This document shows positions 1-64,000 of a stretch of 64,000 bases of DNA, one piece after another (positions within the stretch are counted from its first letter, which is position 1; the number at the start of each line of letters is the position of its first letter). The position numbers and the translations under genes are program-made. The notes under the pieces are model-generated. The model was not told the DNA's origin and did not search any database. It saw only the letters and a list, made by a program, of their open reading frames with translations. The stretch covers positions 1 through 64,000 of the forward strand of contig JAAFIU010000004.1 of NCBI GenBank assembly GCA_013298805.1, in the 5' to 3' direction. The DNA comes from Cytophagales bacterium. Its GTDB lineage: Bacteria > Bacteroidota > Bacteroidia > Cytophagales > Spirosomataceae.

Positions 1-2
1 TA

Positions 3-86
3 ATGAACGACGAAGTTGTAACCATAGAAGCACCCTATCCAAAAGATTTTGATGTTTTGGTAAAGCAGTTAGATAAGTTTTCGTAA
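3..86 (+). CDS. C-terminal tail of a CDS truncated by the window edge
   Basis: Open frame ...MNDEVVTIEAPYPKDFDVLVKQLDKFS* ends at TAA 84-86; the upstream part is outside the window. Confidence 0.4.
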   Translation: MNDEVVTIEAPYPKDFDVLVKQLDKFS

Positions 87-91
87 TTTTG

Positions 92-259
92 TAAGAAGCA
101 CTTTTAGAATAGATTTTGAATAAAGTGGATTTGTATTTTTTGATTAGCAGAATCGTATTTTTTAAGGAATATACAGCGTATCTTTTGTAAAAAATAGGAT
201 TTTGTTCATCGAAATAAGACGAAGTAAATGTGTCAAAATCTATTCTGAAAGGGCTTCTT
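92..259. repeat. Long imperfect palindromic element
   Basis: aagaagcacttttagaatagattttga at the left end matches the reverse complement of tcaaaatctattctgaaagggcttctt at the right end; the interior is also partly self-complementary. Confidence 0.7.
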
Positions 260-268
260 TTAATAAAA

Positions 269-341
269 GGCTTCGTAGTTCAATGGATAGAATGTGGGTT
301 TCCGGTACCTAAGATGCGAGTTCGATTCTCACCGAGGCTAC
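269..341 (+). tRNA. tRNA-Arg (anticodon CCG)
   Basis: Acceptor ggcttcg/cgaggct, D-arm gttc/gaat, anticodon stem tgggt/accta with loop ttCCGgt, T-arm with ttcgatt. Confidence 0.8.
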
Positions 342-411
342 AATTGTAATCCTAATTGTCTAATTATTAGATGATTAGGATTTTTACTTTTAAACCATTT
401 TCGTTTCAAAA

Positions 412-1107
412 ATGTCCGATCTAAAACAAGCCCTCCACCAACTCGCAAACCCTGAACGAGCCATCCAAATGGCTCGGTATTTCAAAACTGGAAAAGGTGA
501 ATATGCCGAAGGTGACGTATTTATGGGTTTATCCAATCCGCAAGTGCAAGCTTTAGTGAAGCAATATTGGAAGAACATGACTTTTGCTGATATTCAAGAA
601 CTTATTGATGATAAAATCCATGAATTGCGTTTTGCGGGTTTGTTGGTTTTAGTCGCTAAATTTCACAAATCTTCAGAAATTGAACGTCGAGAAATCGTTG
701 ATTTTTATCTCAAAAACGTAAAAAAAATCAATAATTGGGATTTGGTGGATTGTTCTTGCTATAAAATTCTTGGAAAGTTTTTAGTAAACAAAGACCGCCA
801 AATTTTGTACAATTTAGCCGAAAGTGGACACCTTTGGTCGGAGAGAATTGCGGTAGTTTCTACGCTCGAATTGATTCGGAACAGACAGTTTGCGGATATT
901 TTTCAATTATCGGCAAGATTTCTCACGCATCCTCATGATTTGATGCACAAAGCCTGTGGTTGGATGCTCAGGGAAGTAGGTAAGCGTGATGAATTGGCAT
1001 TGGAAGAATTCTTGGATGAACACGTCCATAAAATGCCTCGAACGATGTTACGTTACGCCATTGAACGGATGGAAGAAGGGAAACGATTGGGGTATTTGAA
1101 ACAGTAA
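412..1107 (+). CDS. DNA alkylation repair protein (AlkD-like HEAT-repeat family)
   Basis: ORF 231 aa; family-like HEAT-repeat pattern (NWDLVDCSCYKILGKFL, LMHKACGWMLREVGKRD). Confidence 0.85.
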   Translation: MSDLKQALHQLANPERAIQMARYFKTGKGEYAEGDVFMGLSNPQVQALVKQYWKNMTFADIQELIDDKIHELRFAGLLVLVAKFHKSSEIERREIVDFYLKNVKKINNWDLVDCSCYKILGKFLVNKDRQILYNLAESGHLWSERIAVVSTLELIRNRQFADIFQLSARFLTHPHDLMHKACGWMLREVGKRDELALEEFLDEHVHKMPRTMLRYAIERMEEGKRLGYLKQ

Positions 1108-1211
1108 ACAATTAACAGTGAACAGTTATCAACAAACTGAGATTAGTATTTAATAGTTTGAATACTTGAATGAATAGAAACTGTTTACTGTTAATTGATA
1201 ACTGTTTACTG
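1101..1211. repeat. Palindromic element (CAGTAAACAGTTATC family) between convergent genes
   Basis: cagtaaacaattaacagtgaacagttatcaa versus reverse complement of aaactgtttactgttaattgataactgtttactg; the left arm contains the stop codon of the upstream CDS. Confidence 0.75.
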
Positions 1212-1215
1212 AAAA

Positions 1216-1863
1216 TTATCCAATCGCCATTTTTACCAAATCAGCCGTGTTTTTGGCTTGGGTTTTCTTCATCATATTGGCTCGGTGATTGTCCACCGTT
1301 CTGATGCTTAGAAACAGTTTGTCGGCAATTTCACGACTGTTGTAACCTTGCACAATCATACCCAAAATTTGCTTTTCTTTGGGTGTGATTTTTTGGTAAA
1401 TAGGACGGTTTTTATCGTCTTGAGCTTCAACACTTGCTTTTGCTAATAACTCATCAATAATTACTTCCGAAATTTCTGGAGGAAAATACTTTCTGCCTTC
1501 CGACACAACTTTAATGGCTCGCATCAATTCTTCTTTACCTGTGTCTTTTAATAGATAGCCACTTGCTCCATTCTCGACAGAACTGATAATATACTCACGA
1601 TTGTTGTGCATTGAAAATATTAGAATTTTTACGGAAGGATAGTCGCTTGAAATGATTTTTGCGGCTTCTATGCCGTTCATTTTAGGCATTGTTAGGTCTA
1701 AAATAACCACATTTGGTAGTAAAATTCCTATTTTTTCGATGGCATCCAATCCGTCAGAGGCTTCTCCAACTACTTTTACGTCTTCTTCATCTTCCAAGAG
1801 CATTTTCATGCCCTTCCTTACAACATCGTGGTCGTCTGCTAATAATACGGTGATTGGGTTCAT
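1216..1863 (-). CDS. NarL/LuxR-family response regulator
   Basis: REC domain (LLADDHDVVRKGM, VVILDLTMPKMNG) plus LuxR HTH (TPKEKQILGMIVQGYNSREIADKLFLSIRTVDNHRANMMKK). Confidence 0.92.
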   Translation of the reverse strand: MNPITVLLADDHDVVRKGMKMLLEDEEDVKVVGEASDGLDAIEKIGILLPNVVILDLTMPKMNGIEAAKIISSDYPSVKILIFSMHNNREYIISSVENGASGYLLKDTGKEELMRAIKVVSEGRKYFPPEISEVIIDELLAKASVEAQDDKNRPIYQKITPKEKQILGMIVQGYNSREIADKLFLSIRTVDNHRANMMKKTQAKNTADLVKMAIG

Positions 1864-1913
1864 AAGTTTATTTTGTTTTTAGTTTGCAATTTGCGTACAG
1901 ACAGTATTTTACG

Positions 1914-3395
1914 TTAATTTTTATTTTGTTTATCTAATGGAATGCTTACACTGATGGTTGTTCCTTTGCCAATTTTCGATTGAATTTTGAATGAGCCATG
2001 TAATAATTCCGCCCGAGCTTGCATATTTTTCAATCCACTTCCGCCAACTGATTTTCGTTTTTTCTGAAGTTCAAAACCCTGACCATTATCGGTAATTTCT
2101 AATTTTACGAAGTTTTCGTTATTGGTTAGTTGAATATTTATCAATGCTGCTTTTGAATATTTCACGGCATTGTGAATGGCTTCTTGCGTAATCCTGTACA
2201 AGCAGGTTTCTATTCCTTCCGACAAACGAGCAAGTTTGGTTGCTTGAAAATCAATTTTAATTTCTGATATTTTAGAAACCTGTTCGCTCAAAATTCTGAT
2301 GGCTGGAATAACCCCGAAATCGCTCAAAACCGAAGGAGCAAGATTGAACGAAACGGTTCGAGTTGTTTCAATTGTTTCTTGAATGAGTTTCTGTAATTCT
2401 TCAAAAGATTTCTCTTGCTTTAGGCTCGTAAATTTAAAACTTTTGACCTTCTCGCTGTGCAATCGTAAACCCGTTAGCATCTGTCCAATTCCGTCGTGGA
2501 GGTCAGCCGCCAAACGTCTTCTTTCACTTTCTTGTCCTTCAATCAAGGATGCAGCTCGTACTTTTTCTTCTGCTAATTGAAGTTTATATTTTTCTTCAGT
2601 AGCTTGTACCAATGCTTCCCGAGTTTTTATTAGAGTTTCATTCGTTTGTCGTAAATTACTTTCCGAGTCGGTTATTTTTTTGATAACTAATCGGATATTA
2701 TTTGCCATCGGGCGGAAAATAAATGCTCCTTCTAACACTAAAATACTGAATAATAAAATGAATAAAAAAAGCTCAACTTTTTTGGTTGTATCTACTCTGT
2801 TTCTGGATTCTAAATCGTACTGAAATACAATTTTATTCATAATTTGCAAAAATGCTCTTTCATTTACAAGTATTTGGTTAAGAGAGTTTTGTAGTGTTTC
2901 TTTTTGGTTTTTAACGGGACTCTGAATTGCTTTATTTATATTTTTGGCATTTAATAAAATTACATTGAAAATGGGGTCGATAACCCGAAACATACTGTCT
3001 ATTTTTGGACTATTTCTTACGGTGTAGCTTTTGCCATCGGTCTTGAGGTTTTTATTCTTTAATCCTTCGTGACTTTCTTCCCATTGGATAATAATCTCTT
3101 TAATGTCATTGGAGTAATACTCTGCATCGGCTTGAAAAACTCGTGGACGACATAATAAAATAGCGGTTTTTGATAATCTTTGACTCAACATCCTTTGTCG
3201 CCCTGCGATATTAACCACGTGCGAATCGTCAAGTAAAGAGTTTAAAAACACTTGAATTAATATTTGCCCTATTAAAGACAATAACGCTACCGCTAAAAGT
3301 GCGATAACGTACAGTCGAGTTAGTCGTTGAAATATTTGAGCATCAAGTGGGTTTGTTCCTTGATACGTAAGTTTTTTATAGATTTTTTTTATCAT
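1914..3395 (-). CDS. Sensor histidine kinase, PilJ/NarX-like sensor region plus HisKA_3/HATPase
   Basis: HVVNIAGRQRMLSQRLSKTAIL (NarX P-box-like), ERRRLAADLHDGIGQMLTGLRLH, N-box and G-box (ITDNGQGFE..GGSGLKNMQARAELL). Confidence 0.9.
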   Translation of the reverse strand: MIKKIYKKLTYQGTNPLDAQIFQRLTRLYVIALLAVALLSLIGQILIQVFLNSLLDDSHVVNIAGRQRMLSQRLSKTAILLCRPRVFQADAEYYSNDIKEIIIQWEESHEGLKNKNLKTDGKSYTVRNSPKIDSMFRVIDPIFNVILLNAKNINKAIQSPVKNQKETLQNSLNQILVNERAFLQIMNKIVFQYDLESRNRVDTTKKVELFLFILLFSILVLEGAFIFRPMANNIRLVIKKITDSESNLRQTNETLIKTREALVQATEEKYKLQLAEEKVRAASLIEGQESERRRLAADLHDGIGQMLTGLRLHSEKVKSFKFTSLKQEKSFEELQKLIQETIETTRTVSFNLAPSVLSDFGVIPAIRILSEQVSKISEIKIDFQATKLARLSEGIETCLYRITQEAIHNAVKYSKAALINIQLTNNENFVKLEITDNGQGFELQKKRKSVGGSGLKNMQARAELLHGSFKIQSKIGKGTTISVSIPLDKQNKN

Positions 3396-3513
3396 AGTAT
3401 GGGCTATGTAAAAAATATTACGTACTAAGTCCTAAGTGTTTGGGGAAATACAAATAATTTGGGGACATTTATACTTAATACTTGATACATAGGACTTTTT
3501 ACACGACTCCTTA

Positions 3514-3864
3514 TTATTCCATTCCAATAAAAATTTGTCCGTTTTCTACTTTTATCGGATAAGTTTTAATTACGTAATCATCGCCACTCAAACATTCGCC
3601 TGATTTTAGAGAAAATGTTTTTTTGTGGAATGGACAAGCTACTTTTGGTTCGGCTTCAGCACCTGTTGAACCAATCATTCCTCTTGATAAAGCCATTTGC
3701 TGACGGTGCGGACAAAGGTTTTGGGTTGCGTACCACTCGCCACGTCTGGCAAAGTTGTAAATCGCTACTTGTTCGCCTTCAATTAATGCACAAGCACCAC
3801 CATCGGCAGGAATATCTTCTGTATTGCACGCTAAGTGCCAAGTTATTGTCTGTTCTAAAACCAT
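3514..3864 (-). CDS. nirD: Nitrite reductase small subunit (Rieske-type)
   Basis: NLCPHRQQMALSRG...VACPFHKKTFSLKSGECL; next to nirB. Confidence 0.92.
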   Translation of the reverse strand: MVLEQTITWHLACNTEDIPADGGACALIEGEQVAIYNFARRGEWYATQNLCPHRQQMALSRGMIGSTGAEAEPKVACPFHKKTFSLKSGECLSGDDYVIKTYPIKVENGQIFIGME

Positions 3865-3872
3865 GATATATT

Positions 3873-3955
3873 TTATTTGTGATTTAGTGATTTAGTGAAT
3901 GGTGATTGATGAAAAAAATAATCACTAAATCACCATTCACTAAATCACAAATAAA
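3873..3955. repeat. Palindromic element between nirB and nirD
   Basis: tttatttgtgatttagtgatttagtgaatggtgatt / aatcactaaatcaccattcactaaatcacaaataaa. Confidence 0.8.
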
Positions 3956-3958
3956 AAA

Positions 3959-6466
3959 CTATTTCCATTCTGCGGCTTTTACCATTTCACGCATTGGTTC
4001 AAATTTAGCATTGGGGTCTTTTACTTTCGGAGCATTTACGAAATGCGTAAAACGCTTACGTAATTCTGGATTTTCTACTACTTCTTTCCACTCACATTTG
4101 TAGGCTTCTACCAAAAGATTCATTTCAGCATCCCAAGTTTCGCCCATGCCCAAAACGTCGTCAATTACTACTGATTTCAGATAATTGATGCCACCTTCCA
4201 TTTTGTCTAACCACGGAGCAGTACGAGTTAACGGTTCGGCGGTTTTGATATAAAACATCAAGAAACGGTCGATGTATTGTAAACAAGTTGCCGAGTCAAT
4301 ATCAGTTGCCAATAATTCTGCGTGACGTGGTTTTACGCCACCATTTCCGCAAACGTATAAGTTCCAACCTTTTTCAGTGGCAATAATTCCGAAGTCTTTC
4401 GACTGAGCTTCGGCACATTCACGAGTACATCCCGAAACTGCTGATTTTAATTTGTGCGGAGAACGTAAACCACGATAACGTTCTTCAACTTCAATGGCAA
4501 AACTGACGGCATCTTGCACACCAAAACGACACCAAGTTGAGCCGACGCATGATTTCACGGTTCTTAAAGACTTTCCGTAAGCATGACCCGACTCGAAACC
4601 TGCGTTTACTAATTCTTCCCAAATCTCAGGTAAATCACTCACGTGAGCTCCGAATAAATCTATTCTTTGTCCGCCCGTAATTTTGGTATAGAGATTATAT
4701 TTTAAAGCAACTTGCCCGATGACAATCAATTTCTCAGGTGTAATTTCTCCCCCTGGAATTCTTGGAACGACTGAATACGTACCGTTTTTCTGAATATTGG
4801 CCAAGAAACGGTCGTTAGAATCTTGGACGGTGGCGTTACCTTTTTCCAAAATCATTTCGTTCCATAAACTGGCAATGATAGACGCTACGGCAGGTTTACA
4901 AACTTCGCAACCATCGCCTTTTCCTAAATGGTCTAAAACGTCATTGTAAGTTTTGTAGCCTTTGATTTTAACTAAATCGAATAATTCTTGGCGAGTATAA
5001 TCAAAGTGTTCGCAGAGAATATTTCTCACAAAAACACCTTGCGACTTCATGGTTTCGTTGATTAAGTCTTTCACCATTGGTACGCAACCACCGCAACCCG
5101 TTCCTGCTTTTGTGCATTTTTTGATGCCGTCGAGCGTAGTAACTTTATTTTCAATGATTTCGTGGCAAATTCCGCCTTTCGTAACGGCTTCGCAAGAACA
5201 AATCAAGGCTTCGTCTGGCAATGCCATCACACCCGATGCTCCACCTTCCGAACCACCTCTTGCTCCCAGCATCAAATCTTCAGGGTCGGCAGGAAGAATG
5301 GTTTTGTTTTTAGTATTTTGCAAAAGCATATTATACTGCTCGGCATCGCCCACCAGAACGCCGCCTAACAAATATTTACCATCATTGGAAATATTGATTC
5401 TTTTGTAAATTCCTTTTGCCGAATTTTCAAATACAATCGTCTGAGCGTTTGGTTCTTGAATGAAAGCATCACCAAAACTTGCTACGTCAACCCCAATTAA
5501 TTTCAATTTAGTTGACATATCGAAGGGCATGAATTCTTTTTCGCCGCCTATAATTTTAGTAGCAACTACTTCAGCCATTTCATAACCTGGGGCAACCAAA
5601 CCATAAATCATGTGGTGAGCCAAAGCACATTCTCCAATCGCAAAAATGTTTGGGTCAGAAGTTTGTAAAGCATTATTGACCACAATTCCACCACGAATTC
5701 CCACTTCCAAACCTGCTACTTTCGCCACTTCGTCACGTGGTTTGATACCCGCCGAAATTACCAACATATCAACATCCAAACGAGAACCGTCCGCAAACTG
5801 CATGGCTTCGATAATGCCATCACCCACAATTTCTTGCGTATTTTTATTCAAATGGATTTGTAAACCCAGTGTTTCTAATTTTGCTTGTAAAACTCTCGAA
5901 CCCGCTTCATCAATTTGTCTTGGCATTAGTCTCGAAGCAAATTCTATCACGTGAACTTCTTTCAAGCCTAAGTCTAAAAGAGCTTTTGCTGCTTCCAAGC
6001 CTAAAAGACCGCCGCCAATTACTGCTCCTTTGGTTGCTTTTTTGGCGTGGTTTTGCATCAAATCCAAATCTTCAATGGTTCTGTAAACAAAAACACCATC
6101 TTTTTCAACGCCTGGAATTGGTGGCACAAATGCTCCCGACCCCGTTGCCATTACTAAATAATCGTATCCTTTAACCAAGCCATGATGCGAACGAACCGTT
6201 TTTGCTTCACGGTCAATATCTACAATTGGGTCTGATAATATTAGATTAATATCGTTTTCTGCATACCACGATGTTGGTGCCATTGTCAAATCTTCAACTG
6301 TTTTTCCAGCAAAGTATTCTGATAAATGTACACGGTCGTAAGCAGGACGAATTTCTTCTCCGAAAACGATTATTTCAAATTTCTTAGCTATGTCTTTGGC
6401 TATGAGTTTTTCACAAAACTTATAGCCTACCATTCCATTTCCAACGACAACAATTTTCTTTTTCAT
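3959..6466 (-). CDS. nirB: NAD(P)H-dependent nitrite reductase large subunit
   Basis: FAD/NAD domains, BFD-like CSCEAVTKG..GTGCGGCVP, siroheme/4Fe-4S motif CTRECAEAQSKDFG... Confidence 0.95.
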   Translation of the reverse strand: MKKKIVVVGNGMVGYKFCEKLIAKDIAKKFEIIVFGEEIRPAYDRVHLSEYFAGKTVEDLTMAPTSWYAENDINLILSDPIVDIDREAKTVRSHHGLVKGYDYLVMATGSGAFVPPIPGVEKDGVFVYRTIEDLDLMQNHAKKATKGAVIGGGLLGLEAAKALLDLGLKEVHVIEFASRLMPRQIDEAGSRVLQAKLETLGLQIHLNKNTQEIVGDGIIEAMQFADGSRLDVDMLVISAGIKPRDEVAKVAGLEVGIRGGIVVNNALQTSDPNIFAIGECALAHHMIYGLVAPGYEMAEVVATKIIGGEKEFMPFDMSTKLKLIGVDVASFGDAFIQEPNAQTIVFENSAKGIYKRINISNDGKYLLGGVLVGDAEQYNMLLQNTKNKTILPADPEDLMLGARGGSEGGASGVMALPDEALICSCEAVTKGGICHEIIENKVTTLDGIKKCTKAGTGCGGCVPMVKDLINETMKSQGVFVRNILCEHFDYTRQELFDLVKIKGYKTYNDVLDHLGKGDGCEVCKPAVASIIASLWNEMILEKGNATVQDSNDRFLANIQKNGTYSVVPRIPGGEITPEKLIVIGQVALKYNLYTKITGGQRIDLFGAHVSDLPEIWEELVNAGFESGHAYGKSLRTVKSCVGSTWCRFGVQDAVSFAIEVEERYRGLRSPHKLKSAVSGCTRECAEAQSKDFGIIATEKGWNLYVCGNGGVKPRHAELLATDIDSATCLQYIDRFLMFYIKTAEPLTRTAPWLDKMEGGINYLKSVVIDDVLGMGETWDAEMNLLVEAYKCEWKEVVENPELRKRFTHFVNAPKVKDPNAKFEPMREMVKAAEWK

Positions 6467-6895
6467 ATTAAGATTTTGTCAAAATGATTAATAAATAAGA
6501 AGGTATTAAGTGTTTTTTGAAGCTAATAAATAAGCAATATTTTAATATTGAGTATAAATACTTATCAGATATTCAATCGTCTTAATTACTCATACTTCTT
6601 TAGTTATTTAAGTTATGTATATCTTTAAATTGAGTGTTTATGACTATTTCAAGATAAAATTTAACAATTTAATAATTGCATTTATTTTATAACCTGTTTT
6701 TGATAATTTTCTGATAAATGCTTGATTTATGGTTCAAATTTAAACCTAAAAATTGATAATTTGCAATTATTTTGAAAAAATTAATTAAAAAATGAACTTA
6801 AATTTTGGATTTTAACATTTTTATGCAACTTTTGTATCGAAATCAATACTAAGTATTTATGATCAGTCAAATACAGAGTAAAAAAACTTAATAAT

Positions 6896-7651
6896 ATGAA
6901 TATTCCAAGATTAACTTTAATTGGTGCTGGCCCAGGGGATATTGAGCTAATTACCCTAAAAGGAATAAGAGCTATTAAGACGGCTGATGTGATTTTATAC
7001 GATGCTCTTGCCAATGAAGAATTATTGGAATATGCCAGACCAGATGCTTTAAGAATTTATGTAGGTAAACGTTTAGGAAAATATGTTTACACACAAGAAG
7101 AAATTAATTATAAGATTGTAACACTTGCTTTGGAATACGGACACGTGGTAAGATTGAAAGGTGGTGACCCATTTGTGTTTGGAAGAGGCTTTGAAGAAAT
7201 AGAATACGCTAAAGCTTTTAATGTAGAATGTGAAATTGTTTCGGGAGTGACCTCAGCCATTGCGGCACCTGCTTCGGTGGGAATACCAGTAACCAGTAGA
7301 GGTTTTTCGGAAAGTTTTTGGGTGATAACAGGAACAACTAAAAAAGGAGAATTGTCGAGAGATATTTCATTAGCCGCTCAGTCAAGTGCCACGATTGTGA
7401 TTCTGATGGGAATGAGTAAGCTATCTGAAATTTGCGAAATATTTGTAGAAAACGGAAAAGCTGAAATGCCAATGGCAATTATTCAGAACGGAACTCGCAG
7501 AAATGTAAAATCAGTAGTAGGAACAGTTTCCACGATTGTCGAAAAAACAATAACTGAAAAAATATCAAATCCTGCCGTTATCGTTATCGGTGAAGTGGTT
7601 AGTTTAAGTGAAAAATTTGCTGATGTATTGGCATATACAAACAAAATTTAG
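6896..7651 (+). CDS. cobA: Uroporphyrinogen-III C-methyltransferase
   Basis: LIGAGPGDIELITLKGIRAIKTADVILYDALAN; VRLKGGDPFVFGRGFEE. Confidence 0.95.
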   Translation: MNIPRLTLIGAGPGDIELITLKGIRAIKTADVILYDALANEELLEYARPDALRIYVGKRLGKYVYTQEEINYKIVTLALEYGHVVRLKGGDPFVFGRGFEEIEYAKAFNVECEIVSGVTSAIAAPASVGIPVTSRGFSESFWVITGTTKKGELSRDISLAAQSSATIVILMGMSKLSEICEIFVENGKAEMPMAIIQNGTRRNVKSVVGTVSTIVEKTITEKISNPAVIVIGEVVSLSEKFADVLAYTNKI

Positions 7652-7689
7652 ATTACAGATTTTATCAAGCATTTATAAAAATATAGATT

Positions 7690-8985
7690 ATGAATAATTC
7701 TCAAAAACCTTTGGACTCGCTCAACGTATTTTCTTTCAAAGGGATACAAATGCAAACTTTTCACATTACTTGGATTACCTTTTTCTTTTGCTTCTTCGGA
7801 TGGTTCGGTATTGCTCCATTAATGAAAATCGTAAAAGATGACCTCGGACTAACAAAAAGTCAAATCGGTAATATCATCATTGCGTCGGTTTCAGCAACAA
7901 TTTTTGCACGCTTGCTTATCGGTCGCCTTTGCGATACGATTGGTCCACGATTGACTTACACTTGGTTGTTGGTTTTTGGGTCAATTCCAGTAATGACCAT
8001 TGGCTTGGCAGAAAGTTATGAGAGTTTTTTATTGTTTCGTTTAGCCATAGGCGTTATTGGAGCATCCTTCGTTATTACACAATATCATACTTCGGCAATG
8101 TTTGCTCCTAAAATCAAAGGAACTGCCAATGCAGTTGCAGGTGGTTGGGGAAATCTTGGTGGAGGAATTACCAATATGGTTATGCCATTAGTTTTAGCAG
8201 GTTTTGTTGGCTTGGGATATTCAAATCCTCAAGCTTGGCGTTATGCCATGATTCTACCAGGTGCAATGTTAATAGTAATGGCTTTTGTTTACTATAAATT
8301 CACGAAAGATACGCCAGCAGGTAATTATTCAGAAATTGAGCGTGACACAACAACACAAGCGAAAGGTTCATTTATTTCGGCAGCTTCTGATTATCGTACT
8401 TGGATTTTGTTTATAGCTTACGGAGCGTGTTTTGGGATTGAAATCACTTTTGATAACGTAGCGGCACTTTATTTCTCTGAAAACTTCTCATGCGACCTTA
8501 AAACGGCAGGACTTTTAGCAGGTGTGTTTGGTTTTATGAACATCTTCGCTCGTGCCGTTGGTGGTATCGTAGCCGACAAAGTAGGTAGCACTTACGGAAT
8601 GAGAGGAAAAGGCTGGTTGTTAGCAGGTTTGTTGGTCATGGAAGGATTTGGAATTATTCTTTTTGCTCAAACAGGTTCAATTGCAATGGCAGTGATGGCA
8701 ATGTTAGGTTTTGCTTTATTCTTGAAAATGGCAAACGGAGCAACTTATGCAATTGTACCATTTATCAATACTAAAAATGTAGGTTCAGTGGCAGGAATTG
8801 TAGGAGCAGGTGGAAATTTAGGTGGAGTTTTAGCAGGTTTTCTTTTCAAATCAGAAACGATTTCTTACGCTCAAGCTTTTATGTACATCGGATTTGCCGT
8901 AGCAGTGATTGGAGCAATAACCGCTTTAATCAAATTTGACAAAAAGCAATTGGCTGAAACAAATGCTGTTTTGGCTGTCGCTTAA
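7690..8985 (+). CDS. NarK/NasA-type MFS nitrate/nitrite transporter
   Basis: 12-TM MFS; GGWGNLGGGITN and GAGGNLGGVLAGF nitrate-signature motifs; gene context. Confidence 0.9.
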   Translation: MNNSQKPLDSLNVFSFKGIQMQTFHITWITFFFCFFGWFGIAPLMKIVKDDLGLTKSQIGNIIIASVSATIFARLLIGRLCDTIGPRLTYTWLLVFGSIPVMTIGLAESYESFLLFRLAIGVIGASFVITQYHTSAMFAPKIKGTANAVAGGWGNLGGGITNMVMPLVLAGFVGLGYSNPQAWRYAMILPGAMLIVMAFVYYKFTKDTPAGNYSEIERDTTTQAKGSFISAASDYRTWILFIAYGACFGIEITFDNVAALYFSENFSCDLKTAGLLAGVFGFMNIFARAVGGIVADKVGSTYGMRGKGWLLAGLLVMEGFGIILFAQTGSIAMAVMAMLGFALFLKMANGATYAIVPFINTKNVGSVAGIVGAGGNLGGVLAGFLFKSETISYAQAFMYIGFAVAVIGAITALIKFDKKQLAETNAVLAVA

Positions 8986-9054
8986 TGAGTGAGTTTCCAG
9001 CGATGAGTTATGCAGTAATTTATTACTTATTACTCAAAGCTAAACTATAAAAAA

Positions 9055-9084
9055 GCCCAAACAAGATGGGGGTCTTGTTTAGGC
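9055..9084 (+). promoter_or_regulatory. Leader hairpin with TGGGGG hexaloop upstream of the porin gene
   Basis: gcccaaacaaga-TGGGGG-tcttgtttaggc, 12-bp stem with one mismatch. Confidence 0.6.
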
Positions 9085-9130
9085 ACAAATTGCTTAACTC
9101 TGTTAAAATTTCACAATCAATCACAAATGT

Positions 9131-10750
9131 ATGAAAAATTTTCACATTTCTAAATTAGCCCTATTCTTATTTTTGAGTATTTGTACTCAATTCACAATGA
9201 AGGCTCAGTTCACCCTTACGGGACAAGTAAGAACAAGAACTGAAATCCGTAATGGACTTGGTAATTTAGTGCCAACTGATTCAAAGTCAGCCGCATTTAC
9301 TTCACAAAGAACAAGATTGAATTTTGGTTACAAATGGGATAGAGTTCTCTTCGGAGCGGCTGTTCAAGATGTTCGAGTATGGGGACAAGACGCTTCGTCT
9401 ATCTCAAATGCAGATGGGGCAAAATTAATGTTGCACGAAGGTTGGGCAGAAGTTACGCTTGCGAATAAAGCCGATACAACGGTAAAATTCAAAGCGGTTG
9501 ACTTATTAACGGTTAAAATTGGTCGTCAAGAATTGATTTATGATGACGTTCGTTTAATCGGAAATTTAGATTGGTTACAGCAAGGTCGTCGCCATGACAT
9601 GGTACTTTTAAAAGCCGTTCACCACGGATGGCAAATAGACGCAGGGTATGCTTTCGGACAAAATACAGATGGTTTTGGAACTGTTGGAACAGGATATGTA
9701 CCCGCAAACGTAAATGCCTTTACTCGTACTTCAACGGGTGTATTAGTGCCAACGCCAGCAGGAATTATTCCATTGACAGTAGGTGGCGGTGTCGGAGCAA
9801 ACAGTGTAAAAACGGGTGGTGCATTGGCATGGGTTAATCCTCCATCAACCAACGGAGCCTCACAAGATTATAAATCATTCAAGAGTTTATACATAAGTCG
9901 TAAGTTTAACCAAACTAAATTTTCGGGTTTATTATTCCAAGATGACTTTAGTGCTTATCGTTTAGACTCAGTTGGAAGTGCTGGAACGGGTTACGTATAT
10001 GGTAGAAGGTTCGTTTCTTCGGGTGCAACAGATACTTATGATTACGCACAATCAAGAAGCCGTACTACTTATGGTTTAATGGTTAATCATACTTTGGGAA
10101 ATGCTTCTGGTTTTGGTAAAATCGCTTTACAAGGTGCGTATTATGGACAAACTGGTAAAGACCGTGAAGGAAATGACATGGATGCTTACCACTATACATT
10201 GGCAGCAACCTACCAAAAAAGAAAGTGGGCATTTACTTTGGGATATGACGTTCTTTCTGGAAACGACGGTTCAAGTGCAACCAATAATTACAAGGCTTCA
10301 ACAGGATACAATAATCGTTTTGACCCATTGTACGGAACACCACACCGTCACTGGGGATACATGGATTACTTTTACGTAGGTACTAACTCTCCCGCAGGAG
10401 GTTTAAACAACGGTTATTTAAAAGCAAAATATACGAGCAATATGCTAACGTTTGGGGTTGATTATCACACATTTGCCTTGAATAAAGCAACCACAAAAGG
10501 CGACGGAACGCTTGTTGGAACAGATTTAGGAAACGAAATAGACTTCTTATTGAATTACAACATGAATAAATTTACCAATATCGAATTAGGTTATTCTGTG
10601 ATGATGGCAACTGATAATATGACTTTTGCCAAAGGACAAGCCACAACTGATGCAGCAGCAAAGAATTTTGATAAAACGGGAACGTGGTTGTATTTAATGA
10701 TTAACATTCGTCCAGACTTCTTTTACGCAAAACCAGTAGCGATTAAATAA
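9131..10750 (+). CDS. Alginate_exp-like outer-membrane beta-barrel protein
   Basis: Signal peptide, FTLTGQVRTRTEIRNGLG.., VKIGRQELIYDDVRLIGNLDWLQQGRRHD; alternating beta-strand pattern. Confidence 0.8.
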   Translation: MKNFHISKLALFLFLSICTQFTMKAQFTLTGQVRTRTEIRNGLGNLVPTDSKSAAFTSQRTRLNFGYKWDRVLFGAAVQDVRVWGQDASSISNADGAKLMLHEGWAEVTLANKADTTVKFKAVDLLTVKIGRQELIYDDVRLIGNLDWLQQGRRHDMVLLKAVHHGWQIDAGYAFGQNTDGFGTVGTGYVPANVNAFTRTSTGVLVPTPAGIIPLTVGGGVGANSVKTGGALAWVNPPSTNGASQDYKSFKSLYISRKFNQTKFSGLLFQDDFSAYRLDSVGSAGTGYVYGRRFVSSGATDTYDYAQSRSRTTYGLMVNHTLGNASGFGKIALQGAYYGQTGKDREGNDMDAYHYTLAATYQKRKWAFTLGYDVLSGNDGSSATNNYKASTGYNNRFDPLYGTPHRHWGYMDYFYVGTNSPAGGLNNGYLKAKYTSNMLTFGVDYHTFALNKATTKGDGTLVGTDLGNEIDFLLNYNMNKFTNIELGYSVMMATDNMTFAKGQATTDAAAKNFDKTGTWLYLMINIRPDFFYAKPVAIK

Positions 10751-10847
10751 CAGTTATCAGTAAGCAGTTATCAGTAAATTTAGAGTAGCTTATTGGTACT
10801 ATTAATTTATAACTGTTTACTGATAACTGTTTACTGATAACTGCTAA
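10749..10847. repeat. Palindromic element (CAGTTATCAGTAA family)
   Basis: aacagttatcagtaagcagttatcagtaaat / ataactgtttactgataactgtttactgataactg; same family as 1101-1211. Confidence 0.8.
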
Positions 10848-10853
10848 ACTGTT

Positions 10854-10881
10854 CCAAAACTCGATGGGGGTCGGTTTTTGG
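10854..10881 (+). promoter_or_regulatory. Leader hairpin with TGGGGG hexaloop upstream of nrtA
   Basis: ccaaaactcga-TGGGGG-tcggtttttgg, 11-bp stem with one mismatch; same loop and closing pairs as 9055-9084. Confidence 0.6.
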
Positions 10882-10912
10882 GGGTATTTATAAATTTTAA
10901 ATAAAGAAAATT

Positions 10913-12121
10913 ATGCAAACTCTGTTAAAAAAATCAGTATCATTTTTGTGTCTAATGGCACTACTCACGGTGGTATCTTCATTTAAGATTACACCGCCAG
11001 CACGAAAAATTAAATTAGGATTTATTCCATTGACAGATTGTGCTCCATTAGTGGCAGCCAAAGAATTAGGGCTTTTCGCCAAATATGGTGTTGATGTAGA
11101 ACTTTCAAAAGAAGCATCTTGGGCAAATATTAGAGATAAAGTATTGAACGGAGAATTGGATGGGGCTCACTGTCTATTCTCAATGCCACTTTCGGTTTAT
11201 ACGGGTATCGGTGGAAAAGCAGGTTCAGAAATGAAAATTGCGATGGTTTTGAATAATAATGGACAAGCCATTACCCTTTCAAAAGATTTTTGTGGATTGG
11301 TAGGCTTCAAAGAAGTCAATAAAGTGGCTGCCGCAGTTAAGAATGTTCAGTCTCGCAAAGAAGTAACTTTTGCCATGACTTTCCCAGGTGGAACACACGA
11401 TATTTGGTTAAGAAACTGGATGGCAGCCGCAGGAATTAACCAAAAATCAGTGGGTATTATCACTATTCCACCGCCACAAATGGTTGCGAATATGCGTGTA
11501 GATAACATGGAAGGTTTTTGCGTTGGAGAACCTTGGAATGGCGTTGCAGCAGCACAAGGCGTTGGTTTTACGCAAATTGCGTCACAAGATATTTGGAAAC
11601 ATCATCCAGAAAAAGCCTTAGTGGTAAATTCAAAATTTGCAGCAGAAGACAAAGAGGATTTGAAAAAAGTAATGAAAGCAATCATTGAAGCTTGCAAGTG
11701 GTTAGATAACATGGGAAATCGTAAAAAAGCCGCTGGTTGGTTGACAAAACCATACTACGTAAATGCTCCGTTGGCAGCTATCGAATCTCGTTTATTAGGT
11801 TCAAACGATTTAGGTTGTGATTTGGGTGTACAGAAATACAAAGATGATTACATGACTTTTTATAACAATGGACTTGTTTCAACACCTCGTAAATCTCACG
11901 CTATGTGGTTTTTAGCTCAATATGTTCGTTTTGGATATTTGAAAGCTGAACCAAACTACAAAGCAATTACCGAGAAATTGATTCTTGATGATTTGTTTGC
12001 CGAAGTAGCCAAAGAAATGCAGGTACCAATTCAACCAGATATGAAGCCGTTCAAAACGACTTACGATGTTAATTTTGACCCTGCTAATATTGGTGATTAT
12101 TTGAAGGCAACGAAAAAATAG
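10913..12121 (+). CDS. nrtA: Nitrate ABC transporter substrate-binding protein
   Basis: KLGFIPLTDCAPLVAAKELGLFAKYGVDVELSKEASWANIRDKVLNGELDGAH. Confidence 0.93.
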   Translation: MQTLLKKSVSFLCLMALLTVVSSFKITPPARKIKLGFIPLTDCAPLVAAKELGLFAKYGVDVELSKEASWANIRDKVLNGELDGAHCLFSMPLSVYTGIGGKAGSEMKIAMVLNNNGQAITLSKDFCGLVGFKEVNKVAAAVKNVQSRKEVTFAMTFPGGTHDIWLRNWMAAAGINQKSVGIITIPPPQMVANMRVDNMEGFCVGEPWNGVAAAQGVGFTQIASQDIWKHHPEKALVVNSKFAAEDKEDLKKVMKAIIEACKWLDNMGNRKKAAGWLTKPYYVNAPLAAIESRLLGSNDLGCDLGVQKYKDDYMTFYNNGLVSTPRKSHAMWFLAQYVRFGYLKAEPNYKAITEKLILDDLFAEVAKEMQVPIQPDMKPFKTTYDVNFDPANIGDYLKATKK

Positions 12122-12125
12122 GTTT

Positions 12126-12250
12126 AATGAACCGCAAGGACACGAGGACGCAAAGAAATTTAGAATAAAAAAATCATAGCATCCATTCGTCTTTGCGGTA
12201 ATTTTTAAAATAAAAAAATCATAGCGTCCATTCGTCTTTGCGGTAAATTT
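12126..12250. repeat. Repeat cluster with about 50-bp tandem duplication before nrtB
   Basis: ataaaaaaatcatagcRtccattcgtctttgcggtaa occurs twice in tandem; accgcaaggacacgaggacgcaaag is partly complementary. Confidence 0.7.
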
Positions 12251-12257
12251 TAAAATC

Positions 12258-13034
12258 ATGATAAAAAAATCAGCAATCAGCATTGCTTACTTTTTAGGAA
12301 GTATGGCAATTTTAATCGGACTTTGGCAATTGATTTCTGTCATTACTAAAGCCGAAATTCCAAGTCCAGTTTCAACATGGGCCGTTTTCAAAGAATTGAT
12401 GGCAGAACCATTTTACGATAGAGGGCCAAACGATAAAGGAATTGGGAATAACCTATTCAGTTCAATTGGTAGAGTCTTTACGGGGTTTTTATTAGGTAGT
12501 ATCATTGCCATTCCGATGGGAATGTTGATGGGAGCTTCTAAAATAGGCATGAGCCTTTTGAATCCAATCGTACAAATTTTGAAACCAGTTTCGCCATTAG
12601 CTTGGTTTCCATTGGGGCTTTTAGCTTTCAAAGATTCGGGCGGAGCAACCATTTTTATCATCGCCATTACGTCTTTATGGCCAACGGTGATTAACACCGC
12701 TTTTGGTGTTTCGAGTATTCCGCAAGACCACAAAAATGTAGGAAAAGCATTTGGTTTTTCAAGATGGAAATATTTAACAAAAATCGTCATTCCTTACGCA
12801 ATGCCGCACATTTTTACAGGCTTACGTCTTTCAATTGGGATTGCATGGGTTGTAATTGTAGCGGGCGAAATGCTATCGGGTGGCGTAGGAATTGGCTTTT
12901 TTGTTTGGGATAGTTGGAATGGTTTGTCTTTAGAAAAAATCCTTGTTGCCATTCTGATTATTGGCGGTGTGGGTTTGCTTTTAGACAAAGGCTTCAATGC
13001 TTTACAAAATTTATTCTCTTGGGAAGGAAAGTAA
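12258..13034 (+). CDS. nrtB: Nitrate ABC transporter permease
   Basis: Binding-protein-dependent permease with LRLSIGIAWVVIVAGEMLSGGVGIGFFVWDSWN. Confidence 0.92.
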   Translation: MIKKSAISIAYFLGSMAILIGLWQLISVITKAEIPSPVSTWAVFKELMAEPFYDRGPNDKGIGNNLFSSIGRVFTGFLLGSIIAIPMGMLMGASKIGMSLLNPIVQILKPVSPLAWFPLGLLAFKDSGGATIFIIAITSLWPTVINTAFGVSSIPQDHKNVGKAFGFSRWKYLTKIVIPYAMPHIFTGLRLSIGIAWVVIVAGEMLSGGVGIGFFVWDSWNGLSLEKILVAILIIGGVGLLLDKGFNALQNLFSWEGK

Positions 13035-13035
13035 A

Positions 13036-13140
13036 ACCTGTATTACGTATCAAGTATTATGTATTAAGGAAGTATTCGTATTACAGAGTCTTCTTCAATT
13101 TTACTTAATACTTTGTACCTAATACCTAATACTTGAAAAT
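13036..13140. repeat. Imperfect palindromic element (TAATACTTGATAC family)
   Basis: cgtatcaagtattatgtattaagg ... acttaatactttgtacctaatacctaatacttg. Confidence 0.5.
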
Positions 13141-13998
13141 ATGACAAACATCGAAACTTCAGTTCAATTCGTTGATTCAGCGAATGACTTTCATAAAATA
13201 AATGCCAATGAAACTTCAGTTAGCATCAAAGATGTAACCGTTTCATTCAAAGGCTCAAAAGGTACATTTACCGCTATTAAAGACATTAGTCTTGACATTA
13301 AAAAAGGTGAAATTGTAGCACTTATCGGTCACTCAGGTTGTGGTAAATCAACTTTGATGAATACCATTTCGGGCATGGTTTCACCTTCAAAAGGAGAAGT
13401 TCTTGCGAATGGTAACACAGTAAAAGGGCCTGGGCCAGACAGAGGAATTGTTTTCCAAAACTATTCACTTTTGCCTTGGTTAACGGTTTACAAAAATATC
13501 TACGAAGCGGTTGATTCTGTTTTCAAAGATAAAACTTCCATCGAAAAACATGAGTTGGTGGAAGAAAACCTGAAAATGGTTAATCTGACCCAACACAAAG
13601 ACAAATTGCCGGGACAACTTTCGGGAGGAATGAAACAGCGAGTAGCCATTGCTCGTGCTTTTGCTATCAATCCGAGTATCTTATTGTTGGACGAACCTTT
13701 CGGAGCCTTAGATGCACTCACAAAAGGCTCAATGCACATCGAATTATTGAAACTTTGGAATTTAGATAACCGTAATAAAACGATTGTCATGGTGACGCAC
13801 GATATCGAAGAAGCTATTTTCTTGTCGGATAGAGTAGTGGTAATGAATAATGGGCCAGAAGCTACCATCAAGAAAATTGTTGACATCAACTTGCCAAGAC
13901 CACGTAACAAAAAAGATATTGCTCACGACCCAGAATATATCCGTATTCATGATGAATTATTGACATTATTATTTGATAAATTTTCAATTGAAGACTAA
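13141..13998 (+). CDS. Nitrate ABC transporter ATP-binding protein (NrtC/D-like)
   Basis: Walker A GHSGCGKST, LSGGMKQRVAIARA, Walker B LLLDEPFGALDA. Confidence 0.92.
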   Translation: MTNIETSVQFVDSANDFHKINANETSVSIKDVTVSFKGSKGTFTAIKDISLDIKKGEIVALIGHSGCGKSTLMNTISGMVSPSKGEVLANGNTVKGPGPDRGIVFQNYSLLPWLTVYKNIYEAVDSVFKDKTSIEKHELVEENLKMVNLTQHKDKLPGQLSGGMKQRVAIARAFAINPSILLLDEPFGALDALTKGSMHIELLKLWNLDNRNKTIVMVTHDIEEAIFLSDRVVVMNNGPEATIKKIVDINLPRPRNKKDIAHDPEYIRIHDELLTLLFDKFSIED

Positions 13999-14033
13999 GG
14001 AGTAAATTATTAAACTTAAATCACTTACTCTGT

Positions 14034-14207
14034 CGCTCGCCCAATGTCATTAAGTTAAGGTTTTTGAATTAAGAATTCTGAATAAGGAATGTAGATTTTA
14101 GAAGTTTTACAGAGGATATTTTACTTCTCCATTCTTTATTCCTTGCGGCAGCCGCTACTGTTATAAATTCTGACTTATTTCCTTAACTTAATGACATTGG
14201 GCGAGCG
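14034..14207. repeat. 174-bp element with perfect 27-bp terminal inverted repeats
   Basis: cgctcgcccaatgtcattaagttaagg (14034-14060) and ccttaacttaatgacattgggcgagcg (14181-14207). Confidence 0.9.
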
Positions 14208-14284
14208 GCCAATGAGTAATAATTCGCTTTATCTATAATAAACCTGTTTACTGTCTTGAGAATTTCTAATCACTACTTTCCCTT

Positions 14285-17200
14285 ATGAGCAATTTGAATC
14301 AAACTAAATATAAATCTACCTGCTCATATTGTGGGGTTGGTTGTGGAGTTGAAATTACCAAAATTGACAACGGTAAAATTTACGTAGAAGGTGACAAAGA
14401 CCACCCTTCAAGTAAAGGAATGCTTTGTTCAAAAGGAATGAATCTGCATTATACCGTCAATGATAAGTCAGACAGATTGCTGTATCCAGAAATGCGTTTT
14501 AACCGAAATATGCCCCTGCAAAGAGTAAGTTGGGATACTGCTCTTGACCGAACAGCAGCAATTTTCAAAACTTTTATCCAAAAATATGGCCCAGATTCAG
14601 TAGGCTTTTATGTATCTGGACAATGTTCTACCGAAGAATATTATATCATTAATAAACTCATCAAAGGTTTTATTGGCTCAAACAATATTGATACTAACTC
14701 TCGTCTATGTATGTCATCGGCGGTAGTAGGTTATAAGCTTACTTTAGGCGAAGATTCTGTGCCTGTTTGTTATGACGATATTGAATTGGCGGATTGCTTT
14801 TTTGTAACGGGGGCAAATCCTGCTTGGTGTCACCCAATCATTTGGCGACGAGTGGAGGCTCACAAACAAGCAAATCCCAATGTTAAAATTATCGTCATCG
14901 ACCCAAGGCGTACTCAAACAGCATCACAAGCCGATTTACATTTACAACTCAATCCCGGAACTGACATCGTTCTGACCAATATTATCGGTAGAATTCTCAT
15001 TGAAAATAATTGGATTGACAACGATTTTATCACTAATCATACCGACGGTTTTGAAGCTTACCGTGAACAAGTTTTTACCCGAACGCTTTCCGAAGCTTCG
15101 GTAATCTGTGGTGTTGCAGAAAGCGATATTTTATTAGCTGCTCAATATATTCACGAGTCAAAAGGTTTTCTCTCGATGTGGACAATGGGCTTGAATCAGT
15201 CGGTAGTTGGGGTTAATAAAAACCTGTCACTCATTGATTTACATTTGATTACAGGTAGAATTGGCAAAGAAGGCAATGGTCCTTTTTCATTGACCGGACA
15301 ACCCAACGCCATGGGTGGACGTGAAGTAGGAGGTTTGGCAAATATGCTACCTGCTCATCGAGATTTATTGAATCCTGCTCACCGTGAGGAGGTTCAAGCG
15401 TTTTGGGGAGGCGCAAAAATTTCGGATAAACCGGGGTTTTCGGCAACCGAAATGTTCCAAGCCCTTGCCGATGGCAGAATGAAAGCCATTTGGATTGTCA
15501 CAACCAACCCAATGGTGAGCTTGCCAGATATTAATATGGTAGAAAAAGGACTCCAAAATGCCAAATTTGTGGTGGTTCAAGATATTTCTAACCGTTCAGA
15601 TACCGTAAAATATGCCGATGTGGTACTTCCTGCGGCAGCTTGGGCTGAAAAAGATTCAGTTTTTACGAATTCCGAAAGAAGAATTACTTATTTGCCGAAA
15701 GTAATTGATGCCCCAGGTGAAGCTTTAGACGATACCGAAATTATTAAAAGATTTGCTCATAAAATGGGCTTTGGAGAATCTTTTAACTATCAGAATAACA
15801 GTGAAATATACGACGAACATTGTCTTTCAACCAAAGGAACAAACATAAATATTACAGGGCTTAATTACGATGTTTTGAAAGAAAAACGTAGTGTTCAATG
15901 GCCATTTGTCGATGTTCGAGACTCGATGCTTGATGTTCGGAGTGGCGAAACCCCAAAATCAAATACTGAATCACAAATAACGAATCAAGAACCTCGAACA
16001 TCGAACCTCGAACATCGGGAATCGTATTTCGGCACAAGACGCTTGTTTACAGACAGCAAGTTCTACACCTTAAATCAAAGAGCTAAAATCCATGCCGTGC
16101 CTGATGAAAATTTATCAGAAAAATTAACGGAAGACTTTCCTCTAATTCTGACAACGGGTCGTATTCGTGACCAATGGCATACCATGACCAAAACGGGGAA
16201 GGTTAACAAATTGAATCAGCATATTGCCCAACCTTACGTTGAAATTCACCCGAATGATGCTCAAAAAAGAGGCATTGTTGATGGTCAAGTAATTGAAATT
16301 GAAAGTATTAGAGGGAGAAATCAAGTAAAGGCAAAAATTACCGAAGATATTAAAGAAGGCGTTTGTTTTATGCCAATGCACTTTGGAAAAATCTTAGGAA
16401 ATGCTTTTGGAAGAGCTAATAGTTTAACAAATACTTTGATAGATGCACGCTCAAAAGAGCCAGATTTTAAGTTCTCAGCCGTGCAAATACGTGCGTATGT
16501 AAAACCTGTGGAGAAAATTGTGATTATCGGGGCGGGTTCTGCGGGATTAGGATTCATTAATTCGTACCGAAATCTGAATAAAACTGATGAAATTCATGTG
16601 TTTTCAAAAGAGATTTATCCGTTTTATAACCGTGTTATGTTGCCTGATTATATTTCTGGAGCTCAAGAATGGGAACAATTGGTAAAATTACGGGAAGACC
16701 AATTTGCTGATGCTAATATTCAGGTTCACAAAGGTTTAGAGATTGTAAATATTGATAGAAAGAATAAAATTATCATTGATTCGGAAGGAAATGAACACAC
16801 TTACGACCGCCTGATTTTAGGAATGGGTTCACGGGCGTTTATGCCTCCGTCTGTTCCAAGAATTCCCGGGATTTTCAATATGCGCTCTCGATTAGATGCG
16901 GACAGTATGAAGCCGTTTATGAGTCAAGAAAATCCTCACGCTTTAATCGTTGGCGGTGGTTTATTAGGCTTAGAATTGGCGGCATCATTGCGTGAAGTCA
17001 ACGTAAAAGTGACCATTGTTCAGCGTATTAGCCGTTTTATGGATAGACAATTAGACCAGTTAGGCTCTGATTTACTCCATGAAGAAATTGTCAATTTAGG
17101 TATTGATGTTTATTATAATGATGAAGTTTCAGCCTTTTATGGAACGGATAAATTTGAAGGCGTTCGCTTAAAATCAGGACGAAAAATAGATGCTCAAATT

Positions 17201-17908
17201 GCGGTTTTTGCCATTGGAACGACACCAAATGTAGAAATTGCTCGTGCCGCAGGATTGGAAGTGAATCGTGGAGTGGTTGTAAATGATTATTTACAGACTT
17301 CCGATCCAGATATTTTTGCCGCAGGTGAAATTGCTCAATGGCGTGGCGAAATGTGGGGAATTACAGCCGCCGCCGAACAACAAGCCGACGTGATTGCCAA
17401 ATATATTGCAGGTGATTGGGCGAGTTATTACAAAGGCTCATTGTCGGTAAATATCATGAAAATTCAAGGAGTTCAATTATGCTCAATGGGAATTATCGAA
17501 ACGCCAAAGGTGCCTGATTATGAGGAGATTATCTTTATTGATAAAGCAAAAAGATATTATAAAAAATGTATCATTCACAATGATAAATTAGTTGGAGCAA
17601 CCCTGATTGGTGATAAATCGGAATTTTTAGAATTTAAAGATTTGATTGCCAACGGTATCGAATTGTCGGATAAGCGTTTAGAATTGTTAAGAAGTGGTAG
17701 AAAAGCTGACCCTGTAATGGGAAAATTGGTTTGTTCGTGCAATAACGTTGGCGAAGGTAATTTAAAATCTTGTATTTCAGGAGGTTGTAAAGATTTTACC
17801 GCTTTATGTGCTACCACAGGTGCAGGAACAGGTTGCGGAAGTTGTCGCCCAGAAGTAAGAGCAATTTTGGAAAAAGAGTTGTCAGAAGAATTAATAGAAG
17901 TCATGTAA
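14285..17908 (+). CDS. Assimilatory nitrate reductase: Mo-bisPGD catalytic module fused to NirB-like FAD/NAD and BFD-type [2Fe-2S] module
   Basis: YKSTCSYCGVGCGVEI N-terminal 4Fe-4S motif; GKVNKLNQHIAQPYVEIHPNDA molydopterin-binding region; C-terminal IIGAGSAGLGF...CSCNNVGEGNLKSCI..GTGCGSCRPEV. Confidence 0.93.
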   Translation: MSNLNQTKYKSTCSYCGVGCGVEITKIDNGKIYVEGDKDHPSSKGMLCSKGMNLHYTVNDKSDRLLYPEMRFNRNMPLQRVSWDTALDRTAAIFKTFIQKYGPDSVGFYVSGQCSTEEYYIINKLIKGFIGSNNIDTNSRLCMSSAVVGYKLTLGEDSVPVCYDDIELADCFFVTGANPAWCHPIIWRRVEAHKQANPNVKIIVIDPRRTQTASQADLHLQLNPGTDIVLTNIIGRILIENNWIDNDFITNHTDGFEAYREQVFTRTLSEASVICGVAESDILLAAQYIHESKGFLSMWTMGLNQSVVGVNKNLSLIDLHLITGRIGKEGNGPFSLTGQPNAMGGREVGGLANMLPAHRDLLNPAHREEVQAFWGGAKISDKPGFSATEMFQALADGRMKAIWIVTTNPMVSLPDINMVEKGLQNAKFVVVQDISNRSDTVKYADVVLPAAAWAEKDSVFTNSERRITYLPKVIDAPGEALDDTEIIKRFAHKMGFGESFNYQNNSEIYDEHCLSTKGTNINITGLNYDVLKEKRSVQWPFVDVRDSMLDVRSGETPKSNTESQITNQEPRTSNLEHRESYFGTRRLFTDSKFYTLNQRAKIHAVPDENLSEKLTEDFPLILTTGRIRDQWHTMTKTGKVNKLNQHIAQPYVEIHPNDAQKRGIVDGQVIEIESIRGRNQVKAKITEDIKEGVCFMPMHFGKILGNAFGRANSLTNTLIDARSKEPDFKFSAVQIRAYVKPVEKIVIIGAGSAGLGFINSYRNLNKTDEIHVFSKEIYPFYNRVMLPDYISGAQEWEQLVKLREDQFADANIQVHKGLEIVNIDRKNKIIIDSEGNEHTYDRLILGMGSRAFMPPSVPRIPGIFNMRSRLDADSMKPFMSQENPHALIVGGGLLGLELAASLREVNVKVTIVQRISRFMDRQLDQLGSDLLHEEIVNLGIDVYYNDEVSAFYGTDKFEGVRLKSGRKIDAQIAVFAIGTTPNVEIARAAGLEVNRGVVVNDYLQTSDPDIFAAGEIAQWRGEMWGITAAAEQQADVIAKYIAGDWASYYKGSLSVNIMKIQGVQLCSMGIIETPKVPDYEEIIFIDKAKRYYKKCIIHNDKLVGATLIGDKSEFLEFKDLIANGIELSDKRLELLRSGRKADPVMGKLVCSCNNVGEGNLKSCISGGCKDFTALCATTGAGTGCGSCRPEVRAILEKELSEELIEVM
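15910..16017. repeat. Palindromic element inside the nitrate reductase ORF
   Basis: cgatgttcgagactcgatgcttga... (15910-15940) is an imperfect reverse complement of gaacctcgaacatcgaacctcgaacatcg (15989-16017); length about 108 bp, ORF maintained. Confidence 0.75.
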
Positions 17909-18008
17909 CCCAACATCAAGTATACAAAAATAGGGAAGTAATCTCTCGATAAACTTCCCTAAGTATTGATTCTGAGGTTAAAATCATAGTAACATCAATT
18001 TACAATGA

Positions 18009-18410
18009 CTAACGAATAGCCACAACGATGTCACGATTTACAGTTTGATTCGTTTTAATTTCAAAAGTTTTTGAATCAACTACATCAACATTTGAACGAA
18101 TAACTTCGATAGTATATTTACCATCGCTCAAATTTGAAAAATCAAGTGTTTTAGCAAATTTAACTGCTTTTGAACCTACGTATTCACGATAGATTTCGTT
18201 TTTGTCAGCGTCCAAAACAACAACCATTACTTTTTTGCTTGCTGAGTTTTCCACCCAAATATTGAAACTCAAAGATTTGTTTACTTGAGCAATTTTAGTT
18301 TTTACTGAAGCAGATGCTTCGTCGTTTGTTGTTCCTGCGAATGAAGTTAAGTTTGATGTGCAAACCATAGCTATCGCTACGATAAATGCTTTTACTGTGT
18401 TCTTGTTCAT
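18009..18410 (-). CDS. Small secreted hypothetical protein
   Basis: 133 aa with signal peptide (MNKNTVKAFIVAIAMVCTSNLTSFAG). Confidence 0.7.
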   Translation of the reverse strand: MNKNTVKAFIVAIAMVCTSNLTSFAGTTNDEASASVKTKIAQVNKSLSFNIWVENSASKKVMVVVLDADKNEIYREYVGSKAVKFAKTLDFSNLSDGKYTIEVIRSNVDVVDSKTFEIKTNQTVNRDIVVAIR

Positions 18411-18939
18411 GATATTAAATGTTTTTTATTTATGGGAAATTTAACTTGTTTTTAGTCTCTTAAAACTATAATGTTAAACACCAGATGATAGATTTATTTG
18501 TTAAACTAAATTTGTATATTTCTAAGAATTTATTTTTCTGAAATCTAAAATATTTCTAACTCGAACGTTACTTTGTTAAAGATATTTATGTGTCAAAAAA
18601 TGAATTCACAAGGCTTACAAAACTTGTTTTTTAATTCAATTAAAAGCTCAGAAATACATCTGTGTCAATCGTTTGACGATGTAAACTTATAAAATTGATT
18701 TTGAAACTCAAGCACAAAAGCGATAAAATTTTAACTTTTTCAAGAAAGTTCTTCTAAAAAAAATTATATTTCACAAAATAATACTATTCTAAAAATCAAA
18801 TTTATATTAATTGTTAGAATAGTGATATGCTAAAATTTAAAAATACATTATTCTGATTTTCAGTATATTAAGTAATTATTACTAACTTTAGAGTGGAGAT
18901 AACGATTTAATAATGTAGCATATCAACCCGCAGAGTATT

Positions 18940-20397
18940 ATGAAAGACTATTCATTATTGAAAATAAACCTAATGGGAGGAATTGTTTCTCCTGGAACAT
19001 TACAGTACATCCTTTTAGCCGCTCGTGAAGCAGGGGTAAGAGACATTAGTTTTGGAGCAAGACAGCAATTGTTGATGTATGTAAAGGCTGAAACTGTGCG
19101 TGGAAGTGGAATATTAGATTTAAAAAATAAATTGTATAATTCTAATATTGACTTTGAAATTGATACGGATAGTTTTCCTAATATTATTTCTTCTTATTGT
19201 GCTGAAGAAGTATTCCCGACCGGGCAGTGGATTTCGGAAGGAATTTATAAGGACATTTTTGACGGGTTTGATTATCAGCCCAAATTGAAGGTGAATATTT
19301 CAGATTTTCAACAATCATTTACGCCATTTTTTACGGGAAATCTTAATTTCATTGCTTCAAATACCCAAAATTTTTGGTACTTATATGTACGTCCGAAGCA
19401 AACGAACCGAATTTTCCGTTTTCCAATTCTAATTTATACTTTGGAAATCCCTAAAATATCTAAAAGAATTGAAGAAGTAATTTGGGACAATCCAGAAATG
19501 GATGAAAATGAAGTTTATGAAAAAGTAATTGCTCAAGGTGAAATTATCTCGCAGGTAATTCGTGAAGATTTAAAATTACCTCAGTTTTCATTGCCTTATT
19601 ACGAAGGTTTTAATCGTTACGGAGATAAAACTTGGTTGGGTATTTACCGAAGAAATGAAACTTTTTCGATTGATTTTTTACAAGAAATTTGTGATGTTTG
19701 TCTCGAAACAAAAGTAGGTCAAATCTGTACAACACCGTGGAAATCTCTGATTATTAAGGGAATTGAGAAAAAACATCGTGGTCTTTGGGATGCACTTTTA
19801 GGTAAGTATACCATTAATGTGCGTCATGCCGCAAATGAACTTAATTGGCAGGTTGAAGACCTTTCTCTTGAAGGTTTAGCCTTGAAAAAATCAATTATTA
19901 GAGAATTTGACGATGAAGATGTTCGTACTTTTGGTTTAAGTTTTGCTGTACAAACTCGCTCAAAATCAGAGGTTTTTGGTTCTGTTGTGATTAAAAAACG
20001 TAAAATATTTGGCGGACTTTCCAGTGTTTTTGATATTTATCACACCTCAGACTTCAATCCAAACACTCGTGAATTAATACTTTTTGAAAATGGAGTCAAT
20101 AAGGCTCACGTTCCCGAAATTTTACAAAGACTTTCCAAACGCTTTTATGCTCAAAGTTCTAAACAAGAAGTAACTTTTGTAAAAGAAAAAGCACGTAAAT
20201 CTTCTGATTTACAATTGGTTAAGGTGCATCAGTGTAAAATTTGTTTTACCATTTATGATGAACGTTTTGGCGATTCAGTTAATAATATTGCAGTAGGGGT
20301 GAAGTTTTTGGATTTACCAAAAGATTATTGTTGCCCTGTTTGTGAGGCTGACAAAGAGGAATTTGTGGAAGTGAAAGTGGATGCTTTGTTGGTGTAG
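18940..20397 (+). CDS. Rubredoxin-tailed protein with nitrite/sulfite-reductase ferredoxin-like-half-domain-like N-terminus
   Basis: C-terminal CKICFTIYDERFG...YCCPVCEADKEEF rubredoxin CxxC motifs; N-terminus LKINLMGGIVSPGTLQYILLAAREAGVRDISFGARQQLLMY. Confidence 0.7.
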   Translation: MKDYSLLKINLMGGIVSPGTLQYILLAAREAGVRDISFGARQQLLMYVKAETVRGSGILDLKNKLYNSNIDFEIDTDSFPNIISSYCAEEVFPTGQWISEGIYKDIFDGFDYQPKLKVNISDFQQSFTPFFTGNLNFIASNTQNFWYLYVRPKQTNRIFRFPILIYTLEIPKISKRIEEVIWDNPEMDENEVYEKVIAQGEIISQVIREDLKLPQFSLPYYEGFNRYGDKTWLGIYRRNETFSIDFLQEICDVCLETKVGQICTTPWKSLIIKGIEKKHRGLWDALLGKYTINVRHAANELNWQVEDLSLEGLALKKSIIREFDDEDVRTFGLSFAVQTRSKSEVFGSVVIKKRKIFGGLSSVFDIYHTSDFNPNTRELILFENGVNKAHVPEILQRLSKRFYAQSSKQEVTFVKEKARKSSDLQLVKVHQCKICFTIYDERFGDSVNNIAVGVKFLDLPKDYCCPVCEADKEEFVEVKVDALLV

Positions 20398-20416
20398 ATT
20401 TTAGGAAAATAATATT

Positions 20417-20449
20417 AAAAACGGCAACTTCCAAAGGGTTGCCGTTTTT
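20417..20449. terminator. Bidirectional intrinsic terminator between convergent genes
   Basis: aaaaacggcaacttccaaagggttgccgttttt. Confidence 0.85.
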
Positions 20450-20452
20450 GTT

Positions 20453-20923
20453 TTACACACCCATTCTACGTTGAAAATAAGGCTTTAAAACTCTTTTATC
20501 AATAAAAAATAAGGCAACTAATACATTGATTATCAAGAATAAACGGGTAAATTCTTTGTCTTGTAAAATTCTCAAAGGCTTGCTCAAATCAACTTGGATG
20601 GCTTGGTTATTGAGCATTGGTAAAACGGCAGCAAATAGACAAACAAACAACACTGCCATCAACGACAAGAAGTAAATGGGCAATTTACTGGTTTTGCGGA
20701 CGGTTATAACCTCTTGCGAAAGCTCCCAACGGTCAATGAGTTTATCCGTAAAATTAACCGCTGTTTTTTCTATGCTCACATCCATTAATAATGCGTGAGT
20801 CTGTGTATACTCGTTGAAAAGAGACTGATATTCAGCACTTTCAGCGAGCATTTTATGGTGTTGAAGCATCGTTTCTTCCGAAGCAATGCCGTCAAGAATA
20901 TCAAAAATATCTTCGTCTTTCAT
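20453..20923 (-). CDS. Putative anti-sigma factor-like membrane protein
   Basis: Downstream of the ECF sigma gene; two TM segments; N-terminal DEDIFDILDGIASEETMLQHHKML. Confidence 0.55.
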   Translation of the reverse strand: MKDEDIFDILDGIASEETMLQHHKMLAESAEYQSLFNEYTQTHALLMDVSIEKTAVNFTDKLIDRWELSQEVITVRKTSKLPIYFLSLMAVLFVCLFAAVLPMLNNQAIQVDLSKPLRILQDKEFTRLFLIINVLVALFFIDKRVLKPYFQRRMGV

Positions 20924-20947
20924 TTTAATTGAGTGATTTTCTATTCA

Positions 20948-21517
20948 CTACATTAATGTTTTTACTTCTTTTCCCAAGATTCGCTTCATTTCTTCAGCCA
21001 GTTTTTTTCTGGCTCGGCAAAGTTTTACTTTAATGGTTTCGGCAGAGACTCCGACTACTTGGGCTATTTCTTCTAAAGATTGTTCTTTTAGATAGAATAA
21101 GGTTATTATCGTAACGTCATCGGGTAGTAAATGATTGAGAGCTTGCTGAATATATTTTCGCTGTTCCTTGATTTTTAGGTCGTTATCAGTATCGGCTGAA
21201 ACAAATTGAGCCGATTGTGAGGCTTCAATATCTTCGGTGTGAATTCGATTTTTACGCTTAAACATCAAAGCAGTATTAAACACAATTCTATAAAACCAAG
21301 TCGTAAACTTTGCTTCTTGATTAAAACTTGGTAATGCCTGAAAAGCTTGAATGAAAGCATCTTGAGCAATTTCTTCGGCATCTTCCCGTGTTCCCGCAAT
21401 TTTGTACGCCACCGTAAACGCATAGTCTTTGTGGCGATTAGCAAGGTCTTTGTACCCCGACTTATCGCCAGCTAAAATGCGTTCAATGATAGAATTATCT
21501 GTTTCGTTGGTTTTCAC
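20948..21517 (-). CDS. ECF-type RNA polymerase sigma factor
   Basis: EDAEEIAQDAFIQAFQALPSF..KFTTWFYRIVFNTAL; LKEQSLEEIAQVVGVSAETIKVKLCRARKKL. Confidence 0.92.
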   Translation of the reverse strand: MKTNETDNSIIERILAGDKSGYKDLANRHKDYAFTVAYKIAGTREDAEEIAQDAFIQAFQALPSFNQEAKFTTWFYRIVFNTALMFKRKNRIHTEDIEASQSAQFVSADTDNDLKIKEQRKYIQQALNHLLPDDVTIITLFYLKEQSLEEIAQVVGVSAETIKVKLCRARKKLAEEMKRILGKEVKTLM

Positions 21518-21545
21518 ATTTGTTAGATGCGGGTTGGTTGAAAAA

Positions 21546-21717
21546 GGTTACAGAGAAAATATTGTCTGAGCTTTTGTCTGAACTGAGATTGCGAAATGTC
21601 GCACCGTATTCAGATTTATGGATTTTTAGGATTGTTCTACGACTTTCAAATCCTAAAAATCCATAAATCCCACGAATCCAAATTCAGACAAATATTTTCA
21701 CCCTCCACTGTAACCTT
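21546..21717. repeat. Composite palindromic element (GTCTGAACTNAGATT family)
   Basis: Inner perfect 21-bp arms gatttatggatttttaggatt / aatcctaaaaatccataaatc; outer ggttacagagaaaatattgtctga ... cagacaaatattttcaccctccactgtaacc. Confidence 0.8.
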
Positions 21718-21783
21718 TCTAATACAAGTTACATCATATCACCAGAAATCAATTTATTTAACAATTATAAAATATTTACGACC

Positions 21784-22158
21784 ATGATAGATGGAAACTT
21801 AGTACCGATAGTTGCTCTTTTAATTCCAATCACTGGAACATTAGGCGTTTTTACGATGATTGTTTTTTTACGCAAGTACGAAAATGACGAAAAAATGGCA
21901 ATGATTGCCAAAGGAATGACTCCACCACAAAAAATGTCTAATCCTGTTAATCCAAGTCACTCATTACGTTGGGGATTTATATTGATTGGTTTGGGTATCG
22001 GCTTATTGATGGGTTCTTTATTGGAGGCATTAACACATATTGATGAAGAAGTCGCTCATTTTTCCATGATATTTATTTTTGGAGGGTTAGGACTTTTAGG
22101 GTCATATTTTTATCAAATGAATGTAGATAAGAAAAATCAAGCTAACAAAGATGTTTAA
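21784..22158 (+). CDS. DUF6249-like membrane protein
   Basis: 124 aa with TM segments; IPITGTLGVFTMIVFLRKYENDEKMAMIAKG. Confidence 0.6.
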   Translation: MIDGNLVPIVALLIPITGTLGVFTMIVFLRKYENDEKMAMIAKGMTPPQKMSNPVNPSHSLRWGFILIGLGIGLLMGSLLEALTHIDEEVAHFSMIFIFGGLGLLGSYFYQMNVDKKNQANKDV

Positions 22159-22363
22159 TTTTCAGTAAATCAGTAAGTTATCCAGAGGTTTCTTTGTTAT
22201 TCAAGGAAACCTTTTTAGTATTTAATAGACTTGAACTTTCCATATTTCGTTCCATTAACATTTCCTTAACAAGCATTAACATTTTATTAGGAGACCTCCG
22301 AAGACTTTCTGCGTTATAAGTTCAAATTTCCAGATTTAAACCAAACGTAAACGCATAGAAGTC

Positions 22364-22969
22364 ATGAAAAAATTAATTGCAGCCATTGCCCTTTCAGTTT
22401 TTGCTTTCGCTAAAATCAACGCTCAAAGTGTTGCTTTCAAAATAGGATATACTCATTCAGACGTACTTGTTTCACCTGAGCCAGGGAATATTTTTACGCC
22501 AAAAGAAACTTTTCATGCAGGTATTGTCATCAAAGATTTGAAGTTGAGTGATAAAATAGGCTTCCAACCAGAGCTTTTATATTCAATGCAAGGATTTAAT
22601 GTGGCAAGTCTTGGAAATATAAATATTCACTATTTGTCAGTTCCCTTGTTAGCAACTTTTCCAGTCACTGAAGATTTACAGTTACAGGTTGGTCCACAAA
22701 TAAGTTATATGGTTAATTCAAGAGTGGGTGTTGCTAATTTATTTTCAGTTGCTTATAACGGAATATTTAAAGATATTGATGCAGGGGCAGTGGCAGGAGT
22801 AGAATATAAAGCATCGGATAAAGTATCGCTTGGCGGACGTTATTATTTAGGCATGACCAACGTAAATAAAGATTTTTCATTCGGTAATAACACTAATTTG
22901 TCTAACTACTTTCAAATGCGTAACACAGGTGTTCAAGCATATATTTCGTTCAGTTTTGGTAAGAAATAG
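22364..22969 (+). CDS. Outer-membrane beta-barrel (porin family) protein
   Basis: Signal peptide; FKIGYTHSDV...FQPELLYSMQGF...LQVGPQISYMV. Confidence 0.75.
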   Translation: MKKLIAAIALSVFAFAKINAQSVAFKIGYTHSDVLVSPEPGNIFTPKETFHAGIVIKDLKLSDKIGFQPELLYSMQGFNVASLGNINIHYLSVPLLATFPVTEDLQLQVGPQISYMVNSRVGVANLFSVAYNGIFKDIDAGAVAGVEYKASDKVSLGGRYYLGMTNVNKDFSFGNNTNLSNYFQMRNTGVQAYISFSFGKK

Positions 22970-23155
22970 TTAAATTATAACGAAAAGCGATTAGCGAAAA
23001 AGCGAAAAAGCGAGCAAGCAAGCACTAATGCCACTTTGTTATATTGAAAATGTTAAGGTTTGCGAAAGAAAATAACGTAAGATATTAGGTCTTTTTCACT
23101 TATCTCAAATCGCTCTTCGCATTTTATTCTCCAATCAATTTAAAATCGTACAGCC

Positions 23156-23797
23156 ATGAAAACTAAAATAATGAGTGCGTTAATTACTTTATTTGGATTA
23201 ACAACTGCTTTAAATGCCCAAACGCTCAATGGAAATGATAATTTTCAAGGCAATCGTCGAGAAGAATATCCTCAACAAAGAGGCAATGATTATCCACAAC
23301 AAAATGGTGGGTATAAGCAACAACGGGGATATAATAATCAACAAGGAGGATACAATAATAACCCAAATAACGGTGGTAGTTATTATGGAAATGATGATGA
23401 TTTATATGGTCGTCGTCAGGGAAATCAATACGGAAATTATTCATTTGATAATCGTAACCCATTTGATACTCGTAGCCAGTATTACGACCCACGAAATCCG
23501 TTTGACCCACGTCCAGTGTATGACCAAAGTCGTCATGGACGTTGGAATGACAATGATTATCGCTATAATGGCAACCCTTTTGATTATTGCCAAAATCGTC
23601 AAACTTGGGCGAATCGTTACTATCCAATAGACCCACGCAATCCTTATGATGTACGTAACATCTATCAAAATCGTGGAAATGGATACAATAACAGATATAA
23701 TAATGGTTACGGAAATAATAATGGATATGGCAGAGGATATGATGGATATGGAGACAGAAAACGTCACCACGAACACCATGAAGGACGTGGTTGGTAA
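23156..23797 (+). CDS. Secreted N/G/Y/R-rich low-complexity protein with RNPFDxR motifs
   Basis: Signal peptide followed by a QQRGYNNQQGGYNN.. low-complexity region, then RNPFDTR, RNPFDPR and RNPYDVR repeats. Confidence 0.75.
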   Translation: MKTKIMSALITLFGLTTALNAQTLNGNDNFQGNRREEYPQQRGNDYPQQNGGYKQQRGYNNQQGGYNNNPNNGGSYYGNDDDLYGRRQGNQYGNYSFDNRNPFDTRSQYYDPRNPFDPRPVYDQSRHGRWNDNDYRYNGNPFDYCQNRQTWANRYYPIDPRNPYDVRNIYQNRGNGYNNRYNNGYGNNNGYGRGYDGYGDRKRHHEHHEGRGW

Positions 23798-23815
23798 TCA
23801 ATTTATTTAATATTG

Positions 23816-23859
23816 AAAGCCTAATCCCCAAGTTTAAAAGCTTGGGGATTAGGCTTTTT
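23816..23859 (+). terminator. Intrinsic terminator
   Basis: aaagcctaatccccaagtttaaaagcttggggattaggctttttt. Confidence 0.9.
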
Positions 23860-23988
23860 TCGTGAATATTGATAAATATCAGTTTCACAAATTCAGTATA
23901 AAAAGAAATGCTGTGGCTTTTATTAGTACAAAATAATATTACTTTGGGGAAGATTCCTCAAATTTTTATAAAATTCTAACATTATATT

Positions 23989-24819
23989 ATGCAAATCTAT
24001 CAAGCCATAAGCCAGCGTGAAGCACAGGGGTTTAATACTCAACAACTTAGAGACAACTTTTTGATTGAATCAAATTTTCGTAACAATGAAATTGTCTTGT
24101 ATTATACTCATTATGACCGTGTTATTTTAGGAGGAGCAATGCCTGTTTATACGGCTTTAGATTTGCCAACTTATGATAACTTGAAATCAGACTATTTCTT
24201 AGAACGTCGTGAAATTGGTATCATTAACGTTGGGGGAGATGGTGAAATTACGGTTGATGGCGAGACTTTCGCATTGTCCAAATTAGATGCTCTTTACATC
24301 GGGAAAGGTTCTAAATCGGTTACTTTCAAAAGTAATTCTGCCGATAGACCAGCTCAATATTTCTTATTGTCTGCTCCTGCTCATCAAACGTATCCAACTC
24401 GTAAAATGAGTAAAGAAGAAGCATCGCCAGTGTCGTTGGGCAGTGCAGAAACGGCTAATGAACGTACTATTTATAAATATATTCACCGTGACGGAATCCA
24501 GAGTTGCCAGGTGGTGATGGGTTTGACCGTTCTGAAATCAGGAAGTATTTGGAATACCATGCCTGCTCACGTACACGACCGTCGTATGGAAGCATATTTG
24601 TATTTTGACCTTGATGAAGCACACCGAGTTTTCCATTTAATGGGACAACCACAGGAAACTCGTCACTTAGTTGTGGCAAATCATCAAGCAATTTTGTCGC
24701 CGCCTTGGTCAATTCATTCAGGTGCAGGAACTACCAATTATTCGTTTATTTGGGCAATGGCAGGTGAAAATCTTGATTTTACGGATATGGATTTTACCAA
24801 TATTATAGACTTGAAATAA
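23989..24819 (+). CDS. kduI: 5-dehydro-4-deoxy-D-glucuronate isomerase
   Basis: VILGGAMPVYTALDLPTYDNLKSDYFLERREIGIINVGG; WNTMPAHVHDRRMEAYLYFDL. Confidence 0.93.
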   Translation: MQIYQAISQREAQGFNTQQLRDNFLIESNFRNNEIVLYYTHYDRVILGGAMPVYTALDLPTYDNLKSDYFLERREIGIINVGGDGEITVDGETFALSKLDALYIGKGSKSVTFKSNSADRPAQYFLLSAPAHQTYPTRKMSKEEASPVSLGSAETANERTIYKYIHRDGIQSCQVVMGLTVLKSGSIWNTMPAHVHDRRMEAYLYFDLDEAHRVFHLMGQPQETRHLVVANHQAILSPPWSIHSGAGTTNYSFIWAMAGENLDFTDMDFTNIIDLK

Positions 24820-24824
24820 TTTTT

Positions 24825-24880
24825 TGGTTGAAAACTTTAATTTGGCAGATTGTTATAAGTTCCTGCTAAGTTAAAGTTTT
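24825..24880. terminator. Hairpin between convergent genes, probable bidirectional terminator
   Basis: ttggttgaaaactttaa ... ttaaagttttcaatcaaaa. Confidence 0.65.
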
Positions 24881-25470
24881 CAATCAAAAATATCATCTAA
24901 ATCTATCACCAAATCTTCCAAAACATTCACCTTGACTTTCTCTCCTTTCTCAAAGTGTTTCAATAATTCGTATTTGACTTTTTCTTGATTCAGTAAATAA
25001 ACGCTGATTATCTTTTCGTCAGGGAAAACGACCCAATATTCTTTTACGCCCGATTCTTCGTAAAGATGATATTTTTCGTCAAGGTCTTTTTTGGCTGTTG
25101 AACTTGAAAGTATCTCAATAACCATATCAGGTGAACCCAAACAGCCACGTCTGTCTATTTTTGAAGGGTCACAAACAATACATAAATCAGGCTGCACGAC
25201 GGTTGTAATTTGTTCATCGCTGAATAATCCATCAGTTATGAGTCGTACATCAAAAGGGGCTGGGAATACTTGGCAAGTCTTTTTTTTGAGATAATAGCCC
25301 AACTCTACGTCTAATCTATGTACTAAAATTTGATGCTGACTAAGCGGGGCGGGTGACATTCTGAAAACCTTACCCTTTATCAATTCTACGTTTTCTTCTA
25401 AAGACCATTTTAAATAATCTGCGTAAGTATAGCGTCCATTTAAGTCAATATTTAGAAGAGAATTAGCCAT
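24880..25470 (-). CDS. Uma2 family (DUF820) endonuclease-like protein
   Basis: RVFPAPFDVRL-like block, VQPDLCIVCDPSKIDRRGCLGSPDMVIEILSSSTAKKDLDEKYHLYEESGVKEYWVV. Confidence 0.9.
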   Translation of the reverse strand: MANSLLNIDLNGRYTYADYLKWSLEENVELIKGKVFRMSPAPLSQHQILVHRLDVELGYYLKKKTCQVFPAPFDVRLITDGLFSDEQITTVVQPDLCIVCDPSKIDRRGCLGSPDMVIEILSSSTAKKDLDEKYHLYEESGVKEYWVVFPDEKIISVYLLNQEKVKYELLKHFEKGEKVKVNVLEDLVIDLDDIFD

Positions 25471-25745
25471 ATTTTATGTTTCCTGATGTGTAAATCTACA
25501 AATATTACTTGAAAACCACCTATTGTTTCAACCAATCCATCCACTCTTTTGTCTATATAAACTTTAAATATTCTTGTATAAGAATTCCTTTTCTCTGTGC
25601 CTTCGTGCCTTTGTGGCCAATATTTTATTTAAAAATCCTCTTTTAGCCTAATTTTGCACTTCATTATTGGTAAATCACAAGCTAAAACTCGAACTACTTC
25701 GTATGTTTTACGGTTTTGATTTAAGGAATAAATACCACGCAAAAA

Positions 25746-27656
25746 ATGGCAAAACGCAATTTCGGGGCAGAAGTAGCTCCAGAAGACAAGAAAAAATTGA
25801 GTAAAGAAGGTTTCAACAAAGCCTTAAATATTTTTAGATTTACGCTTCCCTACAAAGGAACATTCTTCATCGGATTTATATTTTTAGTTCTTTCGCAAAT
25901 AACTTCCATGAGTATTCCCTTGTTGATGGGACAAATGGTTGGAGCGATTGTTTCGCCACAGAAAGTAGTTAAAGATACTTTGCCAAGCCTTCCCAATGCT
26001 GGAGTAGGGCTTAGACTAAAACATTATCTAAATCCTGAGTCTGTTCATTTAACGCTCAATGACGTTACGATTCTCTTCATTGTTTTACTGATTTTACAAG
26101 CGGCTTTCTCGTTTTTTAGGGTTTATACTTTCACGAGAGTTTCGGAGCAATCAATGCGAGATTTACGCAAGGCTCTTTACACCAAAATTATTACGTTACC
26201 CGTTCCATTTTTCGAGAAAAACCGTGTTGGTGAACTCATGAGCCGTATTACGACGGATATTACGCAATTACAAGATGTACTTTCAATTACCTTAGCTGAA
26301 CTTTTTCGTCAGATTTTTACGCTCGTGGGCGGTATCATTTTGATTTCGTATTTATCGAGCAAATTGACACTTTTTATGTTGATGACGTTTCCATTTTTGG
26401 TAGTTGCCGCCATTATTTTCGGAAGATTTATTCGTAAAAATTCAAAAAAAGTGCAAGACGAATTGGCTTCAACTAATATTATTGTGGAAGAAACGTTGCA
26501 GTCTATCAATGTCGTAAAAGCCTTTACCAACGAAGCCTTAGAAGTAAAAAGATATAGTTCATCGGTTCAAAAAGTGGTTGATTATGCTTTGAAAGCAGCA
26601 ACATTCAGAGGCGGTTTTATCTCATTTATCATCTTCGTACTTTTCGGGGGCGTTGTGGGCGTGGTTTGGTACGGAGGGAACTTGGTTTTGCAGGGCGAAT
26701 TAGCCTTTAAAGACCTTTTCACGTTTATTATCTACACTGGTTTCATCGGTGGCTCTGTGGGTGGCTTGGGTGATATGTATGCCCAAATCCAAAGAACGAT
26801 TGGAGCATCAGAAAGAATATTAGAAATTTTGGATGAGAAATCGGAAATAAATGTAGATGAAAAAATCGTAAGTCAGAAGCCAGAAGTCGTAGAAACTTCG
26901 ACCCCTAAAATTGCTTACAAAAATGTTGCATTTTCGTATCCATCTCGTCCAGACATGGAAGTTTTGAAGAATATATCCTTAGAAGTAAAATCAGGTGAAA
27001 AAATTGGTTTGGTGGGTTATTCGGGAGCTGGAAAATCAACGATTGTTCAGCTATTGATGCGTTATTATAAACTTTCGGGCGGTGAAATTTTGGTCGAAGG
27101 AAAGAATATTAATGATTATGATTTAACGGAATTACGTAAAAAAATTGCCATTGTTCCACAAGAAGTAATGCTTTTTGGAGGGACGATTTATGAGAATATC
27201 TCTTACGGAAATCCGAATGCTTCCGAAGGTGAAGTGATTGCTACCGCTAAAAAAGCCAATGCCTTCGACTTTATTGATTCTTTCCCTGAGCAATTTCAAA
27301 CGATTGTGGGTGAGCGTGGCGTGAAATTATCGGGTGGGCAACGCCAAAGAATTGCCATTGCCCGTGCCATTTTGAAAGACCCAGCCATTTTGATTTTGGA
27401 CGAAGCAACGAGTGCTTTAGATTCTGAATCGGAGAAATTGGTGCAAGATGCCTTAGATGTGTTGATGCAAAACCGCACGACAATCATCATTGCACACCGT
27501 TTAGCAACTATTCGTAATGTAGATACCATTTATGTATTGAAGGAAGGCGAAGTTGCCGAAAAAGGCTCGCATGATGCTCTAATCTCAATTGAAGGCGGAA
27601 TTTACGCTAATTTGGTAAAGTTACAATACGAGAATAATATGGCTCTTGAAGGTTAG
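25746..27656 (+). CDS. ABC transporter, fused permease/ATP-binding (MsbA-like exporter)
   Basis: GYSGAGKST, LSGGQRQRIAIARAILKDPAILILDEATSALDSESE. Confidence 0.93.
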   Translation: MAKRNFGAEVAPEDKKKLSKEGFNKALNIFRFTLPYKGTFFIGFIFLVLSQITSMSIPLLMGQMVGAIVSPQKVVKDTLPSLPNAGVGLRLKHYLNPESVHLTLNDVTILFIVLLILQAAFSFFRVYTFTRVSEQSMRDLRKALYTKIITLPVPFFEKNRVGELMSRITTDITQLQDVLSITLAELFRQIFTLVGGIILISYLSSKLTLFMLMTFPFLVVAAIIFGRFIRKNSKKVQDELASTNIIVEETLQSINVVKAFTNEALEVKRYSSSVQKVVDYALKAATFRGGFISFIIFVLFGGVVGVVWYGGNLVLQGELAFKDLFTFIIYTGFIGGSVGGLGDMYAQIQRTIGASERILEILDEKSEINVDEKIVSQKPEVVETSTPKIAYKNVAFSYPSRPDMEVLKNISLEVKSGEKIGLVGYSGAGKSTIVQLLMRYYKLSGGEILVEGKNINDYDLTELRKKIAIVPQEVMLFGGTIYENISYGNPNASEGEVIATAKKANAFDFIDSFPEQFQTIVGERGVKLSGGQRQRIAIARAILKDPAILILDEATSALDSESEKLVQDALDVLMQNRTTIIIAHRLATIRNVDTIYVLKEGEVAEKGSHDALISIEGGIYANLVKLQYENNMALEG

Positions 27657-27811
27657 TGAAGTAGGACAGATTTCCAACCTGTCAAATAGATTTTCCGTGG
27701 TTTTATAAAGATTATTTTACGATGGTTTTCCCTGATATAAATCCCTAATTATCAGTTTATTAGTTTATAATTGACCATTATTCGCTTTTATACCACTTGA
27801 TAATTAATTTG

Positions 27812-27849
27812 AAAAACGCAGACTAATATCAAAAAGTCTGCGTTTTTTT
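27812..27849. terminator. Intrinsic terminator
   Basis: aaaaacgcagactaatatcaaaaagtctgcgttttttt. Confidence 0.85.
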
Positions 27850-28002
27850 GTGAACAAATTTGTCTTTTACAATTAATTTATATATTTTGTACAAAAAAAT
27901 AATTATATATTCATATTTTTGAATACCTATTTATTTGATTTGTCTAAGTAAAATTTCTTGAAAACTTATGCTAATCAAAATTTTTGCACAAAAAACAATA
28001 CT

Positions 28003-28512
28003 ATGAACAAATGTATTTTCTTAGACCGTGATGGCGTATTAAATGTGGATAGAGTCGATTATGTATATCGTCTTGAAGATTTAATTATTCCAGAAGGCAC
28101 TATTGAGGCTCTCCAAAAATTAAAAGCGGCAGGATATTTATTGATTGTGATTACCAATCAGTCGGGAATTGCGAAGGGAATTTATACTCGTGAAGATGTT
28201 TTAATGTGTCATAATTATTTTCAAGAGCAATGTGGCAATTTATTAGATGATATTTATTTCAGTCCGCATCACGAGAAATTTACAACGGCTTCGTTGACTC
28301 GTAAGCCTGATTCGCTGATGATTGAAAAGGCCATTGCAAAATATAAAATTGACCGTAATACTTCGTGGATGATTGGTGATGCTCACCGAGATATTAAAGC
28401 TGGGAAAAAAGCAGGCGTAAAAACGATTCACATAACTGGAAAACCCGAAGAATCTTTCTCTGAAATCACGACGAGCGATTTGCTTCGTGCGAGTGAGTTG
28501 GTTCTTGGATAA
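28003..28512 (+). CDS. HAD-IIIA family hydrolase (GmhB / histidinol-phosphatase-like)
   Basis: CIFLDRDGVLNVD; LIVITNQSGIAKGIYT; MIGDAHRDIKAGKKAG. The start at 28003 fits the family better than 27958. Confidence 0.88.
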   Translation: MNKCIFLDRDGVLNVDRVDYVYRLEDLIIPEGTIEALQKLKAAGYLLIVITNQSGIAKGIYTREDVLMCHNYFQEQCGNLLDDIYFSPHHEKFTTASLTRKPDSLMIEKAIAKYKIDRNTSWMIGDAHRDIKAGKKAGVKTIHITGKPEESFSEITTSDLLRASELVLG

Positions 28513-28577
28513 AATGTAACTCGAAGTTTTACTTCGACCATTTGGGAATTTTCGAAGTAAAACTTCGAGTTACATTT
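28512..28577. terminator. Long hairpin between convergent genes
   Basis: aaaatgtaactcgaagttttacttcga ... tcgaagtaaaacttcgagttacatttt. Confidence 0.75.
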
Positions 28578-31397
28578 TTACTTCTTCTCTGGCAACATAA
28601 TTACCTTAATCATGTTTTCAGCGAAGTATTTTTTAGCAGCGGTTTTGGTACTTTCTACCGTCACTTTTTTCAACATTTCGTCTTCTTTCAATACTTCTTT
28701 TACGTCTTCGCCATCTTGGTATTGTCCTTGTAAATAACCTAACCAGAAGCCATTATCACGTAATTGCGTTTCTGTTTGACGTTTTGTTTCTGCTTTAAAC
28801 TTCTCAATATCAGTTGCTTCTGCTCCAGAATCTTTGATTTTTTGAATTTCTGCCATTGTTCTATTTACCAATTTCTCCACATTCTCAGGGGCGCATTGGA
28901 AGCCAATTTTGAAACTGTAACGTTTTGCAGGAATTTTAGCCGTTGAACCACTTACGCCCACACCATAAACACCAGATTCTTCTTCACGTAATTTTTCTGT
29001 CAATTTTATTTCCAAAACTTCCGAAAGTGCTTCTACTTGCGTTTCGTTTTCTGGCGTAATTTCAGCATCACCCGACCAAACCATTGTTACCCGAGCTTTA
29101 GGTTCTGAGCCTTTGTAAAGTGTTTTTTCAACTTTGCCTTTTGGGGTACGAATGCCTAAATCTTTGAATGTTTCCTTGCGTTTTATTGACGGTAAACCTC
29201 CTAAATACTTCTCTAACAAAGGTTTAATCTCCTCATTTTTGAAATTTCCAACCAATAAAAACGTAAAATCAGAAGCATCGGCGTAACGTTCTTTATAAAT
29301 TTCAAAAGCACGATTTACATCAACTTTATTGAAACGCTCAACGGTTAATGGAAAATTTCGAGGAGCATAATTACTCAAAATTACCTCTAAAGAGTCTTTA
29401 TAGACTTTTTCGGGTGTTAATGTTTTTTGCTGATTTTCTAAAAAACTACCCACGTTTGCTACAAAACCTTTAATAACATCACTATCAAAACGGGGTTGTG
29501 TGAAGTTGCTGTATATCAATTGCAAAGCTGTTTCAAGGTCTTTTGGATTGGTTGAACCAGTGATATTTTCAGAAGTTTCTGTGATGTAAGGGGTAACTTG
29601 TGCTACTTTTCCAGTCATCATTTTTTGTAAATTAACGGCTGAAAATTCCCCCAAACCACTTATCGAAACAATCGTGGAAGCCAAAGAAGCATTGTCTGCA
29701 TCTTTATCGGTATAAAGGTTTGTGCCACCCATGCTGTATGCACCAATCAGGATTTCGTCATTTTTGAAGTCAGTTGGTTTTAAAACCGCTTTTACACCAT
29801 TGGCAAAAGTCAATTCTGTAATGCCCACTTCTGGAATTTGTTTGCTTGCAACGACTTTTGAACCCGTTGGCAATTTGGCAATTAATGGTTTATTAATCGT
29901 ATTGTCCACATAAGCCGTTACATTTTTCCCCGCAGTATTCAACCATTCTCTAAGTTGGGCTTCGGTTGGTAAAGTTGCTTTGTCTTTTTCGGGAGCTAAT
30001 AAAATTACCGAACGATTTTCGGAAGTAATTAATTGATTACTTAAAGCGTTAACTTCTTCTAATTTTACGCCTTCCAAATATTTTTTGGTAAAATCAAAAC
30101 TGAAATCGGGAGAAGTAAGGTTTTCATTTTCTGTGAACGCTCCCACTAAACCACCTACAATTTGTTCAGAAGGGGTTTTGTCTTTTTCCTTAAATGATTT
30201 TTCTTGTGCAACCATATAATCGGTTTTGGCACGAGCTAATTCCGAAGTAGTAAAACCAAACTTTTTGGCTTTTTCGGTTTCTTCCAAAACGGCAACTAAG
30301 GCTTTTTCAATATTTCCGCCTTTGGCTACGGCAATTGAATTGAAGGCATCAAGATTACCTACACCACCCAAAAATCCTCCATAACTGGCATTTCCAAAAA
30401 GAAAAGGAGGGTCAGCTTTTTGGGTAAGTTCTTGAATACGAGCCGATAACATTTGATTGAACAATGAACGAAGCATTCCATCACGGCGGTCTTGATAAGT
30501 TACATCCTTGCGTTTGGCTTGCTTACACATTACTTGAATAACGGTATAAGGTTGCTCTGGGTCAGTTACGATGGCAACGTCTGTTCCTCCCGTTAAAGGA
30601 ATGGTATATTTGATTCTTTCCTTCTCATTTGCAGGGTTTTGAATACCGCTAAATTTTTCGATAATCATTTTTTCAACCATTGCCACATCAATATCTCCAA
30701 CAACAGCAACCGCCTCTAAATCAGGACGATAGAAGTCTTTGTGGAATTGATTCAGCACTTCATATTTGAACGTTTTTAGGACCGTATCTTTTCCAATTGG
30801 TAGGCGTTTGGCGTATTGAGAATTGTTGAGGATTATAGGGAAAAACTTATCACGCATACGTACTTGAGCGCCTTTTCCCGTGCGAGATTCTTCCAAAACT
30901 ACCCCTCTTTCTTTATCAATTTCGGTAGGGTCGAGGGTGGCATTATGAGCCCAGTCTTCCAAAATTTGCATTCCTTTTTTGAAAACTTCTATTGAATCCG
31001 TTGGAACGGGCAACATATAAACCGTTTCGTCAAAACCTGTGTAAGCATTCAAATCTGCTCCGAAGCGAACCCCAGATTTTTGCAGGAAATTAACCAATTC
31101 ATTTTTAGGGAAATTTTTTGTGCCGTTAAAATTCATGTGTTCCATAAAGTGAGCAAGCCCTTGTTGCTCGTCAGTTTCCAAAACAGAACCCGCTTTAACA
31201 GCCAAACGCAACTGAGCCCGATTTTTGGGTTCAGCATTTTTCATGATGTAGTATTTTAAACCGTTAGGAAGAACGCCCGTTTTCACACGAGAATCCATCG
31301 GAAGAAGCATTTTGCTCAAATCTTCTTGAGCCAAAGTTGCATGGTTGGAAAGAAGCCCCAACGCCAAACCTGCAACCAGTGTAGTGATTTTTTTCAT
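28578..31397 (-). CDS. M16 family zinc metallopeptidase
   Basis: GLAHFMEHMNFNGTKNFPKNEL (HxxEH); second M16 half downstream. Confidence 0.93.
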   Translation of the reverse strand: MKKITTLVAGLALGLLSNHATLAQEDLSKMLLPMDSRVKTGVLPNGLKYYIMKNAEPKNRAQLRLAVKAGSVLETDEQQGLAHFMEHMNFNGTKNFPKNELVNFLQKSGVRFGADLNAYTGFDETVYMLPVPTDSIEVFKKGMQILEDWAHNATLDPTEIDKERGVVLEESRTGKGAQVRMRDKFFPIILNNSQYAKRLPIGKDTVLKTFKYEVLNQFHKDFYRPDLEAVAVVGDIDVAMVEKMIIEKFSGIQNPANEKERIKYTIPLTGGTDVAIVTDPEQPYTVIQVMCKQAKRKDVTYQDRRDGMLRSLFNQMLSARIQELTQKADPPFLFGNASYGGFLGGVGNLDAFNSIAVAKGGNIEKALVAVLEETEKAKKFGFTTSELARAKTDYMVAQEKSFKEKDKTPSEQIVGGLVGAFTENENLTSPDFSFDFTKKYLEGVKLEEVNALSNQLITSENRSVILLAPEKDKATLPTEAQLREWLNTAGKNVTAYVDNTINKPLIAKLPTGSKVVASKQIPEVGITELTFANGVKAVLKPTDFKNDEILIGAYSMGGTNLYTDKDADNASLASTIVSISGLGEFSAVNLQKMMTGKVAQVTPYITETSENITGSTNPKDLETALQLIYSNFTQPRFDSDVIKGFVANVGSFLENQQKTLTPEKVYKDSLEVILSNYAPRNFPLTVERFNKVDVNRAFEIYKERYADASDFTFLLVGNFKNEEIKPLLEKYLGGLPSIKRKETFKDLGIRTPKGKVEKTLYKGSEPKARVTMVWSGDAEITPENETQVEALSEVLEIKLTEKLREEESGVYGVGVSGSTAKIPAKRYSFKIGFQCAPENVEKLVNRTMAEIQKIKDSGAEATDIEKFKAETKRQTETQLRDNGFWLGYLQGQYQDGEDVKEVLKEDEMLKKVTVESTKTAAKKYFAENMIKVIMLPEKK

Positions 31398-31556
31398 TTT
31401 AAATAGAGTTCTCCTGACCCCGACAGAAGTGTTTTTATTTAGATTAGTGGGGGTAAATTTGTACCACGAGAAATTATTTCTTTAGTACAGGCACAATTTA
31501 GTGTTATTTTGTAGAATAACGGTGATGGGAATTGGAAATTGTTATTTGGGAAATAT

Positions 31557-32165
31557 TTAACGGTCAAATTTTCTTAAATATTCTCTTTTGGCGTAGAAGT
31601 AGGAGAGAATGAAGGTTATTGACATCGTTCCGAAAATAATCAATGTTGATTTTCTACCAAGCCCTTCTGGTGAATAATAAATTGTTAGTGATAAACCTAT
31701 CACTCCAAATATAAAGAATAAACGCCCTCTTAGTTTGCAATATTTTCGCCATATATCTTCATCTTCAAAGTAGATAGAAACACTTTCCGTTGGCATCGGT
31801 CTTAATGAATAATAGTTGCCGTACAGAATCAATAAGATAAAAGCATAAGCCTCTGTTAGACTAATTACTCCTGAAAATTTGGTGTAAAATAAAATCAAAA
31901 TAATGCCTACACTGATTTGATTCAGAATAATTAGAGAGTCAACCTTTTTTGCTAAGTACAACATTTTTTCATCTCCATTAATCATTCTATCTCTTCCTAA
32001 AAAAATATACATGACGATTATCGTAGCATTAAAAGTTGAAATGCCAGAAAGTAAAAAATCTGATTTGCTATTTTCAGCGTCTTGAGCAATTAAATGGGCT
32101 ATAATACAGAGCAATATTGGTATGATACAAAGTGAAAGTTTGATTGCTAATTCTTTGATTTTCAT
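31557..32165 (-). CDS. Divergent SdpI-like membrane protein
   Basis: GNYYSLRPMPTESVSIYFEDEDIWRKYCKLRGRLFFIFG resembles the SdpI GNY..DEEVWRKTH.LAGK region. Confidence 0.5.
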   Translation of the reverse strand: MKIKELAIKLSLCIIPILLCIIAHLIAQDAENSKSDFLLSGISTFNATIIVMYIFLGRDRMINGDEKMLYLAKKVDSLIILNQISVGIILILFYTKFSGVISLTEAYAFILLILYGNYYSLRPMPTESVSIYFEDEDIWRKYCKLRGRLFFIFGVIGLSLTIYYSPEGLGRKSTLIIFGTMSITFILSYFYAKREYLRKFDR

Positions 32166-32191
32166 AATTGAAAGTCGTTTTAAGTATGGAA

Positions 32192-32449
32192 TTATTGTGT
32201 TTTAAACTGAACAAACCAAGCCATAATCTCGTCCATTACCGTCATATTGAGGGAATATTCTACAAATTGCCCTTTCTTGACGGCTACGACCAAATCGGCT
32301 TGTTTCAGTAAATCGAGGTGATGCGAAATACTGGGTTTTGTCATATTAAATTTATCGGCAATATCGCCCGCATTCATGTCTCCGTCTTTGAGCATTTCCA
32401 AAATCTCACGTCGGGTAGTATCATTTAGGGCTTTAAAAAGTATATTCAT
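32192..32449 (-). CDS. ArsR-family transcriptional autorepressor (SdpR-like)
   Basis: FKALNDTTRREILEMLKDGDMNAGDIADKFNMTKPSISHHLDLLKQADLV. Confidence 0.9.
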   Translation of the reverse strand: MNILFKALNDTTRREILEMLKDGDMNAGDIADKFNMTKPSISHHLDLLKQADLVVAVKKGQFVEYSLNMTVMDEIMAWFVQFKTQ

Positions 32450-33093
32450 GAGGTTTTATTTTTAGCTTCAGATTCGGCAATAATTTGGGTGTTTTTGTAA
32501 ATAATGACCCATGAGCCTAAATAATATAGTATGAGAATCCCAAATATTCCGCCAACAACAACTTGTATGGTATTTGGTAAAATCAAGAAAATAGTTACCA
32601 CCAATAAGCCAAAATAGAATTCAAATTTGCCAGTAAGTTTTTGAGATTTCTTGTAAAAAGCATCACCGTAAGTATCGGCATAAGTGGCGGCAAAACTGTT
32701 TAATCCCATTTTCTTAGGTAAAACACTCTGGTAATTTCCTTGTATCATCAGGAATATTCCGAAAAGAATAAAAAAGGCATTATAACCTAAATTGGGCGTG
32801 TAATTGAATGAATAATAAAGTAAAAGTATAGAAGTCAATACACAAAAGATAGCCCAAATTGTTCTCAATCGTAAGTTAAGTCTTTCAAATTCAGTGTTTT
32901 CAGGTTTATAGAGACTCTTGACAATTTCTACTAATTTCCCCAAATATATTACAAAAGTCATTGCAATAAATCCTTCTGCAAAGCTGAGAAATGATTCAAA
33001 AAAAGGTTTATCATGGAATAAAATGACCACAATCAATGGTGAAATATAAGCTAATATGATTGCTATTATTAATAAAGTTTTGGAATTTTTCAT
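32446..33093 (-). CDS. SdpI family protein
   Basis: Multi-TM protein; GNYQSVLPKKMGLNSFAATY..; overlaps sdpR-like gene by 4 nt. Confidence 0.75.
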   Translation of the reverse strand: MKNSKTLLIIAIILAYISPLIVVILFHDKPFFESFLSFAEGFIAMTFVIYLGKLVEIVKSLYKPENTEFERLNLRLRTIWAIFCVLTSILLLYYSFNYTPNLGYNAFFILFGIFLMIQGNYQSVLPKKMGLNSFAATYADTYGDAFYKKSQKLTGKFEFYFGLLVVTIFLILPNTIQVVVGGIFGILILYYLGSWVIIYKNTQIIAESEAKNKTS

Positions 33094-33117
33094 AGCTGTA
33101 AATGTTTTTAGATAAAT

Positions 33118-33191
33118 ATTTAGACAAATATCTAAATAAAATTATTTACTTCCAAATGTTTTGTTAAAAATATTTAGAAGATTGTCTAAAT
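33118..33191. promoter_or_regulatory. Two operator-like inverted repeats ATTTAGA-N6-TCTAAAT
   Basis: 33118-33137 atttagacaaatatctaaat and 33172-33191 atttagaagattgtctaaat. Confidence 0.75.
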
Positions 33192-33276
33192 ACTCGGAAA
33201 GATTATCCATTTTTCATGATACTTTGATAAGTAAGATGGCAAAATCTCTTTTCTTTGTATTAAAATCTTTCCAAAA

Positions 33277-34647
33277 ATGTATCAAGAAACCATTAAAAAT
33301 ATTACCTACAATTTTCCTGACCTCAAAACTTTGATGGCGAAGGCAACGCCTCGGCGGTCGGGGGATGAGTTGGCGGGTGTAGCGGCAAAATCTGCTCAGG
33401 AAAGAGTGGCTGCTCAAATGGCTTTGGCGGATATTTCCCTCAAAACCTTCTTGACCGAACATCTGATTCCGTATGAAAAAGATGAAATAACTCGGCTCAT
33501 TATTGATACGCACGACGAGCAAGCATTTGCTCCCATAAGTCATTTGACGGTTGGAGATTTTAGAGATTTCCTTTTGCAAGAAACCGTTGATAAACAAATA
33601 CTTACGGGTTTGCAAAAGGGATTAACCCCCGAAATGGTGGCGGCGGTAAGCAAAATTATGCGAGTACAAGATTTGATTACGGTGGCTTCAAAATGTGAGG
33701 TTATTACCAAATTCCGAACAACGATTGGTTTGCAAGGACGGTTTTCGACTCGCTTACAACCCAATCATCCAACGGACGATTTTCGGGGAATTGCCGCCAG
33801 TATGATTGATGGACTTTTTTATGGAAGTGGCGATGCGGTTATCGGCATCAATCCTGCAACGGATAATATTCCAACGGTAATTCGGCTTTTGGAAATGTTG
33901 GATGCTGTTCGTCAAAAGTTTGAAATTCCGATGCAATCCTGCATTTTGAGTCATATTACCACCACTATTCAAGCCATTGAACGCAATGCTCCCGTAGATT
34001 TGGTCTTTCAGTCGATTGGTGGAACGGAAGCAACCAATACTTCTTTTGGCGTTAATTTGAATATTTTGCAGGAAGGTTACGAAGCGGGACTTTCGCTTAA
34101 TCGTGGTACAGTTGGCAATAATTTGATGTATTTTGAAACGGGACAGGGAAGTTCGCTTTCGGCAAATGCTCATCACGGTCTCGACCAACAAACCTGCGAA
34201 ACTCGTGCGTATGCGGTGGCGAGACATTTTAATCCACTTTTGGTAAATACCGTCGTGGGATTTATCGGTCCAGAATATCTGTACGATGGAAAACAAATCA
34301 TTCGGGCGGGATTAGAAGACCATTTTTGCGGTAAATTATTAGGGCTTCCAATGGGCGTTGATGTTTGCTATACCAATCACGCCGAAGCCGACCAAGACGA
34401 TATGGATACTTTATTAACCCTCTTAGGAACAGCAGGTTGTAATTTTATCATGGGAATTCCAGGGGCGGACGATGTGATGTTACATTATCAAAGCACATCA
34501 TTTCACGATGCACTTTATATAAGGCATTTATTAGGGAAAAGACCTGCTCCCGAATTTGAAGAATGGTTACTAAAAATGAATATTTTTGATGAAAAAATGA
34601 GGTTAAAATCAGGGAATGTAAAATTAATTGAGGCGATGGGGCTTTAA
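33277..34647 (+). CDS. eutB: Ethanolamine ammonia-lyase large subunit
   Basis: AKATPRRSGDELAGVAA, RLQPNHPTDDFRGIAASMIDGLFYGSGDAVIGINPATD. Confidence 0.95.
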   Translation: MYQETIKNITYNFPDLKTLMAKATPRRSGDELAGVAAKSAQERVAAQMALADISLKTFLTEHLIPYEKDEITRLIIDTHDEQAFAPISHLTVGDFRDFLLQETVDKQILTGLQKGLTPEMVAAVSKIMRVQDLITVASKCEVITKFRTTIGLQGRFSTRLQPNHPTDDFRGIAASMIDGLFYGSGDAVIGINPATDNIPTVIRLLEMLDAVRQKFEIPMQSCILSHITTTIQAIERNAPVDLVFQSIGGTEATNTSFGVNLNILQEGYEAGLSLNRGTVGNNLMYFETGQGSSLSANAHHGLDQQTCETRAYAVARHFNPLLVNTVVGFIGPEYLYDGKQIIRAGLEDHFCGKLLGLPMGVDVCYTNHAEADQDDMDTLLTLLGTAGCNFIMGIPGADDVMLHYQSTSFHDALYIRHLLGKRPAPEFEEWLLKMNIFDEKMRLKSGNVKLIEAMGL

Positions 34648-34654
34648 TAATGGT

Positions 34655-34735
34655 GATTGAGTGAATTGGGATGTGATTGAGTGATTTTTTTAAATAATCA
34701 CTCATTCACAAACCACTCAATCGCAATTAATCAAC
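34655..34735. repeat. Palindromic element (GTGATTGAGTGA family)
   Basis: gtgattgagtgaattgggatgtgattgagtgatttttttaaataatcactcattcacaaaccactcaatcgcaatt. Confidence 0.75.
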
Positions 34736-35435
34736 TGTATCTGTCGTTTCTCCAAGGATATGCCGTATTTGAATAGCCTCTTTCTTCCCAAAAACCTAAT
34801 TTGTTTTTAGGCATAAATTCCAATCTTTTTATCCATTTCGAGCCTTTCCATGCGTACAATTGTGGCGTAATCATACGTAAAGGCCCTCCGTGTTCTACCG
34901 CAAGTGGCTGATCGTCAACGGTATGCCCCAATAGAACGTCAGGTTTCAAGGCTTCTTCTAACGATACGTTTGTTGTATAAGTATCATAGCCGTAACACAT
35001 AATGTGCGTAGCGGTTTCTTTGGGTTGTACCAATGCCGCCAAGTCAATTAAACTCACGCCTTTCCAAACCATGTCCAATTTCGACCAAGTAGTTACGCAG
35101 TGAAAATCAGAAACGTCTTCTGTTTGGGGCAAAGCCATGAAATCGTCCCAAGTCAAAATCACAGGATTTTCTACTTCTCCGTCAATAATCAAACGCCATT
35201 TATCCAATGGAATTTTTGGCTGATAACCCAAGTCAAGGACAGGCCATTTGGTCGTAAGTGTTTGACCAACGGGCGTATTGGGCATTCCATGACGATTAAT
35301 TGGCCCTTTCCCTTGTGGTTTTTCATCTGCCATTGAAGGCGTTAATTTCATTTTTTCCTCAAACCTTGCCTTCAATTTCATGCGGGCTTCAATGATTCGG
35401 TCGAGTTTATTATCTTGAATTTCTTCGTTTTCCAT
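34731..35435 (-). CDS. Molybdopterin-dependent sulfite oxidase-like oxidoreductase
   Basis: SDFHCVTTWSKLDMVWKGVSLIDLAALV; VEHGGPLRMITPQLYAWKGSKWIKRLEF. Confidence 0.92.
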   Translation of the reverse strand: MENEEIQDNKLDRIIEARMKLKARFEEKMKLTPSMADEKPQGKGPINRHGMPNTPVGQTLTTKWPVLDLGYQPKIPLDKWRLIIDGEVENPVILTWDDFMALPQTEDVSDFHCVTTWSKLDMVWKGVSLIDLAALVQPKETATHIMCYGYDTYTTNVSLEEALKPDVLLGHTVDDQPLAVEHGGPLRMITPQLYAWKGSKWIKRLEFMPKNKLGFWEERGYSNTAYPWRNDRYS

Positions 35436-35514
35436 TTGCTGAATGTTTAGTATGATTTTAACGTAAAAAAATAAGAAAAGGTTTATAAAGTAAAGTCAAT
35501 TTAGAAGCCCTCAA

Positions 35515-35543
35515 CGTGGTCAGCGTTCAAAACGCTGACTACG
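35515..35543. repeat. Hairpin with TTCAAAA apex
   Basis: cgtggtcagcg-TTCAAAA-cgctgactacg. Confidence 0.75.
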
Positions 35544-35566
35544 TTATTATCTAAAACCCACAAAAA

Positions 35567-35600
35567 AAAGAGACAAAGCAATGTGCCTTGTCTCTATATA
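35567..35600 (-). terminator. Intrinsic terminator of asd
   Basis: Minus strand: agagacaaggcacattgctttgtctctttttttt. Confidence 0.8.
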
Positions 35601-35626
35601 AATAATAAATCAAACCTTATTAATCA

Positions 35627-36619
35627 CTAAATAAGACCGTTTTTAGCTAAAGCTTCGCAAATTTGTACTGCATTGGTAGCAGCTCCTTTACGCAAATTAT
35701 CAGCTACAATCCACATATTTACGGTATTGGGCTGAGTTAAATCACGACGAATACGTCCTACAAAAACCTCATCCTTTCCGTGTGCATTGATTGGCATTGG
35801 ATAAACAGCATTTTTAGGGTCATCTTGTAAGATTACACCTTCTTCTGCGGCTAAAATGCTCTTCATTTCTTCTACGTCAAAATCATTTTCAAACTCAATA
35901 TTCACTGATTCTGAGTGACCACCAATCGTAGGAATACGAACCGTAGTTGCAGTTACCTGAATCGAGTCATCCATCATGATTTTCTTCGTTTCGTTCACCA
36001 TTTTCATTTCTTCTTTGGTATAACCATTGTCCAAGAATACGTCAATGTGTGGCAAAACGTTTAAGTCAATTTTGTGTGGATATACCGCAGGAACGTCTGT
36101 ACGACCCTCACGCTCTGCAAAAAGTTGGTCAACCGCTGCCTTTCCTGTACCCGTAACTGACTGATAGGTAGAAACAACAACACGTTTGATTTTGTATTTT
36201 TTATGTAATGGATTCATTACTACCACCATCTGAATTGTTGAACAGTTGGGGTTTGCAATGATTTTATCTTCTGCTGTAAGTGTGTGAGCATTGATTTCTG
36301 GAACAACCAATTTCTTCGTTGGGTCCATTCTCCAAGCCGATGAATTATCAACAACTGTGATACCTGCTTCCGCAAACTTTGGAGCTAATGCTAATGATGT
36401 ACCACCACCCGCTGAGAAAATTGCTACGTCAGGTTTCATCTTGATAGCATCGTCAAAACCGACTACGGTATATTGTTTACCCTTAAACTCAACCTGTTTA
36501 CCCACTGAACGCTCAGAGGCAACTGGAATAAGTTCTGTTACGGGGAAATTACGTTCCGCCAATACTTTAAGGATTTCGCCACCGACCAAACCTGTGGCTC
36601 CGACTACTGCTACTTTCAT
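35627..36619 (-). CDS. asd: Aspartate-semialdehyde dehydrogenase
   Basis: VAVVGATGLVGGEILKVLAER; NPNCSTIQMVV. Confidence 0.95.
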   Translation of the reverse strand: MKVAVVGATGLVGGEILKVLAERNFPVTELIPVASERSVGKQVEFKGKQYTVVGFDDAIKMKPDVAIFSAGGGTSLALAPKFAEAGITVVDNSSAWRMDPTKKLVVPEINAHTLTAEDKIIANPNCSTIQMVVVMNPLHKKYKIKRVVVSTYQSVTGTGKAAVDQLFAEREGRTDVPAVYPHKIDLNVLPHIDVFLDNGYTKEEMKMVNETKKIMMDDSIQVTATTVRIPTIGGHSESVNIEFENDFDVEEMKSILAAEEGVILQDDPKNAVYPMPINAHGKDEVFVGRIRRDLTQPNTVNMWIVADNLRKGAATNAVQICEALAKNGLI

Positions 36620-36766
36620 TGTAATTAATTGATTATTAAAAAGTGACTGAGGCTATAAAGGCACAAAGGCACATAGTGAAAAAAGAAAATTAAAGTTTTA
36701 TCTATCGTTTTCATCATGTCTTTAATATGATGAGGAAATTACTAATGTTAAGATTTTCGTGGTAAC

Positions 36767-37264
36767 TTAAAAACTATGCACAAACCCAACTCCAATGATT
36801 ACCTGATTATTAAAAGATTTATCAAAAACCAAGCCTAATTTGTTATCTGTGATAACTTCGTTGTAACGTTTTATTGCTTTTACTAAATGTTTGTTCGACT
36901 TAAAATTCAAATAACTTGAAAGTAAAGTTGTTCCTCCTAAAACGCTCCAATATGCTCCATTTGAGACTTTTTCACGATTAAAAACAGTATAAAGTGAAAA
37001 ACCTGCCGAGAGTAAATTGATAGTTTGAACCAGCTTACGTTGTTTTTTGAAGGTCAAAAATTCAACATTTACTTCGATATCCCTTGCCTGCAACAATGGA
37101 ATTTGTAATGCCAAAGGATTTTCAATAGTTTGGCGGTCGTAGATAAATTTAGTATTCCAAATTTTTTGTTTTATTTCTATTGGGTATAGTGCTTTTTTTT
37201 CAATCTGCCCGAATGATTGAGAATAAAAACAGACTAAAAAGAAAATTAATATCCTGATTTTCAC
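36767..37264 (-). CDS. Secreted/membrane hypothetical protein
   Basis: 165 aa with signal peptide. Confidence 0.6.
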   Translation of the reverse strand: MKIRILIFFLVCFYSQSFGQIEKKALYPIEIKQKIWNTKFIYDRQTIENPLALQIPLLQARDIEVNVEFLTFKKQRKLVQTINLLSAGFSLYTVFNREKVSNGAYWSVLGGTTLLSSYLNFKSNKHLVKAIKRYNEVITDNKLGLVFDKSFNNQVIIGVGFVHSF

Positions 37265-37396
37265 GGCTATACGATAATTGAAAAAGTCCGCAAAATTACT
37301 CTATAAAATTGGAAGAGAAAAGAGAAATTAGCGTTTAGCTTTTAGATAGTAAATATTAAAGATTTAATATATTGATTATCAGCATGTTAAATAATT

Positions 37397-37972
37397 TCAA
37401 AATCTGTAAATATTTGTGGGTGAAATGCAAAAATCCATTTTTATGTCAAATTTATTAACGTCTGAAATTCGTTCGATTGGCTCTTCGAGGCAAACGCCAA
37501 TTTTCAAGGTTTCTGGGCGACATTGCTGTAAAAATCTATCGTAAAACCCTTTACCGTACCCAACTCTATTGCCTTGTTGGTCAAAAATGAGCAGTGGAAT
37601 GATTACCATGTCAACTTGATTGGGTTGAATTTCTACTAAATTTTCTCCCGAAGGCTCTAAAATTCCCCAATGATTTTCAGTTAGATTTTCTTCATCAAAA
37701 AGAAAGTGTTGCATTTCAAAAGTGGAAGGAATAATCTTTGAAACAATAATTTTTATTTGGGGAGAATATTGTTTTAATTCTTTGATTATCAAAAAGGTAT
37801 TTATTTCATTTTGTTTTTTTATCGGGAGGAAAATATGTAAATACGCTATCGTTTCAAGATTGATTTCCTGAAAAAAAAGGTCTTTAATTTGCTCACTTTT
37901 AGTTTCAATTTTTTCGTGAGAAAGCGTTTTACGTTTTGTGAGATAATATTTTCGGAGGGACGATTTATCCAT
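37397..37972 (-). CDS. 5-formyltetrahydrofolate cyclo-ligase
   Basis: DMVIIPLLIFDQQGNRVGYGKGFYDRFL. Confidence 0.92.
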   Translation of the reverse strand: MDKSSLRKYYLTKRKTLSHEKIETKSEQIKDLFFQEINLETIAYLHIFLPIKKQNEINTFLIIKELKQYSPQIKIIVSKIIPSTFEMQHFLFDEENLTENHWGILEPSGENLVEIQPNQVDMVIIPLLIFDQQGNRVGYGKGFYDRFLQQCRPETLKIGVCLEEPIERISDVNKFDIKMDFCISPTNIYRF

Positions 37973-38100
37973 AATTTACGTGAACGGGGACGCTCAAATT
38001 AGTTCAAACATAGGTGTTTGAACCAGTGGGGTTTTATTCATAGTTTACGTGAGCGTGGACGCTCAAATTAGTTCAAACGTGGGCGTTTGAACCAGTGGTA
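37968..38100. repeat. Tandem about 69-bp duplication over the 5' end of the cyclo-ligase gene
   Basis: tttacgtgaRcgKggacgctcaaattagttcaaacRtRggYgtttgaaccagtgg present twice, period 69 bp. Confidence 0.85.
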
Positions 38101-38191
38101 ACTGCGTAAAAATCCAGCAGTAATAAAAATCAAAACGTATCACAATGATGAATTATGGTACGTTTTGGAAAATGATATTTAACTATGGTTT

Positions 38192-38226
38192 TACGGAAGT
38201 CGTCCTTTCAAAGGACGACTTCCGTA
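38192..38226. repeat. Near-perfect palindrome with TTCAAA apex
   Basis: tacggaagtcgtcctttcaaaggacgacttccgta. Confidence 0.85.
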
Positions 38227-38239
38227 TTCAAAATAATTC

Positions 38240-39712
38240 TTACTGATGTTCCTCTCTCAATAAATCATTCACCGTTTTCACTGGGTTGAAAGTTATCAAA
38301 GGAACTTCCACAAAAATGGTATTCCAGTCAGCCATTGAGCCATTCCAAAGTCCTGGAAGTTCTTGTGCTTTAAGGTCTTGTCCGTCTTTTGATTTTTGAG
38401 TAACGAATCCTGTTTTAGGGTCACGATATTTCAATAAATCAAATTTTTCGTTGCGATAATTTTTCATTGAGCAAATCAAATCCACTGGATTAAAGTGCGT
38501 TGAATTATTAAAAATCGCTTTTTGTGCTTCATCGTCCATATCAACTTGAGCCGATTCTACAATTTGTAAAGAAGTTGTTCCATCCGCATTTTTACACCAG
38601 AATGGCCCACCTCCAGGTTCGCCAGTGTTTTTTACAACGCCACAAACACGCAAAGGACGATTGAGCTTTTTCTGGAAATACATCATTTTTTCATTGTGAT
38701 TAAATCCTTCGTAGCCAATTGGAGGCAACACACAAAGGTCATCTTCAAAAAAGTGCGAAAGCTCTAATAAAAGTGGCTCTGAAGCCCATTCTTTCAGTTG
38801 GTATTGATAGTCAAAAATACGGTCTTGGTATTTCAACAAAACACCTGCTAAGGCTTTTTTATAAGAAACCGTAGGTTGTTTAATGCGGTCAGGAACGACA
38901 TTATCAATGTTTTTGATGAAGACAATATCCGCCGAAATATCATTTAAGTTTGCCAACAAAGCACCGTGTCCTGCTGGACGAAACAACAATGAACCATCTT
39001 TTTCACGGAAAGGCGTATTGTCCATATTTACCGCAATGGTATCGGTTGAACGACGTTGTTCTGAGAACGAAATATCGTATTTAACATCGTAAGCAACTTC
39101 ATAATCAGGCACAACTTTGTTCAACAATTTCAAGAAACGGCTCAAATGCTCAGGCGAAACCGTGAAGTGTAATTTAACTTTGCCATTGTTGTTGGCATAA
39201 TTTGCTCCTTCTACCAAATGCTCTTCCAAAGCTGTTCTTGAGCCACTTTCGTACTTATGAAATTTCAATAATCCTTTTGGTAAAGAACCGTATTCTAAGC
39301 CTTTTTTGGTAAGATAATAATCGGCAATAGTTGTATTGTCAGCCCCTTCTGGAACGACCTTTTTTAAGTCTTCGGCAAAGGCAAATTCTGATAATTTATC
39401 GAAGAATTGGTCGGTTGATTTATCCGATTTACCTTCTTCCAAGAAAGAAAATAAAGACTTGAACATTCTGGTGGCTGCTCCCGAAGCTGGTACAAATTTT
39501 AAAGGGCTTAGTTTTGCGACCTTACTTTCATAAAGAGATTTCAATTCTGATAATTCTTCTTCTGATAATTGCGTTACGCCGTCTTTTGGTGTAGCCGCTT
39601 TTTGTAATTGCATGAAAGGAAAGCCCTCTTTAAAATCGCTGATTTGTTGGTAAACAGTCTCTAAATCAATTCCTAATTCATGAATCTGTGTGAAATCTTT
39701 TTCTAAAAACAT
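38240..39712 (-). CDS. DUF4301 family protein
   Basis: PASGAATRMFKSLFSFLEEGKSD, HFTVSPEHLSRFLKLL. Start taken at MFLEKDF (39712); the longer ORF start at 39763 lies in the upstream terminator hairpin. Confidence 0.8.
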   Translation of the reverse strand: MFLEKDFTQIHELGIDLETVYQQISDFKEGFPFMQLQKAATPKDGVTQLSEEELSELKSLYESKVAKLSPLKFVPASGAATRMFKSLFSFLEEGKSDKSTDQFFDKLSEFAFAEDLKKVVPEGADNTTIADYYLTKKGLEYGSLPKGLLKFHKYESGSRTALEEHLVEGANYANNNGKVKLHFTVSPEHLSRFLKLLNKVVPDYEVAYDVKYDISFSEQRRSTDTIAVNMDNTPFREKDGSLLFRPAGHGALLANLNDISADIVFIKNIDNVVPDRIKQPTVSYKKALAGVLLKYQDRIFDYQYQLKEWASEPLLLELSHFFEDDLCVLPPIGYEGFNHNEKMMYFQKKLNRPLRVCGVVKNTGEPGGGPFWCKNADGTTSLQIVESAQVDMDDEAQKAIFNNSTHFNPVDLICSMKNYRNEKFDLLKYRDPKTGFVTQKSKDGQDLKAQELPGLWNGSMADWNTIFVEVPLITFNPVKTVNDLLREEHQ

Positions 39713-39796
39713 AGTCTTGGGTTGAAATCTAATAAGGTAATAAATAAAAATAGCACGACTCATAGAATCGTGCTACTAAGATAAGATTAAATCATA

Positions 39797-40522
39797 TTAT
39801 TTTATCTTAAAAACTGCTTTCATTTCATAACGAACTTTAATTTTTTGTACGTCAATCGTGCTTTCAGGCATTGCATCAGCAGCCATATCCATTTTGGCAC
39901 TACGCATCATCATGTTTGAATAGACAGGTTGTGGCGTATAACCATTGTCAATTTCGGTGATTTCAATGGCTTCTCCCAATTGTTCACCTATGCCTTCTAA
40001 AAGATATTTGGCTTTTTCTTTAGCCGCTTGCAAAGCCTTAATTTTGATGTCACGACGAAGTTGTTCAATTTTAGAAAACTCGTAGCGGTCGATATTAATT
40101 CCTGCTACGCCTTTTTCGTCAACTTTAGAAACGATACCGTCAATTTTGTATAAATTCGCTACTTTTAGCACATAACTTTTAGTTTCCAAAAACGTCGTTG
40201 GTTTCTTTTTTCCCCACCATTCACGATAACCGTTGATTGCTCCGATAGTAAAATTTTCTTTAGGAATTCCAGCTTCTTCTACGGCTTTTTGGAGTTGTTT
40301 TTCCAAAACCATAATGTCAACTTTATTTTTGTTGTCTTTGTCTTTGAAATATTCACGAAGCGAAACACTAACATAAATTTCATCGGGCAGAACTTCTTGT
40401 TCGGCACTGCCGTTTACTTCGATTTTTTTAACGAGTGGCTTTTCCATAGTTTGTGCATTGCTCACAAAAGCTGTTGCGAGCATTAAGATACTCATTGCAA
40501 GAATTTTTGTTAATCTGTTCAT
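39797..40522 (-). CDS. SIMPL domain (DUF541) secreted protein
   Basis: Signal peptide; IEVNGSAEQEVLPDEIYVSVSLREY; ALQAAKEKAKYLLEGIGEQLGEAIEI. Confidence 0.85.
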   Translation of the reverse strand: MNRLTKILAMSILMLATAFVSNAQTMEKPLVKKIEVNGSAEQEVLPDEIYVSVSLREYFKDKDNKNKVDIMVLEKQLQKAVEEAGIPKENFTIGAINGYREWWGKKKPTTFLETKSYVLKVANLYKIDGIVSKVDEKGVAGINIDRYEFSKIEQLRRDIKIKALQAAKEKAKYLLEGIGEQLGEAIEITEIDNGYTPQPVYSNMMMRSAKMDMAADAMPESTIDVQKIKVRYEMKAVFKIK

Positions 40523-40594
40523 TGGTTTATTTGTTTGGTTTTCTGTTTAACGAGGCTTTTTTGTAGAAATTATCTGTTAACAAAACATTAACGT

Positions 40595-41137
40595 TTAGGC
40601 AGGACAAAGCACATATAAATCCGATAAATTTCTACCTAAACCGTCATAGTCCAATCCATAACCCAATACAAATTTTTTCTCAATTTCAAAACCTACGTAT
40701 TCTACTTCAAGTGGTTGTTTTAGAGCTTCTGGTTTTTGAAAAAGTGTTACAACGGACAATGAAGCGGGGTTTTGAGCCATTAATTGCTGTTTAATTTCAA
40801 TCATGGTTAATCCTGTATCTACAATGTCTTCTACCACAATAATATCCCGACCTTCGATGTTTTCTGTAAGTCCTAAAATTTGATGCACCTTCCCCGACGA
40901 TTCCGTGGCTTGGTAAGAAGATACTCTCAAAAAGGTAATTTCGCAGGTAACTGTTACCGACTTCATCAGTTCGGCGGCAAACATAAATGAGCCATTGAGA
41001 ATAGCTAAGAAAAGCGGTTTTTTGCCTTCATAATCTTTGTTAATACTTGCTGCTAAGGCAACGATACGGTCTTCGATAGCTGATTTTTCAATAAAAACTT
41101 CAAAATGTTTATCGTGTACTTGAATAGTTGGTTTCAT
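40595..41137 (-). CDS. hpt: Hypoxanthine phosphoribosyltransferase
   Basis: DIIVVEDIVDTGLTM PRPP motif; start at MKPTIQVHDKHF (41137) preferred over 41278. Confidence 0.92.
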   Translation of the reverse strand: MKPTIQVHDKHFEVFIEKSAIEDRIVALAASINKDYEGKKPLFLAILNGSFMFAAELMKSVTVTCEITFLRVSSYQATESSGKVHQILGLTENIEGRDIIVVEDIVDTGLTMIEIKQQLMAQNPASLSVVTLFQKPEALKQPLEVEYVGFEIEKKFVLGYGLDYDGLGRNLSDLYVLCPA

Positions 41138-41276
41138 AAATGTTGATTCAGTTTTAACAAAAATAAGAAATAGGCTTTGGCTAAAAAAATCTTTACCTAT
41201 CAACAAGTTCTGTTGAAATACTTTTTGCCACGGGTTTTCGTTAATTTTGCACAAAAAGAAAGAAAGAAACTCTGAC

Positions 41277-42515
41277 ATGAACAGTATATTGAAATCTCAT
41301 CTTATCATCAAAATATTTACCCTTTGTTTGTGCTTATTGGTACAGTCGCAAATGGCAACGGCTCAGTGGTGGAAAGACACCGAAAAAGCCGAAAAAGAAC
41401 GCTCAAAAGGGATGTTATTGCTCACGAATGAAGTACAAATTGAGGCAACAACCGCAATCAACCACATGTATAATTTCAAGTTCAACGAAGCAGAAAGGGA
41501 GTTTGGTTACTTAAAAGTAAAATATCCAGACCATCCACTTCCAGACTTTTTGTTGGGACTAATGGAATGGTGGAAAATTGTACCAAATACCGAAAATGCT
41601 CTTTACGACGAAAAATGTTTGGGTTACATGGATAAAAGTATTGACAAAGCCATGAAGATTTGGGACGATTCTGAAAACCCCGAAGCAGCATTTATTATGG
41701 CGGCAGCGTTTGCATTTAAAGGTCGCTTATATTCAGAAAGAAAGCATTGGTCGAAGGCTACTTTTGCGGCAAAAAATGCCTTGAAATATTTAGATAAATC
41801 AAGAAGTTTTGCTGATTTTAGTCCAGAATTGATGTTCGGAGATGGACTTTACAATTACTATTTTTATTACGTAAAAGAAAATTACCCATTGCTTCGCCCT
41901 GTACTTTGGCTATTCCCGAAGGGAGATAAACCAAAGGGAATCAAGCAATTAGAAAAAGTAAGTTATAATGCGTTTTACACACGTACCGAAGCTCGTTACT
42001 TTCTTTTGCAAATTTATGGCTTAGAAAACATGAACGATAAAGCCTTAGATTTATCGAAATATACCCACGAGGCATATCCAGACAATCCGTTCTTTCATCG
42101 TTTTCACGCTCGTTGTGCCTTCGTTTCGGGAAGAATAAATGAAGCTAAAGAACTATCGAGAAGCATTTTAACTAAAATTGAAGAACATTACCCAGGTTAT
42201 GAAGGCGTGAGTGGACGATACGCCGCATATATTTTGGCATATTACGCTTATAACTACGATAAAGACTTCAAAACTGCCAAAGAATATTATCAGAAAACAT
42301 TGGATTTTGCCAAAAATACAGGCACAACCAACTCTGGATATTATTGGTCGTCGATGTTGGCTTTGGGAAAAATAGCTTCACAGGAAAAAGACTATGATAC
42401 CGCCATTGAGTATTTCAAGCAGGTTATTGATGATACTGACCGCAAAGCTGCCCAACGTGACGAAGCCAAAAAGTTATTAACAGAAGCCAAAAAGGCACGT
42501 AGAAAAATGAAGTAG
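41277..42515 (+). CDS. Tetratricopeptide-repeat secreted protein
   Basis: Signal peptide; C-terminal TPR KDYDTAIEYFKQVIDDTD; start MNSILKSHL. Confidence 0.8.
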   Translation: MNSILKSHLIIKIFTLCLCLLVQSQMATAQWWKDTEKAEKERSKGMLLLTNEVQIEATTAINHMYNFKFNEAEREFGYLKVKYPDHPLPDFLLGLMEWWKIVPNTENALYDEKCLGYMDKSIDKAMKIWDDSENPEAAFIMAAAFAFKGRLYSERKHWSKATFAAKNALKYLDKSRSFADFSPELMFGDGLYNYYFYYVKENYPLLRPVLWLFPKGDKPKGIKQLEKVSYNAFYTRTEARYFLLQIYGLENMNDKALDLSKYTHEAYPDNPFFHRFHARCAFVSGRINEAKELSRSILTKIEEHYPGYEGVSGRYAAYILAYYAYNYDKDFKTAKEYYQKTLDFAKNTGTTNSGYYWSSMLALGKIASQEKDYDTAIEYFKQVIDDTDRKAAQRDEAKKLLTEAKKARRKMK

Positions 42516-42524
42516 ATGATAGTT

Positions 42525-42782
42525 GTCTGAACTAAGAAGCTGTTTAGGTTAATTTATTCGAATTAAAAAAAGTATTTTTTTGGCTACAAATCATCCATAA
42601 AATTGAAACGTAACGCTGTTATGCTTAAATTTTATGAATAATTTTCACTCAAAAACCTATCTTTTTCACGTTCAAAAAATTAACCTAAACAGCTTCTAAG
42701 ATTTTTGGGATGATTAAATTTTAAGATTTATCAATTTTAAAAAATCTTGAAATCCATTAATCTGATAAATCGTAGTTCAGAC
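42525..42782. repeat. GTCTGAACT-family palindromic element, interrupted
   Basis: gtctgaactaag at 42525 and cgtagttcagac at 42771-42782 are outer arms; interrupted by 42537-42695. Confidence 0.75.
42537..42695. mobile_element. 159-bp MITE-like insertion
   Basis: 19-bp perfect terminal inverted repeats aagctgtttaggttaattt, flanked by ctaag at 42532-42536 and 42696-42700. Confidence 0.7.
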
Positions 42783-42795
42783 CCACTTTAAGACC

Positions 42796-43476
42796 TCACT
42801 TAAACCTATCCTTCAAACCATATTTCTTTTGAAAATAGAAGCCTAAAACCACTTGAATGATAAAAATTAGAACAAAAAAGAATCTCGACCAGATAGTATA
42901 AGAAGCAAAAATTGCCGTCAGTACAAATACCAAAGGAGCAATCCAAGAACGGTAAGTATGGTACTTTTTACTGATGCTTTCAATGGGCATATGACAAATT
43001 TTATTTTTCGGATTAGCAATATAATACCATATCCAAAGTTTCACAAATCCTGTAAATGCAACGTTATAACAGTACAATTGTGTTGGAAAATCAAACCCAA
43101 TATACTTGCTGTAAAGTGCTGAGGTAAAAGGCATTATGCCAATTGACATCAAAAAAAGAAGGTTTAGGAATACCAATTTTCCATCATAATCATCTACGTA
43201 TTTGAAAGTACGATGATGGTCAATCCAATAAAGAGCAATTACCCAAAAGCTAATGATAAAACCGACCCAAGTAAAGATAGCTGGAAATGCAAAAATGGCA
43301 TCTTTAATTTTAGCACTTGTTAAACCTACATAATCCAAATTGGGTACTTTTATTTCCAAAATCAAAAGCGTAATAGCAATGGCAAAAACGGCATCAGTAA
43401 ATAAAATCATCCGTTCTACTTGAAAGCGTAATCGGTCTTCTTGGTGCTTTTGGTGAGGAGGTATTTGGTTTTTCAT
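42796..43476 (-). CDS. TMEM175-family (DUF1211) potassium channel-like protein
   Basis: FTDAVFAIAITLLILEIKVPN. Confidence 0.88.
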   Translation of the reverse strand: MKNQIPPHQKHQEDRLRFQVERMILFTDAVFAIAITLLILEIKVPNLDYVGLTSAKIKDAIFAFPAIFTWVGFIISFWVIALYWIDHHRTFKYVDDYDGKLVFLNLLFLMSIGIMPFTSALYSKYIGFDFPTQLYCYNVAFTGFVKLWIWYYIANPKNKICHMPIESISKKYHTYRSWIAPLVFVLTAIFASYTIWSRFFFVLIFIIQVVLGFYFQKKYGLKDRFK

Positions 43477-43546
43477 TTTCGAGGAATTTTTAAAATCTCC
43501 TCAAAATACAAAGAAGTCGTCAGATAGAAAAATTACGATTAACGAA

Positions 43547-44233
43547 TTACATCGTCGTTTTTGCAAATTTCTTGTGATAATACGCACGAGTTCTACTAAT
43601 AATAACTCCACCGATAACACCTGGGGCAAGCCAAACCACTAAACCTGGAATATAAGGCGGATTATTCACCACTAAAAATGCCGTTACCGTAGCAATATAT
43701 GACCCTCCCATGCGTGAAATGTGGTTTTGAAACCAATAACGAACAGGAACGGGCGTACCTTCTGCACTTTCAATGGATTTGCTTCCTGCAAAAATTCTTA
43801 AATCTTCAAATACTAAAACGAACATGAATATCCCGAAAACAAGGAATAAAACGATATAAAAAACATTGTCTATTTTATAAGCTAAGTAACTAAAATAAAC
43901 CATCCCTAAAGAACAAATAACACCTAAAATTGAAGCAAACCAATCTATAAAAATAGGTTTTCCATGCTCTTTACGATGCACTAATCGCACGCCTGTGAAG
44001 GTATTATAAAAACTAAAAACTGCTATTCCTGCTAAGAAAATGAGGTTTAATTTCATCTGAAAACGCATCAGAGCCGTGAGAGCAACTACAAACATCGCCC
44101 AAAAATAGACTTTACCCCAAAGTACGTGTGCTTTACCACCTTTTTTTGTGAACATCGGAATAAGTCCCGTAACTAATGCAAGGAACCCTGCGGCAATATG
44201 AAAATACAAGGCAATTTTTAAGAAAGTTTGCAT
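43547..44233 (-). CDS. DUF2306-like membrane protein
   Basis: YFHIAAGFLALVTGLIPMFTKKGGKAHVLWGKVYFWAMF; start MQTFLKIAL. Confidence 0.7.
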   Translation of the reverse strand: MQTFLKIALYFHIAAGFLALVTGLIPMFTKKGGKAHVLWGKVYFWAMFVVALTALMRFQMKLNLIFLAGIAVFSFYNTFTGVRLVHRKEHGKPIFIDWFASILGVICSLGMVYFSYLAYKIDNVFYIVLFLVFGIFMFVLVFEDLRIFAGSKSIESAEGTPVPVRYWFQNHISRMGGSYIATVTAFLVVNNPPYIPGLVVWLAPGVIGGVIISRTRAYYHKKFAKTTM

Positions 44234-44406
44234 GGCTGTTATTGTGATAAAATTTACGTTTTTTGAATGAGACAAAGATATATGACCACGTAGGCACAAC
44301 ACAAACGAAAGGGAACTTAAACAAGAAAAAGGGGCAATTAACAAGCTTGAGTGCTTTTTGGTAATATTTTGGGATGTTTGACAAGGTACTTTTTGTTCAT
44401 TTATTC

Positions 44407-44440
44407 ATAAAAAAAGCCCTGCGGTTGGCAAGGCTTTTGA
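44407..44440 (-). terminator. Intrinsic terminator
   Basis: Minus strand: aaaagccttgccaaccgcagggcttttttt. Confidence 0.7.
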
Positions 44441-44456
44441 TTATTGAGCAGATAAT

Positions 44457-45005
44457 TTATTTCTTTCCTTCTGCATATTGTTTTGGATAAATGTCTTTTT
44501 GAAATTGTTCCCAATTTCCTTTTTTGTAGTGGTTATCGCCAAAAAAAGTAATTACTTGATGAAACTGCGGAGCTTCTTGAAAACCTGGAACGGGCTGAAT
44601 CATGTTAAATTTCTCGTCTAAGTAAACGATGGTTGGGAATGACATTTTACCTTGTAAAAGAGCAACTCCCGCCTGATTATAACCATTTTGCCAAATATAT
44701 TTTTGCGTACCAATTCTGATGGTATCTTTTATTTCGGCGTCTAATTTAACGGCATAGAATTTTTCATTGACAAAACTCGCCACTTTATCATTCGGGAAAG
44801 TTCGTTGATCCATTACTTTACACCAACCGCACCAGCCTGTATATACATCAACCAAAATTTTGCGTGGTTCTTTTTGCGTTGCGGCAAAAGCTTCTTCAAG
44901 GGTCATCCAATGGATTTTTTGCCCTGCGTGAGGATTGGTAGTAGCTTGAGCTTTACCACTAAAGGTTATACCCAAAAATATTAAACTAAAGATAAGGATT
45001 CTCAT
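44457..45005 (-). CDS. Thioredoxin-fold (DUF255-like) secreted protein
   Basis: ILVDVYTGWCGWCKVMDQRTFPNDKV. Confidence 0.88.
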   Translation of the reverse strand: MRILIFSLIFLGITFSGKAQATTNPHAGQKIHWMTLEEAFAATQKEPRKILVDVYTGWCGWCKVMDQRTFPNDKVASFVNEKFYAVKLDAEIKDTIRIGTQKYIWQNGYNQAGVALLQGKMSFPTIVYLDEKFNMIQPVPGFQEAPQFHQVITFFGDNHYKKGNWEQFQKDIYPKQYAEGKK

Positions 45006-45218
45006 TTGAATGAATAATTAGAAACTAACACATTCCTTAGACGACGAATGCTTAGTCATTGTAACGCAATTTCAGACAAAAATAATTCATTTTAAATATG
45101 TTTTGTACTGATTTTCAATATTTTCCCTAAACGCCACAATTCTAACGATAGAAGATATATTGATAATGAAACGAAATACCGTTTAAATCGGTTAGAGATT
45201 TATTAAAACTACTTAATT

Positions 45219-46226
45219 ATGAATTTACGTCGTTCGAGAAAAGATAAACTCGTTGAAGCCGAAGAAAAACGCCGAGATTTAGGTTTTGGTACACAAATAA
45301 ACGACCCTGATACTCGTCTCTTAAATCGTGATGGAAGTTTCAATGTCAAGCGTGAAGGAGTCAGTTTTTGGAGCAGGCTCAATATTTTCAATCGTTTAAT
45401 GGTGTGTTCTTGGCGGCGTTTCTTCGAGTTAATTGCCTCATTTTATTTAGTATTAAACTTGATTTTTGCGGGAATATACGAATTAGTCGGTATCGAAAAT
45501 TTACAAGGTGCAGATATGACTTCGGTAAAAAGTAGGCTAATGGATGCCTTCTTTTTCTCCTCACAAACACTCACAACGGTTGGTTATGGGCGAATAGCAC
45601 CCATTGGTTTTTGGGCGAGTTCGGTTGCTGCCGTCGAGTCTTTATTAGGTTTATTGATTTTTGCCTTGGCGACCAGTTTATTATATGGACGTTTTTCAAA
45701 ACCCGTTGCTCATATTTTATATTCCGACAAAGCTATTATTGCTCCATACCTTGATGTTACAGGTTTTATGTTCAGAATTGTTAATGAACGAGCCAATCAA
45801 CTCATTGACCTTCAGGTAGAAGTAGCGATGTCGATTCTTGAAAAACAGCCCGATGGTAAATTTTTAAGACGTTATTTTAGCTTAGATTTAGAACGAAACA
45901 AAGTTAATTTCTTCCCGACCAACTGGACAATTGTTCACGCCATCACCCAAGAAAGCCCAATGTTTGGTTTAAGTAAAGAAGAATTAGTAAAATTAGATAC
46001 CGAGTTTTTGATTTTGATAAGAGCTACTGAAGATACCTTTAACCAAACTGTCCATTCCAGAACATCGTTTCATTCAAAAGAAATTGTGGTTGGAGCAAAA
46101 TTTTTGCCCATGTTTAGTGATAAAGAAGGAGCGGGCATTATTACTTTAGATTTAACAAAGATTTCTGATATTCAGGAAGCTTCGCTCATTAGTGAGTATA
46201 TGCCTCCGACTGATGAGGAGGAATAA
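45219..46226 (+). CDS. Inward-rectifier (KirBac-like) potassium channel
   Basis: FFFSSQTLTTVGYGRIAPIG selectivity filter; RFSKPVAHILYSDKAIIAPY Kir cytoplasmic domain. Confidence 0.92.
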   Translation: MNLRRSRKDKLVEAEEKRRDLGFGTQINDPDTRLLNRDGSFNVKREGVSFWSRLNIFNRLMVCSWRRFFELIASFYLVLNLIFAGIYELVGIENLQGADMTSVKSRLMDAFFFSSQTLTTVGYGRIAPIGFWASSVAAVESLLGLLIFALATSLLYGRFSKPVAHILYSDKAIIAPYLDVTGFMFRIVNERANQLIDLQVEVAMSILEKQPDGKFLRRYFSLDLERNKVNFFPTNWTIVHAITQESPMFGLSKEELVKLDTEFLILIRATEDTFNQTVHSRTSFHSKEIVVGAKFLPMFSDKEGAGIITLDLTKISDIQEASLISEYMPPTDEEE

Positions 46227-46393
46227 AGTGGGATTCCATAGCGTGATTATTTGGGTTAATTAGTATGAGCTTTCGATACAAATTAAACAGTAGTTTTTTT
46301 CAGTTTTTGACGTTGATTTCTAAATCATAAGTCTTCTGAATTTGAAATAGTAACAAGTCTCCGTAATTTTACAAAAACTAAAACTCTCATATT

Positions 46394-47308
46394 TTGCGAC
46401 CAACTCCATTACAAAAAGGTGATTCCTTAGGCATTGTAGCATTAGCCTGCAAAGTTGATTTTGAAGCTCTAAAACCTGCCATCGAATTGATGGAAGAAGT
46501 ATGGGGCTTGAAGGTAATTATTGGGGACTCTGTGATGAGTGAATACCACCAATTTGCGGGTACTGATAATGTCCGTGCGAATGACTTTCAGGTTATGCTG
46601 GATAATCCAGAAATAAAGGCAATTTTCTCAGCTCGTGGAGGTTATGGAAGTTCTCGATTATTAGATTTTATTGATTTTTCTATTTTTCAAAAATCGCCAA
46701 AATGGGTCGTTGGATTTTCGGATATTACTGCTGTTTTGTCCCACATTCATACGCTTAACATTGAAAGCTTGCACGCCACGATGCCTAAATTATTCCTGCA
46801 AGAAGGGGGCGAATATTCGTTAGAAAGTCTGAAGAAAATATTATTTGGAGAAATACTGAACTATGAAGTCAATTCTCAAGAAATGAATCGTTTAGGTTTT
46901 GCCAAAGGACAATTAATTGGTGGGAATTTAGCTATTTTATCACATATTTTCGGTTCAAAATCGGATATTAATTACGACGGTAAGATTCTATTTTTGGAAG
47001 ATGTCAATGAATATTTGTACAGTATCGACCGTATGATGATTCAGTTGAAACGGGCAGGCAAATTGCAGAATTTAGCAGGTTTAATAGTTGGACATTTCTC
47101 AGATTGTCAAGACAATAATGTTCCCTTCGGAAAAACGGCCAATGAGATTATTCAAGAAGCTGTTGCAGATTATGATTTCCCTGTTTGTTACGGTTTCCCT
47201 GTTGGGCATGAACCCGAAAATTGGGCTATGCCTGTGGGTAGAGATGTAATTTTGGAAGTAAAAACAGATGGTGTTTTTTTGAAGGAAGCTACTGAGGCTC
47301 TGTCATAG
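46394..47308 (+). CDS. LD-carboxypeptidase (S66 family)
   Basis: LQKGDSLGIVALACKVDFE; AIFSARGGYGSSRLLDFIDF; apparent TTG start. Confidence 0.9.
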   Translation: MRPTPLQKGDSLGIVALACKVDFEALKPAIELMEEVWGLKVIIGDSVMSEYHQFAGTDNVRANDFQVMLDNPEIKAIFSARGGYGSSRLLDFIDFSIFQKSPKWVVGFSDITAVLSHIHTLNIESLHATMPKLFLQEGGEYSLESLKKILFGEILNYEVNSQEMNRLGFAKGQLIGGNLAILSHIFGSKSDINYDGKILFLEDVNEYLYSIDRMMIQLKRAGKLQNLAGLIVGHFSDCQDNNVPFGKTANEIIQEAVADYDFPVCYGFPVGHEPENWAMPVGRDVILEVKTDGVFLKEATEALS

Positions 47309-47897
47309 ATTTACGCCAATCATAAATTCCTTTGATGGGTAATAAAATCAGAATAAAATACAAAACACTCGTCCCGATAAGTCCTTTTGAGAAGTACATT
47401 CCTACATAAAAAACGTTTGCTACAATCCATACCATCCAGTTTTCCAGATATTTACGGGCAGCCATCCACGTTGCTACTAAACTCATAGCGGTGAGGAATG
47501 AATCCAAATATGGTAAACTTGCATCGGTATTTTTACTGTGAATATAACCCGAAACTAAGGTAAATGTGACTAAAAATCCCGAACAAATGATAGCGATTTG
47601 TGTGGGAATTTTGCTAACAGTTAAAGTTGTTTGTTGCTTTCCGCCAAATTTCCATTCGTACCAACCGTAAATACTCAAAACGATAAACACCAACTGCAAT
47701 TCCATATCGGAATATAATTTAGACTGAAAAAAGGTTACAGCATAAATCCCAGAGGCAACAATTGCCCAAAACCAACCCCAAATATTTTGCTGAGTATTGA
47801 GCCAAACGCAAAGAACGGAGGTAATAATTCCTGCAACTTCAATCCAATTTTGTTGTAAATAATCAATCATTTTTGAGGTATGTTTTGGTTTTGCCAC
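47289..47897 (-). CDS. pnuC: Nicotinamide mononucleotide/riboside transporter
   Basis: IYGWYEWKFGGKQ; NWMVWIVANVFYVGMYFSKGL. Confidence 0.92.
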   Translation of the reverse strand: MAKPKHTSKMIDYLQQNWIEVAGIITSVLCVWLNTQQNIWGWFWAIVASGIYAVTFFQSKLYSDMELQLVFIVLSIYGWYEWKFGGKQQTTLTVSKIPTQIAIICSGFLVTFTLVSGYIHSKNTDASLPYLDSFLTAMSLVATWMAARKYLENWMVWIVANVFYVGMYFSKGLIGTSVLYFILILLPIKGIYDWRKSMTEPQ

Positions 47898-47916
47898 TAA
47901 GGCACGAAGACGCTAA

Positions 47917-47951
47917 TAAGGTAGTCAGCGTTCAAAATGCAGACTACCTTA
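47917..47951. repeat. Hairpin with TTCAAAA apex
   Basis: taaggtagtcagcg-TTCAAAA-tgcagactacctta. Confidence 0.75.
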
Positions 47952-47962
47952 GGGACTAATCG

Positions 47963-48643
47963 CTATTTCGCTGCTTGCTTCTCAGCCGCTTTCATTACTT
48001 TTCTTTCCAATGCTTCAAAATGCTTGCATAAGCCTTTCAAGGCACATTCTCCGCATTTTGGCGAGCGAGCTACGCAGATGTAACGCCCGTGTAAAATGAG
48101 CCAATGATGGGCAACGGGTACAGATTCTTTCGGAATATATTTGATTAATTCTTTCTCGACCGCCAGTGGAGTCGTCGCCGATTTCGGTACTAAACCAATC
48201 CGATGCGAAACCCTAAAAACGTGCGTATCAACTGCCATAGCGGGCTGATTATAAATGACCGAAACGATAACATTTGCCGTTTTTCTACCAACTCCCGGAA
48301 GGGTTTGCAGTTCTTCAATCGAACTGGGTACTTCCGAATGATATTCTTTGACCAACCGTTGAGCCATGCCAATCAAATGTTTGGCTTTGTTGTTTGGGTA
48401 CGAAATAGAACGGATGTATGAAAATACTTCGTCAAATTCAGCTTTTGAAAGGGATTCCGCATCAGGAAATCGCTCGAAAAGGGGAGGCGTAACGATGTTC
48501 ACACGCTTATCGGTACATTGAGCCGACAAAGACACAGCAACCAATAATTCGTAAGGATTTCGGTAAGCCAATTCGGTTTCTGCAATCGGGAAATTTTCAG
48601 AAAAATAGCTAATCAGTTGTTTATATCGTTCTTTTTTGAGCAT
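47963..48643 (-). CDS. nth: Endonuclease III
   Basis: LPGVGRKTANVIVSV HhH; CxxxxxxCxxCxxxxxC cluster (CVARSPKCGECALKGLC). Confidence 0.95.
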   Translation of the reverse strand: MLKKERYKQLISYFSENFPIAETELAYRNPYELLVAVSLSAQCTDKRVNIVTPPLFERFPDAESLSKAEFDEVFSYIRSISYPNNKAKHLIGMAQRLVKEYHSEVPSSIEELQTLPGVGRKTANVIVSVIYNQPAMAVDTHVFRVSHRIGLVPKSATTPLAVEKELIKYIPKESVPVAHHWLILHGRYICVARSPKCGECALKGLCKHFEALERKVMKAAEKQAAK

Positions 48644-48649
48644 TGTTTT

Positions 48650-48730
48650 TGAGTTATGAATGATGAGTTATAAATAAAGCGATAATCGAAAGAGTAAAAC
48701 TCATAACTTATCACTCATAATTCATCATTC
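48650..48730. repeat. Palindromic element (GAGTTATGAATGATGAGTTAT family)
   Basis: gagttatgaatgatgagttataaa ... ctcataacttatcactcataattcatcattc. Confidence 0.75.
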
Positions 48731-48732
48731 CC

Positions 48733-49089
48733 TTAGTAAAAAGCATCTTCAAAATGAGTTATTTCGACATTTTCCTCTGTTTTAAAAATCACAGAAATTA
48801 TATCAAAACGTATTTGTTGTAGCCAATTGTTTTGGAAAACATAATTCTCCGCTGCCTTCGTTACCAATTTTACTTTATTGGGTGTTACGCTGATTTCGGG
48901 GTTGCCAAATTTAGTGTTTGTCAATGATTTTACTTCTACGAACACTAAAAAAATATCCTTTTTTACGATAATATCAATCTCTCCTCTTCCCGAACGATAA
49001 TTTCGAGCTATAATTTCATAGCCTTTTTCTTCCAAAAATTGAGTTGCTAAATCTTCGGCTTTTTTACCAGTTTCAAGATGCTTTGCCAT
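48733..49089 (-). CDS. YraN family (UPF0102) protein
   Basis: GKKAEDLATQFLEEKGYEIIARNYRSGRGEIDIIVKKD. Confidence 0.92.
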   Translation of the reverse strand: MAKHLETGKKAEDLATQFLEEKGYEIIARNYRSGRGEIDIIVKKDIFLVFVEVKSLTNTKFGNPEISVTPNKVKLVTKAAENYVFQNNWLQQIRFDIISVIFKTEENVEITHFEDAFY

Positions 49090-49153
49090 ATTTTTTGATG
49101 TTCGATGTTTGTAATTCGATATTGGGATTTGTAGAAAGCGTATTGGAGTCCCA

Positions 49154-49186
49154 ACGGTCGCCGTCGTTCAAAATGACGGCGACCGT
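49154..49186. repeat. Hairpin with TTCAAAA apex
   Basis: acggtcgccgtcg-TTCAAAA-tgacggcgaccgt. Confidence 0.8.
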
Positions 49187-49353
49187 AAAAACGCATTCAG
49201 TCTTTAATGTAAAAAGTTATTGCAAAAATATTGATAACTAAAGCCTACTTTCTCAAGATACCACATATTGATTAGCCTATCAAAAAATCTTTGATTAAAT
49301 TTATTGGAAGAACTATTCGCTCAATCACAATTCATCAATTCGCTCAATTAAAT

Positions 49354-50658
49354 ATGTCTCCAACCACCCAAAAAACTGAAATACTTGCGGGCGTAAGCTC
49401 ATTTTTAGCCACGATGTACATTATCGTGGTCAATCCAGCGATACTTTCTCAGACGGGAATGCCTTTCCCTGCGGTGCTAACTGCTACCGTTTTGCTTTCG
49501 TTTTTTTGTAGTGTGATGATGGGTTTGTACGCCAAAAACCCGATTGTGGTAGCTCCTGGAATGGGTATGAATGCCTTTTTCACTTTCACTGCCGTCAAAG
49601 GAATGGGCATTAGTTATCAAGTGGCTTTGGGTGCTGTGTTTTGGGCGGGTGTTTTGTTCATGATTTTGTCCATTTTCAACGTCAGAACGCACATCGTCAA
49701 AGCTATTCCCAAACCTTTGCGTTTTGCCATTTCGGCAGGTATTGGCTTGTTTATCAGCTTAATAGGTTTTGAAAATGCTAAATTTATTGTAGCAAACCCT
49801 GCCACGTTAATTAGCATTGCCAATGTGAAAGACCCGATTGTTTTAACGTTTTTATTCGGTTTATTTCTGACTTCAATCCTGATAATTCGTAAAGTACAAG
49901 GCGGAATTATCATCGGAATTGTACTCACAACCTTACTCGCCATTCCGATTGGACGATATTGGGGAGATGCTTCAGCCGTAAATTTTGGACAAAAAGCATT
50001 AGTCAATTATCAAGGAATTTTTGCCAAACCTGATTTTAGTTTAATCGGACAATTAGACCTTTGGGGTTCATTGAAATTCTCTCTAATTCCTGTGGTTTTT
50101 GCCTTTGTTTTTACGGATTTGTTTGATAGTCTTTCAACCTTCGTTGGACTTGCCGAAGCGGCTTATTTATACGATGAAAACGGCGAACCTCGCAATGTTA
50201 ATCAATCTCTTTTGACCGATGCCATTGCCACTTTATTAGCGGGAATTTTAGGGACAAGTCCGGGAACGGCATACATAGAATCGGCGGTGGGAATTGAACA
50301 AGGCGGACGACATGGACTGACTGCCATCACGGCAGGAATTTTGTTTTTGCCCTTCATGTTTTTGTCGCCTTTATTGTCCATCATTCCAGCCATTGCTACT
50401 GCTCCTGCTTTGGTAATTGTGGGTGTTTTTATGGTAAAACCCATTACAAAAATCAATTGGTCGAAATTAGACGATGCCATTCCTGCCTTTTTAGCGATGA
50501 TTTTAATACCATTTTCGTACTCAATTACACAAGGAATTATTTGGGGATTTCTGTCTTGGACAATCCTAAAAGTTGGAACAGGAAAATATAAAGAAGTATC
50601 CACAACGCTATGGATTATTGATTTATTTGCGGTTGGGACTTTGTTTTGGGGGCATTAA
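49354..50658 (+). CDS. NCS2 family permease (AzgA/guanine-hypoxanthine-like)
   Basis: TEILAGVSSFLATMYIIVVNPAILSQTGMP; FVFTDLFDSLSTFVGLAE; start MSPTTQKTEI preferred over 49291. Confidence 0.92.
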   Translation: MSPTTQKTEILAGVSSFLATMYIIVVNPAILSQTGMPFPAVLTATVLLSFFCSVMMGLYAKNPIVVAPGMGMNAFFTFTAVKGMGISYQVALGAVFWAGVLFMILSIFNVRTHIVKAIPKPLRFAISAGIGLFISLIGFENAKFIVANPATLISIANVKDPIVLTFLFGLFLTSILIIRKVQGGIIIGIVLTTLLAIPIGRYWGDASAVNFGQKALVNYQGIFAKPDFSLIGQLDLWGSLKFSLIPVVFAFVFTDLFDSLSTFVGLAEAAYLYDENGEPRNVNQSLLTDAIATLLAGILGTSPGTAYIESAVGIEQGGRHGLTAITAGILFLPFMFLSPLLSIIPAIATAPALVIVGVFMVKPITKINWSKLDDAIPAFLAMILIPFSYSITQGIIWGFLSWTILKVGTGKYKEVSTTLWIIDLFAVGTLFWGH

Positions 50659-50710
50659 CGATTTTCGTTATTCGATGTTTGATGTACTCGCTTTTTTTGC
50701 TGTTTTGCCA

Positions 50711-50764
50711 TTGTCTGTGTCTCCACAGACGATAAATTGGAGTCGTCTGTGGAGACACAGACAA
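50711..50764. repeat. Palindromic element with perfect 22-bp arms
   Basis: ttgtctgtgtctccacagacga-taaattggag-tcgtctgtggagacacagacaa. Confidence 0.9.
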
Positions 50765-50771
50765 CGGCAGG

Positions 50772-50981
50772 AAAATCAATTGGTCGAAATTAGACGATGC
50801 CATTCCTGCCTTTTTAGCAATGATTTTAATACCATTTTCGTACTCAATTACACAAGGAATTATTTGGGGATTTTTGTCTTGGACAATCCTAAAAGTAGGA
50901 ACGGGGAAATATAAAGAAGTATCCACAACGCTATGGATTATTGATTTATTTGCGGTTGGGGCTTTGTTTTGGGGGCATTAA
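50772..50981 (+). pseudogene. Duplicated 3' end (about 210 bp) of the upstream NCS2 permease gene
   Basis: Near-identical to 50449-50658 including the stop codon, offset 323 bp, about 6 differences. Confidence 0.9.
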
Positions 50982-50985
50982 AATT

Positions 50986-51170
50986 GTCTGAACTGAGATT
51001 GATATGATTTAAAGATTTTAGGATTAAGTTTTTGCCATTGTCTGTGTCTCCACAGACGATAAATTGGAGTCGTCTTTTGCTGTTGTCTGTGGAGACACAG
51101 ACAACGGCAGGGAAATAGTTGTTCTTACTTAATCCTAAAATCTTTAAATCAAAAATATCATAGTTCAAAC
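50986..51170. repeat. GTCTGAACT-family palindrome carrying a nested second palindrome in its loop
   Basis: 43-bp arms 50986-51028 / 51128-51170; loop has a second copy of the ttgccattgtctgtgtctccacagacga element. Confidence 0.85.
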
Positions 51171-51299
51171 AATATTCTCGCTTACACTGATTTGCAATCA
51201 GTGTATTATTGGTCTTGCGAAGTGTCGCATTTATTAGCGTTAAAAACGCAATACCAGCCCATGAATGATTGCAAATTAGGGTGAGCTGGGTATTGCAAT

Positions 51300-52511
51300 T
51301 CAATCAAAATAATTGAAATTTATTAGTTTAGAAGCATAAGAAATAATATTACTATGTTGATAATTAAACATAGGCTGGCAACACCCTTTACAGTCAAAGC
51401 TAATTTCATTATGAGCTAAATTTAAAGTTTGCAACTGTAAATTTAGGCTTTGCTTTTCCTTATTAATATCTTCCTTTATTGTCTCAAATGAATGAGTGTA
51501 TTTCGAACCTTTCATTGAGTTAATGACTTCAAGGTAATATGCATGCAAATGGTTTACAGAAAGACTAACTTGTTCTACTCTATACATATAATTACGAAGC
51601 CCAGTGGTCATTGTTGTTGCATTTGTATTATTATACCCTGCTTCCATTACTATATTATGATTTTGAAAAAAATACAAGCCATTCAAATATTTTCCACCCC
51701 AAGATTTTAGTGCTAATAGATATTTATTCAGTTTATCGGCGTATACAGATTTACTTAGATTATTCTTTTGACCAATCGATAACAAGTTTTCAACTGCATT
51801 TATCGAATTATCGGTTGTTCGTGCTTTTTCACAAAACCCATTGACACACACATAATTTGGTGGGCAACCACTCATACAAGGAAATTTTGTGGTAGGTATG
51901 TTATAATAGCTATCGTTAGATGTTTGGTTATTTTTAAAACTACTAAGGCTCAAGTTTAAGGCTTCTTGCTCTTGTTTTTCTATGTCTTCCACCCAGCATT
52001 TGCAAATTTCAATAATATTGTTTTCCTGTATTTTTACAACTTGCTGGCTTCTTTGAGTAGCAACTTTTTTTTGCTCTCTTTCAAAATCTTGAATTGCTTC
52101 TCCTATACCTACTTTTTTCCAATGATCAGCACTACAAATTGGAGGCGGACCACCAGCCTGACATTCTCCAGCCTGATGCTCAATCCATCCGCCAACATGG
52201 CTGCAGAAATTGTTCGCAATAGCATGGATATTTTTTAAGTCTTCTTGCCTAAATTGTTCAACAAGTATGTCTATTTCTTCGTTTATGTTTTTTGTGCAAT
52301 ATTGTGGAATTGCGGGGTTTAGTTGCAGATGTGGCAAAACCACACTCCTCTTAGCAAGCAATTCTAAAACTGTTATGGTAGTGCCATTACCACACTTAAC
52401 ATTACCATTTGCTATAGTATGATTTTTGGATTTATCAACAGTTTGAGAAAAAGATAGAAAATATGAAGTAAAAAAAAATAGGATAAAAAATAGAAAAAAA
52501 TTTGTTTTCAT
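51300..52511 (-). CDS. Secreted hypothetical protein with EGF/knottin-like Cys motif
   Basis: Start MKTNFFLFFILFFFTSYFLSFSQ at 52511; FPCMSGCPPNYVCVNGFCEKA. Confidence 0.7.
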   Translation of the reverse strand: MKTNFFLFFILFFFTSYFLSFSQTVDKSKNHTIANGNVKCGNGTTITVLELLAKRSVVLPHLQLNPAIPQYCTKNINEEIDILVEQFRQEDLKNIHAIANNFCSHVGGWIEHQAGECQAGGPPPICSADHWKKVGIGEAIQDFEREQKKVATQRSQQVVKIQENNIIEICKCWVEDIEKQEQEALNLSLSSFKNNQTSNDSYYNIPTTKFPCMSGCPPNYVCVNGFCEKARTTDNSINAVENLLSIGQKNNLSKSVYADKLNKYLLALKSWGGKYLNGLYFFQNHNIVMEAGYNNTNATTMTTGLRNYMYRVEQVSLSVNHLHAYYLEVINSMKGSKYTHSFETIKEDINKEKQSLNLQLQTLNLAHNEISFDCKGCCQPMFNYQHSNIISYASKLINFNYFD

Positions 52512-52515
52512 AGCT

Positions 52516-53622
52516 TTATTGTTTTTTGAACCTACAATAGGCAAAGTAAAAATACTCATTTCCGTTTTCATCTTTATCCTCTTCAAAATTAGCCCATTGA
52601 TCGCATTCATAATCACCTTCAAAATGAATCTCACCTCCAACATGAAACCCGAGACTCAAATACTCCTCTATTTTTGTGTATATTGTTATTGGATATTCTA
52701 CTTTACCAAAAGTATTTGTGAATCTTTTGCTTCGATATTCTACTTTATCAACTTGAGCAGAAACTTTTAATTTAGAATAATCAGAAATTTTGTAATCAAA
52801 ACTGCCTTTTATTTCCATTTCCAAGTCATCATTAAAACTCACAGCTAAGCTTCCTATTATTTTAGATATTTTACCTCCCGCAAGAGTAGTTTGGTTCGGT
52901 ACGTAAATGCCAGTTCTTTTTCTAATGCAATTTATATTTTCTTTTATATGAGATAAATGCTTATCGGCATTAGGGTAACTTTTAATAAATTCAACAAAAA
53001 AAGGTTTGTTGTAATATTTTGCTACAGAGTAATAATCTAAAATATCATCTATACTGGGTTTAACAAGGTAATTTTCTGCGTTGAGGAAGTTTTTTACAGC
53101 AACCATAAATCTCTCTTTATCATCTATATAGGCATAAGCAGAAACTAAGCCCCACAAGTCTCTGCTATTATATTTACCTGTTTCAATAGCTTTATTTAGG
53201 TAATCAATTCCGTCGTTTACATTATTATCTCCAAAACTTCCCGAATATTGGTTACAATAGTGGTTATATAGAAGATTTAAATTTTCTTCATTTTTTTTAT
53301 TAAATCGGTATTTTAAGTCTGCGATTTTTTCCATCAATTCAGGAGTCATTGTGGAAAGTTTTGTATATTCTTCTAAATATTTAAGTTGGTTTCTATCATC
53401 GTTAAGCCCTTCGTATGCCTTTGCCATGTACAAAGCGTAGAAAGGTTCTTTTTGTCCATTAACAGATACTTTTTTCAAGATATTTATACCTTCGTTAAAA
53501 TCTTTGTACTTTTCAATAGCTAAACGTGCTTGGGTAATTAGCATACCATCATTTTCAGATTGAGCCATAATATTAAGGAATGGCAACATGATTAAAAGGG
53601 TTGTTACAATTTTGAGCTTCAT
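52516..53622 (-). CDS. Secreted hypothetical protein with TPR-like N-terminal half
   Basis: Start MKLKIVTTLLIMLPFLNIMAQ at 53622 (or MLKTKNMKLK at 53640); the ORF start at 53814 runs through non-coding repeats. Confidence 0.7.
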   Translation of the reverse strand: MKLKIVTTLLIMLPFLNIMAQSENDGMLITQARLAIEKYKDFNEGINILKKVSVNGQKEPFYALYMAKAYEGLNDDRNQLKYLEEYTKLSTMTPELMEKIADLKYRFNKKNEENLNLLYNHYCNQYSGSFGDNNVNDGIDYLNKAIETGKYNSRDLWGLVSAYAYIDDKERFMVAVKNFLNAENYLVKPSIDDILDYYSVAKYYNKPFFVEFIKSYPNADKHLSHIKENINCIRKRTGIYVPNQTTLAGGKISKIIGSLAVSFNDDLEMEIKGSFDYKISDYSKLKVSAQVDKVEYRSKRFTNTFGKVEYPITIYTKIEEYLSLGFHVGGEIHFEGDYECDQWANFEEDKDENGNEYFYFAYCRFKKQ

Positions 53623-53704
53623 ATTCTTAGTCTTTAACATAATTATAATCTGAGGGTTGTGTTCATGCGGTTGCCAACTAACCCTTAAATATACGAAAGT
53701 ATTA

Positions 53705-53777
53705 TCGTACTTTTTGTATTGTTTGGCGCTTTGCCAATTTTTCGTTGTACTATTCTTGTCGTACTTTTTGTATTGTT
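53705..53777. repeat. Two perfect 19-bp direct repeats
   Basis: tcgtactttttgtattgtt at 53705-53723 and 53759-53777. Confidence 0.85.
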
Positions 53778-53948
53778 GAAAAGCATGTACCCTAAAGATA
53801 AATACCATTTTCATATTGGCAAAATATTATTCATCTTTTATGTTTGACTGGTCAAAAATCTTAATCCTCACCCAACAATACAGGTTGGATAAAAAACAAT
53901 TTTTGACTATTATTGTGTAACATAATTTCATTCCAACAAACCAAAATA

Positions 53949-56525
53949 ATGCAAAACTATTTACCTACCATAAATCACAAAAAGCGGTTCGCCGCTTTTT
54001 TGTTTTTGCTACTGGCTCATTTCAGTTTCGGGCAAGTTCCCAACAGCTACTATTTACCCCAAAATGTCAGTTATGACCCCAAAATCCCAACGCCTCAGCA
54101 GTATTTGGGCTATCAGGTGGGCGACTGGCACATTCAGCACGATGCACTTGTGGGCTATTTCAAGAAAATTGCCGAACTCTCCAATCGGGTACAATTGACC
54201 GAATACGGTCGTACTTACGAAAATCGTCCTTTGTTATTGATGACGGTTTCATCGCCCAAAAACTTATCGAATATTGAAAAAATCAAAGCCGACCACCACG
54301 CTTTGGGCGAACCCGAAAAATCGGCAAGTTTAGACACCCAAAATATGCCGATTGTCGTTTGGATGGGATATTCAGTTCACGGAAATGAAGCCAGCGGAAC
54401 GAATGCTTCTGTTTTAGCCGCCTATTATTTGGCAGCGGCTCAGGGTGGGGAAATAGATTCACTTTTAAACGAAACGGTTATTTTAATTGACCCAAGAATT
54501 AACCCCGACGGCGGAGAACGTTTTTCGAGTTGGGTAAATGCCAATAAAAGCCAAAACTTAGTGTCTGACCCCAACAGTCGAGAACTTAACGAAATGTGGC
54601 CTGGTGGACGTTATAACCACTATTGGTTCGACTTAAACCGTGATTGGCTTTATACGCAACATCCAGAAAGTAAAGGCAGAATCCAAAAATATCACGAATG
54701 GAAACCGAATATTTTGACCGACCACCACGAAATGGGCTCCAATTCTTCATTCTTTTTTCAACCCGGAATTCCTGCTCGTACACACCCACTTACGCCCAAA
54801 AAGAACATTGATTTAACCGAAAAAATTGGCAAATTTCACGCTGAAGCTTTGGATAAAATCGGTTCATTATATTTCACAAAAGAGGGTTACGACGATTTTT
54901 ACTACGGAAAAGGCTCAACTTTCCCCGACGTGCAAGGTTGCATCGGTATTTTGTTTGAACAAGCCAGTTCACGTGGGCATTTACAGGAAACGCAAAACGG
55001 AAACATGAGCTTTGCATTTACCGTTAGAAATCAATTCACCACGACGCTTTCAACCTTAAAATCGGCTCGAAATTTACGCCAAGAATTATTGGATTATCAG
55101 CGTAGTTTTTACCAAGAAAAGAACACTTCGCCCATTCAATCTTACGTTTTTGGCGGTGGAAATGACCCCGTGAAAGTATGGGAAATGACTCGAATTTTAC
55201 GCCAGCACGAAATTGATGTGTATGAAGTTGCCAAAGATGAAACCTTAGATGGTAAATCTTTCAAAAAAGGAACATCATTTGTTGTGCCATTAAATCAGCC
55301 TCAGTATCGTTTAATTCAAGGAATATTTGAAAAACGTACCACTTTTGAAGATTCACTTTTCTACGACATTTCGGCTTGGTCGATGCCACATTGTTTTAAT
55401 GTGCCTTATTCAGAAGTGAAAACGCCTTTGACTTTGGGAGCAAAATTGACCGCTAATGATTTCCCGAAAGGAAAAGTAATTGGTAAAAGTGCCTACGGAT
55501 ATGTTTTTGAATGGAACAGCTATTTCGCCCCGAGAGCTGCCTACGAATTACAGAAAAAAGGCTACAAATTGAAAGTTGCCACCGAACCATTTACGGGTGT
55601 AATTGATGGCGGAACAAAAGAATTTGGCTACGGAACAATTGAAATTACGGTAGGGTCAAATCAACAAGCTAATTTTGAATCACTCAATACGCTTTTACAA
55701 ACTTTGGCAGAACGTGATGGCGTAAATTTCTATGGCGTAAAAACAGGACTAACGCCCACAGGAATTGATTTAGGGAGTAGTTATTTCGCTTCTATGCGTC
55801 AGCCTAAAGCCTTGATGTTGACGGGTTTAAATGTAAATCCAAACGATGCGGGAGAAACTTGGCACTTGTTGGATACACGTGTAAATCTTCCTCTGACGAT
55901 GGCAGATATTACGCAAACCAACCGCATGAGTTTGGAAAAATACAATACTTTAATCCTTTCAAGTGGCGATTATAACACTCTGGAAGAAGAGAAAATCAAA
56001 ACTTGGGTGCGTAACGGTGGCGTGTTAATTGCCATGACGGATGCTGTGAACTGGGTTGCAGCTAAAGGACTTTCTCCCGTAAAAATTAAGGCAATTCCAG
56101 CCGATACGTCTGCTCCAAAACCTTACGCTTTAGCAGAACGTTACAAAGGGGCTCAGCAAATTGGAGGGGCTATTTTCCAAGTAAAAATCGACCCAACACA
56201 TCCTATTGGTTATGGATTTAAGGAAAATACTTTGAGTGTTTTCAGAGACAATACTATTTTCTTGGAAAAGATAAAAGACCCATACAACGCTCCATTAATT
56301 TATACCAACGAACCCTTAGTAAGTGGCTATATCACAGAACGTAACAAGAAATTAATGAAAAATACGCCATCGGTTGTAGCTACGAGTTACGGTGCAGGAA
56401 AAGTGATTGTGATGACCGATAACCCAAATTTCAGAGCATTTTGGTACGGAACGAATAAGTTATTTTTAAATGCCGTGTTCTTCGGTTCAACGATTCTTTC
56501 GGGAGTACGTGGTGGCGAAGATTGA
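53949..56525 (+). CDS. M14 family zinc carboxypeptidase, secreted
   Basis: GYSVHGNEASGTNASVLAAYYL (HxxE); DPRINPDGGERFSSWVN; start MQNYLPTIN preferred over 53913. Confidence 0.9.
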   Translation: MQNYLPTINHKKRFAAFLFLLLAHFSFGQVPNSYYLPQNVSYDPKIPTPQQYLGYQVGDWHIQHDALVGYFKKIAELSNRVQLTEYGRTYENRPLLLMTVSSPKNLSNIEKIKADHHALGEPEKSASLDTQNMPIVVWMGYSVHGNEASGTNASVLAAYYLAAAQGGEIDSLLNETVILIDPRINPDGGERFSSWVNANKSQNLVSDPNSRELNEMWPGGRYNHYWFDLNRDWLYTQHPESKGRIQKYHEWKPNILTDHHEMGSNSSFFFQPGIPARTHPLTPKKNIDLTEKIGKFHAEALDKIGSLYFTKEGYDDFYYGKGSTFPDVQGCIGILFEQASSRGHLQETQNGNMSFAFTVRNQFTTTLSTLKSARNLRQELLDYQRSFYQEKNTSPIQSYVFGGGNDPVKVWEMTRILRQHEIDVYEVAKDETLDGKSFKKGTSFVVPLNQPQYRLIQGIFEKRTTFEDSLFYDISAWSMPHCFNVPYSEVKTPLTLGAKLTANDFPKGKVIGKSAYGYVFEWNSYFAPRAAYELQKKGYKLKVATEPFTGVIDGGTKEFGYGTIEITVGSNQQANFESLNTLLQTLAERDGVNFYGVKTGLTPTGIDLGSSYFASMRQPKALMLTGLNVNPNDAGETWHLLDTRVNLPLTMADITQTNRMSLEKYNTLILSSGDYNTLEEEKIKTWVRNGGVLIAMTDAVNWVAAKGLSPVKIKAIPADTSAPKPYALAERYKGAQQIGGAIFQVKIDPTHPIGYGFKENTLSVFRDNTIFLEKIKDPYNAPLIYTNEPLVSGYITERNKKLMKNTPSVVATSYGAGKVIVMTDNPNFRAFWYGTNKLFLNAVFFGSTILSGVRGGED

Positions 56526-56709
56526 TTTGGCTTTAGTTTTGACAAAATGCTTTGGAAGAATTAACATTTCGATAATAATTGGATAAACACATTCCAAAAA
56601 ATTGTTTTCACAATCCATTTTAAAGCCTTATTTTTACATCGAAAAACATTCTAATCATTTGATTTTGTGAATATTCCAAGAAGTTTTTGAAGAATATTTG
56701 CTCATTCAG

Positions 56710-56821
56710 AGGTATTAGGAGTTAGATGTTAGGTTTTAGTATTTTAAGTATTACTTATTTTGGATAATCTTAAAAAACTAACCTCTAAAACCTAATTCCT
56801 AAAACCTAATTCCTAAAACAT
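56710..56821. repeat. Imperfect palindromic element (TAGGTTTTAGG family)
   Basis: aggtattaggagttagatgttaggttttag ... ctaacctctaaaacctaattcctaaaacctaattcctaaaac. Confidence 0.65.
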
Positions 56822-56840
56822 TCACTCATTGAATTTACCA

Positions 56841-58133
56841 ATGGCAACAGCAACTTTCACGCTCGAAAGAGATACCGAAATTTTTAATTTGATTAATCAA
56901 GAAGCTCACCGTCAAGAATACGGAATCGAATTGATTGCTTCTGAGAATTTTACTTCAAAACAAGTCATGGAAGCCCAAGGCTCTGTTTTGACCAATAAAT
57001 ATGCAGAAGGACTTCCAGGAAAACGTTATTACGGTGGTTGTGAAGTAGTTGACCAAGTAGAAAATATTGCTATTGAGCGTGCAAAAGCACTTTTCGGAGC
57101 AACTTGGGCAAATGTTCAGCCTCACTCTGGAGCTCAGGCAAATGCTGCGGTTTTCTTGTCATTCTTAAATCCAGGGGATAAAATTTTAGGTTTTAACCTC
57201 TCTCATGGTGGTCACCTTTCACACGGTTCACCCGTAAACTTCTCAGGAAAATACTTCCAAGCATTTTTCTACGGAGTTGAAGAAGAAACAGGTTTGATTG
57301 ACTGGGATAAAGTAGAAGCAACTGCTTTGAAAGAAAAACCAAGATTGATTATTTGTGGTGCTTCAGCATATTCACGTGATTGGGACTATGCTCGTTTACG
57401 TACAATTGCAGACGAAATCGGGGCTATTTTGTTAGCGGATATTTCTCACCCATCGGCATTAATTGCGAAAGGTTTGTTGAATAACCCAATGCAACATTGC
57501 CATATCGTAACCACAACAACGCACAAAACGTTGAGAGGACCTCGTGGTGGTTTAATTATGATGGGAAATGACTTTGTGAATCCATTCGGTCAAAAAACAT
57601 TGAAAGGTGAATTGAAAATGATGTCAGCGTTGTTAGACGGTGGTGTTTTCCCAGGAACGCAAGGTGGCCCATTGGAACACGTTATTGCGGCAAAAGCAAT
57701 TGCATTCGGTGAAGCATTAACGGATGATTTCCAATTTTATGCAGAACAAACTCAACGAAATGCCAAAGTAATGTCTCAGGCTTTTGTTGATAAAGGCTAT
57801 AAAATCATCTCTGGTGGAACAGATAATCACTTGATGTTGATTGATTTACGTCCAAAAGGATTGACTGGTAAATTGGCTGAAAATACTTTAGTGAAAGCTG
57901 ATATTACCATCAATAAAAACATGGTTCCATTTGATGATAAATCTCCATTTGTAACATCAGGTATGCGTGTAGGAACGGCTGCCATGACAACCCGTGGTAT
58001 GAAAGAAGCAGAAATGTTGCACATTGTAGAGTTAATTGACAGCGTTTTGATGAATCACGACAATGAGACTTTCATTGGTTCAGTGAGAACAGAAGTAAAC
58101 AAATGGATGGAAGCATTTCCGTTGTATGTATAG
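56841..58133 (+). CDS. glyA: Serine hydroxymethyltransferase
   Basis: [59 protein letters not shown] lysine; ATG at 56841 preferred over TTG at 56829. Confidence 0.97.
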
Positions 58134-58227
58134 ATTTGAGTACAAAGTATCAGGTATTAAGTCTTAAGATTTAGTATATGTTGAAGATTTTGCTCTTAAT
58201 ACTTGATACTACATCATAGCACATCAT

Positions 58228-58265
58228 AAAAACCCTGACAATCCAAAACGTTGTCGGGGTTTTTT
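58228..58265 (+). terminator. Intrinsic terminator of glyA
   Basis: aaaaccctgacaatccaaaacgttgtcggggtttttt. Confidence 0.85.
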
Positions 58266-58310
58266 GTGTTTTTGATGTAACTTTACGAGATAATCAAAAT
58301 AACGAAAGCG

Positions 58311-58532
58311 ATGGTAGGAACAATGATTTCGGGTTTTTATGAAAATGGTCAAATCGTTTTAGATGAATTGCCCAAAACAAATATAAAAGTTCAGGTTTTT
58401 GTAAGCTTTGTTGAACCTTTATAAATTGAAGGGAAAACGAAGGAGAAACGTCAATTTGGAACAATGAAAGGAAGTTTTATTATTCCTGATGATTTTAATG
58501 AGCCACTCGACGATTTAAAAGAATATATGTAA
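58311..58532 (+). pseudogene. Degenerate antitoxin-like gene (DUF2281-like C-terminus)
   Basis: MVGTMISGFYENGQIVLDELPKTNIKVQVFVSFVEPL*IEGKTKEKRQFGTMKGSFIIPDDFNEPLDDLKEYM*, one in-frame TAA at 58422-58424. Confidence 0.6.
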
Positions 58533-58633
58533 TGAAGATACTTATCGCTACTGCTATGAACGAAGGCTTTTCTATCATTACCATTGACGAAAAGTTTGAT
58601 AATTATAAAAATATCATTGACATTATTTGGTAA
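58532..58633 (+). pseudogene. Remnant of PIN-domain toxin, internally deleted
   Basis: MKILIATAMNEGFSIITIDEKFDNYKNIIDIIW*: short N-terminus joined to a PIN-like C-terminal end; overlaps previous stop (TAATG). Confidence 0.55.
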
Positions 58634-58662
58634 AAACTACCAACCAATCCCTATAAATACAA

Positions 58663-59514
58663 ATGGCTTTAGACCAAAATTTTGAACACGAAATAGACGA
58701 AACAGAAGGCAATGAAATGTCTTTTCTTGACCATCTTGAAGAATTACGTTGGCATATCATACGCTCATTGATTGCCATTTTTGTTTTTACTACGATAGCT
58801 TGGGTTTTCCAGAAAGAGATTTTTGGGGGAATTATCATGGCTCCTTCCAAATCAGAATTTTGGACAAATCGTATGTTATGTAAATTGGCTGATTTGACGG
58901 GTGTAGAAGGTTTATGCTTCAAACAAGCAGATTTTATATTACAAAGTCGTGAGGTTTCGGGGCAATTTATGATGGCTCTTACGCAGTCAATTATGGTGGG
59001 TTTATTACTATCGTTTCCTTATTTTTTCTGGGAAATTTGGCGTTTTGTGAAACCTGGTTTAAAAGCCAAAGAAGCTAAAGCTGCCAGAGGAGCTGTATTT
59101 TGGGTTTCATTATTGTTTTTTATGGGTGTTAGTTTTGGGTATTTTGTGGTTTCTCCAATGGCAATAAACTTTTTGGCGAGCTTCAAATTAGATGATTCTA
59201 TTCAAAACCAATTTGACATTAATGATTATATCTCATTACTTTCAACAATGACTTTAGCTTGTGGGATTACTTTCCAGTTACCGATGATTGCTTACGTGCT
59301 GTCGATGGTGGGTATTCTTACGCCTAAATTCATGCGTGAATATCGTCGTCATGCTTTGGTCGTGATTTTGATTATTGCGGCAATTATCACGCCTTCACCT
59401 GATATGATTTCTCAGCTTTTGGTAACCTTACCACTTTTGGGGCTTTATGAAATAAGTATCATTGTTTCGGCAAGAGTGAACAAACAACGCCAAGCGGAGA
59501 CGTTAGAAGATTAA
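58663..59514 (+). CDS. tatC: Twin-arginine translocase subunit TatC
   Basis: EMSFLDHLEELRWHIIRSLIAI; VFWVSLLFFMGVSFGYFVVSPMAINFLASF; ITPSPDMISQLLVTLPLLGLYEISI. Confidence 0.95.
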   Translation: MALDQNFEHEIDETEGNEMSFLDHLEELRWHIIRSLIAIFVFTTIAWVFQKEIFGGIIMAPSKSEFWTNRMLCKLADLTGVEGLCFKQADFILQSREVSGQFMMALTQSIMVGLLLSFPYFFWEIWRFVKPGLKAKEAKAARGAVFWVSLLFFMGVSFGYFVVSPMAINFLASFKLDDSIQNQFDINDYISLLSTMTLACGITFQLPMIAYVLSMVGILTPKFMREYRRHALVVILIIAAIITPSPDMISQLLVTLPLLGLYEISIIVSARVNKQRQAETLED

Positions 59515-59534
59515 TTAGATTTAAAGATAAACAC

Positions 59535-59577
59535 AAAAAACGGTCAGGTGAAATAAATCATCTGACCGTTTTTTGTT
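59535..59577 (+). terminator. Intrinsic terminator of tatC
   Basis: aaaaaacggtcaggtgaaataaatcatctgaccgttttttg. Confidence 0.88.
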
Positions 59578-59584
59578 TGTGTGA

Positions 59585-59750
59585 ACGACGATTTGTAGGA
59601 TGGAGTTTATGATTTGTATTTTCGTCTGAACTAAGATTTGTTGGATGTATGGATTTTATGATTTTCTAAGAATAATCTTACAATCTTTTCATCAAGTAAA
59701 TCATGGTTCAGACCAAAATCTTGTCATCCAATAAATCATACTTCAGACAT
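59585..59750. repeat. Double GTCTGAACT-family palindromic element
   Basis: gtctgaactaagatttgttggatg ... catggttcagac plus a second right arm catacttcagac. Confidence 0.75.
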
Positions 59751-59752
59751 AC

Positions 59753-61300
59753 TTAAACCCCCGCAACTGAAAGTTTCACTCCCGCTGCCATAGTCAAATT
59801 TCCGTAGTTTTGAAGATTTTTGATGCTTGCGTTGGCACTCAAAGTCACGGTATGACCAATGCAAATTCGAGCATTTTCAGTTGCGAAAGGCACACGCCCA
59901 CACGACCATGTTTTTTCATCGTGCCAACTTCCTGTTTTTATCGTACAAACTTCGTCGGTAAATAAGGAAACAGTATCAAAGGTTTTGTTGAGTAATAGCG
60001 AAGTAGCATCCGTTTTACTTCTTCCGAACCAGTCGATAAGAATATCCCAATAAATTCTTCGGAAGTCGATTTGCATTTTTAAATCTTGATTTCCCGTTGT
60101 TCCATTCAAATCGGTTGGTAAATTAGAATATCCCCCAATATTTGGATTTCTACCGACCATTTGACGTTTTAGACTTGAGCCAAAAACAAACATCGGAGCG
60201 GCTACACCGTGGTCAGTACCAGCACTTGAGTTTGAGTTGGCTCTTCTTCCAAATTCTGAAAAAGTAAATCCAACCACTTTGTCTTCCATACCTCTCTGTA
60301 ATAAATCCGCCTGAAAAGCATTAATGCCGTCTGATAATTTACCTAACAAAGTAGCATGAGCCCCCAATACATTATTCCCTGATTGAACTTGGGTTGAGTG
60401 AGTATCAAATCCGCCAATGGTCAGAAAGTACACTTTTGTTTTTAGTCCACCACCCACTAATCTTCCCACAATTTTCAATTGGTCGGCAATGGAGTTTCCA
60501 GTTGGATAAGTTGGGGCTGGGGTAATATTTCCAGCATTATGGGCGGCTGTAATCTCAGCAGAATAACCAACGGCTAAGGCTTGCTGTTGACGGATAAACG
60601 AAACTAAATCTCCTGCTTCACAGCAAGGCAAGTCAGTAGTTGTTCCACCGCTACCACCGCCAACCAAAGTGGCATAACTGGCGGGGTCATTGATAGCCAC
60701 TGCCATTGACTGACTACTTCCCAAAACGGTTGTGGAGGTTAAATATCCAATCTGAATTGCCAGAGGGTCTTCCATTGTGGCATTGGCATTATCACGGTCT
60801 GTAATGGGTGGGACTGGATAATTAGCAAAGCGGTCTTCCAAATATCTACCTGCCCATCCCGTATCTGCCTGTATATTTGCCTCCGAACCCGTCATCCAAA
60901 TATCCGTAGCTCTGTAATGTGAATAACTTGGCGTGGGGTATGACACCGAATGTACCACTGCCAATTTCCCATTATCATGCAACTGTTTTAAGCCCGTCAT
61001 ACTTGGATGAAGACCCGTCGAGCCGTTACCAATGGGTAAAACAGACCCTTGCGGTATGGCAATATTGCTTCTTAAATTTCCATATTGGGTATATTGGTCG
61101 AGTGGAATAACGGTATTTAAGCCGTCATTTCCACCATTCAGATATATGATTACTAAAACACGGTCTTTGGCAAGTGCGTCTGTTTTCATTAACGACTGTA
61201 CAAGTGGAGAATTAGCTCCGAAGGCTTTCACGCCCATTCCGCCCACCATTACGGGAACTAAAAAAGAAGACGTGGCAGCAAGGAAATCTCTACGTTTCAT
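59753..61300 (-). CDS. DUF1501 domain-containing protein with G8-like C-terminal segment
   Basis: VLVIIYLNGGNDGLNTVIPLDQY; FSEFGRRANSNSSAGTDHGVAAPMFVFG; C-terminus GSWHDEKTWSCGRVPFATENARICIGHTVTLS. Confidence 0.88.
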   Translation of the reverse strand: MKRRDFLAATSSFLVPVMVGGMGVKAFGANSPLVQSLMKTDALAKDRVLVIIYLNGGNDGLNTVIPLDQYTQYGNLRSNIAIPQGSVLPIGNGSTGLHPSMTGLKQLHDNGKLAVVHSVSYPTPSYSHYRATDIWMTGSEANIQADTGWAGRYLEDRFANYPVPPITDRDNANATMEDPLAIQIGYLTSTTVLGSSQSMAVAINDPASYATLVGGGSGGTTTDLPCCEAGDLVSFIRQQQALAVGYSAEITAAHNAGNITPAPTYPTGNSIADQLKIVGRLVGGGLKTKVYFLTIGGFDTHSTQVQSGNNVLGAHATLLGKLSDGINAFQADLLQRGMEDKVVGFTFSEFGRRANSNSSAGTDHGVAAPMFVFGSSLKRQMVGRNPNIGGYSNLPTDLNGTTGNQDLKMQIDFRRIYWDILIDWFGRSKTDATSLLLNKTFDTVSLFTDEVCTIKTGSWHDEKTWSCGRVPFATENARICIGHTVTLSANASIKNLQNYGNLTMAAGVKLSVAGV

Positions 61301-61377
61301 AATTGTATATTTTGATGCTTATGAGCTTTGTGTTTAATTGATAACTTCTTTTACAGGCAACATTCCCGTATGACTTC

Positions 61378-63096
61378 TTAACCAATACTGTATTCTGCCA
61401 TTCTGAGTAAATACTTCATTAGGTTTTCTAATTTCGTTTTCACAGTATTGGTATTAGTTGTATTAGGAGTGGCTTTATAGGCATTCCACTGACTTGTCCA
61501 ACTGGTTCTTGGTTGTAATGACAGCATAATGGTATCGGTTAGAAACGTCATTTGATTGGCCGTAAGTGGGGTGGCTAATAAATTAGTTGTGACCAATTCT
61601 ACAACTTTAGCAGCATCGGTTACATCATAATTAGCAGGAACTGGAATTGTCGAATTATGATTCACATTGGTTAAGTCAACCATTGCTAACATATCAATTT
61701 TGATGGTAATTAATGGCGTAATTCCAGAAACAAGTGTTCGCCCAGTCACTAATTTATCTGTAAATGAATTGCGTAAGCCAACCTGAGAAGTATTTATCCA
61801 GTTTCTTGAATATCCTGTTTGAAAATAAGCATCATACCCAAAAACCGTAGGCTGGTCGAGAACTGCCATTTGCATTTCATTCATTCTGTCATAAATATAT
61901 TGAGCATAAGTACGATGATTTTTGATACTATTAATCAAATTGTTAGCATCAATGACAGGAACGGAGAAGTTGAACAAACGATAAGCACCAATAGTAAATT
62001 CAGCGGGCGATTTAATAATTGCTCCGAGGTTTCCAATATCATAAAAATGTTCGGAAGACAATAATTTTTGGATAATAGGTTTTATCTCAAAAGCTCTTCC
62101 AGTCACGGGGTCTTGGCTTTTAAAGATATTCGCCAAAGGTATAATAATGTTATCCTCAATTGCTTGGGTAACATTAGGGTTTACAAAAAAACGATATAAT
62201 TTTCGGCAAATAAATTTTGGTGTTTCGGGGTGACGAAAAAGCATACTGAGTAAATCATCTATTTCCACTTCTCCCACATTATTATAACCCACAGGAATTG
62301 AAACGGGCGTAGAAATAGTAGTGCCTAAAGTCGGATTGGCAGGGTCTGGATAACTCAAAGAAAATTGTTTTGGGGTCGTATCATGCCGTGATAAAGTAAA
62401 ATAACTATCAACTAAGGTTGTTCCGTTTGAATAAAAATTTCTATATCGCCAACCAGTCAATACTCGGGCAGCGGCTTTCACGTCATTTTCAGTATAATTA
62501 CTATTACCAGCAAAATCTTTTGCTCCTACCACAAATAGCTCCTGTAATTCACGAGCATAATTTTCGTTTGGCGTTCCCTTTGTGCTATCATTTCCATTCA
62601 AGAATTTCAGCATGGCGGGGTCTTTCGTAATATCACGAACAAAATCTTTGAAATTGCCTAAAACGCTGCTTCTTACCAACATAAAATACTTATAAATAGC
62701 TCTATATTCATCAACTGCTACTTCTGTTGTTACGAAGTGATTTTGCCAAAAAAGAGTCATTTTATCAATAATAGAAGGGTTTCCTCCTTGTGCCGCCATC
62801 ATGTTTATCCACCAATATTTATAATAATAGCGGAAATCAAAATTTCGACCAAGCGTAGAATCATACAGCGAATCTACATATTCTTGTCCTGCGGTAGTTT
62901 TGGTCTCATTCAAGTCTATTGGAGGAGACGGAGAATAATTAATATTATTGATAAGATTTTGAATAGCCACACTGGCAGTCAACCCCTTAAAAGTGTTTAT
63001 CTCTGAATGGGTAGCACCAAAGGTCGTTCTACGAAGCAAATGAGCCGCTTGAGCCGCCGTCAAGGCTTGCCCGTAAGGGTTCAATGAATAGTTCAT
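61378..63096 (-). CDS. DUF1800 domain-containing protein
   Basis: AAHLLRRTTFGATHSEIN; MTLFWQNHFVTT; NENYARELQELFVVG. Confidence 0.9.
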   Translation of the reverse strand: MNYSLNPYGQALTAAQAAHLLRRTTFGATHSEINTFKGLTASVAIQNLINNINYSPSPPIDLNETKTTAGQEYVDSLYDSTLGRNFDFRYYYKYWWINMMAAQGGNPSIIDKMTLFWQNHFVTTEVAVDEYRAIYKYFMLVRSSVLGNFKDFVRDITKDPAMLKFLNGNDSTKGTPNENYARELQELFVVGAKDFAGNSNYTENDVKAAARVLTGWRYRNFYSNGTTLVDSYFTLSRHDTTPKQFSLSYPDPANPTLGTTISTPVSIPVGYNNVGEVEIDDLLSMLFRHPETPKFICRKLYRFFVNPNVTQAIEDNIIIPLANIFKSQDPVTGRAFEIKPIIQKLLSSEHFYDIGNLGAIIKSPAEFTIGAYRLFNFSVPVIDANNLINSIKNHRTYAQYIYDRMNEMQMAVLDQPTVFGYDAYFQTGYSRNWINTSQVGLRNSFTDKLVTGRTLVSGITPLITIKIDMLAMVDLTNVNHNSTIPVPANYDVTDAAKVVELVTTNLLATPLTANQMTFLTDTIMLSLQPRTSWTSQWNAYKATPNTTNTNTVKTKLENLMKYLLRMAEYSIG

Positions 63097-63324
63097 TGTG
63101 TAATGTGTTAGTGATTAATAATGGGAGATAATACTTGTATGGTGAAGGACTGTAAATTTTGTGGCGTAAGTAGAATGTACCAGAATTCTATTTTAGTGTT
63201 TAATTATTTGCTAAATTTAGTAAATAACATTGTTTTTTGATGTAGAGTAGCATTAAAAAATGAGTAAATGGTAATTTTGTCAACAAATACATACAGAACA
63301 AGAATTGTGTAATTCATTATATTT

Positions 63325-64000
63325 ATGAAAAAAGTAGCTTTATTATTTTTATTGTTTTCTTTCCAAATTCAAGCTCAGAAACCACTAACGGCTATTTTAG
63401 GGGCATTTAGTGACGAAGTAAAATTGTTGGAAGACTCACTTCAAAATAAACAGATTGTAAATCTGAAAGGAATCCGTTTTCTCACGGGCGAATTACGTGG
63501 GCGTTCGGTAGTAGTTGCTCTTACGGGCGTAGGCAAGGTAAATGCCGCCATGACCACTACTATTTTATTGATGAATTGGCAACCACAGCAACTGATTTTC
63601 ACGGGTATTGCAGGAGGCGTAAATCCAGAGATTATGCCAGGGGATATGGTTATTGCTAAGTCAACCATTCAGCACGATTTTGGTAAAATTGACTCTACGG
63701 GCATGGTGTTGTGGCAAACCTTTAATCCAACTGATAAAACCAGAAATCCACTCTATTTTCCTGCTGATTCAATCTTGCTACAAAAGGCCCAAAAAGTGTC
63801 AAGTCTGACTAAATACAAGGAAATTGTGGGTAGAAAGGTAAAAGTCATGACAGGAATCGTAGCTACGGGAGACGTATTCGTAAACTCAGACGAAAAAGTA
63901 AAGGAACTCCAATACAAACTCAAAGCCGATGCAACCGAAATGGAAGGAGCCGCCGTTGCCCAAGTTTGTTACGAATTAAAAATACCATGCCTAATTCTCA
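63325..64000 (+). CDS. Secreted 5'-methylthioadenosine/S-adenosylhomocysteine nucleosidase-like phosphorylase-fold protein (partial, runs off the window)
   Basis: Signal peptide MKKVALLFLLFSFQIQAQ; ALTGVGKVNAAMTTTILL; FTGIAGGVNPEIMPGDMVIA; ATEMEGAAVAQVCYE. Confidence 0.85.
   Translation, partial: MKKVALLFLLFSFQIQAQKPLTAILGAFSDEVKLLEDSLQNKQIVNLKGIRFLTGELRGRSVVVALTGVGKVNAAMTTTILLMNWQPQQLIFTGIAGGVNPEIMPGDMVIAKSTIQHDFGKIDSTGMVLWQTFNPTDKTRNPLYFPADSILLQKAQKVSSLTKYKEIVGRKVKVMTGIVATGDVFVNSDEKVKELQYKLKADATEMEGAAVAQVCYELKIPCLIL

Follow-up and report, generated by a model that had tools for sequence, protein, structure and literature searches.

Does the palindromic stretch that lies within the reading frame of a nitrate reductase gene of a Cytophagales bacterium represent an acquired repeat, and by what route could such DNA have become part of a protein? 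The gene lies in 64,000 nucleotides of contig JAAFIU010000004.1 (the window), from a draft genome of 461 contigs that is about 87% complete and whose nearest named relatives belong to Arcicella, family Spirosomataceae (A. aurantiaca, 91% in the best segment). The initial annotation had described a palindrome of about 108 bp with complementary arms inside a 1207-aa ORF; the ORF, the arms and the folding agree that it is real. The relevant features of the window are:

14285..17908, forward strand: host gene, ORF of 1207 aa, assigned from Pfam, NCBIfam and the nearest solved structures
15908..16025, forward strand: extra in-frame segment, residues 542 to about 580, with SVQWPF and YFGTRRLF on either side
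15910..15938, forward strand: left arm of the palindrome, degenerate heptamers TCGATGT-TCGAGAC-TCGATGC-TTGATGT
15960..15987, forward strand: hairpin loop, two 14-bp (2 × 7) direct repeats, CAAATACTGAATCA and CAAATAACGAATCA
15989..16017, forward strand: right arm of the palindrome, period-7 array GAACCTC-GAACATC-GAACCTC-GAACATC-G, which complements the left arm
49090..49122, forward strand: solitary heptamer half-arm, intergenic, TTTGATGTTCGATGTTTGTAATTCGATATT, followed by an unrelated palindrome at 49154-49186
50669..50690, forward strand: solitary heptamer half-arm, intergenic, followed by an unrelated palindrome at 50706-50769

In the host protein, about residues 8-735 form a molybdopterin nitrate reductase of the NasA type, and a C-terminal fusion adds NirB-like NAD(P)H reductase and [2Fe-2S] domains at about residues 744-1196. 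Pfam places the molybdopterin oxidoreductase domain at residues 64-492 and the molydopterin-dinucleotide binding domain at 620-729, with the NirB-like pyridine nucleotide reductase and BFD-like [2Fe-2S] domains downstream of both, and the extra segment falls between the oxidoreductase and dinucleotide binding domains. The nearest solved structures, both by sequence and by fold of the predicted model, are periplasmic nitrate reductases. In an AlphaFold2 model built from a 39-sequence alignment the mean pLDDT is 82, while the segment averages about 30 and residues 548-580 fall below 50, so that the segment is predicted to be disordered amid an otherwise confident fold. Its low pLDDT and its variability suggest a loop at the protein surface. 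With the reading frame intact, the segment would now be read as part of the protein, and it is probably useless for nitrate reduction.

The stretch at 15908-16017 is an imperfect palindrome built in frame from the heptamer TCGATGT and its complement ACATCGA. The 29-nt arms are 83% complementary across a spacer of 50 nt, an inner pair of 12 nt is 100% complementary, and the segment thus carries terminal inverted repeats of the kind found in MITEs. Tandem Repeats Finder reports the right arm as a period-7 tandem array, the hallmark of heptamer short tandem repeats, a class that includes the cyanobacterial STRR. The repeat consists of two opposed arrays of TCGATGT, a heptamer array folded on itself. 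When folded, the 118-nt stretch is more stable than 200 of 200 dinucleotide shuffles (z of −3.2 as DNA and −5.35 as RNA). The excess is weaker for the loop DNA taken exactly from QW to RLF, where z is only −1.67 and 6 of 100 gene windows are equally stable, and the window copy is for this reason regarded as a decayed, imperfect palindrome. With up to one mismatch, CGATGTTCGAG occurs four times in the window against 0.5 expected, and three of the four are inside the NasA segment. The similar strings noted previously at 49093-49115 and 50669-50690 are present, but they are single half-arms that adjoin other palindromes. Near the second of them, a permease-like gene (49291-50658) has its final 210 bp repeated in tandem at 50772-50981 with 97% identity; the strong palindrome at 50706-50769 separates the two copies and a second copy of it follows them at 51030-51116, so that the region 50449-50981 looks like a duplication around a hairpin.

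Alignment with close relatives revealed no conserved segment of similar length. In A. aurantiaca (G001, locus L041) the loop reads QWPYTDNQTSGFGTRRLF and is 99 bp (33 codons) shorter than in the host; its sequence here is SVQWPYTDNQTSGFGTRRLF, and the DNA from the QW codons to RLF measures 45 nt against 144 in the window. The loops of other species are unrelated or have diverged differently. The VQWP...RLF junction, which was expected to span few residues, is short in most other sequences, and many relatives have only 3-8 loop residues. A tree of NasA, IspG and KdtA, built without gappy columns, places the host and A. aurantiaca as sisters with 100% support. On this tree the hairpin is patchy: it is found in the host and in the Arcicella genomes G005 and G007, the latter with a compound loop of heptamer hairpin plus another palindrome, and not in G001, G002, G004 and G006, while G003 has a different palindrome in its place. 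Because the hairpin openings of three Arcicella copies (VDVRDSMLDVRSG, VDARNSEFDVRSG and LDVRYSIFDVGSS) resemble each other, the pattern suggests one old insertion that was later lost or replaced elsewhere rather than many fresh events, with parallel gain as a possibility.

The segment has relatives elsewhere in the genome: its 108 bp are unique when taken as a whole, but its arms match dozens of places. In the host, AACATCGAA occurs 173 times against 60 for the reversed control, and the corresponding figures for CGAACATCGAA are 32 and 4 in the host, 46 and 3 in G007 and 136 and 2 in G005. The other five Arcicella genomes hold 1-8 occurrences of CGAACATCGAA and have no TCGATGT hairpin in NasA. 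A genome with another genus label, G035, was picked as a test for its richness in CGAACATCGAA (90 against 1), and its NasA loop, FFDVRNSMLDVRSSQPKIENRTSNIG, proved to hold the same heptamer element. All four CGAACATCGAA-rich genomes thus carry the hairpin in NasA, and abundance of the sequence tracks its presence there. A census of 675 kb of host stretches, partly picked for holding matches so that its counts are not unbiased genome densities, called 22 opposed clusters, three of them spurious. These three (L136 at 7467, L137 at 5652 and L162 at 2573) were dropped on reading as chance matches or as lying at a gene start. Four clusters lie well within genes and in frame, namely in NasA, IspG, a group-1 glycosyltransferase and KdtA; the rest have no long spanning frame and are apparently intergenic. 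An intergenic hairpin between pyrF and rmlC is an old element common to the host, G001 and G007 and missing in G005, with flanks too diverged between species for a target duplication to be read.

In-frame insertion in unrelated protein-coding genes is therefore found within the host genome itself, where a half-array also lies in frame in an acyl-CoA dehydrogenase. In the IspG loop the heptamer differs by Arcicella species (AACTCAC, ACACTCA, ACCTCAA, ACCTCAT or TCGATGT). KdtA of the host is 69 bp longer than that of A. aurantiaca, and the extra DNA is flanked by a 12-bp direct repeat; since this repeat is itself heptamer sequence, it is equally well explained by slippage. Short TCGATGT half-arrays were also seen in frame in G005, in a nuclease-like protein (L205:1501-1532) and in a repeat-rich, surface-like protein (L191:1497-1514).

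The NasA loop has received other repeats as well. Among 79 aligned NasA-type sequences from Cytophagales and other Bacteroidota, with insertions scored relative to the majority, 26 have an insertion of at least 6 aa at this loop, and the next-best place has 3. In the Arcicella genome G003 the loop is occupied by a nested, near-perfect palindrome of 126 bp (DNA fold z of −18). Its family is multicopy in that genome (about 40 places scored among 132 candidates); QueA, IspE and an exosortase contain it in frame, and one RND-efflux/outer-membrane-factor ORF does so three times over. This single ORF (L218:3-4436) combines an AcrB-type efflux pump with an outer-membrane efflux protein. In Larkinella humicola the loop holds a 75-bp palindrome, GCCCCTAAATCCCCTAAAGGGGACTT..., which is multicopy too (of 157 candidate places, about 40 were scored) and is found in frame in RibD and a lantibiotic dehydratase, and other Larkinella genomes have at the same point either the 75-bp element or a heptamer run of the TAACGAA type. 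Pfam envelopes span the insert uninterrupted in QueA, RibD and the glycosyltransferase. The loop copies of Emticicia and Spirosoma are also palindromic. Repeat origin is not general to long loops, however, because those of A. rosea, Mucilaginibacter and some Dyadobacter are neither palindromic nor repeat-like. Judged by these sequences, the NasA loop is a recurrent site at which repetitive DNA appears to be turned into part of a protein. The initial annotation understated the case: the loop is a hot spot for several unrelated palindromes across genera, other housekeeping genes are hit as well, and the element is a folded heptamer array.

A period of seven is well suited to passage through genes. 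Because 7 mod 3 = 1, an array gives one cyclic peptide in all three frames of a strand, and TCGATGT is free of stops on both strands (SMFDVRC and TSNIEHR), so that the whole hairpin fits a gene in any frame, provided its total length is a multiple of three. About half of all heptamers are stop-free on both strands, and for 87% at least one strand is open. The four IspG units that are open on one strand only (AACTCAC, ACACTCA, ACCTCAA and ACCTCAT) are all used in the open direction. Arrays of period 7 are also the commonest in the 675-kb, partly match-selected host sample (21 arrays; periods 5, 6 and 8-13 have 0-3) and again come first when 80 loci from other Bacteroidota are counted (14, other periods 0-8). 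Numerous heptamer units coexist within one genome, and paired arrays are formed by units other than TCGATGT too, as in an opposed pair at L132:16638-16708 of the host (TGATGAG... and ...CATCATTCATCATT).

Very likely, in our view, a non-autonomous palindromic repeat that is dispersed in Arcicella and in one or more neighbouring genera has left a copy in a tolerant NasA loop, where this copy either landed or grew. Seeding at new sites would occur by a REP- or MITE-like process through a putative enzyme, or by template switching in replication; the arrays would then lengthen and shorten in 7-nt steps by slippage, and selection would purge copies that shift the frame or fall in structured parts, leaving those in disordered loops. 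A single clean insertion accounts for the data less well than an insertion whose heptamers later slipped and turned over. A clean target-site duplication was not observed, and the NasA junctions are too diverged to read one. The earlier proposal of an acquired palindromic element that kept the frame is supported: neither of the two observations named as refuting it, a conserved segment of similar length in close relatives or a lack of matches elsewhere in the genome, was made. Its acquisition as one mobile unit is something that we can only infer. We regard it as rather unlikely that nothing arrived from elsewhere and that the segment grew locally, by heptamer slippage and template switching at a short imperfect palindrome. 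Such an origin would suit the dominance of period 7 among short tandem repeats in the host and other Bacteroidota, the different IspG heptamer in nearly every Arcicella species and the many units side by side in one genome. However, TCGATGT recurs across four genomes at numerous loci that are unrelated to each other, yet sister species have little of it, which independent local slippage would not predict. Nor are the elements that G003 and Larkinella have in this loop built as heptamer arrays; they are clearly dispersed families.

Dispersal by a RAYT transposase of a GTAG- or CGTC-tagged REP that is intragenic by chance appears improbable to us. Intragenic REPs are known (PMC3733652), and the host genome has 11 RAYT-like Y1 transposase matches, three of which, among those inspected, adjoin palindromes of their own. 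Nevertheless, in this genome (about 87% complete) the heptamer hairpin flanks none of the 11 Y1 loci, where the scan returned only one forward and one reverse single near-match, at two loci and inside other genes, so that no link of RAYT or IS200 transposases to the heptamer hairpins was found. By eye, the printed host copies and the window copy have no GTAG or CGTC tetranucleotide at the stem end, and the variable copy number of the unit is unlike a REP. At one of the Y1 loci (L130:1968-2079) the RAYT-like gene is directly followed by its own AACTTTCGGGAAGTT hairpin pair, likely a REP/RAYT pair unrelated to the heptamers. At another place in the host (L124:1-3201, contig C253) a Y1 (IS200-like) domain lies in frame within a 1259-aa DNA-methylase-like ORF and is followed by a PLVEPLVEPLV repeat. 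Least probable is a functional, selected NasA insertion, for example a protein-binding or regulatory tail, whose likeness to repeats is incidental. The long loop of many Cytophagales and the open, otherwise conserved host gene would be compatible with a function; yet sister species differ in loop length and sequence, A. aurantiaca is without the segment, many relatives manage with 3-8 residues, the segment is predicted to be disordered, and the inserted DNA matches non-coding repeats of its own genome.

The favoured reading, a dispersed palindromic repeat in a tolerant loop, has known counterparts. Rickettsia palindromic elements (RPE; Ogata et al. 2000, 2002; reviewed in PMC10969869) are palindromes about 100-150 bp long that fall into several families per genome, lie in frame within unrelated housekeeping genes and are presumed to be tolerated in surface loops. 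Palindromic repeats of roughly this size in several families per genome were likewise found here, and in-frame placement in unrelated housekeeping genes is shared. The parallel with RPE drawn by the initial annotation is thus apt as a likeness of description, and the Arcicella repeats may work in the same way. They differ in being built of heptamers, in belonging to a free-living host of a different phylum, and in that unrelated repeat families share one protein loop across species and genera. REPs are tetranucleotide-tagged hairpins of 20-40 bp, the GTAG class being associated with transposase genes; intragenic GTAG/CGTC REPs are short dispersed palindromes that add tens of residues to proteins of several Proteobacteria and others, and two Xanthomonas species have different REPs at about one place in recB, a precedent for the NasA hot spot (PMC3733652). 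The Arcicella hairpins, unlike REPs, show neither the tag nor a transposase association. TAACTGA heptamer direct repeats occur mainly between genes in Beggiatoaceae and a few Bacteroidetes (PMC4679880). They resemble the present repeats in their period-7 arrays, in several units per genome and in the other heptamer assemblages near them in some Bacteroidetes, whereas the Arcicella unit is TCGATGT and its arrays are opposed into hairpins, in frame within genes. MITEs in coding sequences are short, non-autonomous inverted repeats fused in frame (PMC10969869). The Arcicella repeat shares all of these properties, although neither a clean target-site duplication nor a parent transposase was found for it.

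Our searches of the open-access literature turned up neither coding palindromes of this kind in Bacteroidota nor a case in which unrelated repeat families share one loop across genera. In-frame palindromes are themselves known; what appears to be new is their presence in Bacteroidota, the heptamer build and the repeated colonisation of one loop. So far, coding palindromes have mostly been regarded as a peculiarity of Rickettsia with its reduced genomes; here they are found in free-living Bacteroidota with large genomes, with unrelated families at one loop in different genera. On a practical level, alignment, gene calling and structure modelling will all be misled by such segments in many Bacteroidota genomes. 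The period-7, stop-free design offers a simple, testable rule for which repeats are able to enter genes, and the insertions are replicate natural experiments on the conversion of selfish or slippage-born DNA into protein and on the positions that tolerate it. With somewhat less confidence, we propose that several unrelated palindromic and heptamer families keep colonising a few disordered loops of housekeeping enzymes across Bacteroidota and replacing one another, and that open-frame heptamers let such DNA through genes; the repeated colonisation of the same loops is shown here in Spirosomataceae and their kin. If this is true, each loop would be a running record of the repeat family active in its lineage.
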